Positions 1 to 64,000 of a DNA stretch of 64,000 bases are shown here, piece by piece. The position numbers were made by a program, and so were the translations under genes. The notes below the pieces were generated by a model. It worked only from the letters and a program-made list of their open reading frames with translations. It made no database searches and had not been told where the DNA came from. Source of the stretch: Halomonas fontilapidosi (GTDB lineage: Bacteria > Pseudomonadota > Gammaproteobacteria > Pseudomonadales > Halomonadaceae); NCBI RefSeq assembly GCF_014192285.1, contig NZ_JACHXQ010000001.1, positions 434,001 through 498,000 on the forward strand, in the 5' to 3' direction. Each line of letters starts with the position of its first letter. Positions within the stretch are counted from its first letter, which is position 1.

Positions 1-721
1 CCTTCCCGACAGGATCAGACGTCATATCATAGTAACCATCCATGGCCACTTTCGCTAACCAAGAGTTCTCGGCCTCTGGACGCTTTTCATAATATATGGA
101 AATATTTCTAGGATTCCCCAAAGAATCATAGACTGTGAAATTGTTAGAAAAATGGTAATCCAACTGCTCTTGAGCCACAGGATTATCAGGGTTACTTACG
201 TCAGTCACAACTCGGGCTTGATCAAGATCCTCTCCTGCGACTTCCCGAGAGTCCAGATTGAAAACTGTCCCTACTTGAGAAGTAGCGCTTGCCTCCATCT
301 CCTCGCTACCGACCTGAATCACCTGCGGCTGCCCACCGGTCTGCACCTCGCCATTGGCATTCACGCCGTAGCCCATGATCCGCGCGCCCTGGGCGTTCTG
401 CAGGTAGCCATCCGAGGTCATGGAGAGTTGGCCGTTGCGGGAGTAGACCACTTGGTCGTTCTGCATGAAACGGAAGAAACCCTCGCCACTGATGCCGAGG
501 TCGAGCTCGCGGCCGGTACTCTCCAGGTTACCCTCACCAAAATCCTGCAGCACCGTTGACATGCGCGTACCCAGACCGATTTTGGAGTTGGCGAAGACAT
601 CGGCGAACTGGGCGCTGGAGCTCTTGAAGCCCACGGTCTGAGAGTTGGCGATGTTGTTGCCCTGGACGTCCAGACTGGAGGCGGCGGCATTCAGGCCACT
701 GAGCGCTTGTGAAAAACCCAT
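1..721 (-). CDS. flgE: Flagellar hook protein FlgE (N-terminal part, cut by window edge)
   Basis: FlgE polymerises into the flagellar hook, the universal joint outside the outer membrane. The start (ATG, complement of 719-721) follows a GGGAA ribosome site. The product begins MGFSQALSGLNAAA and has the rod/hook signature NNIANSQTVGFKSS near residues 22-35, then the D0/Dc segment and a GEGFFRF motif. Only about 240 residues are in the window; the rest lies off the left edge. It is last of flgB-flgC-flgD-flgE as seen here. Base composition drops sharply over the variable central domain (about 38% GC at 61-180 against 65% at 301-360), whereas the N-terminal assembly domain looks native. Confidence 0.95.
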   Translation of the reverse strand, partial: MGFSQALSGLNAAASSLDVQGNNIANSQTVGFKSSSAQFADVFANSKIGLGTRMSTVLQDFGEGNLESTGRELDLGISGEGFFRFMQNDQVVYSRNGQLSMTSDGYLQNAQGARIMGYGVNANGEVQTGGQPQVIQVGSEEMEASATSQVGTVFNLDSREVAGEDLDQARVVTDVSNPDNPVAQEQLDYHFSNNFTVYDSLGNPRNISIYYEKRPEAENSWLAKVAMDGYYDMTSDPVGK

Positions 722-763
722 GATGATGTTCCCTCTGCGTAAGGCGAAAGCGGTAGTTATTCG

Positions 764-1468
764 TTAGAGAATCTGCTTGATAGCGGACAGGCCGACCTGC
801 CCCTGCACGGCGCCCAGGTCCAATGCGAACCCGCCGCTCTCATCGGTGGGTGTCACCGCGTTGACCATGGCGTAGTTCAGGGCATCGATTGAAAGCTCCT
901 CGCCGCCTTGGGTCGCCTCGAGACCAATGCGGTAGGCACCGTCGGGAGCGAAGTTGCCCTGGTCGGTCTCGCCATCCCACTGGAAGGAGGAGACCCCGGC
1001 ATCCACGGAGCCGATGTCATAACGCCGCACCACCTGGCCTGCGCCGTCAGTGATGGTGACCTTGACGTTCTCTGCCGGCTCGCTGAGCTCCATACCGAAC
1101 GGCGTGGCGTTCACGTTGCCCTCGGTATCACGTCCCACCAGCACCCGGTCGCCGGGCACAAGCACGCCCTGGCCGATCAGGCCGGCGGCCTCCAGGGCAC
1201 GTCCGGCATCGATCTGGCTGCCGATGCCCTGCAGGGTCCCGTTGAGGTCCTCGATGCCGTTGAGCGTGTTGATCTGGGCCAGCTGAGAGACCATCTCACT
1301 GTTGTTCATCGGCTTCAGCGGATCCTGGTTCTTCAGCTGGGCGACCATCATGGTCATGAAGTTGTCGTTCAGCGCCTGGGAACCGTTGGCACGCGTGCTG
1401 GACGCCCCGCGGGTCGCGCCGACCCCATTGATGCCTGTGAGCACACTGTTATCGATGGTGGCCGCCAT
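764..1468 (-). CDS. flgD: Flagellar hook capping / assembly protein FlgD
   Basis: FlgD is the scaffold that caps the growing hook and is shed when the hook is complete. The 234-residue product has the family's conserved N-terminal block (NDNFMTMMVAQLKNQDPLKP, about residues 34-53), followed by a tudor/FN3-like C-terminal half containing FQWDGETDQG and PDGAYR, typical of FlgD. The length matches the family (about 220-240). It lies between flgC and flgE, 3 nt from flgC, so translation is probably coupled. Confidence 0.97.
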   Translation of the reverse strand: MAATIDNSVLTGINGVGATRGASSTRANGSQALNDNFMTMMVAQLKNQDPLKPMNNSEMVSQLAQINTLNGIEDLNGTLQGIGSQIDAGRALEAAGLIGQGVLVPGDRVLVGRDTEGNVNATPFGMELSEPAENVKVTITDGAGQVVRRYDIGSVDAGVSSFQWDGETDQGNFAPDGAYRIGLEATQGGEELSIDALNYAMVNAVTPTDESGGFALDLGAVQGQVGLSAIKQIL

Positions 1469-1471
1469 GGC

Positions 1472-1879
1472 TTAGCCCTCCCCCAGCGTCAGCGTCTTGA
1501 GCATCAGCTGCTTGTTGGTGTTCATGACCTCGACGTTGGCCTGGTAGGAGCGAGAAGCCGAGATCATGTTGACCATCTCGCCTACCGGATCAACATTGGG
1601 CATGGTCACGTACCCCTCCTCGTCGGCCAACGGGTGGCCCGGGCGATACTCCATGCGCATCGGCGAGGGATCCTCGACCACCTCGCGGACCCCTACGCCG
1701 CCAATACCGTCACGTGACTGCGCGCGGGTTTCGAACATCACCTGTTTGGCGCGATAAGCCTCACCGTCAGGGCCCGATACGCTATCCGCATTCGCCAGGT
1801 TGCTGGCAGTAACATTCATGCGCTGTGACTGGGCGCTCATGGCCGAGCCAGAGATATCGAAGATGGAGAACATCGACAT
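1472..1879 (-). CDS. flgC: Flagellar proximal rod protein FlgC
   Basis: FlgC is a proximal-rod subunit of the basal body in the periplasm. The 135-residue product carries the rod-protein signature near its start ([15 protein letters not shown]) and the conserved C-terminal helix ([28 protein letters not shown], named here in parts: RSYQANVEV and KTLTLGEG). Length and both terminal motifs fit the family exactly. It lies 14 nt downstream of flgB in the flgBCDE operon and is exported by the flagellar type III apparatus. Confidence 0.97.
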
Positions 1880-1893
1880 GCGGTCACTCCTGA

Positions 1894-2304
1894 TTATTCG
1901 GGCTGCATGGCCTTCTTGAGACCCTGGATACGGCTGTTGAGAATCGTCAGCGCCGACTGGTAGCGTACCGAGTTATCGGCAAACTGAGTCCGCTCGCGAT
2001 CCATGTCGACGGTGTTGCCATCGAGGCTTGGCTGATCGGGCACCCGATACAGCAGATCACGAGACGAGCCAGGAAGCCCCTGACCCTCGATATGACGCGC
2101 GGACGTTTTCGACAGCGCCAGTCCACTACTGTCACCACCCTGCTTGACGGCTTTCTGCAACTCGCTCGCGAAATCCATGTCGCGCGCCTTGTAACCCGGC
2201 GTATCCGCGTTGGCGATATTGCTCGCCAGCACTTTCTGGCGCTCTTGACGCAGCCCGAGGGCCTGCTGATGGAAATTCAAAGAGGCTTCGAGCCGATCGA
2301 TCAT
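1894..2304 (-). CDS. flgB: Flagellar proximal rod protein FlgB
   Basis: FlgB forms part of the proximal rod next to the MS ring. I place the start at the ATG complementing 2302-2304 ([16 protein letters not shown]), preceded by a CGGGAG ribosome site, giving 136 residues, the usual FlgB length. The open frame continues upstream to 2508, but the extra 68 residues are unlike FlgB. The signature [19 protein letters not shown] is at about residues 27-45. It is first in flgBCDE and diverges from flgA, so the 158 nt between them should hold both FlhDC-dependent promoters. Confidence 0.95.
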
Positions 2305-2337
2305 CCCGGCACTCCCGAAAAGGTATGAGTCGACGGT

Positions 2338-2391
2338 GGAGCTTAGCCAAGCTCCTGTCATGACAAAGCCCCGAACAGCCAACATTCGGGG
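2338..2391. promoter_or_regulatory. Two adjacent inverted repeats in the divergent flgB/flgA region
   Basis: Between flgB and flgA there is a perfect 7-bp inverted repeat, GGAGCTT (2338-2344) and AAGCTCC (2349-2355) with a 4-nt loop. A second 7-bp repeat follows, CCCCGAA (2369-2375) and TTCGGGG (2385-2391). Both lie within the only non-coding stretch that can hold the two divergent promoters. Either could be an operator or a leader hairpin; the sequence does not resolve which. I could not identify a convincing FlhDC box. Confidence 0.4.
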
Positions 2392-2462
2392 GGCCAATTC
2401 ACGAGTTTCATCACGCAGACGCCCGCTAGAATCATCACGATAGCTCCTACCCTGGCCTCGAC

Positions 2463-3170
2463 ATGCCCCGATACTGCCCGCCACCCCACCGTTTCCCGCT
2501 CGTCGCACGCCTCCTGGTGCTCGCCGTGCTGCTACTGGCGGGGCCCAGCCAGGCTGATGAAGCAGCCATGCTGGCCAAGATTCACGCCTTTCTCTATGCG
2601 CAGGCCAGCGCGTCGGGGGAGGAGGTTATGATCGAAGTACATCCGTCACGCGCCACTCTGCCGGCCTGTGAGAACCCCACCCCCTTTCTGCCCAACACCT
2701 CCACCAGACCGGCCGGGCGCGTCTCGGTTGGCGTGCGCTGTGGCGACCAGGGGCGCCAGGTACGCTATTTTCAGGCTGAGATTCATATCACCGGCCGCTA
2801 CGTCGAGACTGCACGGGATATCAAGGCCGGCGAGACAGTACGCCCAGAGCACCTTGTTGAACGCCTAGGCAACCTAAGCCGACTGCCACGCCAGTCCATC
2901 CTCGACCCCGACGAGGCGATCGGCCAGGAAGCCACACGACCTCTGGCAGCCGGTATGACCCTACAAGACCATCACTTGCGACCCCGCCAACTGGTCAAAC
3001 GAGGACAGCGCGTGGTAATCGAAGCCCAGGGCTCGGGGTTCCGAATTGCGCGAGAAGCCGAGGCACTGGAACCCGGTGGCAAGGGAGAATACGTGCGGGT
3101 GCGCCTTCCAGACCGCGAGATCCTCGAGGCAAGGGTTGTCGATCAAGGGCGCCTGACCGTGGACTTTTAA
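2463..3170 (+). CDS. flgA: Flagellar P-ring assembly chaperone FlgA
   Basis: FlgA is a periplasmic chaperone for assembly of the P ring (FlgI). The 235-residue product has a hydrophobic Sec signal (VARLLVLAVLLLAGPSQA, cleavage probably after residue 31) and a SAF-like C-terminal half containing YVETARDIKAGETVRPEHL and QLVKRGQRVVIEAQGSGFRI, both diagnostic of FlgA. It is divergent from flgB and followed by flgM and flgN, the same neighbourhood as in enteric bacteria. The ribosome site before the ATG is weak, so the exact start is less certain than the identity. Confidence 0.95.
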   Translation: MPRYCPPPHRFPLVARLLVLAVLLLAGPSQADEAAMLAKIHAFLYAQASASGEEVMIEVHPSRATLPACENPTPFLPNTSTRPAGRVSVGVRCGDQGRQVRYFQAEIHITGRYVETARDIKAGETVRPEHLVERLGNLSRLPRQSILDPDEAIGQEATRPLAAGMTLQDHHLRPRQLVKRGQRVVIEAQGSGFRIAREAEALEPGGKGEYVRVRLPDREILEARVVDQGRLTVDF

Positions 3171-3211
3171 GCTTTTCGGCAGCAAAATCGCCAGTAGAGC
3201 AGCCACATCGC

Positions 3212-3238
3212 TAAAGTTACCCCTTCAACGGCCGATAT
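3212..3238 (+). promoter_or_regulatory. Predicted FliA (sigma-28) promoter of flgMN
   Basis: TAAAGTTA, 11 nt, then GCCGATAT: the -35 TAAA is separated by exactly 15 nt from a -10 matching the enteric sigma-28 consensus GCCGATAA at 7 of 8 positions. It ends 33 nt before the flgM ATG and lies in the gap after flgA. This would make flgM a class III gene under the sigma factor that FlgM itself inhibits, as in Salmonella. Confidence 0.85.
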
Positions 3239-3271
3239 CCTCGTCAACATATCGATCACGAGGTCACCACC

Positions 3272-3565
3272 GTGAAAGTCGACAATCACCACCCCCTGCC
3301 GCGTCCTGGCCAGACAGAGCCGCTCAACGAGCCTCGCAAAGCCCAAGGGACAGACCCGACTCACACGCAGGATGATGGCCCGTCTGCCACGACCCATCTG
3401 AGCCAGGCTGCCACCGATGTCAGTCAGGATATTGATACCGCACGTGTTGAAGAGCTTCGAGACGCCATCCGCGAAGGGCGACTGGACGTGCGCGCCGACC
3501 GCATTGCCGACGGCCTGATCGAGAGCGTCAAGGATCTGCTGGATGCCAAGGGCGACAACGCATGA
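3272..3565 (+). CDS. flgM: Anti-sigma-28 factor FlgM
   Basis: FlgM binds FliA and blocks class III flagellar transcription until it is exported through the finished hook-basal body. The 97-residue product has a polar, disordered N-terminal half and the conserved sigma-binding C-terminal helices (DIDTARVEELRDAIREGRLD and ADRIADGLIESVKDLL). Length and layout fit FlgM. It overlaps flgN by 4 nt and is preceded by a predicted FliA promoter. Its target fliA is encoded at 32892-33590. Confidence 0.95.
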   Translation: MKVDNHHPLPRPGQTEPLNEPRKAQGTDPTHTQDDGPSATTHLSQAATDVSQDIDTARVEELRDAIREGRLDVRADRIADGLIESVKDLLDAKGDNA

Positions 3566-4011
3566 GCCTTCGCCGCCTCCTCGAGCAACAACAGTCTCGG
3601 CTGGGTGCATTGAACCGGCTGCTCGAAAATGAGCAGGCGCAGCTGATCAGCGGCACCATTGACGGCCAGCAACTCGAGAATATCGCGCAGAAAAAATCCC
3701 AGCTGCTATCGAGTCTCGAAGACACCGAGTCGAATCGTGTCCGGGTCCAGCTGAGACTTGGCTATGCGATGGGCGGAGACGGTGCACGCCAGGCAGCCAT
3801 GGATGTGGGTTGCCTTGACCAGTGGCAAGCCACCCTTGAACTGGCGGCAGACACCGCTCGCCTGAATGAGCGCAACGGTCGCCTGGCGAGGCTACGCATG
3901 ACACACAACCAACAGATGCTGGACTACATACATAGCATTGCCGAAAAATCCGTCTATGCGCCTGACGGACGGACGATGACAGGGCAGAGACGCCTGAACA
4001 CCTCTGCTTGA
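3562..4011 (+). CDS. flgN: Flagellar export chaperone FlgN
   Basis: FlgN is the cytoplasmic chaperone for the hook-filament junction proteins FlgK and FlgL. The 149-residue product is helical and Gln/Leu-rich (LRRLLEQQQSRLGALNRLLE at the start, SQLLSSLEDTESNR around residue 48, LARLRMTHNQQMLDYI near the C-terminus), the usual FlgN pattern. It starts inside the flgM stop region (4-nt overlap), so the two are translationally coupled. Family assignment rests on pattern and position, since FlgN is poorly conserved. Confidence 0.9.
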   Translation: MSLRRLLEQQQSRLGALNRLLENEQAQLISGTIDGQQLENIAQKKSQLLSSLEDTESNRVRVQLRLGYAMGGDGARQAAMDVGCLDQWQATLELAADTARLNERNGRLARLRMTHNQQMLDYIHSIAEKSVYAPDGRTMTGQRRLNTSA

Positions 4012-4077
4012 TCGCTTAGCGGTAATCCCTCCCTCCTGCAAAGGAAGACCGCCGACACACCTATCGCGGATCGTACA

Positions 4078-5838
4078 TCAAGGCTTCGGGAGCACCTTCA
4101 GACCAGGAAGGCGCCCCAACCACACTGCCAGCTCGCATGCGGCCATTGGCGAGCCGAGCAGGTTTCCCTGGACCTGATCGACCCCTTTTTGCTGCGCCAC
4201 CTTGAGCTGCTCGGCTGTTTCGACGCCTACCACGATGCTGTCTATTTGCAGCGCAGTGAGGCACTGCGACAGCGCACCCAGCGCCTGGCGCGCAAAGGCA
4301 CTGCTGTCCGTCAGGCCATGCACCAGCTCGCGCTCGATCTTGCCTCGGGCAATAGGCAGCATGGCCAAGCGAACCAGATCCAGATGCCCTCCTCCCAGCT
4401 TGTCGGCTACCAGTTGCACCCCCATGCGCGCAAGGCGACGCAGCAGGAGGCTATGGCCTTCGACCTGTTCAGAGAGCACCCAGCCATCGACCTCCAGGCT
4501 AAGCCAGCCCAGATCATCGGCCATTCCGCGCAGAAAACGATCGAGCGGACGACCGTCAAAGGCAGAGGGCTCCAGCAGGCTGGCATCGAGGTTGATAGAT
4601 ATCCTTAGATCCGCCGAGAGCGCGCCTTCCGACTGCCAGCGCTGGTGCTGAGCGATGACCTGCTCGATGACCCAGCGATCGAGCCTGACCATCTGCGCCA
4701 TCTCCGCCACCAGCGGCAGGAAGTCGACAGGCTGGAGAACACCCCGCTGAGGATGACGCCACCGCACGAGCGCCTCGACGCCCACACAGCAGCCACTCGC
4801 CAAGTCAACCTGCGGCTGGTAGACCACAACAAAATGACGGTCGGGAAACAGCAAGGCCTCCTGCAGACAGGATCGCAGCGCCATACGCTGCGAAAGCATG
4901 CGCTTGATGCTTCGATCGTGGAAAACATGACTGGCAGGACTCGCCCGACTCAGTGCCTGACCGGCATTGGCCATCAACTGCTCTGTTGAATTGCCATCGT
5001 CCGGATACATGGCGATGCCGATGGATAGCGTGAGCAGTAATGGTGGTCGTCCCTGCTTGAATGGCGCCTCCATGGCTTCTAGACAGCGAAGTGCGGCAGC
5101 CTGCAGGCTCTCCGGAGACACGGGGTGCTCTATCAACACGCCCCAGTGGTCATCACCGAGATAGGCGACGCTGTCCTCAGTCCGCAGGGTACCCATCAGG
5201 CGACGGCTTATCTGCGGCAGCAGCGTCTGCATCACCGGCTCACCATAGACCTGCCGGACATCCTCGGCACGATCCAGCCGAATCAACAACACAGCCAAGC
5301 ACTGATCGTGCCGATCGGCTCGATCCATTGCATGACGCATCCGGTCCTCGAAAACCCATTGGCTGGCAAGACCAGTATGCGGATCCGCCGTGGGAGGGAG
5401 TTCTCCCGCCTGACCTGCCCGGAGATCGACGAAAGCCAGCATCCTGGCGACACCGGCGGGAGCCGACTCAGGGCTGACCTCGGCCATCAGGACTATTTTG
5501 GGGGATTCGATGCCCTCACTGGCCAGCCATATGCGCTGCCACTGCTGACTGACCGATTCCGCATTGCGTTGGTTCGGAATCGGCAACCATGACACCATTC
5601 GAACCTTATCCGTCAGCGGCTTGTTTACCAGCACCTCTTCTGCCGCCCCGACCAATTCCAGAAAGCCCGGATTGGCCCAGAGCACCCTGCCTTGCGCGTC
5701 GAGCACCACCAAGGCCATCGGCGCATGCTCCACAGCAAGGCGGGCCAACACAGCCGGATGGTATGTCAGGGCCGAGTTGTCGACCTCGCCGTTTCCTGAA
5801 GGGGGGTGTGGCGGTAATCCAGCACCATCATCGGACAT
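4078..5838 (-). CDS. PAS-GGDEF-EAL protein with degenerate catalytic motifs
   Basis: A 586-residue cytoplasmic protein with an N-terminal PAS domain (about 25-140, LARLAVEHAPMALVVLDAQG), a GGDEF domain (about 150-310) and an EAL domain (about 325-575). The GGDEF signature reads GDDHW, so diguanylate cyclase activity is unlikely. In the EAL domain the EALVRW motif is intact, but the DDFGTG motif reads DKLGGG and AEGVE reads VVGVE, so metal-binding residues of phosphodiesterases are lost. It probably acts as a nucleotide or protein-binding regulator. It is convergent with flgN and divergent from the PilZ-HD-GYP gene, which suggests a motility role (inference). Confidence 0.85.
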   Translation of the reverse strand: MSDDGAGLPPHPPSGNGEVDNSALTYHPAVLARLAVEHAPMALVVLDAQGRVLWANPGFLELVGAAEEVLVNKPLTDKVRMVSWLPIPNQRNAESVSQQWQRIWLASEGIESPKIVLMAEVSPESAPAGVARMLAFVDLRAGQAGELPPTADPHTGLASQWVFEDRMRHAMDRADRHDQCLAVLLIRLDRAEDVRQVYGEPVMQTLLPQISRRLMGTLRTEDSVAYLGDDHWGVLIEHPVSPESLQAAALRCLEAMEAPFKQGRPPLLLTLSIGIAMYPDDGNSTEQLMANAGQALSRASPASHVFHDRSIKRMLSQRMALRSCLQEALLFPDRHFVVVYQPQVDLASGCCVGVEALVRWRHPQRGVLQPVDFLPLVAEMAQMVRLDRWVIEQVIAQHQRWQSEGALSADLRISINLDASLLEPSAFDGRPLDRFLRGMADDLGWLSLEVDGWVLSEQVEGHSLLLRRLARMGVQLVADKLGGGHLDLVRLAMLPIARGKIERELVHGLTDSSAFARQALGALSQCLTALQIDSIVVGVETAEQLKVAQQKGVDQVQGNLLGSPMAACELAVWLGRLPGLKVLPKP

Positions 5839-5937
5839 GGAAAACTCCCGGCAAGCTCGCTGCTCAGATTACCCTTATACTAGTCAATTCATATCGACCA
5901 TCTGAGCCGAGACTTGAGGAAAAGAAGAGCCTGCAGC

Positions 5938-5964
5938 TCAAGAAGACGCTCCAACAGCCGATAG
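5938..5964 (+). promoter_or_regulatory. Predicted FliA (sigma-28) promoter of the PilZ-HD-GYP gene
   Basis: TCAA, 15 nt, then GCCGATAG. The -35 variant TCAA is the same as in the predicted motA promoter of this window, and the -10 matches 7 of 8 consensus positions. It ends 36 nt before the ATG at 6001. In enteric bacteria ycgR is also a class III, FliA-dependent gene, which supports the call. Confidence 0.72.
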
Positions 5965-6000
5965 GAGGCCCAAGAAGAACCTTACACACAAGAGGCAAGG

Positions 6001-7683
6001 ATGTCGCAGCAACAGGATGGCTACGCGCGCGTGGAGAGCCCCTCCGAGATTGAGGCGTTACTGGAAGCCTTGATTGAACCCGGCGGGGCATCGCTTCAGG
6101 TGAACACCCCCGGCAGCCAGCCACTGCCGGTGCTTGTCATGGAGCAACACCCGGGGGAAGCCCTGGAACTGGACATCAGTGCCATCCGTGAGATGGCCGG
6201 CGAGCTGAAACGCGGCCAGGAGTTTCGACTCCTGGGGCAAGCTCAAGGCAAGATGCTACGCACCCCGGCAATCACAATGACGGAATGCCATGAGGCGGAT
6301 GGCCGCCTGATGTGCCTCTGCCCCTTCCCCCATCACCTGGAAGTACTACAACGCCGAGAATCCTTTCGCGCACGTCTCAGGCTGGGCATGGAAGTCGGTG
6401 CCATCCTGCGCGGCAAAGCGGGAGAGTCGGCCCAGGGGGATCTGAAAGACCTCTCGCTAGAGGGCTGCCAACTCGAGCTGTCGCTCTCCGCCGGCGCCTT
6501 GTTGGCAGATAGCGATCCGCCTCACGAGGTGGAGTTTTGCTTTCCCAATGACACCCGGTTCACTGTTCACGCAACACCTCGTCATCAGCAAGTGGATACC
6601 GAACGCCAAGTCATACTGAGTGGCTTTCGTTTCGACACCCTCAGCGGTGAGCGTGAAAGGCAACTGTGGTTCCTGGTTCGCGAGATCGAGCGCGAGGCGG
6701 CACGCTATGACAAAGGCGGAGAAGGGACACGCCTGCCATCACTGCTCTTCCAGCCCCGGACTTCCACACCACCCGTAGTGGGCCGACGCAACAATCAAGC
6801 CTACCCAACGCCCATGGCAAGACGCCTGGCACGTATCGCCGGCTACCTGGATGCGCAACTGCTCGAACTCCAACAGGGCGGGGAAGTCGACTCGGTTCAG
6901 CTATCACGACACGCCGACCGCCTGTTGCTACTTCACGATGAGGACCGCCAGGGGCTTCTCTTCGCCACACGCTGCCTACAGCATGAACCCAGGCTAGTGA
7001 GCCATAGCCTCGGGGTCAGTGTCGGCCTGCTGGAGCTGGCTGGCCTATCATCCCTTCCACGAGAAATGTGCAAGACCATGGTGGCGAGTGCCATGGTTCA
7101 TGATCTGGGCAAGGCACTGCTGCCGGCCGAGCTATGGCAGCTGCAGCACCCCGATGAGCCACAACGCCAGCAAATGGGGCGCCATGTGGAGGCACTGAGA
7201 GACCGCATGGGGCGCTGCCATTGGCTCTCAGCCAATATCCTCGAATCGGTGGCGTACAACATCAATGAACGCCTGGATGGCAGCGGGTACCCTCGCCGCC
7301 TTGCGGGCAACGATCTCCATGAGCTGGCTCGAGCCGCTGCAGTCGTGGATGCCGTCGATGCCATGCGGCGAGACCGTCCGGACCGCCCTGCGTGGCGGAT
7401 TGACGCCATCTATCGATATCTGCTGAGCCAGCCAGAACAGTTCGATCAGCGCTGGGTCAAGCGCTACATCAAACGGTTTGGCCTCTACCCAGTCGGTTCA
7501 CTGGTACGCTTCGGCAGTGGCCAGCTGGCATGGATTCAAGCTCATGACGCTCATGGCTCTCCTGAACAGGTGCAACTCACGCACTCAGCAGAGCCTCCCG
7601 GGCCGGCCCTTGGCAATATCCTACGAGGAGCCAGTCTGCAGCGTCTCGGAAGTATCCAGGAGGAACTCCCCGTATCCGCCTAA
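6001..7683 (+). CDS. YcgR-type PilZ protein fused to an HD-GYP-like domain
   Basis: A 560-residue cytoplasmic protein. Residues 1-110 resemble the YcgR N-terminal domain. A PilZ domain follows, with the c-di-GMP-binding QRRESFR motif (residues 117-123) and DLSLEG (from D150). Residues about 270-510 form an HD-GYP-like domain with VSHSLG, VHDLGK (H367, D368), RLDGSGYP and the DAVDAMRRDRPDRPA helix. The HHE motif before DGSGYP reads INE (421-423), so two metal-binding histidines are missing and hydrolysis is doubtful. YcgR (about 244 residues) normally ends after PilZ and brakes the motor when bound to c-di-GMP. A predicted FliA promoter precedes it. Confidence 0.88.
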   Translation: MSQQQDGYARVESPSEIEALLEALIEPGGASLQVNTPGSQPLPVLVMEQHPGEALELDISAIREMAGELKRGQEFRLLGQAQGKMLRTPAITMTECHEADGRLMCLCPFPHHLEVLQRRESFRARLRLGMEVGAILRGKAGESAQGDLKDLSLEGCQLELSLSAGALLADSDPPHEVEFCFPNDTRFTVHATPRHQQVDTERQVILSGFRFDTLSGERERQLWFLVREIEREAARYDKGGEGTRLPSLLFQPRTSTPPVVGRRNNQAYPTPMARRLARIAGYLDAQLLELQQGGEVDSVQLSRHADRLLLLHDEDRQGLLFATRCLQHEPRLVSHSLGVSVGLLELAGLSSLPREMCKTMVASAMVHDLGKALLPAELWQLQHPDEPQRQQMGRHVEALRDRMGRCHWLSANILESVAYNINERLDGSGYPRRLAGNDLHELARAAAVVDAVDAMRRDRPDRPAWRIDAIYRYLLSQPEQFDQRWVKRYIKRFGLYPVGSLVRFGSGQLAWIQAHDAHGSPEQVQLTHSAEPPGPALGNILRGASLQRLGSIQEELPVSA

Positions 7684-7707
7684 AGTTGCCAAAGAGCGTG
7701 CCGATAA
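7681..7707 (+). promoter_or_regulatory. Predicted FliA (sigma-28) promoter of fliST, overlapping a stop codon
   Basis: TAAAGTTG, 11 nt, then GCCGATAA: a perfect TAAA and a perfect GCCGATAA with 15-nt spacing, the best sigma-28 match in the window. The first three bases of its -35 element are the TAA stop codon of the upstream PilZ-HD-GYP gene. It lies about 130 nt before the fliS ATG, which leaves a leader of roughly 120 nt. Confidence 0.88.
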
Positions 7708-7837
7708 CCTGAACTACATCATATGACAAGGGCTATTCGAGAGTACATTCAGCCGGATCCTTGTCAGACTACGTAGCGTCACGGCACCTCCTTCTGACAT
7801 TGCGTCGGTGCCGTCTCAGAGAGGAGCAAGAAAAGCC

Positions 7838-8257
7838 ATGAGTGCCATGCGAGGAGCAGCTGCCTACGGCCGCGGCGCCAGTGCGTACGCAAAGGTGGGC
7901 GTCGAAAGCGGCGTGATGTCCGCCAGCCCCCACCAGTTGATCGTGATGCTATTCGATGGTGCATTGGCGGCGATACGCACCGCCCGAATCCACCTCCAGG
8001 ATGGCAATACATCCGAGAAGGGCAAGGCAATCTCCAAAGCACTGGATATTGTCAACAATGGCCTGGCGGCCGCTCTGGATACGGAACAAGGGGGAGAAAT
8101 CGCTGCGCAGCTCGGTTCACTCTATGATTATGTGGCGCGTTTGCTGTTATCGGCCAACCTGCACAACGATACCGAGCGCCTCAACCAGGCCGAAAAGCTG
8201 CTGAACGATATCGCCTCGGCGTGGCGAGACATCGGTGATCACGGGGCGAGGGGCTGA
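7838..8257 (+). CDS. fliS: Flagellin export chaperone FliS
   Basis: FliS binds the C-terminus of flagellin in the cytoplasm and delivers it to FlhA. I choose the ATG at 7838 because GAGGAG (7821-7826) precedes it; an upstream in-frame GTG at 7808 would add ten unlike residues. The 139-residue product has the family's YAKVGVESGVMSASPHQLIVMLFDG block near the start (shown in parts as SPHQLIVMLFDGAL) and the C-terminal LNDIASAWRDI helix. Flagellin itself is not in the window. fliT follows after 2 nt. Confidence 0.95.
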   Translation: MSAMRGAAAYGRGASAYAKVGVESGVMSASPHQLIVMLFDGALAAIRTARIHLQDGNTSEKGKAISKALDIVNNGLAAALDTEQGGEIAAQLGSLYDYVARLLLSANLHNDTERLNQAEKLLNDIASAWRDIGDHGARG

Positions 8258-8259
8258 TC

Positions 8260-8658
8260 ATGGAGTGCGCTGTTGAGTCGACCCGCCAGCTGGCGCTGCT
8301 AGAAAAGTACCAAACGCTGCTATCGCGCACGCAGCGAATGCTGGCTCTGGCACGAGATGCCGACTGGGCCGCGCTGATCGACCAGGAAAGTCACTACGTC
8401 GTGCAAGTGGAACAGCTGATACAACTCGATGCCGAGCTTCAACTCGATACCGACGGCCGGGATCGCAAGGCAAGGCTGCTCGAGCAGATCCTGGAAAACG
8501 ATCTCGAGATCCGCCAACACTTGATGGAGCGGCGAGAAGAGCTTGGCAATTTGATCGGGGCTACGCAACGCCAACGGAACCTGCGACGGACCTATGGCGT
8601 TGTTGAGCAAGCCACAGCCACACCCGCCGACATGCGATTCACCAAGAGATCCCCGTGA
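8260..8658 (+). CDS. fliT: Flagellar chaperone FliT
   Basis: In enteric bacteria FliT is the export chaperone of the filament cap FliD and also binds FlhD4C2 to damp class II transcription. This 132-residue helical protein, with LLEKYQTLLSRTQRMLALAR near the start and LLEQILENDLEIRQHL mid-protein, fits FliT in length and pattern and directly follows fliS. FliT sequences are weakly conserved, so the call leans on context. The ATG follows a GGGGCGAGGGG stretch at the end of fliS. The stop overlaps the GTG start of the next gene. Confidence 0.85.
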   Translation: MECAVESTRQLALLEKYQTLLSRTQRMLALARDADWAALIDQESHYVVQVEQLIQLDAELQLDTDGRDRKARLLEQILENDLEIRQHLMERREELGNLIGATQRQRNLRRTYGVVEQATATPADMRFTKRSP

Positions 8659-9887
8659 GCGGTATAACGCCTCTGCTGGACACCCTGCTGCATCAAGTGC
8701 TGGGCAAACGGGTCGACACCCCGCCTGCCCAAGACTTGAACCAGCCGGTCAAGCCAACCTCTCCCGCAGAGGCCCCAAAAGCCTTGCACAGTGATTCGCG
8801 CCTTGACGCCCGAAGCAACTCGCCTGGGTTGCCGGAACTGGGCCGGACCTCTCGAGAGCGGTCAGGTGCCACTTCTGGGACAATGCCGCCACAAGGTCAT
8901 CCTCCCGCCTCGGCGCAGACCCATTTCAGCACATCAGCACGAACCATCGCCGACCTACTCGTCCGCTTTCCCGCTCCGCCATCTGTCGTGACGACGGCGA
9001 TGCCACTGATGCCCCGCGAACCGATGCCAGCCCCAACCATCTTGGCGACTCGCCTGGAAGACAGCATCCGTCACAGCGGACTCTTCTATGAGTCGCACCT
9101 GGCCCGCTGGTTCAAGGGAGAGCTGCCACGTCAGCAACTCGAACGCGAACCGCAGATGTGGCGCTCCCTGAACTTCATCCCCTCAGGGGGTGGCCATGGA
9201 GCAAACTCGTCAAATAATCTCGGTAGCGATCGCCACTCTCCCTTCCTGCTTGCCCCCTTATTCTCCAGTCGCACTCACTCACCTGCCGCTCCCCACCCGA
9301 CTAACGTCCCGGCTTCCTCGCCACAGTCACAACCAGCAGCCAATGTCGCAGGCTCTACCACTGCGCCGCCTCACGCCGTCCCGACCTCGAGCCCTTCAAC
9401 TACCGGAAACGATAACGGTGCCACGCCTAACCCGCGCGAACCACTTCCCGAGACCAGCTCACGCTCAAATCAAGCCGTTCACGAGAGCCTGCAGGGAATC
9501 GTCCGCCATCAGCTCGAAATGCTGGTAACGCCCGCCCTGCGCTGGGAAGGTGACGTCTGGAGCGGCCTGTTCATGGCGTTGATGATCCAGGTTCCTCCCG
9601 GTCACCAAGACCGGACGGGTGGCGAAAAGCGCAATACGGAAAACCGCGACGCTGAACAACAAGGCTGGCGCTCAGAGATCGACCTAAACATCGCCGGCCT
9701 GGGACGCGTCAAGGCATCGCTATGGATGCAGGCCCATAGCGTGGAGATCGAGCTGAATGCCGCTCAAGAGCTCACTCGTCGTCAGCTCGAGGGAGGTATT
9801 GAAAGCCTGAGGTCTCGACTCGCCGGTCACGGTTTCGAAGAGGTCCGGATCGACCTGAACGGCCCGGTCGAGGGACAGCTGTCATGA
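8655..9887 (+). CDS. FliK-like hook-length control domain protein
   Basis: A 410-residue protein starting with GTG in a 4-nt overlap with fliT. Residues 1-280 are Pro/Ser/Thr-rich and low in complexity, as in the secreted ruler part of FliK. The last 120 or so residues form a Flg_hook (FliK C-terminal) domain, including LGRVKASLWMQAHSVEIELN and RSRLAGHGFEEVRIDL. FliK measures hook length and triggers the FlhB specificity switch. Here the gene is next to a small FlhB-C-domain gene and not in a fliF-fliR cluster, so it may be a second, divergent FliK paralogue rather than the canonical one. Confidence 0.75.
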   Translation: MSGITPLLDTLLHQVLGKRVDTPPAQDLNQPVKPTSPAEAPKALHSDSRLDARSNSPGLPELGRTSRERSGATSGTMPPQGHPPASAQTHFSTSARTIADLLVRFPAPPSVVTTAMPLMPREPMPAPTILATRLEDSIRHSGLFYESHLARWFKGELPRQQLEREPQMWRSLNFIPSGGGHGANSSNNLGSDRHSPFLLAPLFSSRTHSPAAPHPTNVPASSPQSQPAANVAGSTTAPPHAVPTSSPSTTGNDNGATPNPREPLPETSSRSNQAVHESLQGIVRHQLEMLVTPALRWEGDVWSGLFMALMIQVPPGHQDRTGGEKRNTENRDAEQQGWRSEIDLNIAGLGRVKASLWMQAHSVEIELNAAQELTRRQLEGGIESLRSRLAGHGFEEVRIDLNGPVEGQLS

Positions 9888-10177
9888 CCCATCAGAACCA
9901 GGAAGGACGTCGCCAGGCCGTCGCACTGGCCTATCACGATAGTGAAGGCGCCCCGCGGGTCATCGCACAAGGCTATGGTGAGCTCGCCGAGCGCATCATC
10001 TCGGAAGCCCGGCGCCAGGGGATTCATGTGCATGATGCCCCAGAGCTTGTCGGGTTGCTGATGCAGTTGGACCTGGACGAGGCTATACCGCCACGACTCT
10101 ATCAGGTCATTGCAGAGCTGCTGGTGTGGGTATACGAACTCTCACCAGGCGATCCACGGAATAACCCCCACCAATAA
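9884..10177 (+). CDS. FlhB C-terminal-domain-like protein (FhlB/FlhB2, YscU-type switch fragment)
   Basis: A 97-residue protein that matches only the cytoplasmic C-terminal part of FlhB: AVALAYHDSEGAPRVIAQGYGELAERI aligns (AVALxY ... AP.VIA.G.GELA..I) with the region just after the FlhB autocleavage site, and IPPRLYQVIAELLVWVYEL matches its conserved end. It has no membrane part and begins just after where NPTH would be, so it resembles the released FlhB-CC fragment. It overlaps the FliK-like gene by 4 nt. Such orphan domains exist elsewhere and can replace or modulate FlhB-C in export (family knowledge); the role here is inferred. Confidence 0.85.
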   Translation: MTHQNQEGRRQAVALAYHDSEGAPRVIAQGYGELAERIISEARRQGIHVHDAPELVGLLMQLDLDEAIPPRLYQVIAELLVWVYELSPGDPRNNPHQ

Positions 10178-10481
10178 ATGCTGCCACTGCGCATCATTGT
10201 GCGCCAAAATGTAAATTTTTGTTAAAATCTAATTTTGGTTAGCCTCTTTAGCTACAGCTGCATAAGCATGATTTTTCACACCTTTCTGCATTAGACCCTA
10301 CCCATTCCTCGTGCTCAACACGCATGGATACCCAATGTGAGTTATTGCATCTATTTCTCAGCCAACGACAATACGTGCGTTTGATAGACGATCGATCCAA
10401 ATGTGGTCCACGGGCAGCCAGCCAACAAGAATTCCAAGGCCCAGACCAAGCAAAAAAAGATTGACGGACGACAGGGAACCC
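10178..10481 (+). promoter_or_regulatory. AT-rich flhDC upstream region
   Basis: A 304-nt non-coding stretch between the FlhB-like gene and flhD, markedly more AT-rich than its surroundings, with homopolymer-like segments around 10207-10240 (TTTTTGTTAAAAT). Its length and composition suit a regulated promoter of the flagellar master operon. A possible CRP half-site TGTGA is at 10336-10340, but its partner half is poor. I could not define -35/-10 elements with confidence. GGGAA precedes the flhD ATG. Confidence 0.5.
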
Positions 10482-10808
10482 ATGGAAACCAATAACTTAG
10501 TCAGCGAGATTCACGAAATGAACCTCGCCTACCTCTTGCTTGCCCAGCGCCTGATCAACGAGGATCGAGCTTCGGCAAGATTTCGCCTCAAGATCGATGA
10601 CGAGATGGCTGACCTGATCCAGGAGCTTAATGCTCGTCAACTCACACGCCTGTCGCGCGTCAACCAACTGCTTTGCCACTTTGGTCATGACAGCGCTGAA
10701 CATCTACGCCAGCTAACCCATAACCCCCGGGAGCAAGGCCTAGGGCCACTCCATGCCGCATTGCTGATGGCTTCCCGACCGGCGGTCTCGCCCGCGGCGG
10801 AGGAGTAA
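10482..10808 (+). CDS. flhD: Flagellar master regulator subunit FlhD
   Basis: FlhD forms the FlhD4C2 activator that switches on class II flagellar genes with sigma-70. I start at the ATG at 10482 (METNNLVSEIHEMNLAYL), preceded by GGGAA, because the motif IHEMNLAYLLLAQRLI is the conserved FlhD beginning; the longer frame from 10401 adds unlike residues. The 108-residue product matches the usual length (about 105-119). flhC follows after 3 nt. This puts the system in the enteric-type FlhDC hierarchy rather than the FleQ/FlrA one. Confidence 0.96.
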   Translation: METNNLVSEIHEMNLAYLLLAQRLINEDRASARFRLKIDDEMADLIQELNARQLTRLSRVNQLLCHFGHDSAEHLRQLTHNPREQGLGPLHAALLMASRPAVSPAAEE

Positions 10809-10811
10809 GGC

Positions 10812-11387
10812 ATGTCCAGCAAGAGCTTGCTAGTTGAAATGCAACAGGTACAGCTGGCCATTGACCTGATCGAACTTGGCGCACGTCTCCAGGTCCTGGA
10901 AACCGAAACCGACCTTAGCCGTGCCCGTCTGATACGCCTATTCAAGGAAGTACGGGGCATGTCACCGCCTAAGGGAATGCTGCCGTTCTCGACCGACTGG
11001 TTCATCACCTGGATGCCGAACATCCATTCCTCGCTGTTCTACAACATTTACCTTCGTTTGCAGGAAGATCCTGGTTGCGATCGGATGGAAGCCTTTATCA
11101 AGGCCTATCGGCTGTACGCGGAGCAGGTGGAAGCGGAAGATGCAGAAACCGTCCTGGGCCTGACCCGCGCCTGGACCCTGGTGCGCTTCTTCGAGAGCGA
11201 TCTCCTGCAGCTCTCCTCCTGCACCCGCTGTGCCGGCCACTTCGTGGCGCACGCCCACAGCCCGAGCCATGACTATGTCTGCGGCATCTGTCAGCCCCCT
11301 TCGCGAGCCGGCAAGACCCGCAAACGCCAACAGGCTGCGATAGACCGCGTCGACACCTCTGAACCAGCGGCGCACCGCCAGGCCTGA
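10812..11387 (+). CDS. flhC: Flagellar master regulator subunit FlhC
   Basis: FlhC provides most DNA contacts in the FlhD4C2 complex. The 191-residue product has the conserved ELGARLQVLETETDLSR start (about 22-38), RLIRLFKEVRGMSPPKGMLPFSTDWF, and the zinc-binding cysteine cluster CTRC...CGIC (about residues 137-158). Length matches the family (about 190). It is co-transcribed with flhD; a GC-rich hairpin follows about 20 nt after its stop. Confidence 0.97.
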   Translation: MSSKSLLVEMQQVQLAIDLIELGARLQVLETETDLSRARLIRLFKEVRGMSPPKGMLPFSTDWFITWMPNIHSSLFYNIYLRLQEDPGCDRMEAFIKAYRLYAEQVEAEDAETVLGLTRAWTLVRFFESDLLQLSSCTRCAGHFVAHAHSPSHDYVCGICQPPSRAGKTRKRQQAAIDRVDTSEPAAHRQA

Positions 11388-11404
11388 ACCTCCTCAGGTC
11401 GATT

Positions 11405-11429
11405 CCGCGGGGAACCTCTTTCCCCGCGG
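11405..11429 (+). terminator. GC-rich hairpin downstream of flhC
   Basis: A perfect 10-bp stem, CCGCGGGGAA (11405-11414) and TTCCCCGCGG (11420-11429) with a 5-nt loop, lies 17 nt after the flhC stop and before the predicted motA promoter. There is no clear T-run after it, so it may be a weak intrinsic terminator or an mRNA-stabilising hairpin. Confidence 0.55.
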
Positions 11430-11456
11430 ACACAGCAACAAGTTCCTCTACTCCCC

Positions 11457-11483
11457 TCAAGTATCGCCCGGTGCCGCCGATAA
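11457..11483 (+). promoter_or_regulatory. Predicted FliA (sigma-28) promoter of motAB-cheAW
   Basis: TCAAGTAT, 11 nt, then GCCGATAA: a perfect sigma-28 -10 element with 15 nt to a TCAA -35 variant. It lies between the flhC hairpin and the motA GTG (44 nt downstream), the same position as the known class III promoter of the enteric mocha operon. Confidence 0.87.
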
Positions 11484-11527
11484 TCGATGTAGACCATCAT
11501 TCATCGCCTTGCTAGGGGATACCGGCC

Positions 11528-12400
11528 GTGCTGATACCCATCGGATACCTTGTCGTGATCTTCTCCGTGTTCGGGGGGTTTGCGCTGGCGGGTGGCCACC
11601 TGGGGCCGCTTTTCCAGCCCACGGAGTTCCTGATGATCTTCGGCGCCGGTATCGGGGCCTTCATCGCTGCCAACAACGGCAAGGCCATCAAGGCCACCTT
11701 TCGAATCTTTGCTCGCCTACGGCGCTCCAACAAGTATGACAAGGCGCTCTACATGGAGCTGATGGCGCTGCAGTACAAGATGCTCGCCAAGATCCGTCGA
11801 GACGGCATGCTGGGGATTGAACGCGACATCGACAACCCTGGGGAAAGCGCTCTGTTCAATGAACACCCGAAAGTTCTCGCCGACCCAATGATCATGACCT
11901 TTCTTACCGACTATCTGCGTCTGATGGTGAGCGGCAGCATGGACCCCATGGAACTCGACGAGCTGATGCTTCATGAGATCGAAGCCTTCGAGCAGGAAGC
12001 GCATATTCCCGTCGATGCCATCACCAAGGTCGGGGATGCCATGCCGGCATTCGGTATCGTTGCCGCCGTCATGGGCGTCGTTAAGGCGTTGAGCGCTGCG
12101 GATGCCGCCCCCGATGAGATGGGAAAAATGATTGCCCATGCCCTGGTCGGTACCTTCCTGGGCATCCTGGCCGGCTACGGCTTTGTCAATCCACTGGCGA
12201 GCCGCGTTGAACGACAAGCCAAAGAGGTGGAAAAGGTCCTGCAGTGCATGCGGGTTACCCTGCTGGCCAGCCTACATGGTTATGCCCCCCAACTGGCCGT
12301 GGAATTCGGGCGCAAGGCGTTGCATACCGAGGAGCGTCCCGGTTTCTCCGAGCTAGAGGAATATGTTCGCAATTCCAAGGCGGGTGAAGGCAGCACATGA
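11528..12400 (+). CDS. motA: Flagellar stator protein MotA (proton-type)
   Basis: MotA forms the five-subunit ring around MotB in the inner membrane and pushes on FliG. The product has 290 residues, near the enteric MotA length of 295, and its sequence follows that family: an N-terminal membrane segment (IPIGYLVVIFSVFGGFALAGG), a large cytoplasmic loop with IFARLRRSNKYDKALYMELM, and a C-terminal membrane pair with KVGDAMPAFGIVAAVMGVVK. It starts with GTG after GGGGATACC. motB overlaps by 4 nt. A predicted FliA promoter is upstream. Confidence 0.97.
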   Translation: MLIPIGYLVVIFSVFGGFALAGGHLGPLFQPTEFLMIFGAGIGAFIAANNGKAIKATFRIFARLRRSNKYDKALYMELMALQYKMLAKIRRDGMLGIERDIDNPGESALFNEHPKVLADPMIMTFLTDYLRLMVSGSMDPMELDELMLHEIEAFEQEAHIPVDAITKVGDAMPAFGIVAAVMGVVKALSAADAAPDEMGKMIAHALVGTFLGILAGYGFVNPLASRVERQAKEVEKVLQCMRVTLLASLHGYAPQLAVEFGRKALHTEERPGFSELEEYVRNSKAGEGST

Positions 12401-13353
12401 CTCAGAATCATCGACCGATCATCATCCGCCGCAAGAAAGTCGTTCACCAACACCATGGCGGCAGCTGGAAGATTGCCCTGGCGGACTTCATGACCGCCTT
12501 GATGGCCCTGTTCCTGGTGATGTGGATCTTGTCGCAATCCGATCAGAATCAGCGCGAAGCCATCTCGGAATACTTTCGTACCCCCCTGGTTACCGCCATT
12601 ACCGGCGGAGATGGAGCAGCGCAAAGCGCTAATGTGATTCCGGGAGGAGGTCCAGATCCGGTTCATTCGGATGGGGAACGGGCACGCATCGATTTGCGCA
12701 CCCAGACCCGCCCTAGTGAACAACAGCGCCGGGCCTTTCGGGACCTCCAACAACGCATCGAAACGGCCATCGACGCCGACCCGGATCTGAGGCAGCTGCG
12801 TCAGCAGTTGCGCTTCGACATGACACCGGAGGGGCTACGAATTCAGCTGCTTGATACCGAGCAGCGGCCGATGTTCGACCTCGGCAGCGACCGGGTTGCC
12901 CCCTATATGCGAGACCTGCTTCGCACCATGGCACCGTTGCTTAACGAACTGCCCAATGACCTGAGCATCAGCGGTCACACCGACAACCTGGCTTACCTGA
13001 ACGGCTACCGCGGCTACAGCAACTGGGAGCTCTCGAATGACCGTGCCAATGCATCACGTCGTGAGCTGGTGTCCGGGGGACTGAATCCCGTCAAGCTATT
13101 AAGGGTTTCCGGGTTCGCCGATCGGGTTGTAATGCCCGAGACAGATGCCAGTGATCCCATCAATCGCCGGATCGAATTGCTGGTGCTTTTCCGTGAGGTA
13201 GCTGATCGCATCCGCTCGCCAGGCATACTCAACGGTGCGGGAACGCCGTCACCGCTTAGCCGACAAGCGAAGCCGAGAGTCGATACCGCGCCGGTGGAGC
13301 GTTTCACCAAAAGCCTGCAGCAGACACTGGGTACAGAACAAGCGTCGCCCTGA
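12397..13353 (+). CDS. motB: Flagellar stator protein MotB (proton-type)
   Basis: MotB supplies the ion-carrying aspartate and anchors the stator to peptidoglycan. The single N-terminal membrane helix has the critical Asp at residue 30 in ALADFMTALMALFLVMW, which closely follows the enteric proton-type MotB. A plug/linker and an OmpA-like peptidoglycan-binding domain follow (SGHTDNLAYLNGYRGYSNWELS and DASDPINRRIELL). The length is 318 residues. It overlaps motA by 4 nt. Confidence 0.97.
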   Translation: MTQNHRPIIIRRKKVVHQHHGGSWKIALADFMTALMALFLVMWILSQSDQNQREAISEYFRTPLVTAITGGDGAAQSANVIPGGGPDPVHSDGERARIDLRTQTRPSEQQRRAFRDLQQRIETAIDADPDLRQLRQQLRFDMTPEGLRIQLLDTEQRPMFDLGSDRVAPYMRDLLRTMAPLLNELPNDLSISGHTDNLAYLNGYRGYSNWELSNDRANASRRELVSGGLNPVKLLRVSGFADRVVMPETDASDPINRRIELLVLFREVADRIRSPGILNGAGTPSPLSRQAKPRVDTAPVERFTKSLQQTLGTEQASP

Positions 13354-13387
13354 GGGGCGAAAACCTTTCCAGCATGGGGACAAGCGC

Positions 13388-15514
13388 ATGGATATCACCG
13401 ATTTCTATGACACCTTTTTCGAGGAGGCAGAGGAACTGCTGGCCGACATGGAGCGCCACCTTCTCGAGATCGACCTCGAGGAACCCGATGCCGAACAGCT
13501 CAATGCGATCTTCCGTGCCGCACACTCGATCAAGGGGGGAGCCGGTACCTTCGGCTTCGATGTGCTGCAAAAGACAACGCATCTCCTAGAGAACCTACTT
13601 GATCACGCGCGCCGCGGGGAAATGCCCCTGCGTCGGGACATCGTTGATACATTTCTGGAAACCAAGGACATGCTGCACGATCAGCTAGACGCCTATCGCA
13701 ATCAGGAAGAACCCGACCAGGCCGCCTTCACCCGTATCTGCCAGACCTTGCAGCAGCTGGCCCGTGAGGAGATTGGCCAGGAACTCGAGGCCGCCGCTAG
13801 CGCGCCGGAAGACACGGGCAACGCCCCAACTGCGACTCCCCCGGCACACACTGCCGATACCACCACTGACAACGTGGCAGTTGCATCGCCAACGAGTGAG
13901 CAGCTACTCGCTGTGGCCCTGCTCAACGTAGGCGAGAAGGACCGCGGCTTGCTGGTCGAAGAGCTAGGCCAGTTAGGCACGGTCCAAGGACATCACGGCG
14001 ACGAAGAGTGCTACGAGGTCACGCTCCTCACTGGCGTCAGTCGGGACGACATCGAAGCCGTGATGTGCTTTATCGTGGAACCCGAACAGCTACAGATTCG
14101 TCACGCTGAAAACGAGGAGAGTGTGCCGGAGGCCTCACCACAAGCGCCTCCTCAGTCGGAAAAAGACCCAGCCTCGCCCGCCAAGTCGGAGACGGCCACC
14201 TCCCCTGCCCTCCTCACCACGGGGGGAGCATCCGAGAGTGGCAGGCCCAAGGCAAAGAAGGCCAAGGCTGGCGGTGAATCGAGTTCGATCCGGGTCTCGG
14301 TGGACAAGGTTGACCAGATCATCAACCTGGTCGGAGAACTGATCATCACTCAGTCGATGCTCGATCAGACCGTCAGCGAGCTGGATGGGGTGACACATGG
14401 CGGCTTGTTGAATGGCATGAACCTGCTCCAACGCAATGCTCGAGACCTTCAGGAAGCGGTCATGTCGGTGCGTATGGTTCCCATGGATTACGTGTTCAGC
14501 CGCTATCCGCGCCTGGTACGCGATCTGGCCGGCAAGCTCGACAAGGAGGTGGAACTGGTCACCGAGGGCGAGTCTACCGAGCTCGACAAGAGCCTCACCG
14601 AGCGCATCATCGACCCCCTCACCCACCTGGTGCGGAACAGTCTCGATCACGGCATAGAGGATCCGGACACGCGCGAGGCGGCCGGCAAGCCACGCATCGG
14701 CCGTCTGACCCTCTCGGCTCAACACCAGGGCGGCAACATTCTCATCGAGGTCATTGACGATGGCGCCGGGCTGGACCGCGACAGACTGCTTGCCAAGGCC
14801 CACGAAAGCGGCCTTTCAGTTTCAGATAGCATGAGCGACGACGAGGTCTGGCAGCTGATCTTTGCGCCTGGCTTCTCCACCGCCAAGCAAGTCAGCGACG
14901 TCTCCGGTCGTGGTGTCGGCATGGATGTGGTCAAGCGCAACATCCAGGGCATGGGGGGGCATGTCGAGATCATGTCACGTCGAGGACAAGGCACCACCAC
15001 ACGCATCGTTCTGCCCCTGACCTTGGCCATTCTCGATGGCATGTCGATCAAGGTGGGTAGCGAGGTGTTTATCCTGCCACTTTCCACCGTACTCGAATCT
15101 CTGCAGCCATCTCGGGAAGACCTGTATGCCATGGCCGGCGACGACGTCGTGCTCAAGGTTCGCGACGAGTACCTGCCAGTAGTTGCGGTGCATGAGGCAC
15201 TGGATGTGAAGGGCGCCAAGACACAACTGAAAGAGACCATCGCAGTAATCGTCCAAGGCGAGGGACGGCGTTATGCTCTTCTGGTTGACGATCTGATTGG
15301 TCAGCAGCAAGTCGTGGTAAAGAATCTGGAAACCAACTATCGCAAGGTGCCAGGGGTTTCGGCGGCGACCATTCTCGGCGATGGCAGTGTGGCCCTGATC
15401 CTGGATATCGCCGACCTGCATCGCCTGAGCCGAGCCAAGAAGGAAGCACGCCGTCCACAGCGCGCCTCAATCGATTACGAGACACTGCTTCAACAAGAGA
15501 GGGAGCCATCATGA
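13388..15514 (+). CDS. cheA: Chemotaxis histidine kinase CheA
   Basis: CheA autophosphorylates in complex with CheW and receptors and passes phosphate to CheY and CheB. I start at the ATG at 13388 ([18 protein letters not shown]), after GGGG, because the frame upstream overlaps motB and is unlike CheA. The 708-residue product has an Hpt domain with phospho-His46 in [11 protein letters not shown], a P2 CheY-binding region (about 200-270), a dimerisation domain, an HATPase domain ([34 protein letters not shown]) and a C-terminal CheW-like domain. It overlaps cheW by 4 nt. Confidence 0.97.
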
Positions 15515-16008
15515 CCAGCCTGTCACAACACGCCGACTATGCCACATCCGAGGCCCAAAACCGGGAATTTCTGGTGTTCTCCCTGGGGGAAGAAGAGTAC
15601 GCCATCGACATCCTTAAGGTGCAGGAGATCCGGGGCTACGAGAACGTCACGCGTATCGCCAATGCGCCGGAATTCATCAAGGGTGTAACCAACCTACGCG
15701 GCATTATCGTGCCCATCGTCGACCTTCGCATCAAGTTCCATCTCGACAAGGTCGAGTACGGCGGCCAGACGGTGGTGATCGTGGTGAACGTCGGTGAGCG
15801 CGTGGTGGGCATCGTGGTCGATGGCGTGTCGGATGTCATGACTCTCACGCCGGAGCAGATCAAGCCGGCTCCCGAGTTCGGCGTGACCCTGTCATCGGAC
15901 TTCCTGAGTGGGCTGGGCAGCCTCGAGGACCGCATGCTGGTGCTGGTTGATATCGACAAACTCCTCACCAGCGAGGAAATGGCGCTGGTCGATCGTAGTA
16001 GCAACTAA
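15511..16008 (+). CDS. cheW: Chemotaxis coupling protein CheW
   Basis: CheW links receptors to CheA in the polar signalling arrays. The 165-residue product has the family hallmarks [21 protein letters not shown] (as [16 protein letters not shown]), [20 protein letters not shown] and [11 protein letters not shown]. The length matches enteric CheW (167). It overlaps cheA by 4 nt and is followed 25 nt later by the first receptor gene. Confidence 0.97.
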
Positions 16009-16033
16009 GGCAAGCTCAAGCAGGGTAAGACGC

Positions 16034-17683
16034 ATGCAAAAGATGACAATGACAAAGAAGCTCTGGGGCTCACTCGGCATCATCTGGGTGGCAATGCTGG
16101 TGCTGGTCGGCTGGGGCGCATGGGAAACGCGATTGACCATGCTGGAGGAACGCCGCAATGCCATGGGTGACTATGTCGACATGGCCATCAATGTTATTGG
16201 CGACCACGCAGAGCGCAGCGAACGTGGCGAGTTACCCCTCGCAGAGGCAAAACGCCGGGCAGCCTCGGCGGTACGCGAAATGACCTACGACCAGGGGCGC
16301 GGCTATCTCTACATCTTCAATGGCGACTATGAGCTTCTTGCTCACCCACGCCTGCCGGTCGGTACGTCAGTCGCCGATTTCCAGAATGAAGAAGGACGAT
16401 ACCTGTTCCGAGAATTCGTCGAGGATGTCAAAACCGATGACGGCGTCGTGGATTACCTATGGGCACATGCCTCCGATGAGGACGCCCTGGCCGAAAAGTC
16501 TTCGCTGAATGTCCTGTTCGAGGAGTGGGGGTGGTATATCGGCACGGGGGTGTATGTCGACGACATCGACAGTGCCTTTCTGGCCAGCCTGACCCACTAT
16601 CTTCTCGCCTTGCTGGGTATCGGCATTCCGGTATCGCTACTGATGGGTCTGGTCATTCGCGGTGTTACGCGCCGCCTTGGCGGCGACCCTCACTATGCAG
16701 CCGAGATGGTACGCGAAATCGCCGAGGGTCGTCTTGACCATGCCATACGCCTAGGAGACAAGGATCGAGATAGTCTGCTCTTCGACATCGAGAGAATGCG
16801 CGCGGCACTGGCAGGCACCATCGGCGACATCCATCGCAGTACCGACGAGGTCAATGGTGTTGTCGAAGAGATCGGTGCCGGCAATGATGAGCTGGCGACA
16901 CGGACCGAGCAGCAGGCTGCATCACTCGCCGAAACCGCTTCCAGCATGGAGCAGTTGACCGCAACGGTTAAGCAGAATGCGGAGCATTCCGGCAAGGCAC
17001 GTGAACTGGCAGGCGAGACGGCCTCGAATGCCGCCCGTGGCCATGAGTCCATGGCGCGAGTAGAGGCCTCGATGAGCGGCATCAACGAAAGCGCGGGCCA
17101 GATGAGCACGATCGTCGACACTATCGACTCCATCGCCTTCCAGACCAATATCCTGGCGCTCAACGCCTCGGTGGAAGCGGCTCGTGCCGGCGAGCACGGC
17201 CGCGGCTTTGCCGTGGTCGCTGAGGAAGTGCGCAACCTGGCCAGCCGAAGCTCGCAGGCCGCCCAGGAAATCAAGGCACTGATTGAAACCTCCGACGGCA
17301 AGGTCGTCGAAGGAACTCGAATGGTCCAGGAAACCGGGAAGATCATCGAGATCATGGTCACCGATATCCAGCAGCTCAGTACGCTGATTGGCGAGATTTC
17401 ATCGGCCTCCGAAGAGCAGAGCCATGGCATCGAACAGGTCAATGAAGCGGTGTCCCAGATGGATCGCATGACCCAGCAGAATGCCGGCCTCGTGGAAGAA
17501 CATAGCGCGGCGTCGCAACGCCTGATTGTCCAGAGTCACCAATTGCGTGATCACGTGGCCCGCTTCAGCATCGCCGCCTCAGGTAGGCGACAGGGCACCA
17601 GCGAGACGCTCGAGGCATCGCCAGACACGGAACAACGGCAATCCGTCGCTGACAGTTCACAATATGAAATGGCGGATGCCTGA
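16034..17683 (+). CDS. Methyl-accepting chemotaxis protein with sCache-type sensor
   Basis: A 549-residue receptor. The start is ATG 16034 ([15 protein letters not shown]); the frame further upstream lies inside cheW. Membrane helices are at about 10-30 and 190-212. The periplasmic part contains ARGYLYIF-like ([18 protein letters not shown]) and [15 protein letters not shown] motifs, typical of single Cache (sCache_2/DUF) small-ligand domains. HAMP and a full signalling hairpin ([20 protein letters not shown]) follow. Unlike the other receptors here, the C-terminus (QYEMADA) has no xWxxF pentapeptide for tethering CheR/CheB. The ligand is unknown. Confidence 0.93.
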
Positions 17684-17741
17684 CGAGTCAGGTCGACCAA
17701 TCACCGGCGGCTATCTCGCCGCAAGCGACAGGGAGTGGGAA

Positions 17742-19091
17742 GTGAGGATACTCGACAACATGTCTGTGCGGGTCAGCTGGCTGCTGGTACTGCTCACCTT
17801 CACCGTGCTGATCCTGGCCGTCAGCCTGCTTGGCCTTTTTGCACTGGCGGAAGGCAAAGCGGCGGTTTCACAGATCGCTCCACATGCTGGCGAAACCGGT
17901 GCCACACTCGAAACATCATTCAGCAATTTTGCCGGCTGGATGCAGCTGGCCATCCTGGCGGCATTGCTGGGTACATTGATCACCGTGGTGGTGGTTTTGT
18001 GGGGCGTCACGGTCAACGTCGTACGCCCTCTGGGAGAACTGGTCGGCTACTTCCAGCGCATGAAGGAGGGCAACCTGGCCCAGAAGATTCCGCAACTAGG
18101 AGACAATGAGATAGGGCGACTTTATGCCTCGCTGGAAGAGATGCAACACGGCCTTGCCAGTACCGTAGGTACGGTGCGCAACGGCAGCGAATCGATCTAC
18201 GTTGGCACCCAGCACATCGCTCACGGCAATAACGATCTCTCCGCCCGTACCGAACAGCAGGCCTCTTCACTGCAGCAGACCGCCGCCAGTATGGAAGAGC
18301 TCTCCTCCACCGTGAACCAGAACGCGGATAATGCCCGGCAAGCCAGCCAGCTGGCCACTGACGCCACACGAACGGCTCAACAGGGTGGTGAGGTCGTAAG
18401 CGACGTGGTCACGACCATGCATGACATCAGCCAAGGCGCTCATCGCGTCGCAGAGATCATCGGCACCATCGACGCAATCGCTTTCCAGACCAACATTCTG
18501 GCCTTGAATGCCTCTGTTGAAGCCGCGCGAGCTGGCGAACACGGCCGAGGCTTCGCGGTAGTCGCCCAGGAAGTCCGCAACCTGGCCAGTCGCAGTGCCA
18601 GTGCCTCGAGCGAGATTCGCACGCTCATCCAGACTTCGGTGAGTCAAGTGGATGCCGGCACGTCGCTGGTCGACCGCGCCGGCCAGACCATGAACGAGAT
18701 CGTGGCCGCCGTTCAGCGTGTCAGCGACATCATGGATGAGATCGCCACCGCCTCCTCCGAACAGAGCAATGGGATCGCCCAGGTCAATGATGCCATTACC
18801 CAGATGGACCAGGTCACTCAGCAAAATGCTGAACTTGTTCTTCAGGCAGCCAGTGCTGCCAACCAACTGGAGGCTGAGGCCAGCCGGCTTAAGGTCGCTG
18901 TGACCCGCTTCCAACTCGAGGATGAGAACACCGACACTCAGGCTTCCCCCTTACAACAAGCCGACCAATCCCATGATCTTGCTCGCTGGATGCCGACCCT
19001 GATGCCGGCCAGGAAGACGAAGCCCGATGCCGCCAATGAGGGGCTTGAAAACGGACAGAAAGGTCGAGACGACGAATGGGAATCCTTCTAG
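17742..19091 (+). CDS. Methyl-accepting chemotaxis protein with minimal periplasmic loop
   Basis: A 449-residue receptor. I choose the GTG at 17742 because GGGAGTGGGA lies just upstream; an ATG at 17760 is the alternative. The first helix (about 12-36) and second helix (about 66-90) are separated by only about 30 periplasmic residues, far too few for a Cache or four-helix sensor, so ligand detection must be membrane, HAMP or partner-based. HAMP ([21 protein letters not shown]) and a canonical signalling domain ([20 protein letters not shown]) follow. The C-terminus ends EWESF, a CheR/CheB-tethering pentapeptide. Confidence 0.92.
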
Positions 19092-19189
19092 GGCTCCCCG
19101 CCACGTCGACCTTTCGGAGCAGACCTAAGCCGGCGTAACGACATAACAAGCGCCAGGCTTTCGCCTTTTGCCTCAGCAGGAAATATCGC

Positions 19190-21379
19190 ATGCGAAATAA
19201 CCAGCCGGTCACTCAGAAAGAATATCAGCTCCATGAAGAGCACTTCCTGATCTCGCGTACCGATCTCAAGGGCCGCATCACCTATGCCAATCCGGCCTTC
19301 ATCGACGTCAGCGGTTTCAGTCAGGAGGAGCTGCTCGGCGCCCCCCACAACCTGGTGCGCCACCCGGACATGCCGGAAGCCGCCTACCAGAACCTCTGGG
19401 ACACCCTGGCGGATGGAGAGAGCTGGAAAGGCCTGGTCAAGAATCGGCGCAAGAACGGTGACCACTATTGGGTCGAGGCCAGCGTCTCCCCGATTGTCGA
19501 GAATGATCAGGTCGTCGGCTACGCATCGGTACGGGTCAAGCCGTCCCGGCAGGATGTCGAGAAGGCGGATAAGGCCTACGCACTGATCCGCGAGGGCAAA
19601 GGTAGACGCTTTGCCCTCGAGCGTGGGCAGCTGCGCCGCCGCGGTCTTGCCGGCCGCCTGTCGAGACTCAATTTTCACAGCTTGCGAGCACGTGTCGTGA
19701 CCATGGTGGTGGTAGCCGGCGTGTTGCTCTCGGCGAGTGGCGCCATGGGGCTTTTCGGCCTGCAAGTCTCCGGTGAGCGCCTTCAGGCACTGGACCGAGA
19801 CGGCCTGCAAGATGTTGCCCGTCTGCAGCAGATCGACCAGTTGGCCACCCGAGCTCACCAATCGCTCTCTCGAAGCGAGCGATTCATGCTGTTGGAGAAC
19901 AGGGACCAGCATGCCGAAGAGCTTCAGGAGATCGAGACATCCCTGGAGACACTATGGGCCAACTACCGAGCCCGAGCGGTCAACCAAGGTGGACAGGGCG
20001 ACACCTTCGATGACGTCCTCACGCAGTACCTGGAAGAAGGCATTGGACGGGCCATCACCCTGCTCCAGAGTGACGACAAGTTTGACTTGTTCACCAACCT
20101 GCCACCACACATTGAAGAGATGCAGACGATGGGCGGTGCGCTCTCCTCTGCCGTCAATACGCTCATTGAAGGCAAACAGGTGGATGCGGCAACGCTGGCC
20201 AATGAGGCCCGAGCAGAGCAACAGAAGATGCTGATGGTGCAAGCCAGCATGCTGGCCATCGGCCTCTTGGTGCTGTTGGTGATTGGTGCCTTGACCCTGC
20301 GCGCCATGTTGCGCCCGCTACGTGATGCAGAAGCCTTCACCATGCAGATTGCCTCGGGCAACCTGGCGGCCGACGTGCCAGCGCGGAGACGCGACGAACT
20401 AGGTCGCCTGCTGGAGGCCCTGAACATCATGCGCAAGAGCCTTGGCAGCATTGTCGATGACGTCAGCGGCGGCATCCGCGTGGTGACGCCGGCAGCGCGC
20501 GACATCGCCTCGGGCAACGAGGACCTCTCTGCCCGCACCGAGCAACAGGCCGCCTCGCTGCAACAGACGGCCTCGAGCATGGAAGAGATGACCACGACGG
20601 TTCAGCACAATTCCGACAATGCCCGCCAGGCCAGTGGCCTGGCCTCCGAGAATGCCGCTCGCACCCAGGAAACCGGCGAGTTGATGCACCAGGTCGTGGA
20701 CACCATGGGGCAGATTACCGCCGAGTCACGCAAGATGACGGAAATCATCAATGTCATCGACTCGATCGCTTTCCAGACCAACATCCTGGCCTTGAATGCA
20801 TCGGTCGAAGCCGCTCGGGCCGGTGAGCAGGGACGCGGCTTCGCCGTGGTGGCCGGCGAAGTTCGCAAGCTGGCCGGCCGCAGTGCCGATGCGGCCAGCG
20901 AGATTCGTGAGCTGATCGATGGTTCGGCCCGACAGATCGATGGTGGCGCCGACCTGGTTCGCAAGGCGGAGACGTCTCTCAATGCGGTCATGGAGGCCTC
21001 CACTCGTGTGAACGACATCATGGGCGAGATCACCGCCGCCTCCGAGGAACAGAGCAACGGTATCGGGCAGATCAACCAGGCAGTCGTGGAAATGGATCAG
21101 GTAACTCAGCAAAACGCTGTCCGCGTCCAGGCCTCGGCGCGCGCCGCCAGCGAGCTCGAGCAGCAGGCCAGCCTTCTCGGCAATGCCATTTCGGCCTTCC
21201 GCCTACGCGGCGCGGGCATGGAGCGAGCCCTCTCCAAGGCGGAGCGTCACGCTCGCCACACGGCCCCCGAAAGCAAGCCAAAACCTGGATCAAACGCTGA
21301 TCAAGGGGACAACCGCCGGACGCGTCGCAACGACACGGAGCACCTGAGCGAGGCCGCCGAGGAATGGGAGGCGTTTTGA
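19190..21379 (+). CDS. aer: Aer-like PAS-containing methyl-accepting chemotaxis protein
   Basis: A 729-residue receptor with an N-terminal cytoplasmic PAS domain of the Aer type (about 15-125, with [20 protein letters not shown] and [18 protein letters not shown]), which in Escherichia coli Aer binds FAD and senses redox or oxygen. Unlike E. coli Aer (506 residues), it then has two membrane helices (about 170-190 and 350-370) flanking a helical periplasmic domain of about 155 residues, followed by HAMP and the signalling hairpin. The C-terminus ends EWEAF, a CheR/CheB-tethering pentapeptide. The FAD role is inferred from family only. cheR overlaps the end. Confidence 0.88.
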
Positions 21380-22254
21380 GCGATCCCCGAGACATCGCCG
21401 TGGCGGCGGAGGAAAAAGGCTGGGGTAGCGGGCGGCACGAGCGAGACCTCGAACTTACCGATGAGGATTTCGGCAGAATCCGCCAGCTTATCTACCAGCG
21501 GGCCGGCATTGTGCTCGCGGAGCACAAACGCGAGATGGTCTACAGCCGCCTGGCAAAGCGCTTGCGCCATCATGGCCTGACGCGTTTCGTCGATTATCTG
21601 GCTCGCCTCGAGCGGCAGCCCGATGCCCGAGAGTGGGAAGCCTTCACCAATGCCCTGACCACTAACCTCACGGCGTTCTTCCGCGAGGCGCACCATTTCC
21701 CGCTGCTGGCCGAGCATGTGCAACGACACTCCGGGAAGGTACGTATCTGGTGTGCCGCGGCGTCGACGGGAGAAGAGCCCTACTCCATTGCCATGACGCT
21801 GATGGAAGCCATGGGCTCGAGGGCCAGCCAGGCAGAGGTCATAGCGACGGATATCGATACCGAGGCCTTGGCCAGGGCCCGGGCCGGTATCTATCCCCTT
21901 GAGCAGGTTTGCAAGCTCGAGGATTCGAGGGTCAAGCGCTTCTTTCAGCGCGGCAAGGGAGCCCACAAGGGCTTCGCGCGCCTGCGCCCGGAAGTCACCG
22001 GCCTGCTTGACTTTCAGCCTCTCAACCTACTTGCCCCCCAGTGGCCTGTCTCGGGGCCCTTCGATGCCATCTTCTGCCGCAACACCATGATCTATTTCGA
22101 CAAGACAACCCAGGCCCGGATTCTCGAACGCTTTGCTCCACTGCTCAAACCCGATGGTCTGCTGTTTGCCGGCCATTCCGAGAGCTTTTCCTACATTACC
22201 GAGGCCTTCCAGTTGCGCGGACAGACCGTCTATACGCGCAGAGGCCAACGGTAA
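21364..22254 (+). CDS. cheR: Chemotaxis protein methyltransferase CheR
   Basis: CheR methylates glutamates of receptors using S-adenosylmethionine. The 296-residue product has the N-terminal helical domain ([39 protein letters not shown]) and the SAM-binding domain ([38 protein letters not shown]). The ATG at 21364 overlaps the end of the Aer-like gene by 16 nt. A TTG at 21376 with GGGAGG four bases upstream is an equally plausible start and would give 292 residues. It should bind the xWxxF tails of the neighbouring receptors. Confidence 0.96.
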
Positions 22255-22268
22255 ACGTGGTGCACTAT

Positions 22269-22295
22269 TAAAGTCTCGCCAGTTATGGCCGATAG
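22269..22295 (+). promoter_or_regulatory. Predicted FliA (sigma-28) promoter of cheB
   Basis: TAAAGTCT, 11 nt, then GCCGATAG: TAAA is separated by exactly 15 nt from a -10 matching 7 of 8 consensus positions. It lies in the 103-nt gap between cheR and cheB, 62 nt before the cheB start. It would provide internal class III transcription of cheB-mcp-cheYZ within the large chemotaxis operon. Confidence 0.8.
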
Positions 22296-22357
22296 AGGTC
22301 TCGTGGCCGGCCCGCACGGCTCCCCCGCGGGCTGCTGAGAGAACAGGAGATAACCTC

Positions 22358-23419
22358 TTGAGCGCCAAAAGAATCAAGGTCCTGTGTGTCGACGATTCGG
22401 CGCTGATACGTGACCTGCTGACAGAAATCATCAATCAACAGCCCGACATGGAAGTCGTGGCCGTCGCACCGGACCCCATTGCCGCTCGTGATCTGATCAA
22501 GCGTCACGATCCGGACGTGCTGACGCTGGATGTGGAAATGCCGCGCATGGATGGTCTCGATTTCCTCGAACGACTGATGCGTCTTCGCCCCATGCCGGTA
22601 TTGATGGTCTCATCGCTGACCCAGGCCGGCTCTGAGGTGACACTGCGTGCCCTGGAGCTTGGCGCGGTGGATTTCGTGGCCAAGCCCTCCTTGGGTATCC
22701 GCAATGGCATGAGAGAGTATGCGTCAGAGATTGCCGATAAGCTCCGGGCGGCAGCGCGCGCTCGGCCACGCACGGCGAGGCGGTCAGACACCCCGGGACC
22801 CAGGCCGCTCAAGGCCCCCATGGTATCCAGTGAAAAGCTGATCATCATCGGTGCCTCCACCGGTGGCACCGAGGCCATTCGTCATGTGCTCGAGCCACTG
22901 CCCGCCAATAGCCCGGCCATCCTGATTACCCAGCACATGCCGGGCGGCTTTACTCGCTCCTTCGCCGAGCGCCTCGACCGGCTTTGCCAGATCACCGTTA
23001 AGGAGGCAGCAGACGGCGAACGCATTCTGCCCGGCCATGCCTACATCGCTCCCGGTGACGTCCATCTGAAGGTGGCTCGCAGTGGTGCCAATTACGTCGC
23101 ACGACTCGACGACGGTCCGCCGGTCAATCGACACCGTCCCTCGGTGGATGTGCTCTTCCACTCTGCCGCCACCCAGGCTGGGCGCAATGCCATCGGCGTG
23201 TTGCTCACCGGCATGGGCAAGGATGGCGCCGCCGGCCTTCTGGAGATGCGCGAAGCAGGAGCCCCGACCATCGCCCAGGACGAAGCCAGTTGCGTGGTCT
23301 ATGGCATGCCGCGCGAGGCGGTCTCGCTTGGGGCGGCGGCCGAGATAATGGCCCTGGAGGACATCGCCCCCCACCTGCTCTCTCTAGCATCGACCTCGGG
23401 GCGCGCCCAGCGGGTATAG
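22358..23419 (+). CDS. cheB: Chemotaxis response regulator methylesterase CheB
   Basis: CheB demethylates and deamidates receptors when phosphorylated by CheA. I start at TTG 22358 ([14 protein letters not shown]), preceded by AGGAG; the frame extends upstream into cheR but without CheB homology. The 353-residue product has a receiver domain with D12, D13 and phospho-Asp58, then the catalytic domain with the Ser ([12 protein letters not shown]), His (ITQHMPGGF) and Asp ([11 protein letters not shown]) triad. Length and motifs are standard. A predicted FliA promoter lies upstream. Confidence 0.95.
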
Positions 23420-23475
23420 ATCCCTCCTACCGGCGCCAGGCAAGGCGCCTCATCGAAATGCATGAGGAAACTGGC

Positions 23476-25173
23476 ATGACACGTCTCTTGCGCAACATCA
23501 GCATACATGCCGCCATGGTGACCATCCTGGCAGCATTCGTGGTGTTCCTTGCGTTGGTGGCCATTGTGGGTCAAGTGATCAATCATTCGGCCAACGACAC
23601 TCTGGAGACCCTCGATCAGGTCAACGTGACCCAACTCAACGAGATCAACAGGGCGGATGCCCTGCTGAGTGGCGCCATGCTTGACCTAGAGGTAGCAGCA
23701 AACCACTTCATGCTGGGCAAGCGAGGACAAGGCGATGAGCGCCTTGCCTCGGCATTGGACCAACTCGATCGAGCGCAGGCTCGCTTCGACACCTTTGTCA
23801 GCGCACCTCGAACGGACCAGGGAAAAGCACTTGGCGCCCAGGTCGCGTCCAACTTCGCCGAACTGCTCGCGCTGGTCCGCCAGCAACACCAATCGCTTGA
23901 CCAGATGGACACGACGGGCTTCAACGTCCTGCGAGAACAGATGGTGGCCCCGGCCGAAGCGCAGGAGTCGACCCTCACCGAATTCGTTCATTATGCCGAC
24001 CAGCGCGGCGACATGATGCTGGCCGAGCACAGGCAGACGTCGGCCATGTTCCAGCGCGTCGAGATCGGCTTGCTGGCAGTGGTGTTGCTGATAGTGGCCA
24101 TGATCTACGTGGGACTGCGCAGAATCGTCATTACGCCGCTCCAGGTAGCCGTGGATACGCTGGAGACCATCGCCAAAGCAGACCTCTCCGACGAGATTCG
24201 AGTGATCGGCCGTAACGAGATCAGCAAGCTGTTTGCCGCTATGCGCGATATGCAGCAGAACTTGACGAGAATCGTGACTGATGTCCGGGAGAGTAGTGGC
24301 TCGATCCATGTGGGCAGTCGCGAGATTGCCAGCGGCAATGCCGATCTTTCCTCGCGAACCGAACAACAAGCCGCTTCCCTGGAAGAGACCGCCTCGAGCA
24401 TGGAAGAGCTCACTACCACGGTGAAACAGAATGCCGACAACGCCCGCCAAGCCAGCAGCCTGGCCCTGGATGCGTCCACCACGGCAGAGCGCGGCGGCGA
24501 AGTGGTAGAGCGTGTGGTCAGGACCATGCACGGCATTTCCGGTAGCTCGAAACAGATCGCCGATATCATTGGCGTGATCGACTCGATCGCATTCCAGACC
24601 AATATCCTGGCGCTGAATGCCTCTGTCGAAGCGGCTCGTGCCGGTGAACAAGGCCGCGGCTTTGCCGTGGTAGCGGGCGAGGTGCGCAACCTTGCAAGTC
24701 GCAGCGCCGACGCCGCCAAGGAGATCAAGGGGCTGATCGAGGGCTCGGTGAGCCAGGTGCAGGAAGGTTCGACCCTTGTGGAACAGGCTGGGGAGACCAT
24801 GCATGAGGTAGTCGCTGCCGTTCGCCGCGTTACCGATATCATGGACGAAATCTCAGCGGCCTCGCAGGAGCAGAGCGATGGCATCGAACAGGTCAATCAA
24901 GCGGTAGGACAGATGGACCAGGTCACTCAACAAAACGCCTCGCTGGTACAAGAAGCGTCGGCCGCTGCCTCTTCGCTGGAAGAGCAGGCCAACCGCCTGG
25001 AGCAGGCGGTGACCGTCTTCAAGCTGACGGAGACCGTAAACACCCCGCAGTCATCTCCTGTCGCCGGTCACTCCGAGGCGCAGTCGATGAGTACCGCGCC
25101 ACAATCGACGCCCTCCTCGCCTCGGCGTCCTGTGCGCCAGGCAGCAGCAGAAGAAGAGTGGGAAGAATTCTGA
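23476..25173 (+). CDS. Methyl-accepting chemotaxis protein, four-helix-bundle (Tar-like) type
   Basis: A 565-residue receptor. The ATG at 23476 follows GAGGAA; an in-frame ATG at 23458 is the alternative. There are membrane helices at about 12-33 and 195-215, with a periplasmic helical-bundle domain of about 160 residues ([20 protein letters not shown]), then HAMP and the conserved signalling hairpin ([20 protein letters not shown]). The C-terminus ends EWEEF, a CheR/CheB-tethering pentapeptide. It sits between cheB and cheY. The ligand cannot be predicted. Confidence 0.94.
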
Positions 25174-25229
25174 ATTCTGTCGGCACTGAGGTGCCGGCGC
25201 CTGCACATCACAATTGAAGAGGATATCCA

Positions 25230-25619
25230 ATGGCAAACAAGGACATGAGCATCCTGGTGGTGGATGACTTCCCGACCATGCGACGCATCGTTCGCAGCCT
25301 GTTGAAGGAACTCGGCTTCACCAACGTGGAGGAGGCCGAGGATGGTCAGGATGCCCTGAACAAGCTCAAGAATGGCAGTTTCGAGTTCGTGGTCTCCGAC
25401 TGGAACATGCCCAACCTGGACGGGCTGGAGATGCTCAAGCAGATCCGAGCGGATAGCGCGCTAAAGGATCTGCCCGTGTTGATGGTCACTGCGGAGGCCA
25501 AGAAGGAGAACATTATCGCGGCGGCCCAGGCGGGCGCCAGCGGCTATGTCGTCAAGCCCTTCACCTCGGCCACCCTGGAAGAAAAGCTCAACAAGATTTT
25601 TGAAAAACTGGGCATGTAA
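25230..25619 (+). CDS. cheY: Chemotaxis response regulator CheY
   Basis: CheY-P binds FliM to reverse flagellar rotation. The 129-residue single receiver domain has all functional residues at the E. coli numbers: D12, D13, phospho-acceptor D57, T87 and K109. [14 protein letters not shown] and [20 protein letters not shown] (in parts) match enteric CheY closely. It is followed by cheZ after 38 nt. AAGAGGATA precedes the ATG. Confidence 0.98.
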
Positions 25620-25657
25620 GGCGGCCGGGAAGGGTTCGACATCGAGGAGCGAGGATC

Positions 25658-26347
25658 ATGAGTAACGAGATGCCATCGCAGGATCTCCCCGGAGAGTCCA
25701 GCGACGAGCTGGTACAGCGTATCGGGCAGCTGACCCGCATGTTGCGTGAGAGCATGCGTGAGTTGGGGCTCGACAAGGAGATAGAGAGAGCTGCCGAGGC
25801 CATACCCGATGCCCGCGACCGTCTCAGCTACGTGGCGACGATGACCGAACAGGCAGCGGAACGGGCACTCAATGCCATCGACCGCGCGCAACCGCTGCAG
25901 GATGAGCTCAGCGAACGGGCAGTGGCGCTGGACAACCGTTGGGCGGAGTGGTTTGCCGAGCCCAAGGAGCTCGACGAGGCACGCGACCTGGTTCGTGACA
26001 CTCGGGGTTATCTAGCCGAGGTACCGAAACGCACCCAGGCAACCAACCAGGAACTGCTCGAGATCATGATGGCGCAGGACTTTCAGGACCTGACGGGCCA
26101 AGTGATCAAGAAGATGATGGACGTGATCCGGGAGATCGAACATCAGCTCGTGCAGGTGCTGATCGATACCGTACCTCAGGGCAAGGCGCGCGAGGACTTC
26201 CAGAAACGTGCCACGAGTCAGCGACACAGCGATGAGCGACGCCGTGAGGAGGAACTACTCAATGGTCCCCAGGTCAAGCCAGAGGGCGAGAACATCGTCA
26301 CCGGCCAGGACCAGGTCGACGACCTGCTGGATCAGCTCGGTTTCTAG
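25658..26347 (+). CDS. cheZ: CheY phosphatase CheZ
   Basis: CheZ accelerates CheY-P dephosphorylation. The 229-residue helical product carries the catalytic glutamine segment [18 protein letters not shown] (about residues 129-146) and the C-terminal CheY-binding tail [11 protein letters not shown]. Both are diagnostic. The length is slightly above E. coli CheZ (214). A strong intrinsic terminator follows, marking the end of the chemotaxis unit. Confidence 0.97.
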
Positions 26348-26375
26348 CTCCCGCCGCCCTACTCTTTTCAGATGA

Positions 26376-26416
26376 GGCCAGCAGTCGCGGATAAGGCCGC
26401 GATTACTGGCCCTTTT
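26376..26416 (+). terminator. Intrinsic terminator after cheZ
   Basis: A long stem starts with GGCCAG (26376-26381) and closes with CTGGCC (26406-26411), with the inner arms pairing to about 15 base pairs with one mismatch around the loop ATAAGG (26391-26396). It is directly followed by TTTTT (26412-26416). It separates motAB-cheYZ from flhBA. Confidence 0.85.
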
Positions 26417-26478
26417 TGACGCATCATTGCTTTCCCTTCCCCGACACAATGGCCAAGGTCCGCACGACTGCCCGGTGA

Positions 26479-27654
26479 ATGGCCATGGCCGACCAAGATA
26501 GCGACCAGGAAAAGACCGAAGAGGCCACCCCGCGACGACTGGAAAAATCCCGCGAGGAGGGCCAGGTCGCCCGTTCTCGGGAACTGGCCACGTTCATGCT
26601 GCTGCTGGGCGGCGTCGCCGGACTGTGGTCGATGGGCGGCATGCTCTATGACCAACTTGGACTGGTCATGGAACAGGCCTTTCTGTTCGAGAGACGTCAT
26701 GCGCTGGAAACCACCCCGATGCTTGCGCACGCCCTTGACCTGGGCCAGCGCACGCTGTACGCGCTACTGCCCCTGTTCCTGTTGCTCACCGTTGTCGCGC
26801 TGGTGGCACCGGCCCTGCTCGGCGGCTGGTTGATCTCGGCCAAGTCACTCAAGCCACAGCTGTCCAAGCTCAACCCTCTCAAAGGGCTTAAACGCCTGTT
26901 CGGTGTCCAGGCGCTGGTGGAACTGGCCAAGGCCATCGCCAAGTCGCTGCTGGTCGGCAGTGTGGCGGTGATATTTCTTTACCTGAACCGTGGTGACTTC
27001 ATGGCCTTGATGGACCAGCCAATTCAGCAGGCTCTTGCCAAGGCGATGTGGATGGCCGCCCAGGCCAGCGGCCTGATGGTCCTGACACTGCTGGTCGTCA
27101 TTCTGATTGATGTGCCGTACCAGTTATGGAGCCACGCCAAGAAACTCCGCATGAGCAAGGACGAAGTGAAGCGCGAACACAAGGAGTCGGAAGGGGACCC
27201 CCAGGTGAAGGGTCGCATCCGCCAGCAGCAGCAGGCGATGGCTAGAGGTCGCATGATGAGCAAGGTGCCGGAGGCCGATGTGATCATCACCAATCCCTCC
27301 CACTATGCGGTGGCTCTGCAATATCAGGAGAGCGGCATGTCGGCTCCCAGGGTTGTCGCCAAGGGAGCCGATGCGGTGGCCGCTCGTATTCGGGAAGTCG
27401 GTGAAGAACATGGGGTTCCGCGATTATCGGCGCCACCCTTGGCACGGGCTCTTTACCGTCACGTGGATCTCGATGCCGAGATTCCCGTCGACTTGTATAC
27501 CGTGGTCGCGGAGGTCCTGGCTTGGGCGTTTGGCCTGAAAAGAGCCACCAGGGAGGGCGGCGAGGCACCGCCCTCCCCTGACAACCTTGCCGTGCCAGCG
27601 GCTCTGGAGGTTCCTGCAGACGACGACACCGACACCGACGAGGCACGTTCATGA
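26479..27654 (+). CDS. flhB: Flagellar type III export switch protein FlhB (NPSH variant)
   Basis: FlhB is an inner-membrane part of the flagellar export gate and controls the switch from hook to filament substrates by autocleavage. The 391-residue product starts EKTEEATPRRLEKSREEGQ, has four membrane segments, then the cytoplasmic domain. The normally NPTH cleavage motif reads N272-P273-S274-H275, a Thr to Ser change. The ATG at 26479 and an in-frame ATG at 26485 both lack a strong ribosome site, so the start is uncertain by two residues. flhA overlaps by 4 nt. Confidence 0.96.
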   Translation: MAMADQDSDQEKTEEATPRRLEKSREEGQVARSRELATFMLLLGGVAGLWSMGGMLYDQLGLVMEQAFLFERRHALETTPMLAHALDLGQRTLYALLPLFLLLTVVALVAPALLGGWLISAKSLKPQLSKLNPLKGLKRLFGVQALVELAKAIAKSLLVGSVAVIFLYLNRGDFMALMDQPIQQALAKAMWMAAQASGLMVLTLLVVILIDVPYQLWSHAKKLRMSKDEVKREHKESEGDPQVKGRIRQQQQAMARGRMMSKVPEADVIITNPSHYAVALQYQESGMSAPRVVAKGADAVAARIREVGEEHGVPRLSAPPLARALYRHVDLDAEIPVDLYTVVAEVLAWAFGLKRATREGGEAPPSPDNLAVPAALEVPADDDTDTDEARS

Positions 27655-29732
27655 AGGCCTTGAACCACTACCTGGGCCAACGCGACTGGATGGGCAATGT
27701 GCCCATGAAGCTGCTGGCCGGCCCAGTGCTGATCCTCATGATTCTCTCCATGATGATCCTGCCGCTGCCGCCCTTCGCCCTGGACCTGCTTTTCACGTTC
27801 AATATTGCCCTGGCGGTGATGGTACTGCTGGTAAGCATGTTCACTCAGAAGCCACTGGATTTCGCTGCGTTCCCGGCCGTATTGCTGTTCACTACCTTAT
27901 TAAGGCTGTCACTGAACGTTGCGTCCACTCGCGTCATCTTGATGGAAGGACATCAGGGCGGCGACGCAGCGGGCAAGGTGATCGAGGCCTTCGGGGAATT
28001 TCTGGTCGGCGGCAACTTTGCTGTGGGCCTGGTGGTATTCCTGATCCTTGTCATCATCAATTTCATGGTTATCACCAAGGGAGCCGGACGCATCGCTGAG
28101 GTCGGCGCCCGATTCATGCTCGACGCCATGCCGGGCAAGCAAATGGCCATCGATGCCGACCTCAATGCCGGGCTGATCGGCGAGGACGATGCACGGCAAC
28201 GGCGCAGCGACGTGGCTCAAGAAGCCGATTTCTACGGTTCCATGGACGGTGCCAGCAAGTTTGTGCGCGGCGACGCCATGGCCGGCCTGGTCATCATGGT
28301 GGTCAATGTGATTGGCGGCCTGTTGATTGGCATGCTTCAGCACGACATGGATTTCGGGAGCGCGGCGCGTACCTACACGCTGATGACCATCGGCGACGGC
28401 CTGGTTGCCCAGATTCCCGCTCTGGTGATCTCCACGGCTGCCGGCGTGACCGTCTCGCGCGTCACCACCGACCAGGACGTCGGTCAACAGATGATCAGTC
28501 AGCTGTTCGTCAACCCGCAGGTGATGATCCTGGCAGCGGCAGTGATGGGGCTGCTGGGACTCGTACCGGGGATGCCCAACCTGGTGTTCCTGATCTTCAC
28601 GGCATTGCTGGGGGGGCTGGCCTGGTGGCTGCTTCGCGAGAAGGAGCGCCGCCTTGTCGAGGAAGAAATCGCCACGGAGCCTGAACCAAGGCCTGAAGCA
28701 CCGGAAGCCAGTTGGGAGGACGTTCAACTCGTCGATACGCTGGGGCTTGAAGTAGGACATCGTCTTATTCCCCTCGTTGATGCTCGCCAACAAGGAGAGT
28801 TGCTGGGCCGAATCAAGAGCGTACGCAAGAAATTCGCCCAGGAGGTGGGCTTTCTCCCTCCCGTGGTCCACATCCGCGACAACCTGGAGCTGGGCGCCAA
28901 CACCTATCTGCTGACGTTGAAAGGCGCCGAGATCGGCCGTGCGGAAGCCTTCCCCGGCCAATGGCTGGCCATCGATCCAGGCCAGGTGACCGGTGAGCTC
29001 AAGGGCATGATGACCCAGGATCCGGCCTTCGGTTTGCCGGCCGTCTGGGTGGACACCAGCCAACGTGAACATGCTCAGGTCTATGGCTATACCGTGGTCG
29101 ATGCCAGCACGGTGATCGCCACCCACCTCAATCACCTGCTCCATCGGCATGCCGCCGAGATGCTCGGACGCTCGGAAGTGCAAAAGCTGCTCGACAAGCT
29201 GAGCCAAGAACAGCAGAGCCTGGTGGAAGACGTGGTGCCCAAGGCCATTTCCCTCACGGTTCTGCAGCGTCTGCTGCAGAACCTGCTCGAGGAAGACGTC
29301 TCGATTCGCGACATGCGCACCATTCTCGACACCCTCGCCGAACATGCACCGCATCAGCAGGATGCCAATGAACTGACGGCTCTGGTACGTATCGCGCTGG
29401 GCAGGAGCATTACCCAGCAGTGGTTTGCCGGCCGCGAGGTGCTCAATGTCATCGGCCTGGAAAACCAGCTCGAGCAAATACTGACCCAGGCTATGAACGG
29501 CAACGGCGGACTCGAACCGGGGCTGGCCGAGACGCTGATGACCCAGGCCGAACAGGCCCTTGAGCGCCATGAGGCAAGCGGCGAACCACCGGTTCTGGTG
29601 GTCCAGCACGGCCTACGGGCGCTGCTGTCACGCTTCCTGCGGCGACGCTTGCGCCACCTGGTGGTGATGTCTCAGGCAGAAATTCCCGACGACCGCACGC
29701 TGCGCGTCACCACGCTGCTAGGAGGCCGCTGA
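27651..29732 (+). CDS. flhA: Flagellar export gate protein FlhA
   Basis: FlhA forms the nonameric export-gate ring and uses the proton motive force. The 693-residue product has about eight N-terminal membrane helices (LLAGPVLILMILSMMILPLPP), the FHIPEP-type conserved region between helices (EVGARFMLDAMPGKQMAIDAD, in parts), and the cytoplasmic domain that docks chaperone-substrate complexes. The length matches E. coli FlhA (692). It overlaps flhB by 4 nt and flhF starts 3 nt later. Confidence 0.98.
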   Translation: MKALNHYLGQRDWMGNVPMKLLAGPVLILMILSMMILPLPPFALDLLFTFNIALAVMVLLVSMFTQKPLDFAAFPAVLLFTTLLRLSLNVASTRVILMEGHQGGDAAGKVIEAFGEFLVGGNFAVGLVVFLILVIINFMVITKGAGRIAEVGARFMLDAMPGKQMAIDADLNAGLIGEDDARQRRSDVAQEADFYGSMDGASKFVRGDAMAGLVIMVVNVIGGLLIGMLQHDMDFGSAARTYTLMTIGDGLVAQIPALVISTAAGVTVSRVTTDQDVGQQMISQLFVNPQVMILAAAVMGLLGLVPGMPNLVFLIFTALLGGLAWWLLREKERRLVEEEIATEPEPRPEAPEASWEDVQLVDTLGLEVGHRLIPLVDARQQGELLGRIKSVRKKFAQEVGFLPPVVHIRDNLELGANTYLLTLKGAEIGRAEAFPGQWLAIDPGQVTGELKGMMTQDPAFGLPAVWVDTSQREHAQVYGYTVVDASTVIATHLNHLLHRHAAEMLGRSEVQKLLDKLSQEQQSLVEDVVPKAISLTVLQRLLQNLLEEDVSIRDMRTILDTLAEHAPHQQDANELTALVRIALGRSITQQWFAGREVLNVIGLENQLEQILTQAMNGNGGLEPGLAETLMTQAEQALERHEASGEPPVLVVQHGLRALLSRFLRRRLRHLVVMSQAEIPDDRTLRVTTLLGGR

Positions 29733-29735
29733 TAG

Positions 29736-31961
29736 ATGAGTGTCATTCGATTCTCGGGCAACACCACTCGAGACGCCATGCGCCAGGTGCGTGAGTCGCT
29801 TGGAGATGATGCCTTGATCCTCGCCAACCGGCGCACCGAGCAGGGCGTGGAAATTCTGGCGATGGCTGACGAAGCCATGGAAGGCATCACAGCAACTTCG
29901 GTACAGGAATCGCTCGATGGCCCCTTCATACCAGAGGTTCCAGAGGCTGGCACTGCGCCCATGGACGAGCGCTCCCTGCAGTCCATGAGCGAGCAACTGC
30001 TTCGCGAGATGCAGGACATGCGCGCTCTGCTGGCTCGGGAGCAGGCACGCCATGTTCCGCCCCGGGATGGCCGCACGCGACTCAAGCGGCTGCTGCAAGA
30101 AGCCGGATTCAGTGTTGCTTTGGCCGATGAACTGCTGCAAGCGCTCCCTGCCGAACTCGATGACGGCAATATTGATGACCCTCGTGCCCTTGCCTGGCTG
30201 CAACGTCGACTGGCAGCCAGGTTGCCTACCCTCGAGCAGGAAGCACGTTTCTTCGACCCACCTGGCGTCGTGTCGCTGGTCGGCCCGACTGGGGTGGGCA
30301 AGACCACCACGACGGCCAAGTTAGCGGCTCGCTTCGTTCAACGCCACGGGGCCGAGCAGGTCGCGCTGATCACTACCGACAGTTTCCGCATTGGTGCCCA
30401 CGAACAGCTGCGGATCTATGCCGAGCTGCTGGGGATACCCATGCACGCCCTCGCCCCCGGCCAACCCGTCGACAGCCTGGCTCGCCACCTCCAAGGTCGC
30501 CGCTGGGTCATCATCGATACGGTTGGCATGAGCCAGCGCGACCAGCGCATCATCGAGCAGGTTGCTCAGCTGCAGGCGGGCCGCGTCAGGGTACGAATGG
30601 TGCTCCTGCTCAACGCGGCCAGCCAGCCGGAGACCCTTGACGAGGTGGCCACTCGCTACCGTCAGGCTGCGAGAGCGACAGGTGCCGAACTCAATGATTG
30701 CCTGCTGACCAAGGAGGACGAGGCGGCGAGATTGGCACCAGCGCTGGAGACGGTGATACGCCATGGTCTGCGATTGACATTCGTCTCTCACGGACAGCGC
30801 GTCCCCGAGGATCTGGCCCCGGGTGATCCGATGGCGCTGATCATCCAGGCCCTGGCCACGCGCACGCCGCTTCCTCTGACTGAACCATCGGCCTCTCAGC
30901 AGCCCCGGACGCCGCCAGGGAACTTCGCGGGAGGTGACCTGCTCGGTCAGGGACGGCGGCTGTCGTCCACCCTCCAAGGGCTTCGTCAGCGACTGGTGGG
31001 CTTCCGTGACCTTGAGTCCGCCTGGGACATCTCCGCGCTGCCCGATGAACTTCAGGCAGCTCGTCTCGATACCCTGCTCCTGCAGGCTGCCAAGAGATGC
31101 GACCGCGTGGGCATGCTATGGAGCTCCCGGCGAACCTTGAAGGGCCATGACTGGGCAATGCCCGACCTGGGGGTAGACGCACAGGGCCATTGGTTAGCCC
31201 TACCGAACCTGCAACACAGACAACCCATCGGCCAGGTCAACCGGCTGGCCATGTCAGACGAAGTGCAGGGCGTCAGTGTCCATCTGCTCCCCTCCCTACC
31301 GGATACCGATGCCTGGCAGTGGCTTGATGGAGCGCAGGTCGCCTGGTCCAGCCAGGTCCGCGCTGGGCAGCGGGTGATCCATGGCGCAGAACGTCACGCC
31401 CTTTCAGAACTTGCCCAACTTGCCACACCATCCGTGCAGGCCAGTTGCCGACTCCGCGGCCAACCTTGCCAAGTAGCGCTGTCACAACTCACTGTCACGG
31501 CGTCTCCGGCCCGTCGAAAGGAAAGCGTGTCCGGAAAACCCCTGGAAGCCTGGTTCGGCATACTGAGCGATCCTGAAAGTGGCAAGGACCTTGGGCGTCG
31601 CTATTGGATGTCGACCGTCAGCCATCACGAGGACGCGTTGCCCCTTTTGCTTGGCCACCTACGGGCCGAAGGGCTTGCACAGCAGACTCGCCGTACCATG
31701 GAGCGTTTGACACGCCTGCTGCCTGCACCGACACGACCGGAATTAAGATTGCTGCTGGCGGCCGGCATGACCGCCACCGCCAGTCATCTCGAGCATGGCT
31801 GCGACCAAGCCGCCATGGATCTGCGCGCTGAACTCCTGGGGCTCGTGAAGGGGCGTCGTCGGCGCCGTGATGTCGCCCTGCTGGAAGCGTTGATCTATCT
31901 CTTCGGCGCCCGAGATGCCATTCGTCACGTCGGCTCAGCCGCGCTGGAGGAGCTGAGGTGA
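29736..31961 (+). CDS. flhF: SRP-family GTPase FlhF with long C-terminal extension
   Basis: FlhF is an SRP-type GTPase that sets flagellar number and site, usually in polar flagellates. Residues 1-80 match the FlhF start (IRFSGNTTRDAMRQVRESLG). The G domain has the P-loop GPTGVGKT at residues 183-190, TTDSFRIGAHEQL, DTVGMSQRD (usual DTAGM) and TKEDEAA (usual TKLDE). FlhF is typically 380-500 residues; this one has 741, with about 350 extra C-terminal residues that I do not recognise, ending in Arg-rich GRRRRRDVALLEALIYLFG. It follows flhA by 3 nt and overlaps the next gene by 4 nt. Confidence 0.93.
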   Translation: MSVIRFSGNTTRDAMRQVRESLGDDALILANRRTEQGVEILAMADEAMEGITATSVQESLDGPFIPEVPEAGTAPMDERSLQSMSEQLLREMQDMRALLAREQARHVPPRDGRTRLKRLLQEAGFSVALADELLQALPAELDDGNIDDPRALAWLQRRLAARLPTLEQEARFFDPPGVVSLVGPTGVGKTTTTAKLAARFVQRHGAEQVALITTDSFRIGAHEQLRIYAELLGIPMHALAPGQPVDSLARHLQGRRWVIIDTVGMSQRDQRIIEQVAQLQAGRVRVRMVLLLNAASQPETLDEVATRYRQAARATGAELNDCLLTKEDEAARLAPALETVIRHGLRLTFVSHGQRVPEDLAPGDPMALIIQALATRTPLPLTEPSASQQPRTPPGNFAGGDLLGQGRRLSSTLQGLRQRLVGFRDLESAWDISALPDELQAARLDTLLLQAAKRCDRVGMLWSSRRTLKGHDWAMPDLGVDAQGHWLALPNLQHRQPIGQVNRLAMSDEVQGVSVHLLPSLPDTDAWQWLDGAQVAWSSQVRAGQRVIHGAERHALSELAQLATPSVQASCRLRGQPCQVALSQLTVTASPARRKESVSGKPLEAWFGILSDPESGKDLGRRYWMSTVSHHEDALPLLLGHLRAEGLAQQTRRTMERLTRLLPAPTRPELRLLLAAGMTATASHLEHGCDQAAMDLRAELLGLVKGRRRRRDVALLEALIYLFGARDAIRHVGSAALEELR

Positions 31962-32440
31962 TAGTCGCCGATCAGGCAGCTGGACTTCGTCAATGGGCAG
32001 ACACCCAACCCGCGCTCCCCTCTCTCTCCAGGAGAGAGACAAGCGCTGCGCTTGCCCACAGAACACTCGTTGTGGTGGGTTTGCCGGGCACTTCACCGCA
32101 CCAGACTCGACGGGTCATGGATCTGCTGGATCACTGGGCGGCGCAAGGACGCCGCTGGGTCGGGTCAGCCACTCAGTGGCGCGTGGTCCCGGTGACGCTC
32201 AGCAGTCCCTGTCTGCCAGAGCTGCTCATACAACAGCCACGTTGGGCCCTCTGGGTCGGCAACGACCCGGAGGCCTTCCGCCGGGCTTTCGGAGTATTGG
32301 CAAGTCTCAAGGACCGAGAAGGTCCCTGCAGACTCCTGGCCGTGCATGCGCCGGACATGCCGCGCAGGGGCCTACTGGACAACCTGCAACAGGCAGCCTG
32401 GAGCCGCCTGGGCATCGAGCTACTGGTGATGGCGAAATGA
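31958..32440 (+). CDS. Unrecognised protein in the flhG position
   Basis: A 160-residue protein starting with GTG in a 4-nt overlap with flhF and overlapping the next ATG by 4 nt, so clearly translated within the operon. I do not recognise the family. It has no signal peptide or membrane segment. Its middle (RTLVVVGLPGTSPHQTRRVMDL) looks like a Rossmann/P-loop beta-strand start without a Walker lysine, and its end (WALWVGNDPEAFRRAFGVLA, then LGIELLVMAK) is faintly like the late part of MinD/FlhG ATPases. In most bacteria with flhF, flhG lies here. A degenerate FlhG relic or a new FlhF partner is possible (inference). Confidence 0.6.
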   Translation: MIVADQAAGLRQWADTQPALPSLSRRETSAALAHRTLVVVGLPGTSPHQTRRVMDLLDHWAAQGRRWVGSATQWRVVPVTLSSPCLPELLIQQPRWALWVGNDPEAFRRAFGVLASLKDREGPCRLLAVHAPDMPRRGLLDNLQQAAWSRLGIELLVMAK

Positions 32441-32832
32441 GACGCTATGCTCGAGTGGCTCTGGGACTGCTGGTTGCCGTCGTGTTCGGCGATCTGCAGG
32501 CCGCCGGCAGCTGGGTCGCCAATGCACCCGAGACGAGGGTCAGCCTGACGGGCCGCGAAACAGCGTCCGACGCCTTGAGACCGGTCGGCATGCAGGCCAG
32601 TGATCAGGCCATACACAGCCTCACCTGGCGCTATCGACTGGCGCCGGGAAGCAACCTGAGCGTCAGACTCTGCCATCCGGCCGGCTGTGTTCCCTTGTCA
32701 GCCATGCGTGGTACCACCCACGCTCTGGAAGGGCTAGCAGCCGATGAGGCGCTGGAGTTCCGTTTCTTCCTACCGGAAGGGCAGCGCCCCGAAACGGTAG
32801 GCGACCTTCAGGTGATCGTGAACCATCGATAA
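32437..32832 (+). CDS. flhE: Flagellar protein FlhE
   Basis: FlhE is a small periplasmic protein of enteric-type flagellar systems, reported to prevent proton leakage through the export gate. I start at the ATG at 32437, overlapping the previous stop; the 131-residue product (E. coli FlhE has 130) begins with a signal peptide (MRRYARVALGLLVAVVFGDLQAAG). The FlhE motifs SLTWRYRLAPG, LSVRLCHPAGCVPL with its conserved cysteine pair, and the terminal VIVNHR are all present. In E. coli it follows flhA directly; here flhF and an unknown gene intervene. Confidence 0.9.
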   Translation: MRRYARVALGLLVAVVFGDLQAAGSWVANAPETRVSLTGRETASDALRPVGMQASDQAIHSLTWRYRLAPGSNLSVRLCHPAGCVPLSAMRGTTHALEGLAADEALEFRFFLPEGQRPETVGDLQVIVNHR

Positions 32833-32891
32833 ACCGAGTTCGGCAAGACCACCCCGCCAAGGGGACTGCCGCCCAGCTGTGAGGCAAGAGG

Positions 32892-33590
32892 ATGTATACG
32901 GCACAAGGGAAGATCGATCAGGGCGAACTGTTGACAGAGTACTTGCCCATGGTTCGCCGACAGGCACTCGCCCTGCAGGTACGGCTGCCATCCAGCATCG
33001 AACTCGACGACCTGATTCAGGCAGGCACCGTGGGCTTGCTGGAAGCCATGGGACGCTTCAACTCGGGACAGGGCGCCAGCTTTGCCACCTTTGCCAACCA
33101 GCGTATCCGAGGCGCCATGCTGGATGAGCTGCGCAGCAGAGACTGGCTGCCACGCAGCGTGCGACGCAGCGCCAGGGCCGTTGACGAGACGGTTCGCCGA
33201 TTGGAACAGCAACTGGGGCGCTCGCCGGAAGAGACGGAGATTGCGGCTGCGCTTGATATGCCCCTGCCGGAGTACCGGCGCCTGCTGAACGATACTAACA
33301 GTGGCCAGTTGCTGCCCTTCGAGGAACTGATGGCCGAAGGGGGTGAGTCTCGGCTGGAAAACCGAACACTGGAAAGCCCCTTCTCCCGACTGATGGATCA
33401 GGAGAAACGCCAGCAACTGATCCAGGCCATTGAGGCGCTGCCCGAACGCGAGAAGCTGCTCATGGCCCTCTACTACCAGGAAGAGCTGAATCTGAAAGAG
33501 ATCGGGGCGGTGCTGGGTGTATCGGAATCACGCGTCTGCCAGCTGCACAGCCAAGCGGTCAGCCGCCTGCGAGCAAAGCTCCACGATTGA
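32892..33590 (+). CDS. fliA: Flagellar sigma factor FliA (sigma-28)
   Basis: FliA directs RNA polymerase to class III flagellar and chemotaxis promoters and is held inactive by FlgM. The 232-residue product has region 2 (LPSSIELDDLIQAGTVGLLEAMGRF and FATFANQRIRGAMLDELRSRDW, shown in parts), region 3 and region 4 (LPEREKLLMALYYQEELNLKEIG, VLGVSESRVCQLHSQAVSRLR). Length matches E. coli FliA (239). AAGAGG precedes the ATG. It ends the flhBA-flhF-orf-flhE-fliA unit. Its predicted targets occur six times in this window. Confidence 0.97.
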   Translation: MYTAQGKIDQGELLTEYLPMVRRQALALQVRLPSSIELDDLIQAGTVGLLEAMGRFNSGQGASFATFANQRIRGAMLDELRSRDWLPRSVRRSARAVDETVRRLEQQLGRSPEETEIAAALDMPLPEYRRLLNDTNSGQLLPFEELMAEGGESRLENRTLESPFSRLMDQEKRQQLIQAIEALPEREKLLMALYYQEELNLKEIGAVLGVSESRVCQLHSQAVSRLRAKLHD

Positions 33591-33838
33591 CCATCCCCTC
33601 CGCCTGCCGCCGGAAGGCTACCCGGTTGTTGTCTTCCGGGTTAGGGCCAGGCAAGGAAGACGACCTACCTCAAACCACTGGGCCTTGCAGAGGGCTAGAA
33701 CGGCTCATGCTGTACAAGAAAACGGTACAAAATAAATATATTGTATAAGTTATGTATCGGTATTAGGCTGCGACATGAGCAGGGGCGCGCTATCACCAGG
33801 CGCCCTCACCCGCCGCATCGCACAAGGAAACACTAACA

Positions 33839-35544
33839 ATGAATTCACTCATGGCCAGAGTGGCACGCCTCGGCATCCGCGTCCGTCTCGTCTGCGGATT
33901 TTCCGCCGTCCTCGCTCTGATTGTCGTGCTCACCGTCATCGGCATCGAGCAGGTCAACCGCATCGACCGCAACCTGACCACCATTAATGACGTCAACGGC
34001 GTCAAGTTAAGGCATGCTATCGACTGGCGAGGCAGCGTCCACGACCGCGCCATCCTGCTGCGTGACATGACGCTGGTCACCTCAGAGGCTGAACTGGAGC
34101 GATTGCAGGCCGACTATCGAGTGCTTAGCGACAACTACCAGGCCGCCGTACAAGGCATGGAAAGCTCGCTGGAAGCCAGCGCTCCCAGCCAGCAAGAGCG
34201 TCGCCTGCTGGCGGCGATCGACACCCAGGCAGAACGCACCAACGCCCTGGCCAGTGACATCATTGCCTCACGCGATATAGCGGCAACATTGCCGAGTCGC
34301 GCGATGTCCTGCTCAGCGCCGCCGGCCCCGCCTTCTTCCAATGGCTCGATGATATCAATGCCTTCATCGACCATCAGGAAGCAGCCACGGCCGTCGACAC
34401 GGCCAGTGCTCGCGACACCGCTTCCGGATTTCAGATGTTGATGCTCGGCCTATGCCTGGCGGCCCTGGTGATCGGGGGCCTCATCGCCTTCCTGCTGTCA
34501 CGGCAGTTACCGAGGGAGTTGGGAGCGGAACCCTATGAGGTCAAAGCATTCGCTGAAGCCATAGGCCGCGGTGATTTGGCCACCGAGGGCCATCTGCGCA
34601 AGGGAGATACGCATAGCATCATGGCCGCCCAGGTGACGATGTCCCGCCAGCTTCAGGGCATCGTCGCTCAGGTACGCGCCGCTGCTGATTCATTAGCCAT
34701 CAACAGCGAGCAGATCGCCGAGGGTAACGGTGACCTTGCTTCCCGTACCGAACAGCAGGCGAGCGCCCTGACGCAGACGGCATCGGCCATGGAAGAGTTG
34801 AACAGCACCGTCACTCAGAACACTGACAACGCCGAGCAGGCGAGTCGCGAAGCCGCAGGCGCCAGCAACACAGCCAAGCAAGGCGGCGAGGCAGTGCACG
34901 ACATGACCCTTACCATGCATGAGCTCGACGAAAGCTCTAACGAGATCGCCAGCATCATCTCAACCATCGACAGCATTGCCTTCCAGACCAACATCCTGGC
35001 GCTCAATGCCTCAGTGGAGGCGGCTCGGGCCGGCAAGCATGGCCGCGGGTTTGCGGTCGTTGCGGCCGAAGTGCGAAAGCTGGCTCAGAGCAGTGCCGAT
35101 GCAGCACGCGACATCGGCGATCTGATCCAGCGCAACGGTGAACGCGTCGAGCAGGGCAACCAGCGCGCCGCCGAGGCGAGCCAGGCCACGGAAGACATTG
35201 TGTCTTCCATCGGCCGGGTCAGCCAGATAATGCAGGAGATCAGCCATGCCAGCGCTGAACAGCGCGCCGGCGTCCAGGAAGCCGGCGCTGCGGTCACTCA
35301 GATGGATCGCGTGACCCAGCAGAATGCCGGACTGGTCAAGGAGAGTGCGACTGCCGCGGACCACCTGCGTCAGCATGCCCAGCAGCTCATGGCAGCCATG
35401 TCGGCATTTCGATTGCCGGAGAGCTCAACGGCGGTCGATTGCGACACGGCTGGCAGGATGGCGAGTATGTCGCCAAAACCTCAATCCCCCCAAAAGGGCA
35501 CGAGGAACGTGGACTCTTCGGAGTTGGAGTGGGCAAGCTTCTGA
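33839..35544 (+). pseudogene. Methyl-accepting chemotaxis protein (Tar-like) interrupted by a frameshift
   Basis: Two frames together encode one receptor of about 568 residues. The first (from ATG 33839, MNSLMARVARLGIRVRLVCG) gives the first membrane helix and most of a Tar-like periplasmic bundle. The frame then breaks near 34277, where one base seems missing between GAT and AGC; the other frame continues [19 protein letters not shown], the second helix ([20 protein letters not shown]), HAMP, the signalling hairpin and a terminal EWASF pentapeptide. Both halves are otherwise intact, so either the lesion is very recent or it is a sequencing error. The ribosome site is AAGGAAA. Confidence 0.85.
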
Positions 35545-35573
35545 GCCCGGCCGGGACTCTGTGATCTCCCATG

Positions 35574-35602
35574 AAAGCGCCCACTCAAGGAGTGGGCGCT
35601 TT
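35574..35602. terminator. Bidirectional intrinsic terminator after the receptor gene
   Basis: AAAGCGCCCACT (35574-35585) pairs perfectly with AGTGGGCGCTTT (35591-35602), with CAAGG between, giving 12-13 bp. A-rich and T-rich flanks let it work on both strands. It lies between the receptor gene (plus) and the convergent EAL/HDOD gene (minus). Confidence 0.85.
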
Positions 35603-35804
35603 GACTCTCTGAACTGCTACCAATGACCACCTGAGGTGAACCGCTGACGTCGAAACCGCCGGTGATCTGGTGGCCTCTGCGGCGCGCGGAAGAAAAGCCC
35701 ATAGTGGCATATTGCCGTGGCTGCCTTACGCTTGCGTCCTTTTCAATCCAGTGAGCTATAAAGGCTTTAAACCTTGATAATATTTCTTTAGTGACTCGTC
35801 GGAG

Positions 35805-37004
35805 CTAGAAGCGCCCCATCAGGATATCGGTCTTTTCCAGGGCATCGATATAACACGCCTGCAGCCGCTGAACCGAATGTTCGGAGGTATTCTCCGCTAA
35901 CTGCTGCTCGTACTCCTCGCAGATGGCCAGAATGGCGCCGAGGTGACCTTCATGCTGCTCGAGCGCCTGAAGGATTCTCTCGGCAAGAGGCAACTCGGCT
36001 AGCAGAGCCTCCTGATCCTCGTCGAGCAGCGCCGACATCATCGAGAACAGGCCCGTGGTGAAGGCCTCTTCGGGATCAATCGTGCGGAAGGGCTCGGCAA
36101 GGTTCTGGCACATGAAGGCTCGGATCAAGGCCATCCTGAGCGTGATCCGTGATGATGGCATGTAACTGGCCAGCGACATCGTCATCACCAGCCTGCGAAG
36201 CTCATTGAGTCCGATCACCTGTATCGCCCGGCGCAGGTCCGACTGCTGCTGGCGCTGGCCGAAATAGCTCGAATTGGCGCGACGCAGGATGGCCACATGC
36301 AAATGCGGCATCTGCAGAAGAAGGTCATGAAGACGAGCGAGGTCAACGTCGTCGCGATAGAGCTCATTGATAAGCCTGAGCTGCGCAGCACGATTGCCGT
36401 GCCGTCCCCGCGGCTTGGATACGTGGTAGTGTGGCCGTGACAGATAGCGACCATTCACATAATCGCAGCCACCCGCAAGGCATTGCTCGAGCTGTTCATG
36501 GTCCTGAACATGTTCGGCAAGCAATCGAAACCCCCTCACCTTGAGGGATTGCAACCTCTCCACGTCGAGAGGGCGAGAAGCATCGATCTCGATAATGTCG
36601 GCAATGCTCTCCCCGTCGGCATCCAACACACCATCAATGGTGTCGGGTACAGCGATGCGGTATCTCCGCTCACGAATCCTTCTCAGGCTGTCAGCCACCT
36701 CCGGCGTAATCTCCAGACTAGGGGGCAAGCAGATAACGACGCGAGCGGCTGGCGTCGGCAGAAGATCCTGACGCACCAGCCACTCGCTGGGCAGTTCGAT
36801 GAACAGCTCTCTTGAAGCCAATCGCTGTCCATCATCAATTTCATACAGGGCCGCACTCAAGGCTCTCGCCGTGTTGCTCACAGGATCATCATGATCACTG
36901 TCATGCTGCTGATAGACGAGACGGTCGGCCACGTGAGAATAGTCAGCGTCGTGGATCGGGTGCATTGCGATGGTAAAATTGTCCGCCCCCTCTTGTCCTG
37001 CCAT
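35805..37004 (-). CDS. EAL/HDOD-domain protein (YuxH/CdgJ-like)
   Basis: A 399-residue cytoplasmic protein. The N-terminal half (1-195) is a degenerate EAL fold: HPIHDADYSHVADRLVYQQ at the place where active enzymes have the E-x-L metal ligand, FRLLAEHVQDHEQLEQCLAGGCDYVNGRYLSRP (in parts: LLAEHVQDHEQ, GCDYVNGRYLSRP) at its end. The C-terminal half (about 200-395) is HDOD, with MPHLHVAILRRANSSYFG and IGLNELRRLVMTMSL. Known EAL-HDOD proteins such as Vibrio CdgJ bind c-di-GMP poorly and influence motility. It diverges from the second motA gene, which suggests a link to motility (inference). Confidence 0.88.
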   Translation of the reverse strand: MAGQEGADNFTIAMHPIHDADYSHVADRLVYQQHDSDHDDPVSNTARALSAALYEIDDGQRLASRELFIELPSEWLVRQDLLPTPAARVVICLPPSLEITPEVADSLRRIRERRYRIAVPDTIDGVLDADGESIADIIEIDASRPLDVERLQSLKVRGFRLLAEHVQDHEQLEQCLAGGCDYVNGRYLSRPHYHVSKPRGRHGNRAAQLRLINELYRDDVDLARLHDLLLQMPHLHVAILRRANSSYFGQRQQQSDLRRAIQVIGLNELRRLVMTMSLASYMPSSRITLRMALIRAFMCQNLAEPFRTIDPEEAFTTGLFSMMSALLDEDQEALLAELPLAERILQALEQHEGHLGAILAICEEYEQQLAENTSEHSVQRLQACYIDALEKTDILMGRF

Positions 37005-37127
37005 TCTCTCTCACTCCCTTCGATGAATAGCTGCTCCAAGCAGGCTGGAAAGCCGTTCTGGGCAGCTGATGCAGAGCCAAGGTTATCACCCTTTCCAGGA
37101 AGTGTCCGTGCGCAGCAGCAGCAAGAT

Positions 37128-37154
37128 TAAAGTATCCTGCTCGCCGTCCGATAA
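37128..37154 (+). promoter_or_regulatory. Predicted FliA (sigma-28) promoter of the second stator operon
   Basis: TAAAGTAT, 11 nt, then TCCGATAA: a perfect TAAA, 15-nt spacing, and 7 of 8 matches in the -10. It ends 39 nt before the ATG at 37194, in the divergent gap with the EAL/HDOD gene. It suggests that both stator pairs belong to the FliA regulon. Confidence 0.78.
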
Positions 37155-37193
37155 CGTCTATATGCCTTTGCCGCCTACTCTCCGGAGCCGTGT

Positions 37194-38015
37194 ATGAACC
37201 CCTCGACACTGATCGGAATACTGGCCAGCTGCGTGCTGCTCGCCAGCGTTCTGCTCTTCACCGCCGAATCACCGCAAAGCTTCATCAACCTGCCGGGCCT
37301 CGGGATCGTCGTGGCTGGCACGCTGGCCGCAACGTTCATCAGCTACCCCCTCAAGGAAGTACTCAGGGTCGTTCGCCTGGTGGCCATCGTCTTTCGCCGC
37401 GAAAACACCTATATTCGCGACGATATCAAGGAGTTGGTGGATATCTCCCGGCTCTGGCTCAAGGGAGATGTGCGCGCGGTAGAGGCCTCCCTGGAGCAGA
37501 CTCGCAACCCTTTCCTGCGCACCGGCATACAACTGGTGATTGCCAATACCAAGGAAGATGAGATTTTCGACCTCCTGCGCTGGCGAATCTCCCGGCTAAA
37601 GGCCCGCGAACACGCTGAAGCTCAGATCTTCCGTACCATGGCTACCTATGCCCCCGCCTTCGGGATGATTGGCACCCTGGTAGGCCTGGTCAACATGTTG
37701 GAGGTCATGGAAGCCGGTGACCTGCATGTGATCGGACCACGCATGGCCGTTGCTCTGCTCACTACCTTCTACGGCATACTGCTGGCTAACCTGGTGTTCA
37801 AGCCCGTGGCCGTGAAGCTCGAGCGTCGCACCGAGGAGCGCCTGATTGCAATGAACATGGTGCTCGAAGGCATCTCCCTGATCACCAAGCGCCGCCTGCC
37901 ATCGTTCATCGAGGAGACGCTGAACTCCTTTGTCGCCAACTACCATGACGAGATTCGCGACCCGGAATCTCCAGCCGAGCGTCGTGACAAAGGTGAGACC
38001 GGTCAGCATGCGTGA
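37194..38015 (+). CDS. Second flagellar stator protein, MotA/PomA/MotC family
   Basis: A 273-residue MotA-family membrane protein of the shorter PomA/MotC class: N-terminal helix pair (STLIGILASCVLLASVLLF and LPGLGIVVAGTLAATFIS), a cytoplasmic loop, and the C-terminal pair (MATYAPAFGMIGTLVGLVNML, then MAVALLTTFYGILLANLVF). It is clearly different from motA at 11528 (290 residues). Together with the next gene it makes a second stator unit. Ion specificity (sodium or proton) cannot be read safely from the sequence. A predicted FliA promoter precedes it. Confidence 0.92.
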   Translation: MNPSTLIGILASCVLLASVLLFTAESPQSFINLPGLGIVVAGTLAATFISYPLKEVLRVVRLVAIVFRRENTYIRDDIKELVDISRLWLKGDVRAVEASLEQTRNPFLRTGIQLVIANTKEDEIFDLLRWRISRLKAREHAEAQIFRTMATYAPAFGMIGTLVGLVNMLEVMEAGDLHVIGPRMAVALLTTFYGILLANLVFKPVAVKLERRTEERLIAMNMVLEGISLITKRRLPSFIEETLNSFVANYHDEIRDPESPAERRDKGETGQHA

Positions 38016-38703
38016 CAGGGACATCCGCCAGGCGCTCAGCCCGCCTGGCCAGGGTCATGATGACGGAGAAAGCTGGCTCATGAGCTATCTGGACGTCCTG
38101 ACCCTGCTGATCACGCTCTTCGTCCTTCTACTGTCGATGACAGGCAATGGCCAGGCCACCCGCGGTAGCCAGCTCTCCGGCGATCACGCACAAGCGATTT
38201 CCCCTGCGGCGCAATCAGCCGCCATGGACATCTCGCCAGGACTCGCGCCGATGGCCTCCGGTATAAAGCCCCGCCATGAGGGACTGCAGCCTGGATTTAC
38301 CGATTTGGGTATTGAGGGCGTCAGCGTGGCCGAGGGCGATAGGGGGATCACGCTACGCATAGACAATAACCTGCTGTTCTCCAGTGGGCAGGCCAGCCTC
38401 ACCCCCCGTGGACAGAGGGTATTGCAAGACCTGATGGAAACGCTTGAGACATTTGACGGACGGATATCGGTCGAGGGGCATACTGACAACATCCCCATTT
38501 CCACCAACCGCTTTCCCTCTAACTGGGAGCTATCCACCGGGCGGGCGACCTCGGTACTTCGCTACCTCGCTGACGCTGGCCTGCTTGAAACGCGACTGCG
38601 AGCCATCGGCTATGCCGATACACAGCCCTTGGAGAGCAACGACACACCCCGTGGACGCGCAGCCAACCGCCGAGTTGAGCTACTCCTGACCCGGGAACCA
38701 TGA
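38008..38703 (+). CDS. Second flagellar stator protein, MotB/PomB/MotD family
   Basis: A 231-residue stator anchor. I start at the ATG at 38008, overlapping the motA-like gene by 8 nt; the frame further upstream is inside that gene. The membrane helix SYLDVLTLLITLFVLLLSM carries the ion-binding Asp at residue 29. The OmpA-like domain follows (LLFSSGQASLTPRG, VEGHTDNIPISTNRFPSNWELS, RGRAANRRVELLL). It is shorter than motB (318), with a brief linker. The hydrophobic LFVLLLS after the Asp resembles PomB more than E. coli MotB, which weakly favours sodium use (inference). Confidence 0.92.
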   Translation: MRDRDIRQALSPPGQGHDDGESWLMSYLDVLTLLITLFVLLLSMTGNGQATRGSQLSGDHAQAISPAAQSAAMDISPGLAPMASGIKPRHEGLQPGFTDLGIEGVSVAEGDRGITLRIDNNLLFSSGQASLTPRGQRVLQDLMETLETFDGRISVEGHTDNIPISTNRFPSNWELSTGRATSVLRYLADAGLLETRLRAIGYADTQPLESNDTPRGRAANRRVELLLTREP

Positions 38704-38745
38704 AGATCAATTCAGCGGTGAGGCGCTGAGGAAAAGGGCAAGCCT

Positions 38746-39552
38746 ATGAGTTATTGCGCAATGACGGAGGGTCGCTGCGGGCGGTGTGAAGGGGACCTCC
38801 CTTTCGAGTTCACCATGGCATTCCAGCCGATCGTCGACGTCAGTGAAGCACGCATCATCATGTACGAAGCGCTTGTACGCGGCCCGCAAGGGGAGTCGGC
38901 GTGGAGCATACTCTCCCGCGTGACCGACGATCTCCTTTACCGCTTCGACCAGGCCTGCAGGGTCCGCGCCATCGAGCTGGCCAGCAGACTGGGTATGCAG
39001 CAAGACCTCTCGATCAATTTTTTGCCCAACGCGGTCTACGAACCCGAGGCGTGCATCCAGGCCACGCTCGAGGTCTGCGATCGCGTGGCCTGGCCCACCA
39101 GCCGGATAGTGTTCGAGATCACCGAGACGGAGCGTGTCAACGACCGGCGCCACCTGCACCGAATCATCGAAAGCTATCGCGCCAAGGGATTCAAGACCGC
39201 GCTTGACGACTTCGGCAACGGCTTTGCCAACCTGGACATGCTGACGGACCTCAGGCCTGACCACCTCAAGGTCGACCGCGACCTGGTGATGGGCTGCAAC
39301 AAGGACCTCAGACGACAGGCGCTGATTCGGGCCGTCAAGGGTCTGGGGGATGAATTGGGTATGCTGCTGGTCGCGGAAGGTGTCGAAACCCGCGGCGAGG
39401 CGATATGGCTGGCCAGCGTGGGCATCACACGACAGCAGGGCTTTTATTACGCACGGCCGGCGGTCGAGTCCTTAAGCGAGAACCTAGGTCCCATGCTGGC
39501 CAACCTGAAGGAAGCGGCAGAAGCTTATAAGTCACCAAGAGATGCAAGCTGA
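38746..39552 (+). CDS. Stand-alone EAL-domain c-di-GMP phosphodiesterase
   Basis: A 268-residue cytoplasmic EAL protein with all catalytic motifs: YEALVRG, the Asn in LSINFLPNA, FEITETERV, ALDDFGNGFANL, LKVDRDLV, and VAEGVETRGE. It therefore probably hydrolyses c-di-GMP to pGpG, which would release a YcgR-type motor brake. The first 15 residues contain three cysteines (C4, C11, C14, the last two as CGRC), a possible redox or metal site. It lies 42 nt after the second stator pair and is likely co-transcribed. Confidence 0.92.
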   Translation: MSYCAMTEGRCGRCEGDLPFEFTMAFQPIVDVSEARIIMYEALVRGPQGESAWSILSRVTDDLLYRFDQACRVRAIELASRLGMQQDLSINFLPNAVYEPEACIQATLEVCDRVAWPTSRIVFEITETERVNDRRHLHRIIESYRAKGFKTALDDFGNGFANLDMLTDLRPDHLKVDRDLVMGCNKDLRRQALIRAVKGLGDELGMLLVAEGVETRGEAIWLASVGITRQQGFYYARPAVESLSENLGPMLANLKEAAEAYKSPRDAS

Positions 39553-39598
39553 GCTCTGCGAGCCAACTTGCCGCAACTCGCGGCTCAAGCGATGCCCC

Positions 39599-39635
39599 CA
39601 GGGCAATCGCACGTCGAGATCCCAGGGCTATCGCA
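39599..39635. repeat. Two ISAs1-like terminal repeat copies
   Basis: CAGGGCAATCGCA (39599-39611) and CAGGGCTATCGCA (39623-39635) differ at one position and are direct repeats 24 nt apart. They resemble the CAGGGC-starting ends of ISAs1-family elements, and an ISAs1-type transposase tail lies just downstream. Two stacked ends suggest more than one insertion at this point. Confidence 0.5.
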
Positions 39636-39666
39636 GTTGAGCGAACTGACGAATGAGGCTCAGTAT

Positions 39667-39840
39667 TTAGTCGTCATTCCAGCCTGCTTGCTTTCGCTTG
39701 CCTTTCATTGACCCTTTGGAAGGCTCCAACTTGGCGACGTTGAACGCCAGTCGGCGCGGCAGGGCCAGGTTCTCAGGGCCATGATCTCGGGGATGGCGGC
39801 TCTGGTCTTCCTGCATCGTGACGTCCAGCACCCAGTGGAG
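39667..39840 (-). pseudogene. ISAs1-family transposase, C-terminal remnant
   Basis: The minus strand encodes LHWVLDVTMQEDQSRHPRDH, continuing ENLALPRRLAFNVAKLEPSKG and ending GKRKQAGWNDD before a stop at 39667-39669. This is the characteristic C-terminus of ISAs1-family DDE transposases. Only about 57 residues remain; upstream the frame is lost at the junction with the IS1380 remnant near 39843. It is non-functional. Confidence 0.85.
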
Positions 39841-39842
39841 GC

Positions 39843-40495
39843 GATTTTACCGACAACGACACGCTGGAGGCCTTGGAAGAACGCGGCATCGAGTACGTGG
39901 GGCGACTGCGCAGTCACTCGGGGCTTCAGAAGCTAGCGGCACCGTACCTGAAGCGCCCACCAGGCCGGACACCCGAACAGCCACGGGAGTGGTGCCACGG
40001 CCTTGAGTCCCAAGCCGGTTCCTGGCCAACGCCGCGGCGCGTCGTGCTGGTGGTGCAGGAGCTCCCCGATGACCTACTGCTTCATGCCTTCTTCCTGGTC
40101 ACCAACCTCGGCAAGTTCGACTGGCCGCCGGAGAAGGTCCTGGCGCTGTACCGCAAGCGTGGCAGCGCCGAGGCGCACATGGGCGAGGTGAAGTCGGCGC
40201 TCGATGTACACCTTTCGTCGACCGATCGCGGTGTCTGCGCCTCCACCATCCAGGACGTGATGGCCCGCAACGAAGTGAGCCTGCTGCTGAGCCTCTACGC
40301 CTACCAGGTCCTGCCTGGGCTGCGGCGCTTGCTGGAGAGCCGTACGCCCTGATGCGGCTGCGCGAGCAGGTGCTCAAGGACGCGGCGACGTTGTCGCTGC
40401 ATACCCGGCGCATCTCGGTTCACCTCGGCGATGCGGCCGACAAATGGTGGCCCACCTTGCTTAAGGGGCTACCTCGGCTGACCGCCCTAGTCTGA
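39843..40495 (+). pseudogene. IS1380-family transposase, 5'-truncated and frameshifted
   Basis: From 39843 the frame reads DFTDNDTLEALEERGIEYVG and continues to a stop at 40350-40352; it contains VLALYRKRGSAEAHMGEVKSALDVHLSS (in parts: LYRKRGSAEAHMGEVK), the family's late catalytic region. The rest of the C-terminus continues in another frame (MRLREQVLKDAATLSLHTRRI, shown as REQVLKDAATLSLHTRR) to a stop at 40493-40495. The N-terminal half is missing. A dead remnant joined directly to the ISAs1 fragment. Confidence 0.85.
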
Positions 40496-40802
40496 CTCCC
40501 GGCGTCACCACGATCTATGCAGCAGGCAAGGCGACCACAAAGGGGGTCGGCGGGGACGGCTGCGCTGACGCTCGACATCAATTCTTAAAAGTCATGAAAA
40601 GACCAGTCAAAACCGATTCAGGTATATAACAACCGTCTATCAAGCGACCGCATGACGTTGAAGTGGGCCTATACGGCAACCCGTCGGTTGAAAACCCTCA
40701 TTCGTCATCGTGATGAATGAGGCGGGGTGAATACATGCCCTGATGAGATGACGGCGACAGACACAGGTCAAGACGCCAAGAGCAGAGATTATGGGAATCG
40801 CG
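40496..40802. other. Intergenic region between IS remnant and metZ
   Basis: A 307-nt non-coding stretch. Apart from the hairpin at 40691-40722, I see no gene. The section around 40580-40650 is AT-rich (AAAAGTCATGAAAAGACC, TATATAACAACC) and may be the edge of the inserted elements. No target-site duplication or intact IS end could be recognised. Confidence 0.6.
40691..40722 (-). terminator. Intrinsic terminator of the metZ operon
   Basis: On the minus strand CCTCATTC (complement of 40715-40722) pairs with GAATGAGG (complement of 40696-40703), with additional pairing in the loop, followed by GTTTTC. It lies about 80 nt past the metZ stop and should end the minus-strand operon. Confidence 0.7.
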
Positions 40803-41999
40803 TCACACCAGGGCGTCGAGCCCCCGGGCAAGGTCGGCGCGGATGTCTTCCATGGCCTCCAGGCCGACCGCGATACGGATCAGCCCCTCGGTGATCCCGG
40901 CGGCCGCCTTCTGCGCCTCCGAGAGTCGCCCATGGGTGGTGGTGGCGGGATGGGTGATGGTGGTCTTGACGTCTCCCAGGTTACCGGTGATGGAGAGCAT
41001 GCGCGTCGCATCGATCACCGACCAGGCCGCCTCGCGTCCCCCCTTCACCTCGACGCCCAGCACTGCGCCATAGCCCTGCTGCTGGCGACTGGCGAGTTCG
41101 TGTTGGGGGTGCGTGACCAGGCCGCTGTAATGGACCCGCGCCACGGCGGGATGCCCCTCCAGCCACTCGGCAAGGATCCGGGCGTTCTCGCAATGCGCCC
41201 GCATGCGCAGGTTGAGGGTCTCCAGGCCCTTGGTGAAGAGCCAGGCATTGAAGGGGCTCAGGCAGGGGCCGCAGGTGCGCACCACCCCGAACACTTCCTC
41301 AAGTTCCTTGTCACGTCCTACCACGGCCCCGCCGACTGCCCTGCCCTGCCCATCCAGGTACTTGGTGGCGGAATGGATCACCAGGTCGGCCCCCAGGGCA
41401 ATCGGCTTTTGCAGCGCCGGGGTCAGAAAGCAGTTGTCGATGGCCAGTAGCGCCTCGTGGCGGCGAGCGATACTCGCCAGCGCGGCGATGTCCACCACCT
41501 CGGAGAGCGGGTTGGACGGCGTCTCGGCAAACAGCAGCCGGGTGGCCGGGGTGACTGCCGCTTCCCAGGCCTCGAGGCTGGAAAGCTCGACGTAGCGGGT
41601 GGTGATACCGAACTTGCCCAGATACTTGTCGAACAGGCTGACCGTGGAGCCGAACAGCGACCGCGAGGCGACGATCTCGTCGCCGGACTGAAGCAGGGCC
41701 AGCGCGGTGGAAAGGATCGCCGCCATGCCGGAACTGGTGGCCACACAGCGCTCGCCCCCCTCCATGGCCGCCAGGCGCTGCTCGAAGGTACGCACCGTGG
41801 GGTTGGTGAAACGTGAATAGACGTTGCCCGGCGCCTCGCCACTGAACTTGGCGGCTGCCTCGGCCGCGCTGTCATAGACGAAACTCGAGGTCGGAAAGAT
41901 CGGCTCGCCATGCTCCTGCTCGTGGGTGCGCTGGTGACCGGCACGAATGGCCAGGGTCTCGAGCGCCCATTGCTGCTGCGATGTCGGATCCTGCTGCAT
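40803..41999 (-). CDS. metZ: O-succinylhomoserine sulfhydrylase MetZ
   Basis: MetZ condenses O-succinylhomoserine with sulfide to homocysteine in methionine synthesis. The 398-residue product is a Cys/Met-metabolism PLP enzyme: YSRFTNPTVRTFEQRLAAME, SSGMAAILSTALALL, FAETPSNPLSEVVDI, and the PLP-lysine motif HSATKYLDGQGR. I start at the ATG complementing 41997-41999 (MQQDPTSQQQW); the frame upstream overlaps purF and is unlike MetZ. It follows purF by 10 nt, an order also known in Pseudomonas. Confidence 0.94.
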   Translation of the reverse strand: MQQDPTSQQQWALETLAIRAGHQRTHEQEHGEPIFPTSSFVYDSAAEAAAKFSGEAPGNVYSRFTNPTVRTFEQRLAAMEGGERCVATSSGMAAILSTALALLQSGDEIVASRSLFGSTVSLFDKYLGKFGITTRYVELSSLEAWEAAVTPATRLLFAETPSNPLSEVVDIAALASIARRHEALLAIDNCFLTPALQKPIALGADLVIHSATKYLDGQGRAVGGAVVGRDKELEEVFGVVRTCGPCLSPFNAWLFTKGLETLNLRMRAHCENARILAEWLEGHPAVARVHYSGLVTHPQHELASRQQQGYGAVLGVEVKGGREAAWSVIDATRMLSITGNLGDVKTTITHPATTTHGRLSEAQKAAAGITEGLIRIAVGLEAMEDIRADLARGLDALV

Positions 42000-42009
42000 G
42001 ACGTGCCCC

Positions 42010-43533
42010 TTAGTCGTCGATGTCGTCTTCCTGATTGTGCATCCCCACCAGGGCATGATCGCCCGCGCTGCGCTGCGCCTTGGCGTCATCACTGCGCGAG
42101 GCCTCGAGATCCGACAGGTAATGCTCGTCGATATCGCCGGTGACATAGCGGCCGTCGAACACCGAGCAGTCGAAGGCCTCGAGTTCCGGGTTCACCTCCC
42201 GGCAGGCGGCCTTGAGGTCGTCGAGGTCCTGATAGAAGATCCGGTCGGCACCGATCAGCTCCCCCACCTCGGCCTCGCTGCGCCCATGCGCGATCAGCTC
42301 GCTGGCCGCCGGCATGTCGATGCCGTAGACGTTGGGATAGCGCACGGGTGGCGCGGCCGAGGCGAAGTAGACCTTGCGCGCACCGGCCTCACGGGCCATC
42401 TGGATGATCTGCTTGCAGGTCGTGCCACGTACGATGGAGTCGTCCACCAGCAGCACGTTCTTGTCCTTGAACTCGACGCCGATGGCATTGAGCTTCTGTC
42501 GCACCGACTTCTTGCGCTGGGTCTGACCCGGCATGATGAAGGTCCGCCCGATATAGCGGTTCTTCATGAAGCCCTCGCGATAGGTCACACCCAGGTGTTG
42601 GGCCAGCTCCAGGGCGGAGGTGCGCGAGGTATCGGGAATCGGAATCACCACGTCGATGTCGTGCGCCGGCCATTCGTTCTGGATGCGATCGCCGAGCTTG
42701 CGCCCCATCTGCATGCGGGTGCCGTAGACATAGGCGCCGTCGAGGATGGAGTCGGGGCGTGCCAGATAGACATGCTCGAAGATACAGGAGGTGAGTCGCG
42801 GATGGTCGGCGCACTGCTGGGTATGGATGGCACCGGTCATGTCGACGAAGATCGCCTCACCGGGCGCCAGGTCACGATGCAGGTCGAAGCCACCGACGTC
42901 GAGGGCCACTGACTCGGAGGCGATCATCACCTCCTGCCCCTCGCCCTCGTCGCGGGTGCCGAACACCACTGGGCGGATCCCGTGGGGGTCACGGAAGGCC
43001 ACCAGGCCCACGCCGTTGATGATCGCCACTGCGGCATAGCCGCCTCGGCAGCGGCGGTGGACGCGACGCACGGCGTCGAAGATGTCGCCGGGCGCCAGGT
43101 GCAGGCCCTGCTTGCCCAACTCATGGGCGAAGACGTTGAGCAGCACCTCAGAGTCGGAGCTGGTGTTGATATGGCGCAGGTCGGAGGAGAACAGCTCCTG
43201 CTTGAGCTGGTCGGAATTGGTCAAGTTGCCGTTGTGAGCCAGGGTGATGCCGTAGGGCGAATTGACGTAAAACGGCTGCGATTCCGCCTCGCTGGAGGAA
43301 CCGGCGGTGGGATAGCGCACATGCCCGATACCCAGGTTGCCCTTCAGGCGCGCCATGTGGCGGGTATGGAAGACGTCCCGCACCAGGCCGTTGCTCTTGC
43401 GCAGCAGAAAGCGGCCATCATGCCAGGTCATCATGCCGGCGGCATCCTGACCGCGATGCTGGAGCACCGTCAGGGCGTCATAGATGCCCTGGTTCACCGC
43501 CTGCTTGGCCATCAGGCCCACGATACCGCACAT
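42010..43533 (-). CDS. purF: Amidophosphoribosyltransferase PurF
   Basis: PurF makes phosphoribosylamine from PRPP and glutamine, the first step of purine synthesis. The 507-residue product starts MCGIVGLMA, whose Cys2 becomes the catalytic N-terminal nucleophile of the glutaminase domain. The PRPP-binding loop of the transferase domain, [17 protein letters not shown], is at about residue 365. Length matches E. coli PurF (505). It lies between cvpA and metZ, as in other gammaproteobacteria. Confidence 0.97.
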
Positions 43534-43607
43534 TCCACCTTACCTCGCTTGCCTGGAGCTTGCTTTGAAGAGTCGGGCTAGACCGTGGTCCGGCCCGTTT
43601 TCATGTG

Positions 43608-44183
43608 TCAGGGCGTCGTTGCGTCGCCGTCCGCTGGCGGGACCTTGTCAGTGTCCGGTGCCGGCAGAGAGAGGTCGCGCAGCGATTCCGGCGCCTCGGG
43701 CAGACGCCCCTCCCAACCTTCGAGATGGCTCAGCGCCCAGTCCCGTAGCTGCTCGAAGGTCGGGCGCAGTTCGGCGTCCTGCCAGGCCTGCAGATTGGCC
43801 AGCGGCGTCAGATTGATCAGGATCGTCACCAGCACCAGGACCGCTGCCCCCTTGGCCATGCCGAAGGCGGCACCGGTCACGCGGTTCAGCAGCCCCATCC
43901 CGACCCACTCCACGGCCGCATGCAGCATGCGGATGACGATGCCGCAGAGCAGGATCACCGCGAAGATCACCAGCACGAAGGCCAGCACCAGACGCCCATC
44001 CGGGTTGTCGATCAGCCCGGCAAACAGATCCGCCACCGGCTCGGCCAGCAGGCGTGCCACCAGCAGGGCGATGATCCAGGCGGCCAGGCCCAGCGCCTCG
44101 CGAATCAGCCCGCGCAGCAGGCCGGTCAGCCCGGTCACCATCAGTACCGCCACGAACAGCCAGTCGATCCAGGTCAGCGCCAT
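43608..44183 (-). CDS. cvpA: CvpA family membrane protein
   Basis: CvpA was named for colicin V production and is linked to purF expression and envelope stress; its molecular role is unsettled. The 191-residue product begins TWIDWLFVAVLMVTGLTGLLRG and has four predicted membrane helices, followed by an acidic C-terminal tail. It is located directly upstream of purF, the standard CvpA position. The gap to the SPOR gene is 2 nt. Confidence 0.93.
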   Translation of the reverse strand: MALTWIDWLFVAVLMVTGLTGLLRGLIREALGLAAWIIALLVARLLAEPVADLFAGLIDNPDGRLVLAFVLVIFAVILLCGIVIRMLHAAVEWVGMGLLNRVTGAAFGMAKGAAVLVLVTILINLTPLANLQAWQDAELRPTFEQLRDWALSHLEGWEGRLPEAPESLRDLSLPAPDTDKVPPADGDATTP

Positions 44184-44185
44184 GC

Positions 44186-44872
44186 TCAGTTGTCCACCCG
44201 CACCAGCAAGCCCTGGAGGTTAGACTCGGCCTTGAGCGTGGCCATCACCTCCTCACCCTGACGAGAGGTGGCATAGGGACCGACATAGACGGTGGTCAGG
44301 CCGTTGTCCCGGGCTCTGCGATAGACGGGCAGGCCCTGGGCGGCCAGGTTCGACTCGAGGCGCTCGGCGTTGCCCGGCTCCGCGAAGCTGCCGACCTGGA
44401 CGGCCCATTCGCCCTCGCGAGCCGGTGCGCGGCTTGCCTGCTCGGCCTGGCTCGACAGGCGCTGGTCGGCCGCCCGCGCCAGCTCGGCGATGGGATCCTC
44501 GGACGACGCATCGCCTGTCTCGGAGGCTCCCTCGGTGACGGTCTCGGCGGATTCGGCGTCGGCGCGCTCGGCGGCGGCCGACCCGATCTCGGGCGCTTCC
44601 GCCTGTGCGGCGGGCACCTCGCCACGCGCCTCCGCGCTGTCCTGATCGGGCGATGCAGACCCGCTGGGCGACTGTATCTGGCCGAGGCTCGACGGCGGCG
44701 TGGGGTCGGGTACGTCACGCCTCTCCACCTCCACCGGCTGCTCGATGGTCATCACCGGCTGAGGGCGCTCGCTGCGCGGCGCCGGCTCGTCAAACAGCAT
44801 GGGCACAAAGATCACCGCCAGGGCGATCAGGATCACTGCGCCGCTGAGGCGTTCTCGCATTCCGTATCTCAT
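44186..44872 (-). CDS. dedD: SPOR-domain protein (DedD-like)
   Basis: A 228-residue inner-membrane protein with a single N-terminal helix (LSGAVILIALAVIFVPMLF), an Ala/Glu-rich periplasmic linker and a C-terminal SPOR domain (WAVQVGSFAEPGNAERLESN, VYVGPYATSRQGEEV). SPOR domains bind septal peptidoglycan, and DedD helps cell constriction. Its position between folC and cvpA is the dedD position in E. coli. It overlaps folC by 4 nt. Confidence 0.88.
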   Translation of the reverse strand: MRYGMRERLSGAVILIALAVIFVPMLFDEPAPRSERPQPVMTIEQPVEVERRDVPDPTPPSSLGQIQSPSGSASPDQDSAEARGEVPAAQAEAPEIGSAAAERADAESAETVTEGASETGDASSEDPIAELARAADQRLSSQAEQASRAPAREGEWAVQVGSFAEPGNAERLESNLAAQGLPVYRRARDNGLTTVYVGPYATSRQGEEVMATLKAESNLQGLLVRVDN

Positions 44873-46185
44873 CTCGCTCCCTCGATGACGCTGTCTTCCC
44901 CTGCAGTCTGCGCCGAGGCCTGGCTCGCCGCCAGCGGCCCTTCCAGCACTTCGGCCACGGTGAAGAAGGAGCCACAGACCAGCACGCGATCATCGGGCGC
45001 GAGCCGAGCCGCCAACCACTCGGCCGCCTCCACGGGCGAGCGGCCGCGATGCCAGACCTCGCCGCCATGGCGCATCAGGCGCCCGGCCAGATCATCCGCC
45101 GTACGAGCACGCTCCCCCGCAAGACTCGCCGGCACCCAGGCATCCACCACCGGCGACAGGGCGGCGATCACGCCATCGGCATCCTTGTCGCCGAGCATGC
45201 CCAGCAAGGCGATGGTGCGCCCGGCACAGGGCCGCGCCGCGAGACGCGTCGCCAGGTAGGTGGCCGCATGGGGATTATGGCCCACGTCCAGGCACCACTG
45301 CCCCAACCACTGCATACGCCCGGGCAGCGTGACGTCGGCAAGCGCACGGCGACAGGCCTCATCCGACAGTTCGACACCGGCCAGGCTCAGGGCCTGCAGG
45401 GCCGTGGCGGCATTGTCCAGGGGCAGGCCGGGGTCGGGGAGATCGGTGATGCGATTGGCCCCCCAGAAGCACCATCCTTCGCCATCGCCGTCACGCTGAA
45501 AGGCTTCACCCAGCGCGTAGACCTCGGCGCCGAGTTCATCGGCCACCTGGCGAACGCTCGCCGGCAGCGTCATGCTGCCCAGCACTGCAGGCCGTGAGGC
45601 GCGCAGGATTCCGGCTTTCTCGCGGCCGATACCCTGCAGGTCGGTGCCAAGGAAGGCCGCATGGTCCTGGGCCACGGTGGTGATCACGGCCACATCCGGA
45701 TCGATGATGTTGACGGCATCCAGGCGACCGCCCAGGCCCACCTCGAGGATCGCCAGGTCGGCGTTTGCTCGCGCGATGGCCCACAGCGCGCCCAGGGTAC
45801 CCACCTCGAAGTAGGTCAGGCTGACCGGCTCGCCCGCCAGGCGGGCTGCCTCCACCGCCTCGAAGCCGGCGATCAGCGTCGCGTCGTCGGCCTCCTGGCC
45901 GTCCAGACGCAGGCGTTCGTTGTAGCGCAGCAGATGCGGCGAGGTGTAGGTCGCGGTGACCCATCCATGAATCCGGGCCAGGGCCTCCAGCATGGCCACG
46001 GTCGAGCCCTTGCCGTTGGTCCCGGCCACGGTGATGACCCGCTCGCAAAGCGGGGCGTCGAACAACCCCATACGACGCGCGACCTCGGCCACGCGCTCCA
46101 GGCCAAGGTCGATACCCACCGGATGGGCCGCTTCCAAGCGAGCTAGCCAGCCTGGAAGCGTATCGGGAAGGGCTTGGTTGCTCAT
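44869..46185 (-). CDS. folC: Bifunctional dihydrofolate / folylpolyglutamate synthase FolC
   Basis: FolC makes dihydrofolate and adds glutamates to folates. The 438-residue Mur-ligase-type product has the ATP-binding VAGTNGKGSTVAML (about residues 49-62), YTSPHLLRYNERLR, LEVGLGGRLDAVN and VGHNPHA. The length is slightly above E. coli FolC (422). It follows accD with a 9-nt gap, as in many gammaproteobacteria. Confidence 0.96.
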   Translation of the reverse strand: MSNQALPDTLPGWLARLEAAHPVGIDLGLERVAEVARRMGLFDAPLCERVITVAGTNGKGSTVAMLEALARIHGWVTATYTSPHLLRYNERLRLDGQEADDATLIAGFEAVEAARLAGEPVSLTYFEVGTLGALWAIARANADLAILEVGLGGRLDAVNIIDPDVAVITTVAQDHAAFLGTDLQGIGREKAGILRASRPAVLGSMTLPASVRQVADELGAEVYALGEAFQRDGDGEGWCFWGANRITDLPDPGLPLDNAATALQALSLAGVELSDEACRRALADVTLPGRMQWLGQWCLDVGHNPHAATYLATRLAARPCAGRTIALLGMLGDKDADGVIAALSPVVDAWVPASLAGERARTADDLAGRLMRHGGEVWHRGRSPVEAAEWLAARLAPDDRVLVCGSFFTVAEVLEGPLAASQASAQTAGEDSVIEGAR

Positions 46186-46194
46186 GCCGATCGG

Positions 46195-47232
46195 TCAGCG
46201 CGCCGGGTTGGGGCGTTCGCCGGCTTGCTCGGCGGCAGAATCGTCCGCCGGCGCGGTTGTCGGCGGTTCGCCCGCTATCTGCCCATCGTCCTGCTTGTCC
46301 ACTTCATCGAGCTCGGCCTGCTCGGCCGCCTGCACCAGATCAGGCTGGCCGACGACCTCCGCGTCCTGCCCCGCTGCGGGCCAGTGCGTCAGCTTGCGCA
46401 GCACGCCGCCCAGCCGTTCACGGATCTCGCCACGGTGGACGATCATGTCCACGGTGCCGTGCTCGAGCAGGAACTCGCTGCGCTGGAAGCCTTCCGGCAG
46501 CTGCTCGCGAACGGTCTGCTCGATGACCCGAGGGCCGGCGAAGCCGATCAGCGCATTGGGCTCGGCCACGTTGAGATCGCCCAGCATCGCCAGCGACGCC
46601 GAGACGCCACCGAACACCGGATCGGTCAGCACCGAGATGTAGGGCACGCCGGCCTGCTTGAGCTTCTCCAGGGCCGCCGAGGTCTTGGCCATCTGCATCA
46701 GCGAGAACAGTGCCTCCTGCATCCGCGCCCCGCCAGAGGCGGAGAAGCAGATCAACGGGATGCCTTCCTCGAGGGCAAGGGTCGCGGCACGCACGAACTT
46801 CTCGCCCACCACGGCGCCCATGGAACCGCCCATGAAAGTGAACTCGAAGGCCACCACCACCACCGGCAGCCCCTCGAGGGAGCCGCGCATGGCGATCAGC
46901 GCATCGTTCTCTTCGGTCTCCTTCTGGGCGGCTGCCAGGCGGTCCTTGTACTTCTTGGAATCGCGAAACTTGAGACGATCGACCGGCTCGAGGTTGGCGG
47001 CAATCTCTTCGCGACCCTCCTTGTCCAGGAACCAGTCCAACCGCTTGCGGGCGGTCAGCCGCAGGTGATGGTCGCACTTGGGGCAGACGTTATGGTGCTT
47101 CTCCAGTTCGGGGAGATAGAGCACTGCCTCGCACTTGGGGCACTTGCGCCACAGGCCGTCAGGCACGCTCGCGCGACGATCCTTGCGCTGGATGCGGCCC
47201 ACCGAGGGCACGATCTTGTCTAGCCAGCTCAT
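46195..47232 (-). CDS. accD: Acetyl-CoA carboxylase carboxyltransferase subunit beta AccD
   Basis: AccD is the beta subunit of the carboxyltransferase that makes malonyl-CoA for fatty-acid synthesis. The N-terminal zinc ribbon has two CPKC pairs ([25 protein letters not shown]), and the crotonase-like domain includes [17 protein letters not shown] and [11 protein letters not shown]. The 345 residues exceed the usual 285-305; the excess is an acidic, Gln/Asp/Ala-rich tail after about residue 285 that looks disordered. It lies between trpA and folC. Confidence 0.96.
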
Positions 47233-47310
47233 GTCAGAAACACTTCCGTATAGGCTGATGCCCCCGGCAACAGCGGGGGCAGGGTCGATTCGGTTGGCGA
47301 CGGGCCCGAC

Positions 47311-48129
47311 TCAGGCATCCAACGCCTGGCGCATCTCCCCCAGCACCGCCTTGAGAGCGGCAGGGATCGCCTCGGGACGCTCAACGTTCTCGGCGATACG
47401 ATTGACCAGCGCCGAGCCGACAATCACGCCATCGGCCACCTTGCCCACCTCGGCTGCCGAAGCGCCGTCGCGGATACCGAAGCCCACGCACAGCGGCAGA
47501 TCGGTCATTTCACGCAGCGGCGCCAGGTGGTCGGCGACATCGTCGGCATTGATGCTTGCCGAGCCGGTGACGCCCTTGAGCGAAACATAGTAGATGTAGC
47601 CCTCGCCGTGGGCGCATATTGTAGCGGCCCGGGCCCGCGAAGTGGTAGGGGCGACGAGGAAGATCGAGGCCAGCCCGCGCGACTTGAGCAGCGGGCCGAC
47701 ATCGTCGGCCTCCTCCGGCGGCATGTCGACGATCAGCACGCCATCGACCCCCGACGCCGCGGCCTGGTCGGCAAAGTTTGCCAGACCGAGGCGCTCCACC
47801 GGATTGAGGTAGCCCATCAGCACCACCGGCGTCTCGCTGTCGGTCTGACGGAACTCGCGCACCATCTCGAACAAGTGAGACAGCCGCACCTTGTGCTTGA
47901 GGGCACGCTCGCAGGCCTTCTGGATCACCGGCCCGTCGGCCATGGGATCCGAGAACGGCACCCCCAGCTCGATGATATCCGCGCCCGCTTCCACCAGGGC
48001 ATGCATGAAGCCGACGGTGTGCTGCGGGGCCGGGTCGCCGGCGGTGATATAGGGAATCAGCGCGCGGCGGCCCTCGGCCTTGAGCGCGGCGAAGCGTTGG
48101 TCGATACGATTCATGGTCTGGGCCGTCAT
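47311..48129 (-). CDS. trpA: Tryptophan synthase alpha subunit TrpA
   Basis: TrpA cleaves indole-3-glycerol phosphate to indole, which passes to TrpB. The 272-residue TIM barrel has the catalytic-Glu motif [19 protein letters not shown], the catalytic Asp in [14 protein letters not shown], and the phosphate-binding PLCVGFGI and VIVGSALV. Length matches E. coli TrpA (268). Its start overlaps the trpB stop by one base, so the two are translationally coupled. Confidence 0.97.
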
Positions 48130-49352
48130 CAGAATTCGATCCCGTCGATCTTGGCTACCGTCATGATGTCCTTGTCACCACGACCCGAGAGGTTGATCAC
48201 GATGTTCTGGTCGGGGCGCATGGTCGGCGCCAGCACCTTGGCGTAGGCCAGGGCGTGAGCGGTCTCCAGCGCCGGCATGATGCCCTCGACGCGGGTCAGC
48301 TCGCGGAAGGCCTGAAGCACGTCATCGTCGTTGGCGGCCACATAGTTGACCCGTCCGACGTCCTTCCACAGCGCATGTTCGGGGCCGACGCCCGGGTAGT
48401 CCAGGCCGGCCGAGACCGAATGGGTATCGGAGACCTGACCACCCTCGTCGGACATCAGGTAGGTGCGATTGCCGTGCAGTACGCCGCGCGGCGCGCCGGA
48501 CGCCAGGGGCGCGGCATGGCGGCCGGTCTCGACGCCATCGCCCCCCGCCTCGACGCCATACATGGCCACCTCGTCGTCCTCGACGAAGGGATAGAAGAGG
48601 CCCATGGCGTTGGAGCCGCCGCCCACGCAGGCAATCAGGGCGTCGGGCAGCTTGCCGAACTCCTCGAAGGACTGGCGGCGTGCCTCGCGGCCGGCCACGG
48701 CGTTGAAGTCGCGCACCAGCATCGGGTACGGGTGGGGGCCGGCCACGGTACCAATGATGTAATAGGTGGTGTCGACGTTGGTCACCCAGTCGCGCAGCGC
48801 CTCGTTCATGGCGTCCTTGAGGGTGCGGGTGCCGGACTCTACCGGAATGACGTTAGCCCCCAGCAGGCGCATGCGATAGACGTTGAGCTTCTGACGCTCC
48901 ACGTCAGCTGCCCCCATGTAGACGTCGCACTCCAGCCCCAGGCGAGCCGCCACCGTGGCAGAAGCGACGCCGTGCTGGCCGGCGCCGGTCTCGGCGATCA
49001 CGCGTGGCTTGCCGGTCTTCTTGGCGAGCAGCGCCTGGCCAACCGTGTTGTTCACCTTGTGGGCCCCAGTGTGATTGAGGTCCTCGCGCTTGAGCCAGAT
49101 CTGCGCCCCGCCGATCTGCTTCGACCATCGCTCGGCGTGATAGAGCGGTGACGGACGGCCCACGAAATGGGCCAGGTCATAGTCGAATTCCGCCAGGAAG
49201 TCCGGATCGTTGCGCAGACTCAGGTAGGTCTTGGCCAGATCGTCCAGGGCGAAGCTCAGGGTCTCGGAGACGAACCGGCCGCCATAGGCGCCGAAATGGC
49301 CTCGGACATCCGGCAGTCGGGTCAGGTCACTGAACTTGCTCACGAAAGACAC
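48129..49352 (-). CDS. trpB: Tryptophan synthase beta subunit TrpB
   Basis: TrpB joins indole and serine to give tryptophan with PLP. The 407-residue product has the PLP lysine in [11 protein letters not shown], the ETGAGQHG substrate loop, and the phosphate-binding [12 protein letters not shown]. It starts [20 protein letters not shown]. It is 51 nt downstream of trpF and coupled to trpA. The remaining trp genes (trpE, G, D, C) are not in the window. Confidence 0.97.
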
Positions 49353-49403
49353 CTCACAGGGTCGCCAGAAGGGGTGTAGGGGAAATGGGCTGTAGCTAAT
49401 AGT

Positions 49404-50042
49404 TCACGCCTCGGAGGGCGCGTCGTCGGCGCCACGCACGGCCCGCAGGAAGGCCGCCATGCGCGCCACGTCCTTGATGCCGGCGCCGGCCTCGATACCG
49501 CCGGAAACATCCACCGCGAACGGGGCCACGGCGGCGATCGCCTCGGCCACGTTGTCCGGCGTCAGGCCTCCGGCGAGGATAACAGGTTTTGCCAGGCGTG
49601 CGGGGATTCGCGACCAGTCGAAAGTCTCACCGGTGCCACCCGGCACGCCCGGCCGGTAGGCATCCAGCAGCAGCGCCCGAGCCCCGGAATACGCCGCGGC
49701 CGCGGCATGCAGGTCGAGACCATCGCGCATGCGCAACGCCTTGATCCAGGGGCGTCCGGCGGCCAGGCAAGTGTCGGGCGACTCGTTGCCATGGAACTGC
49801 AACAGATCCAGGTGCTCGGCGCAGCGTGCGACCAGCGCCGGGTCCGCATCGACAAACAGACCGACCCGGGTCACGAAGGCCGGCACGCGTGCGGTCAGCT
49901 CGACCAGGCGCCGCTCGTCGACGGCGCGCTTGCTGCCCGGCCAGAGCACAAAACCCAGGGCATCGGCGCCCGCCGCCACCGCGGCATCGACGTCTTCGGG
50001 GCGGGTCAGGCCGCAGAACTTGATGCGGGTACGCCCGCTCAT
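49404..50042 (-). CDS. trpF: Phosphoribosylanthranilate isomerase TrpF
   Basis: TrpF isomerises phosphoribosylanthranilate in tryptophan synthesis. I start at the ATG complementing 50040-50042 ([18 protein letters not shown]), overlapping truA by 4 nt; the frame upstream lies inside truA. The 212-residue product has the catalytic Cys in [20 protein letters not shown], and the phosphate-binding [10 protein letters not shown] and VDVSGGIE. It is a separate enzyme rather than the enteric TrpCF fusion. Confidence 0.96.
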
Positions 50043-50959
50043 GTCGCCGCCTGCTCCGCCGCAACTGGCTTGCCGCGACGAAATTCGACCATCGGGCAGT
50101 CGGGCAGCGCTCGCTCGCCGGTCCACTCGCCGAGAAAGGCCAGCAGGTTGGGGCCCAGCGGCTCGCGAGGCAATTCCCAGCTCGCGTCGTAAAGCGAATC
50201 GACGAAGTGCAGGCCGCAGGCCGGGGCGGTGACATCGGCCAGCCGCCGGTTCTTCAGCGCCATCAATTCACCCAGGTAGTCATCGCCGCGTTCGCCACGC
50301 CCTACCGTGACCAGGGCACCGACGATATTGCGAACCATATGGTGCAGGAAGGCATTGCCCTGGACGTCGACGACCACCAGTGGGCCATGGCGATGCACCT
50401 CGATGAAATGCAGGTGGCGCCAGGGGGTCTTCGACTGGCAGCCGGCGGCCCGGAAGCTCGAGAAATCGTGTTCACCGACCAGCGCCTGGGCGGCCCGATG
50501 CATGGCGTCAGCATCCAGGGGATCACGACACCAGGTGGCATTGGCCCGCTCCAGTACCGGACGGCTCGGCTGGTTGAGAATCACGTAGCGGTAGCGCCGA
50601 GCCAGGGCCTTGAAGCGGGAGTGAAAGGCATCGGGGACCGACCTCACCCAGCGCACCGCGACATCACGGGGCAGGTTGGCGTTGACACCGAACACCCAGG
50701 CCTTCTGTGAGCGAGGCACCGGGGCATCGAAGTGAATGATCTGGCGGGTGGCGTGCACACCCGAATCGGTGCGACCGCTGGCATGCACGGTAATGAATTC
50801 GTTTGCCACCTTGGCGAGCGCCGCCTCCACGGCCGCCTGCACCGAAGGCGCATGCTTGAGTCGCTGCCAGCCGCAGTAGCCACTGCCGTCGTACTCCACC
50901 CCCATGGCCAGGCGGCCAGTCAGGGGATGGCGGTCATCGAGGGATCGGAAAAGGGTCAT
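50039..50959 (-). CDS. truA: tRNA pseudouridine(38-40) synthase TruA
   Basis: TruA makes pseudouridine at positions 38-40 of tRNA anticodon stems. The 306-residue product contains the catalytic aspartate in the [18 protein letters not shown] motif (about residues 60-77), plus [14 protein letters not shown] and [19 protein letters not shown]. Length is slightly above E. coli TruA (270), with a C-terminal tail. It lies between fimV and trpF as in Pseudomonas. Confidence 0.96.
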
Positions 50960-50965
50960 TCGGCC

Positions 50966-53764
50966 TCATTGCGCGGATTGATCCAGCAATTCCTGGGCCT
51001 CCTGCCGAGCATCCGGGTCGTCGGACTCGTCGATCAGGCTCTCGAGCAGAGCGCGGGCCTGGCCGGCCTCGCCGGCATCCATCAGGCGCCGTGCCTCGGC
51101 CAGCGTCGACGTGGAGGAAGCCGCTGCGGAAAAGTGGGCATTATCTCGCGACAGCGGCGGGAAGGCCACCTCCTCGACATCCCACTCTTCGGGCGTCTCC
51201 CGGGCGGAACGGAATCCGGACGTGGCATCTGCCCCGCCGGCAGCGTCGGGAGTGGACGAGGTAAACTCCACGCTGGGCTGCATGGGTGTCTCCTCGCGGG
51301 GCGAGGGGGACGCCTCGAGGGACGGCGGACGGTAGTCGATGATCTCGCGCCCGTCGTCGGCCTGTCGGGTCGTCAGCGGTTCGCTCGACTGTTCCTCGCG
51401 TCCCTGGGGCTGCTGGTCGAAGGACGCCTCATCGGGCGCCTCGCCTTGCTGGCCGGACGAGCCGGCGATGTCGGGACGCTGGGTGTCAGGCGCCTGCGGC
51501 GTCGCTTCAGGGCCCGGTTCCCGCTCCGGCGGGCGGTAGCGCGCCAGCGGGTCGGCCTGCTCGTCGGCCGATTCGGCCTCATGGTGGTTCACACCGCCGG
51601 GCTGGGCCGTCTGTGGTTCGCCGCGGGAAGAAGCCTCGTCGGAAGGTGCCTCGCGGGAAGGTGACTCATCGGCCGGCGTCTGCTGTGACGACGACGTCCC
51701 GCTGGAAGACGCCTCGTTCGTTTCGGGCGCTTCAGGGGCGTCGGAGGCATCGAAACGGCGCGGCGGCAGTTCGTCGGCCTCGGGGAAAATGGCCCGATCG
51801 GCCGTCGCGCCGGTCATGGGCGGCTCCGACGCCGCCGAGGCAGCACCGCGCCCATGGCGCTCCATCAGCTGCGCGACCTCGGCCTGGACGTCCGGGTCCC
51901 CACCGGCACGCAGCAGCTCGGCCTGACGCGCTGCCATCGCATGCTCGCCCTGCTCAAGCTGGACCCTGAGCAGCTTCAGCCTCAGGTCATCTCGGTCCGG
52001 CTCACGCGCCAGACTCGACTCCAGCAGCTCCCGCGCCTGGTCGTAGCGCCCGTAGGCGATAAAGATATCGGCCTCGTTGATCGCCTCGGCCTCGGGCATG
52101 GACGCACGCACTGGCGCTGGCCTGTCGTCACTGCGAGGCTCGTCCCGCGCTGCCCGGGAAGTGCCCGGCACCACCACACCACTGTCCGCCGCGCTTATCG
52201 GTCGCGCTTCGTTGAACACTGGTGCCGGCTCGCTCTCCTCGCGGCGACGCCACCGCACCAGCGCCCACAGCGCCAGCAGCGCCGCCAGCCCTGCCCCACC
52301 CAGCATCAGCGGGCGGTCGGTCGCGCCTTGATAGAGGGCGCCCCACCACGGTGTCTGTTGGGACGTGCTCGGCTCGCTGCCGGGTGCCACCACACCGCCA
52401 CCGCCCGGTGCATCGGCGCCCTGCCCGCCGGCCGTCATTGCGGCCAGCTGATCGCGCATCGCGTCCAGTTCGTCACGCAGGTCACCGAGCTGGGACTGCA
52501 GGGCGTCACGCTCGCTGCGCACCGCCTCCAGCGCCTGACGATTCTCGCGCCAACGCGCCTCGAGGCGCAGCAGGCGTTGGTCATCGGTGAGCCCGCCGCT
52601 ACCCCGGATCATCTCCAGTACCTCAGGCGCGATGAACGGCCCCTCGCCCTCGGTTCCAGGCGGCATGGCCAGGGAGGAAGCTGCACTCCCCTCATTCTGC
52701 GGCGTCGCGGCGGCTTCCCCCTGTTGCTCCGACACCCCCTCGACCGGGATACCCTCGGCGGCCACCTCGGCATCGCTGAGCAGGGTCAGCCGCTGGGTCT
52801 CCTCGCTACCATTTGCGGCCTGGCCACCGTCCTCGGCCTCATCGGACGCCGCTTCAACCGGTTCGGGCGCTGCGTTATCCCCCGACGCCGGCGCTGCCTC
52901 CCGCTGTGCCGGCGCACTGGCAACGGCCGATGTCGGTGCGTCGGAGGCACCGCCCAGCGCCACTCGCGCCGGCGCCCCGCTACCTCGATTGGCCCAGGCC
53001 TGATTCATGGCCTGGACGATACGCTCTGCCTCGGCAGGAGAGCGTGCCGCTATCGCCTCGCGGGGCGGAACCACGAGCGTGAACCCTGCGCGCATGGCGT
53101 TGATATTGCCCGAGGGAAAGACCTCCGGGTTGGCCTCCACCAGGGCCACCATCATCTGGTTCATGCTGATGCCGCTGTCCGGCCGCAGCCGTCCGGCGAC
53201 CGCCCAGAGGGTATCGCCGCTGCGCACCCGGGCGGCACCGCCCGTGCCGGCATCGGAGGTTCGTGCCACCGGGCGCGACGACGCTTCTGCCGCGGAAGCG
53301 GACGAAGGAGGCGAGGATGCGCGCTCCTGCGCTGCAGAGGAGGAAGCCGCTACCAGAGCGGGAAGCTGGTCATAGTTCGGTGGGTCCAGCAGCAGGGTCA
53401 CTTCCCGCAGCTGCTGGCCACCCGGCCAGTCGAAGCGCAGCAGCAGGTCGAGCCAGGGCTCGCGCACGGCCCGCTCGGTGGTCAGGTCGACCACCAGGCG
53501 CCCTTGTCGACGCGTCACCTCCATCTTCACGCTGGCGGCCAGCGGAGTACGCGGCAGGCCGGCAGCCGAGAAGGCGCGCTCATCGGCCACCGACACATTG
53601 AGCAGACCGGCCTGCAGGCCGCTGGTGTCGGTCAAGGGGATGCTCGCCCGCAATGGTGCATTGAGGGTCGAGTTCACCTCCGTCTCGCCCAGGCCCAGGG
53701 CCAACGCCAGCGGGCTGGTGGCGGAGAGCGAAAGCAGCATGGCGAGAGTCAGCTTGCGTTTCAT
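50966..53764 (-). CDS. fimV: FimV/HubP-family polar hub protein
   Basis: FimV/HubP proteins organise the cell pole and inner-membrane complexes (twitching motility, chromosome and chemotaxis-array placement in other genera). The 932-residue product has a signal peptide (LTLAMLLSLSATSPLALALG), a FimV N-terminal domain, a LysM domain (VRSGDTLWAVAGRLRPDSG, about 180-240), a coiled coil (about 405-445), one membrane helix (LMLGGAGLAALLALWALVRW), a TPR-like segment (QARELLESSLAREPDRDDLR), a long acidic low-complexity region, and a C-terminal TPR (ARALLESLIDESDDPDARQ). It is 6 nt upstream of truA. Confidence 0.93.
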   Translation of the reverse strand: MKRKLTLAMLLSLSATSPLALALGLGETEVNSTLNAPLRASIPLTDTSGLQAGLLNVSVADERAFSAAGLPRTPLAASVKMEVTRRQGRLVVDLTTERAVREPWLDLLLRFDWPGGQQLREVTLLLDPPNYDQLPALVAASSSAAQERASSPPSSASAAEASSRPVARTSDAGTGGAARVRSGDTLWAVAGRLRPDSGISMNQMMVALVEANPEVFPSGNINAMRAGFTLVVPPREAIAARSPAEAERIVQAMNQAWANRGSGAPARVALGGASDAPTSAVASAPAQREAAPASGDNAAPEPVEAASDEAEDGGQAANGSEETQRLTLLSDAEVAAEGIPVEGVSEQQGEAAATPQNEGSAASSLAMPPGTEGEGPFIAPEVLEMIRGSGGLTDDQRLLRLEARWRENRQALEAVRSERDALQSQLGDLRDELDAMRDQLAAMTAGGQGADAPGGGGVVAPGSEPSTSQQTPWWGALYQGATDRPLMLGGAGLAALLALWALVRWRRREESEPAPVFNEARPISAADSGVVVPGTSRAARDEPRSDDRPAPVRASMPEAEAINEADIFIAYGRYDQARELLESSLAREPDRDDLRLKLLRVQLEQGEHAMAARQAELLRAGGDPDVQAEVAQLMERHGRGAASAASEPPMTGATADRAIFPEADELPPRRFDASDAPEAPETNEASSSGTSSSQQTPADESPSREAPSDEASSRGEPQTAQPGGVNHHEAESADEQADPLARYRPPEREPGPEATPQAPDTQRPDIAGSSGQQGEAPDEASFDQQPQGREEQSSEPLTTRQADDGREIIDYRPPSLEASPSPREETPMQPSVEFTSSTPDAAGGADATSGFRSARETPEEWDVEEVAFPPLSRDNAHFSAAASSTSTLAEARRLMDAGEAGQARALLESLIDESDDPDARQEAQELLDQSAQ

Positions 53765-53978
53765 CGGGTTCCCTTGCGTCGTTCCACTGCGCCCCGCCGA
53801 CCCCGACGGTGACCTGGTTGTATATTCTTAATGTTTATCGTGACTAGGTTTATCAGGACTATGTATCACATTCCCTTTGCCAACGCCCTCACAGAGCATC
53901 GGCATTTATCGTACTTCAACATAAGCCATTGAACGCATGACGCGCGACCCCAACCCGCTAACGGGCAGCCACCAGCAA

Positions 53979-54009
53979 AAAGCGGGACGCCACCAGGGCG
54001 TCCCGCTTT
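53979..54009 (-). terminator. Intrinsic terminator of asd
   Basis: AAAGCGGGACGCC (53979-53991) pairs perfectly with GGCGTCCCGCTTT (53997-54009), a 13-bp stem with a 5-nt loop. On the minus strand it is followed by a T-run, 33 nt past the asd stop, so it should separate asd from fimV. A shorter A/T flank on the plus side could also allow some activity in the other direction. Confidence 0.88.
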
Positions 54010-54041
54010 CGTTCACACGGTCATGGAACAGCGCATGAGGC

Positions 54042-55154
54042 TTACTGCTCGCGCAGGATCTTGAGCATCCGCTTGAGCGGCTCGGCGGCGCCCCACAGCA
54101 GCTGATCCCCCACGCTGAAGGCCGAAAGGTACTCGCCGCCCATGGCCAGCTTGCGCAGACGCCCGACCGGAACGCTCAGGGTACCGGTAGCGGCCGCCGG
54201 CGTCAGGCCATCGATGGTGGCATCCTTATCGTTGCCAATCACCTTGACCCAATCGTTGTGGCGCGCCAGGCGATCCTCGATCTCGTCGATCGGGACGTCC
54301 TTCTTGAGCTTGATGGTGAAGGCCTGGCTGTGGGAGCGCATGGCGCCGATGCGCACACAGAGCCCGTCGATGGGGATCGGGTTGTCCTGGAGGCCGAGGA
54401 TCTTGTTGGTCTCCACGGAGCCCTTCCACTCCTCCTTGCTCTGGCCGTTGTCCATGGCCTTGTCGATCCAGGGCAGCAGGCTGCCGGCCAGCGGGGCACC
54501 GAAGTTGTCGGTGGGGAACTCGCCGCTGCGCATAGCCGCGGTGACCTTGCGATCGATGTCGAGGATGGCGCTGCCCGGATCGGCCAACTCATCGGCCACG
54601 CTGTCGCGCAGGCTGCCCATCTGGTTGAGCAGCTCACGCATGTGCTTGGCGCCGGAGCCGGAAGCGGCCTGATAGGTCATGGAGGTCATCCACTCGATCA
54701 GATCTGCTTCGAAGAGACCGCCGAGGCCCATCAGCATCAGGCTGACGGTGCAATTGCCGCCGACAAAGGTCTTGGCGCCCTTGGCCAGCTGCGCATCGAT
54801 GACCTTGCGATTGACCGGATCGAGCACGATGGTCGAATCATCCGCCATGCGCAGGGTGCTGGCGGCATCGATCCAGTAGCCCTTCCAGCCGCTCTGGCGC
54901 AGGTCGGCATAGACCTTCTCGGTGTACTCGCCCCCCTGGGAGGTGACGACCACATCCAGCGCCTTGAGAGCGTCCTGGTCGAAGGCATCCTTCAGCGGGG
55001 GAACGTCGACGCCAACATCGGGACCGGCCTGGCCGACCTGAGAGGTCGTGAAGAAGATCGGCTCGATGCCCTGGAAATCACCATCCTCGATCATCCGCTG
55101 CATCAGCACGGAACCAACCATGCCACGCCAACCGACGAAACCGACTTTCAACAT
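54042..55154 (-). CDS. asd: Aspartate-semialdehyde dehydrogenase Asd
   Basis: Asd reduces aspartyl phosphate to aspartate semialdehyde, the branch point to lysine, diaminopimelate, methionine and threonine. The 370-residue product has the NADP-binding start [20 protein letters not shown], the catalytic Cys in [14 protein letters not shown] (about residue 135), and [12 protein letters not shown]. Length matches the gammaproteobacterial Asd (about 367-370). It ends at a strong terminator and has its own predicted promoter. Confidence 0.97.
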
Positions 55155-55186
55155 GTAAAGCCCTCCAGAAATCGAATGTGCGAGAC

Positions 55187-55215
55187 ATTATACATGAGCC
55201 GGACCCGCCTGGCAG
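55187..55215 (-). promoter_or_regulatory. Predicted sigma-70 promoter of asd
   Basis: On the minus strand CTGCCA (complement of 55210-55215) and TATAAT (complement of 55187-55192) are 17 nt apart: a perfect -10 and a 4-of-6 -35. The -10 lies about 33 nt before the asd ATG, and GGAGG precedes the start codon. Confidence 0.65.
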
Positions 55216-55285
55216 ACGTCTACCGGTTCCGGCCAATGCAAGTCAGACGTAGCCGACCCCTATCGGTATTCCAGTGAAACAAGAA

Positions 55286-55313
55286 TTGACAAAACTGTGA
55301 CATTAGGTAAATT
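55286..55313 (+). promoter_or_regulatory. Possible sigma-70 promoter of the HPr-kinase-like gene
   Basis: TTGACA (55286-55291) is a perfect -35; TAAATT at 55308-55313, 16 nt further on, is a fair -10. Both lie in an AT-rich pocket (about 55280-55330) of an otherwise GC-rich region, about 105 nt before the ATG at 55420. Confidence 0.5.
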
Positions 55314-55419
55314 TATGTAATAAACACCAAATGTCCACGGTAACAAGCTCCAGGGGTCCCACTCGGCATTCAGCCCACTGGACCCATAAGGACACAGCCA
55401 TGGCAAAGGGGCTCAGGAA

Positions 55420-56433
55420 ATGCGCCACAATATTGCCGTCCCTACCACTAGGAACGCCCTGGACACTGAGGAGAAACGCGGGCTCTCAAGCTCGGCCGTC
55501 CCGTGTTACCACTACAGCAGTTACGGTCTCGTGCTCAGCTCGCAATTTGAACTCCCCGAGCTTCGCGTAACCGCGTCCTCGCCCACCCAAGATATCGAAA
55601 TACTGGCCGGCTCCTTCTCTGACATCATCAAAAGTGAAGGCGTTATCGAAGCCGACCGGCAGTCTAGCGCCGACTGCTCCGAGTTCAGCATCGAGGGAAT
55701 CGCCCGTTATCGAATCGAACAGGGAAAGCGTATCCTGATCGACCGACGGATGTTGAAGACCCACGGAACCGGCACGCCCAACAGGGATCTGCGAGGCCAT
55801 CTGCTAGGCAGCGCAATGGGCGCGCTGCTGCACCAGAAGCACTGGCTTCCCCTCCACCTGAGCGCCCTGGAAACGCCAAGCGGAGTCTGGGGATTCACCG
55901 GCGACCACGGCGCTGGCATATCGACACTGGCCGCCTGGCTGCATTATCACCATGACTGGCCGCTTTTGACTGACGAGGTCGGCGTCATCAAACCGGATGA
56001 GGCGCTACCCAATCTGCACCCAGGGCCACCCAGGCTCAAGCTCAGGAGGGATGCCGTGGCGAGCCTGGGGTTCGATCATCAAAGCCTCAGCAGGGATCTG
56101 ACACGAACCGACAAATATCACCTCATTCAACACCGGGGATTTCACACCTACGCCCAGCCGTTGAAGGCCCTCGTCCTGCTGGAACATGCCGACAGGGGCG
56201 CCGCTGCCAGCCTGGAGCCTCTCGACGGCCAGGAGGCCAGCGAGGTCGTCATGACGGCCCTCTATTTACCGGAGTGGGGGCAGGCCTTCAACGGCCCAGC
56301 GCGCCTGATGGCCTACGTCTCCGAGCTGTCCCGGCGCATCCAGGTCTACCGCTATCGCCGTCCCTGGTCGCTGGACGACATGGCGCGTAACCTGGCGCCG
56401 CTGGTAAAGCAGATTAATGCGCGCGCGTCATGA
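55420..56433 (+). CDS. HPr-kinase-like (HprK-related) protein with altered Walker A motif
   Basis: A 337-residue protein that resembles HPr kinase/phosphorylase-like proteins of the kind often found as lone genes or beside peptide-modification genes: an N-terminal domain (YGLVLSSQFELPELRV) and a P-loop half containing LHLSALETPSGVWGFTGDHGAGISTLAAWL (in parts: GFTGDHGAGISTLAA) and WPLLTDEVGVIKP. The Walker A lysine, GxxGxGKST, is replaced by Ile167 (GDHGAGIST), so normal ATP use is doubtful. It is the only plus-strand gene within the minus-strand leu-asd block, and no HPr, sulfotransferase or peptide precursor gene is visible nearby. The function is unknown. Confidence 0.72.
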   Translation: MRHNIAVPTTRNALDTEEKRGLSSSAVPCYHYSSYGLVLSSQFELPELRVTASSPTQDIEILAGSFSDIIKSEGVIEADRQSSADCSEFSIEGIARYRIEQGKRILIDRRMLKTHGTGTPNRDLRGHLLGSAMGALLHQKHWLPLHLSALETPSGVWGFTGDHGAGISTLAAWLHYHHDWPLLTDEVGVIKPDEALPNLHPGPPRLKLRRDAVASLGFDHQSLSRDLTRTDKYHLIQHRGFHTYAQPLKALVLLEHADRGAAASLEPLDGQEASEVVMTALYLPEWGQAFNGPARLMAYVSELSRRIQVYRYRRPWSLDDMARNLAPLVKQINARAS

Positions 56434-56448
56434 CGCAGCTTGCTTGCA

Positions 56449-57528
<1,080 letters not shown>

Positions 57529-57724
57529 TACTTCGTCCTTGTGTCGTCACCACCAGTCCGGGGCTTTTCCGGGGACGCGCTTACAAGGGGGCGCTGTAAA
57601 CCCATCCCTGGGCGAAACCGATGCCATCCATGGCATAGGACCTCCTTTTCAGCCTGTCCCCGGCGCCCCTCGGCGCTCTGGCTGGATCAGCCCGCGATCC
57701 CGGCGGCAAGAGTGTGAGAGGGGG
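57529..57724 (-). other. Gap between leuD and leuB with a palindrome
   Basis: A 196-nt non-coding stretch. It contains a perfect 7-bp inverted repeat, ATGCCAT (57621-57627) and ATGGCAT (57630-57636), with a 2-nt spacer. This could be an operator or a processing hairpin. No small gene was seen. Confidence 0.4.
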
Positions 57725-58378
57725 TCAAGCCTGAGCGGAGTCGCGGAACAGCCAGGGCCGTGCGGCGCGATGCTGTGCCTCGAAGTCGCGGATGGCGTCC
57801 TCGTCCTTCAGGGTGATGCCGATATCGTCCAGGCCTTCCAGCAGGCACTGCTTGCGGAATTCATCCACCTCGAACGTGAAGATCTCACCGGAAGGCGTGA
57901 TCACCCGCTGGTTTTCCAGATCGACGTCCAGACGGTAGCCCTCGTGTGCCTCCACCTCGGCGAACAGGCGATCCACGCTCTCTTCCGGGAGCGTCACCAG
58001 CAGCAGGCCATTCTTAAAGGCGTTGTTGTAGAAGATGTCAGCAAAGCTCGGCGCGATGATCACCCGAAAGCCGAAGTCCTCCAGCGCCCAGGGGGCGTGC
58101 TCACGCGAGCTGCCACAGCCGAAGTTGCGCCGCGCCAGCAGCACGCTGGCGCCCTGGTAACGCGGCTGATTCAGCACGAAATCGGGATTCTTCGGACGCT
58201 GGCTGACATCCTGCCCGGGCTGCCCCTCGTCGAGGTATCGCAGTTCGTCGAAGAGATTGACGCCGAAGCCGGTGCGCTTGATCGACTTAAGAAACTGCTT
58301 GGGAATGATCAGGTCGGTGTCGACATTGGCCCGGTCGAGCGGTGCGACGAGGCCTTCGGTGCGTTCGAACTTGTTCAT
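57725..58378 (-). CDS. leuD: 3-isopropylmalate dehydratase small subunit LeuD
   Basis: LeuD is the swivelling small subunit of isopropylmalate isomerase. The 217-residue product has [20 protein letters not shown] at the start and the active-site loop [17 protein letters not shown] (about residues 80-96). The length is normal (E. coli 201). It lies 3 nt after leuC and must pair with it. Confidence 0.97.
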
Positions 58379-58381
58379 GCT

Positions 58382-59845
58382 TCAGGCCTCCTGACCCTGG
58401 ACATCGTCATTGGCAGCATCGGTGTTGCCCAAGCCCCTGACATCCACGAAGTGGCCGGCGATGGCCGCAGCCGCCGCCATGGCCGGGCTGACCAGGTGGG
58501 TGCGTCCGCCGAAGCCCTGGCGACCCTCGAAGTTGCGGTTGGAGGTGGAGGCGCAGTGCTCGCCGGCCCCCAGCTTGTCGGCGTTCATCGCCAGGCACAT
58601 GGAGCACCCCGGCTCGCGCCACTCGAAGCCCGCCTCGATGAACACCTTGTCGAGCCCCTCCGCTTCCGCCTGGCGCTTCACCAGGCCGGAGCCCGGCACC
58701 ACCATGGCCAGCTGGATGGAGTCGGCGACCTTCTTGCCGCGCGCCACCTTGGCGGCCTCGCGCAGGTCCTCGATGCGTGAATTGGTGCAGGAACCGATGA
58801 ACACCTTGTCGAGGCGGATATCGGTGATCTTCTGCCTGGGTGCCAGCCCCATGTACTCCAGCGCACGGGTGTAGCCGCGCTGCATGGTCTCGTCACCGGC
58901 CTCGGCCGGGTCCGGCACCACACCGGAGATGCCGGTGACCATCTCGGGGCTGGTACCCCAGGACACCTGCGGCTCGATCTTGGCGGCATCCAGCGTTACC
59001 ACCTTGTCGAAGGGGGCGTCGCTATCGGAGACCAGGTTGCGCCAGTCGGCTACCGCGGCGTCCCACATCTCGCCGGTGGGGGCGTAATGGCGGTCGCGCA
59101 GATAGTCGATGGTGGTATCGTCCACGGCGATCAGCCCGACGCGTGCGCCCGCCTCGATGGCCATATTGCAGACGGTCATCCGGCCCTCCATGGAGAGATC
59201 GCGGATGGCGCTGCCGGCAAATTCGATGGCATAGCCGGTACCACCGGCCGTGCCGATCCGGCCGATGATCGCCAGCACGATGTCCTTGGCGGTCACGCCG
59301 GTGCCGAGTTCACCCTCGACGCGCACCTGCATGTTCTTCATCTTCTGGGCCAGCAGGCACTGCGTGGCGAGCACGTGCTCCACCTCGGAGGTGCCGATGC
59401 CGTGCGCCAGCGCCGCGAAGGCACCGTGGGTGGCGGTATGCGAGTCACCGCAGACCACGGTCATGCCCGGCAGCGTGGCGCCCTGCTCCGGGCCCACCAC
59501 GTGGACGATGCCCTGGCGCGGGTCGTTGATCTTGAACTCCTCGATGCCGAACTCGACGCAGTTGTCGTCGAGGGTCTGCACCTGAATCAGCGACACCGGG
59601 TCCTTGATACCGGCATTGCCCTCGGCGCGTTCCTTGAGGGTGGTGGGCACGTTGTGGTCCGGGGTGGCCAGGTTGGCATCGATGCGCCACGGCTTGCGCC
59701 CTGCCAGGCGCAGCCCCTCGAAGGCCTGAGGCGAGGTCACCTCATGGAGCAGCTGACGGTCGATGTAGATCAGCGCGGTGCCGTCACCACGCTCCTTGAC
59801 GAGGTGCTGCGACCACAGCTTGTCGTAGAGTGTCTGGCCTGCCAT
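58382..59845 (-). CDS. leuC: 3-isopropylmalate dehydratase large subunit LeuC
   Basis: LeuC carries the 4Fe-4S cluster of isopropylmalate isomerase, which converts 2- to 3-isopropylmalate. The 487-residue product has [20 protein letters not shown], the cluster cysteine in [13 protein letters not shown] (about residue 347), and the CSMC pair near residue 410 ([12 protein letters not shown]). The length is slightly above E. coli LeuC (466). It starts leuCDB and is divergent from the LysR gene. Confidence 0.97.
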
Positions 59846-59939
59846 ATCGTTCTCCCGGGCCCTGGGCCCTGTGCTCAGTCTGGTCGGTCATTATGATGGG
59901 TGGGCCTTGCAAGCGGAGGCCACGACAGGTGGCTTCCAC

Positions 59940-60019
59940 GGGGTCAGACCCCGGCCAGGCCACCAGGCCCATGATGGTGCGCTTCACCGGCCTTATCGAC
60001 GCCGCCGGGGTCTGACCCC
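59940..60019. repeat. Inverted repeat pair GGGGTCAGACCCCGGC
   Basis: GGGGTCAGACCCCGGC (59940-59955) and its exact reverse complement (60004-60019) are separated by 48 nt. Each arm also contains the near-palindrome GGGGTCAGACCCC. Repeats of this sort are found scattered in gammaproteobacterial genomes, sometimes near REP-associated tyrosine transposases (family knowledge). No such transposase is visible here. Confidence 0.75.
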
Positions 60020-60132
60020 ATGGCGGCACATAGAGAGACACCGGCTCATTTACGTCAGTTTCCCGCCCCTCGCCCATAAAAGCAATTCATGTTATTTATG
60101 GATTAGATTCCATATTGGAATTCAAATTCCCC

Positions 60133-60173
60133 TTCAGGGTCAGATCCCAAAGTTTACTGAAGGGTCTGACCCT
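60133..60173. repeat. Second inverted GGGTCAGA repeat pair
   Basis: TTCAGGGTCAGATCCC (about 60133-60148) and TGAAGGGTCTGACCCT (about 60158-60173) form a related inverted pair closer together, just before the LysR start. The sequence is a variant of the pair at 59940-60019. Confidence 0.65.
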
Positions 60174-60197
60174 AATGGATCCTTCGGAGGTCTTGGC

Positions 60198-61097
60198 TTG
60201 GACACGCAGAGTCTGCAGGCCTTTCTTGCCGTGGCCGACAGCGGCAGTTTTTCCCGCGCCGCCGAGCAGCTGCATCTCACCCAGCCGGCGGTGAGCAAGC
60301 GTATCGCCGTGCTGGAGGGGCAGATCGACGCGCGGCTGTTTGATCGCATCGGCCGGCGCGTCAGTCTTACCGAGGCCGGCCGGGTTCTGCTGCCACGGGC
60401 GCGACAGATCCTGGTGATGGTCGACGACAGCCGCCGGGCGCTGGGTAACCTCGAGGGCAGCGTGGCCGGCAGCCTGACGCTGGCCACCAGCCACCATATC
60501 GGCCTGCACCGCCTCCCGCCGTTGCTCAAGGCGTATACCCGCGAGCATCCCGAGGTGCGACTCGACCTTCACTTCCTGGACTCCGAGGAAGCCTATCAGG
60601 GCGTACTCGATGGCTCGCTGGAAATCGCCGTGGTCACCCTGGCGCCGCACCCCGATGCGCAGCTTCAGGTGGTCCCGGTATGGATCGATCGGCTCTGTTT
60701 CGTCTGTGCTGCGGACCATCCCCTTGCCGAACGGGAAAACCCCAGCCTGAAAACGCTGTGCGAATTCGACGCCGTACTACCCGGCCCCCTCACCTTTACC
60801 CGCGGCCTGATCGAGTCACGCTTCGCGGCCGCCGGCCTCCACCTGCCGGTGGCGCTCTCCACCAACTACCTGGAGACGCTGAAGATGATGACCGCCATTG
60901 GCCTGGGCTGGAGCCTGCTGCCGGCGCACCTGGTGGCCGGCGAGCTGCACGAACTCGACGTCGACCACCCGCCCATCCAGCGCCCGCTGGGCTATCTGGT
61001 GCATCGCAGCCGCACCCTCTCCAATCCGGCGCGGGCCATGCTGGCCCAGCTCGACGCGGCCCGCGAGCCAGCGGCCAGGGAGTGGCGCCGAGGTTAA
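60198..61097 (+). CDS. LysR-family transcriptional regulator
   Basis: A 299-residue LysR-type regulator with an N-terminal winged helix (MDTQSLQAFLAVADSGSFSR, AAEQLHLTQPAVSKRIAVLE) and a substrate-binding C-terminal domain (about 90-295, LTLATSHHIGLHRLPPLL). I start at TTG 60198, seven bases after GGAGG, because this places the helix-turn-helix at the usual position; the longer open frame runs through repeats. It is divergent from leuC, so it may control leuCDB; LysR genes next to leuC are also known in Pseudomonas. The inducer is unknown. Confidence 0.93.
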   Translation: MDTQSLQAFLAVADSGSFSRAAEQLHLTQPAVSKRIAVLEGQIDARLFDRIGRRVSLTEAGRVLLPRARQILVMVDDSRRALGNLEGSVAGSLTLATSHHIGLHRLPPLLKAYTREHPEVRLDLHFLDSEEAYQGVLDGSLEIAVVTLAPHPDAQLQVVPVWIDRLCFVCAADHPLAERENPSLKTLCEFDAVLPGPLTFTRGLIESRFAAAGLHLPVALSTNYLETLKMMTAIGLGWSLLPAHLVAGELHELDVDHPPIQRPLGYLVHRSRTLSNPARAMLAQLDAAREPAAREWRRG

Positions 61098-61122
61098 ATA
61101 GGCCAGGACATCAAGGGGTTGT

Positions 61123-61189
61123 TTGTAGGAGCCGCGCTCGCGCCGCGACCTATCGTGAAGCGGCGGCAGGGGCTTTTGTTAGCCGCCGC
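61123..61189. repeat. REP-like repeat with GC-rich hairpin
   Basis: GTAGGAGCCGCGCTCGCGCC (from about 61125) is of the GTAGGAGC type of extragenic palindromic repeat common in Pseudomonas and Halomonas relatives. A hairpin follows, GCGGCGGC (61160-61167) with GCCGCCGC (61182-61189). It lies between the LysR gene and the membrane-protein gene. Confidence 0.6.
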
Positions 61190-61251
61190 CCCAGGACAGA
61201 TGCGCGAGGAATTGTTTAGACTGCTCATCTTTTGCGCCAGGAACCGCGCCA

Positions 61252-62580
61252 GTGCCCGACACCCCCCAGCCCAAGATCATCCCCCGCCATGCGCTAGCAG
61301 GCGGTCTGATTCTGTCCGGACTGCTTTTGCAGGTGGCACAGTTCACCGACCTGTTCCCACTGGCGCACGCGGTGAGCTACTGCCTGTGGCTGGCAACGGC
61401 GCTGCTGTGGGTCGACATCCCGCGGCGTACCCGCGGCCAGGCCGGGGTGCTGGCCGCGATCGGCCTGGGGCTGCTGGTGCTGGCAAGTATCTGGCACGAC
61501 GCCCGGATCGACTGGCCGGGCATCCTCGACGGCAATACCTATGTGGTTGCCATGCTCGTGGGGGTCAGCTTCATCGGCCTGATCGGCAACCTGCGCGGGC
61601 GGTCGCGCCCCGCGGGCAAGGCCCTGACCGGCGCCCGCGGCATGCTGGGCACCTGGCTGGGGGTCCATCTGCTCGGCTCGATCCTCAACCTCTCCACAGT
61701 GTTCATGGTCGGCGACCGCCTGGAACGCCGCGGCCCGCTGACTACACCGCAGCTACTCGGCCTCAATCGTGGCCTCTCCAGCGCCGCCCTCTGGTCGCCC
61801 TTCTTCGCCTCCATGGGCGTGGTGATGACCCTGGCCCCCGAGATGCACTACGCCACGATCCTCGCCTTCGGCCTACCGCTGGCCATGGCCGCGGGCATGC
61901 TGACCGTGGGCGAGCTTACGCACCGTTTCGAGCTGGCCGATACGGCCGGCTTCTCGCTGTCGCCGCGCAGCCTGCTGATGCCGGTCAGCATGGCGGCCCT
62001 GGTGATGCTGTTCCATTACGGCATCACGCCCGACCTCTCCATCGTCAGCATCATCACCTTCCTGCTGCCGAGCGTGGCGCTGCTCTCCAACTTGCCCCAG
62101 GGGCCGCGCTGGACGCTGCGACGCGTGCACCAGCACACCCTCGTTCGATTGCCGGCCATGCGTGGTGAGATCTCCCTGTTCCTGTGTGCCGGGCTACTGA
62201 CCCAGGGGCTATCGACCTTCATCGCCGCCGCCACCGACAGCAGCTGGACGCTGTTTGCCCATTTCGGTCCCGTGCAGGCCATCGCCAGCTTCCTGGCCAT
62301 CGTGATCAGTGCCGCAGCCGGCCTGCACCCCATCATCGGCGTGTCGGTCCTCGCCTCGATGCTCGACCTGGATGGCGGACGACAGACCCTCTTCGCTTTC
62401 GTGGCCCTGGCCTCCTGGGCGGTCGGCACCAGCGTCGGCCCGCTCTCCGGCATCAACCTCTCGCTGCAGGGACGCTACGGCGTCAGTGGAACTACGATGA
62501 TGCGCCACAACCTCGGCTATGCCGCGATCATGACGCTACTGGTGGTGGGGGCCATTGTGGTGATGGAAGCAAGCCTTTAA
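61252..62580 (+). CDS. Polytopic membrane protein of unknown function
   Basis: A 442-residue integral membrane protein with about 11-12 predicted helices (for example LAGGLILSGLLLQVAQFTDL, VLAAIGLGLLVLASIW, AIASFLAIVISAAAGL, AAIMTLLVVGAIVVM). A basic loop (NLRGRSRPAGKALTGARG) follows the fourth helix or so. Conserved-looking residues lie in SILNLSTVFMVGDRLERRG and GTSVGPLSGINLSLQGRYG. I do not recognise the family; the layout suggests a transporter. The start is GTG after CCAGGAACC. It stands alone, convergent with the zinc-ribbon gene. Confidence 0.8.
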   Translation: MPDTPQPKIIPRHALAGGLILSGLLLQVAQFTDLFPLAHAVSYCLWLATALLWVDIPRRTRGQAGVLAAIGLGLLVLASIWHDARIDWPGILDGNTYVVAMLVGVSFIGLIGNLRGRSRPAGKALTGARGMLGTWLGVHLLGSILNLSTVFMVGDRLERRGPLTTPQLLGLNRGLSSAALWSPFFASMGVVMTLAPEMHYATILAFGLPLAMAAGMLTVGELTHRFELADTAGFSLSPRSLLMPVSMAALVMLFHYGITPDLSIVSIITFLLPSVALLSNLPQGPRWTLRRVHQHTLVRLPAMRGEISLFLCAGLLTQGLSTFIAAATDSSWTLFAHFGPVQAIASFLAIVISAAAGLHPIIGVSVLASMLDLDGGRQTLFAFVALASWAVGTSVGPLSGINLSLQGRYGVSGTTMMRHNLGYAAIMTLLVVGAIVVMEASL

Positions 62581-62617
62581 AGGCATTAGAAAGGCCGCCC
62601 CATGGGAAGCCACCTTC

Positions 62618-64000
<1,383 letters not shown>

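Follow-up and report, generated by a model that had tools for sequence, protein, structure and literature searches.

YcgR and its Pseudomonas homologue FlgZ reduce motility and respond to c-di-GMP via their PilZ domain (PMC6093933, in excerpt), and in Pseudomonas the flgMN genes are followed downstream by flgZ, whose expression is lowered in fliA and fleQ mutants (from an excerpt of PMC3913639). For the HD-GYP phosphodiesterase PmGH, the accessible sections of PMC4159591 report that the H276A and H277A substitutions essentially abolish phosphodiesterase activity, that essentially all activity is lost in mutants of the metal ligands except E185A and D305A, and that the E185-type ligand is missing from a whole subgroup of HD-GYP proteins. 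DvhD, which carries Met-Asn at the HH position and SQ at the HD position, binds c-di-GMP without hydrolysing it, and its stalk moves upon binding (partial text of PMC13090378). Mononuclear sites exist within the HD superfamily (PMC8177086, in excerpt), and the HDOD protein SadB of Pseudomonas binds c-di-GMP (PMC6543031, in excerpt).

In a 64,000-nucleotide stretch of Halomonas fontilapidosi DNA (hereafter, the window), a gene on the plus strand (6001 to 7683; ATG at 6001, stop codon ending at 7683) encodes a 560-residue protein that is a FlgZ/YcgR-type PilZ protein joined to an HD-GYP fold, the HD-GYP domain being degenerate. The FlgZ/YcgR-type N-terminal domain (residues 12-105; 6034 to 6315, plus strand) received no Pfam call in the fusion protein, and the NCBIfam YcgR equivalog scored 13.2 bits on it (cut-off 400); Pfam PilZN is present in a distant member of the family, L180 (39.7 bits, cut-off 23), and a profile of 22 homologues aligned to P. 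putida PP4397/FlgZ (2gjg) over residues 12-239 with an E value of 3e-17. The PilZ domain follows (residues 117-225; 6349 to 6675, plus strand; Pfam 27.5 bits, cut-off 22.5), with its RxxxR motif as QRRESFR (residues 117-123) and its DxSxxG motif as DLSLEG (residues 150-155), and a helical segment seen in structure models (residues 263-326; 6787 to 6978, plus strand) joins it to the degenerate HD-GYP domain (residues 330-482; 6988 to 7446, plus strand; Pfam HD_5 57.3 bits, cut-off 27.2). The fusion of a PilZ domain to an HD-GYP domain with HDLGK, which a sequence-only reading had proposed from these motifs, is thus borne out by two Pfam matches over their cut-offs. Within the HD-GYP domain, the dyad H367-D368 (7099 to 7104, plus strand) is kept as part of HDLGK (residues 367-371); HHExxDGxGYP reads INERLDGSGYP (residues 421-431; 7261 to 7293, plus strand), with Ile-Asn replacing the HH of HHE and the Glu kept; and the stretch from 7348 to 7386 (plus strand) runs from D450, equivalent to the PmGH metal ligand D305, to R462 (K317 in PmGH), including R459 (R314).

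A full-length AlphaFold2 model (mean pLDDT 82.8, pTM 0.69) agreed with this profile-based architecture; Foldseek placed the FlgZ structures 3kyf and 2gjg at the top and YcgR and MrkH next; the HD-GYP structures 4mcw, 9rbz and 3tm8 appeared among ranks 18 to 22. When residues 261-560 were modelled alone (pLDDT 89.2, pTM 0.89), the best Foldseek match was 9rbz (4.7e-6), 4mcw scoring 3.2e-5, and VIA-align returned 3tmd (Z 18.5, rmsd 3.5, 221 residues aligned), 9rbz_A (Z 16.9, rmsd 4.5, 182 aligned) and 4mcw_B (Z 14.8, rmsd 3.0, 166 aligned), HDOD proteins reaching a Z of only about 7 against the domain model. A single-sequence PDB search with the HD-GYP domain put DvhD at the top (4.7e-10; PmGH 2.7e-9), and the 22-homologue profile matched PmGH over residues 334-483 at 8.5e-15 and DvhD at 6.9e-13. 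DvhD and PmGH are in a near tie as the nearest HD-GYP relative, their order shifting between sequence and fold methods, and our preference for DvhD as the analogue is weak because PmGH, an enzyme, outranks it with the family profile.

Relatives of the fusion protein were found by tblastn (E 1e-3, genome contigs) in 296 stretches, of which the best 80 (the named loci) plus the window make up the 81-sequence set used below. The best 80 of the 296 are mostly from Halomonas, Billgrantia, Vreelandella, Litchfieldella and Onishia, and also include Alcanivorax/Alloalcanivorax, Oceanisphaera, Aliidiomarina, Halochromatium and Lamprobacter. Four Chromatiaceae contigs (L084, L085, L087 and L090) carry the fusion gene with fliS, fliT, FliK-like and FlhB-fragment genes; two of them, L084 and L087, were placed in our tree, where they fall among Halomonas, reflecting either transfer or contamination. 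As the sequence-only reading had stated, plain YcgR-type proteins stop after PilZ: in a class survey (369 genomes), 61 of 69 FlgZ-type matches were frames of 180-345 aa. In an order survey (390 genomes), 46 of 88 such matches were frames of at least 500 aa and the other 42 measured 236-330 aa. A sequencing accident was ruled out, the fusion being present in 34 of 60 same-genus genomes and in the best 80 of 296 loci. Local duplication was rejected as the source of the HD-GYP domain, since the genome holds no other HD_5 match at E 0.001, beside 34 GGDEF and 18 EAL matches over cut-off.

NERLDGSGY was one of two search patterns for the 80-locus set. The state of the HHE position was read in 83 further fusion proteins from motif-blind searches (33 orthologues and 12 paralogues from the same genus, and 38 proteins from other genera and families). 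None of the 83 has the HH pair, so the loss that the sequence-only reading had noted in a single protein extends to its relatives. At the position of the second His, 69 have Asn, 3 Ser, 2 His (with Ser before it) and 6 another residue, the position being missing in 3. Control HD-GYP frames of the order had HH in 26 of 27 readable cases and HC in 1; these come from 30 loci that were the best HD_5 matches of 56 genomes, a choice biased to well-kept domains, 3 of them without a regex-readable motif. The same-genus set leaves out L051 (a contig end without the HD-GYP part) and L002 (a duplicate of the window), and counts only the C-terminal part from genome G032, where the gene is split into two ORFs. 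Among the 46 long frames of the order survey, 1 is the window, 1 (G006) was already in the same-genus set, 37 gave new rows and 7 were unread; G265 was added from the class survey, and two further class-survey frames (L168 and L169; 458 and 465 aa) failed the span filter and lie outside the motif reading. With no HH in any of the fusions read, the loss of the pair probably dates back to the origin of the family, or there were several early losses. The fusion is an old, widespread family without an intact HH in any member read.

Two groups depart further from the HD-GYP consensus. Families f6 and f37 have a more eroded HD-GYP part, with 3 ORFs lacking the HHE segment; their rows form a starred group apart in the tree, whose midpoint root serves for drawing only and in which L178, L163, L187 and L048 are long and of unsure placement. 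A second PilZ plus pseudo-HD-GYP paralogue (L037-L048, L167, L200-L204) occurs in 12 of 60 same-genus genomes, in all 12 beside the flagellar fusion. This paralogue clade keeps the Asn or Ser and the GYP Tyr, and has lost D368 and D450 in 12/12, HD reading HT, HS, HA or HV and D450 being replaced by K.

Residue equivalences were taken from alignments to PmGH and DvhD, with which the letters and numbers in the papers agree. In the 81-sequence set (the best 80 of 296 plus the window), H335, H367, D368, K371, H395 and D450 are present in 81/81, and in 32 or 33 of 33 sequences of the same-genus set. N422 and Y430 are likewise found in 81/81, although counts from N422 to P431 are partly built in by the search pattern; R462 is found in 81/81 and R459 in 78/81. 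In the PilZ domain of the same 81 sequences, R119, R123, S152 and G155 are invariant, and residue 150 is Asp in 70 and Asn in the other 11, giving (D/N)xSxxG throughout. Five of the eight residues of the PmGH metal octet are kept in the fusion (the equivalents of H189, H221, D222, H250 and D305), and those of E185, H276 and H277 are not, the E185 position being variable. The PmGH contacts to c-di-GMP are matched in kind (Y285 by Y430, R314 by R459, K317 by R462). Three of the eight canonical-site contacts of DvhD have like residues in the fusion and a fourth position is often basic; no match exists for L577, Y652, E668 and Y523.

Of the six regions measured in close pairs, the helical segment (residues 263-326) had the lowest median dN/dS, 0.031; the other medians were 0.066 (PilZ), 0.092 (C-terminal part), 0.098 (HD-GYP part), 0.103 (linker) and 0.105 (N-terminal domain). 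These values rest on 60 of 116 pairs, the closest ones, with 44 to 55 usable values per region. The HD-GYP domain is under purifying selection about as strong as that on the N-terminal domain and weaker than that on PilZ; in the pairs examined it is kept and not decaying.

A FliA (sigma-28) type box, TCAAG-N14-GCCGATA (5938 to 5963, plus strand), ends 37 bases short of the fusion gene's start codon, and a second one, with 0 mismatches, lies upstream of fliS, identified by Pfam (7681 to 7706, plus strand). With a spacing of 13-15 allowed, the pattern has two occurrences in the window, against none in 100 shuffled versions. The first three bases of the fliS box double as the stop codon of the fusion gene. 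With at most 1 mismatch allowed, a FliA-type box precedes 37 of 79 fusion genes (0.1% of 790 shuffles), the other 42 upstream regions having none at that threshold; these 79 are from the 81 loci (the best 80 of 296 plus the window), L081 and L087 offering too little upstream sequence. Pfam recognised FlgA, FlgM, FlgN, FliS, FliT, FlhD, FlhC, MotA and MotB in the window, along with FliK-like and FlhB-like genes. Between the FliK-like gene and flhDC, a small frame (9884 to 10177, plus strand) corresponds to the C-terminal part of FlhB only (Bac_export_2 positions 262-335). The flgMN genes end 2 kb upstream of the fusion gene in the window and were found within the 6-kb flank in 6 of the best 80 of 296 loci. 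Downstream, fliS is present on the same strand in 74 of these 80 loci (L119, without fliS, is a short contig), its stop-to-stop frame starting at most 600 bases from the fusion in 45, and is followed, where the contig reaches, by fliT, a FliK-like gene, an FlhB C-terminal fragment, flhDC and motAB.

Of 60 same-genus genomes, 36 carry the main FlhA type, and 34 of these have the fusion; it is found in 0 of the 24 others. The 34 include one gene truncated at a contig end and one broken into two frames, and the 24 include G016, which has a second FlhA type only. FlhA was also present in 29 of 29 further fusion-bearing genomes tested, from 17 genera. Two genomes, G029 and G038, have the main FlhA and neither the fusion nor any PilZ match. 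In G032, the fusion gene (L036) is split at the linker (residues 237/243), likely by sequencing errors, since another FlhA-type copy there is split too. In some genera the fusion gene is not beside flagellar genes, and adjoins frames that we take to be serB, parC and parE. Judged from box, co-occurrence and the downstream fliS, the fusion gene is in all appearance a member of the flagellar regulon, in keeping with its assignment to the motility programme by the sequence-only reading.

A GGDEF-EAL gene lies within the fetched flank in 35 of the best 80 of 296 loci, and none was detected there in 45. Eight of these neighbours are encoded on the opposite strand, like the one in the window; the remaining 27 lie upstream and share the strand of the fusion gene, with 25 of them no more than 400 bases away. 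The same-strand gene encodes a different, longer protein (27-33% identity to the window's neighbour) in which the EAL and DDFGTG motifs mostly look intact; long frames of this kind include L061 1908-5942, L103 1892-5944 and L118 1942-5952 (all plus strand), with GGDEF and EAL intact-looking in many. The neighbour in the window (4078 to 5838, minus strand) is a PAS-GGDEF-EAL protein that looks degenerate and may be non-catalytic, because its GGDEF reads LGDDH and the DDFGTG loop of most relatives reads DKLGGG; its gene is divergent to the fusion gene and has a FliA-like box of its own (5892 to 5917, one mismatch). Relatives of this protein with more than 50% identity occur in 6 of the best 80 of 296 loci. 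As a universal partner of the fusion protein it was rejected, the opposite-strand type being present in 8 of those 80 loci. Since the loci are related to each other and were counted without a base rate, the recurrence of GGDEF-EAL genes beside the fusion gene is suggestive only.

We consider it somewhat probable that the fusion protein is a c-di-GMP motor effector whose HD-GYP domain no longer hydrolyses the messenger and has been kept as a regulatory, most likely nucleotide-holding, module. As YcgR and FlgZ cut motility via PilZ and c-di-GMP, a FlgZ/YcgR-like action with a regulatory HD-GYP domain is the most economical reading. The gene would be expressed under FliA; PilZ would bind c-di-GMP and the N-terminal domain would contact the motor, as in FlgZ and YcgR, presumably braking it. 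With an aliphatic or small residue, and then Asn, in place of the two His ligands next to GYP, the HD-GYP domain would have lost c-di-GMP hydrolysis, as the PmGH mutants lead one to expect. The old active-site cleft may instead hold a nucleotide, most likely c-di-GMP or its product, perhaps alongside a metal bound by the H-HD-D residues that remain, and the state of the cleft could be relayed via the conserved helical stalk to PilZ, so that braking would depend on two inputs. Both the retained contacts and the example of DvhD suggest that the cleft binds nucleotide, and the invariant HD-site ligands, which are missing in DvhD, point to a retained metal. A metal-free receptor would need no invariant H335, H367, D368, H395 and D450, which is a point against a DvhD-like reading, and the erosion in f6 and f37 makes ligand-holding of the proposed kind impossible there. 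It also counts against this main reading that some genera have the gene away from flagellar genes and that G029 and G038 have FlhA without the fusion.

The same invariant residues could belong to a working enzyme, in which the H335, H367, D368 and D450 site would still hold a metal and act on another phosphate ester or a linear product, with Asn422 tuning it. H335, H367, D368, K371, H395 and D450 in 81/81 sequences (the best 80 of 296 plus the window) and the mononuclear sites reported for the HD superfamily (PMC8177086, in excerpt) speak for this explanation; however, both histidines beside GYP are gone, PmGH mutants of such ligands are essentially inactive (PMC4159591, in the accessible sections), and the paralogue clade has been retained despite losing D368 and D450 in 12/12, so that the family as a whole does not share hydrolysis as its function, and we judge a metal enzyme unlikely. 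Between the two roles left side by side by the sequence-only reading, a sensor or pseudo-enzyme is favoured here, and an enzyme with altered metal use keeps a small share of the probability on account of the five former ligands H335, H367, D368, H395 and D450. The fused domain might also be a functionless, decaying remnant. The graded erosion in f6 and f37, down to 3 ORFs without the HHE segment, looks like drift of this kind, but a domain dN/dS of about 0.1 in close pairs, which tells against it for Halomonas, and the same five ligands in 81/81 (again the best 80 of 296 plus the window) make this very improbable.

A role in protein docking deserves more weight, even if we do not expect it to be the answer. 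The conserved GYP face would recruit a partner, most likely the adjacent GGDEF-EAL protein, and the messenger would be made or removed at the motor. HD-GYP domains can reportedly dock GGDEF proteins through GYP, as in RpfG. Within the domain, NERLDGSGYP ranks among the best conserved segments in both paralogue clades, and the GGDEF-EAL gene detected near the fusion in 35 of the best 80 of 296 loci, 27 times upstream on the same strand, also suits docking; the 27 same-strand loci are why docking was retained as a rival. Yet the 45 loci without a detected GGDEF-EAL neighbour leave it with no universal partner, and R459 and R462 are kept too, though remote from GYP in sequence. Docking and the main reading can both hold, and our odds for them are not exclusive. 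A fuller form of the main reading, which we put forward tentatively and regard as doubtful, is a brake with two c-di-GMP sensors, PilZ and a repurposed, metal-holding HD-GYP cleft, that would serve a halophilic and marine clade as its substitute for plain FlgZ, often with an adjacent GGDEF-EAL protein, the metal-free paralogue providing a second output. Such a brake could integrate the messenger level with a second state, be it occupancy of the second site or a metal or redox state.

If the main reading is true, the fold of a messenger-degrading enzyme has become a permanent component of a motor brake. Beyond the sequence-only reading, the family adds Asn at the position of the second His in 69 of 83 members and, as closest known analogue, DvhD, a non-hydrolysing c-di-GMP receptor (PMC13090378, partial text). 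Forms with the metal quartet kept, the paralogue without it and the eroded forms offer a natural series for the function of dead HD-GYP domains. For annotation, the only HD_5 match of this genome should not be counted as a phosphodiesterase on sequence alone. The sequence-only reading had named many published homologues of known role as what would speak against it; in the literature searched, a partial coverage made up of titles and abstract beginnings of open papers, we found no description of this PilZ-HD-GYP architecture.

Among known systems, FlgZ (PP4397 of Pseudomonas, the YcgR homologue) is the counterpart of the N-terminal domain and PilZ, alike over residues 12-239, and as at Pseudomonas flgZ, the window has flgMN upstream, together with a FliA-type box. 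FlgZ and YcgR end after PilZ, at about 240-280 aa, whereas the fusion has 320 further residues. For these, DvhD of Desulfovibrio vulgaris (9rbz, 9rc0) offers an HD-GYP fold in which HH is replaced by a hydrophobic residue and Asn, as in the fusion, and the GYP Tyr and an Arg equivalent to R650 are kept in the fusion as well. DvhD itself is a receptor located in the membrane; it contains a PAS domain, has a LapD-like role and has lost the HD pair (PMC13090378, partial text), whereas the fusion keeps that pair along with another three metal ligands and has a preceding PilZ domain. The c-di-GMP phosphodiesterase PmGH (4mcw) shares the fold, five of eight metal ligands and the matched contacts Y285 and R314, but is a GAF/HD-GYP protein without PilZ and has H276, H277 and E185, which the fusion does not keep. 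The highest Z (18.5 over 221 residues, N-terminal helices included) belongs to Bd1817, a Bdellovibrio HD-GYP protein (3tmd), at 12% identity; its entry title gives the motif as HDG"Y"P, so that its oddity lies at the Tyr and not at HH. SadB of Pseudomonas is also a motility regulator with a non-catalytic HD-type (HDOD) domain; it differs in its YbaK-like N-terminal domain, and from a VIA-align Z of only 6.5 we do not infer kinship.
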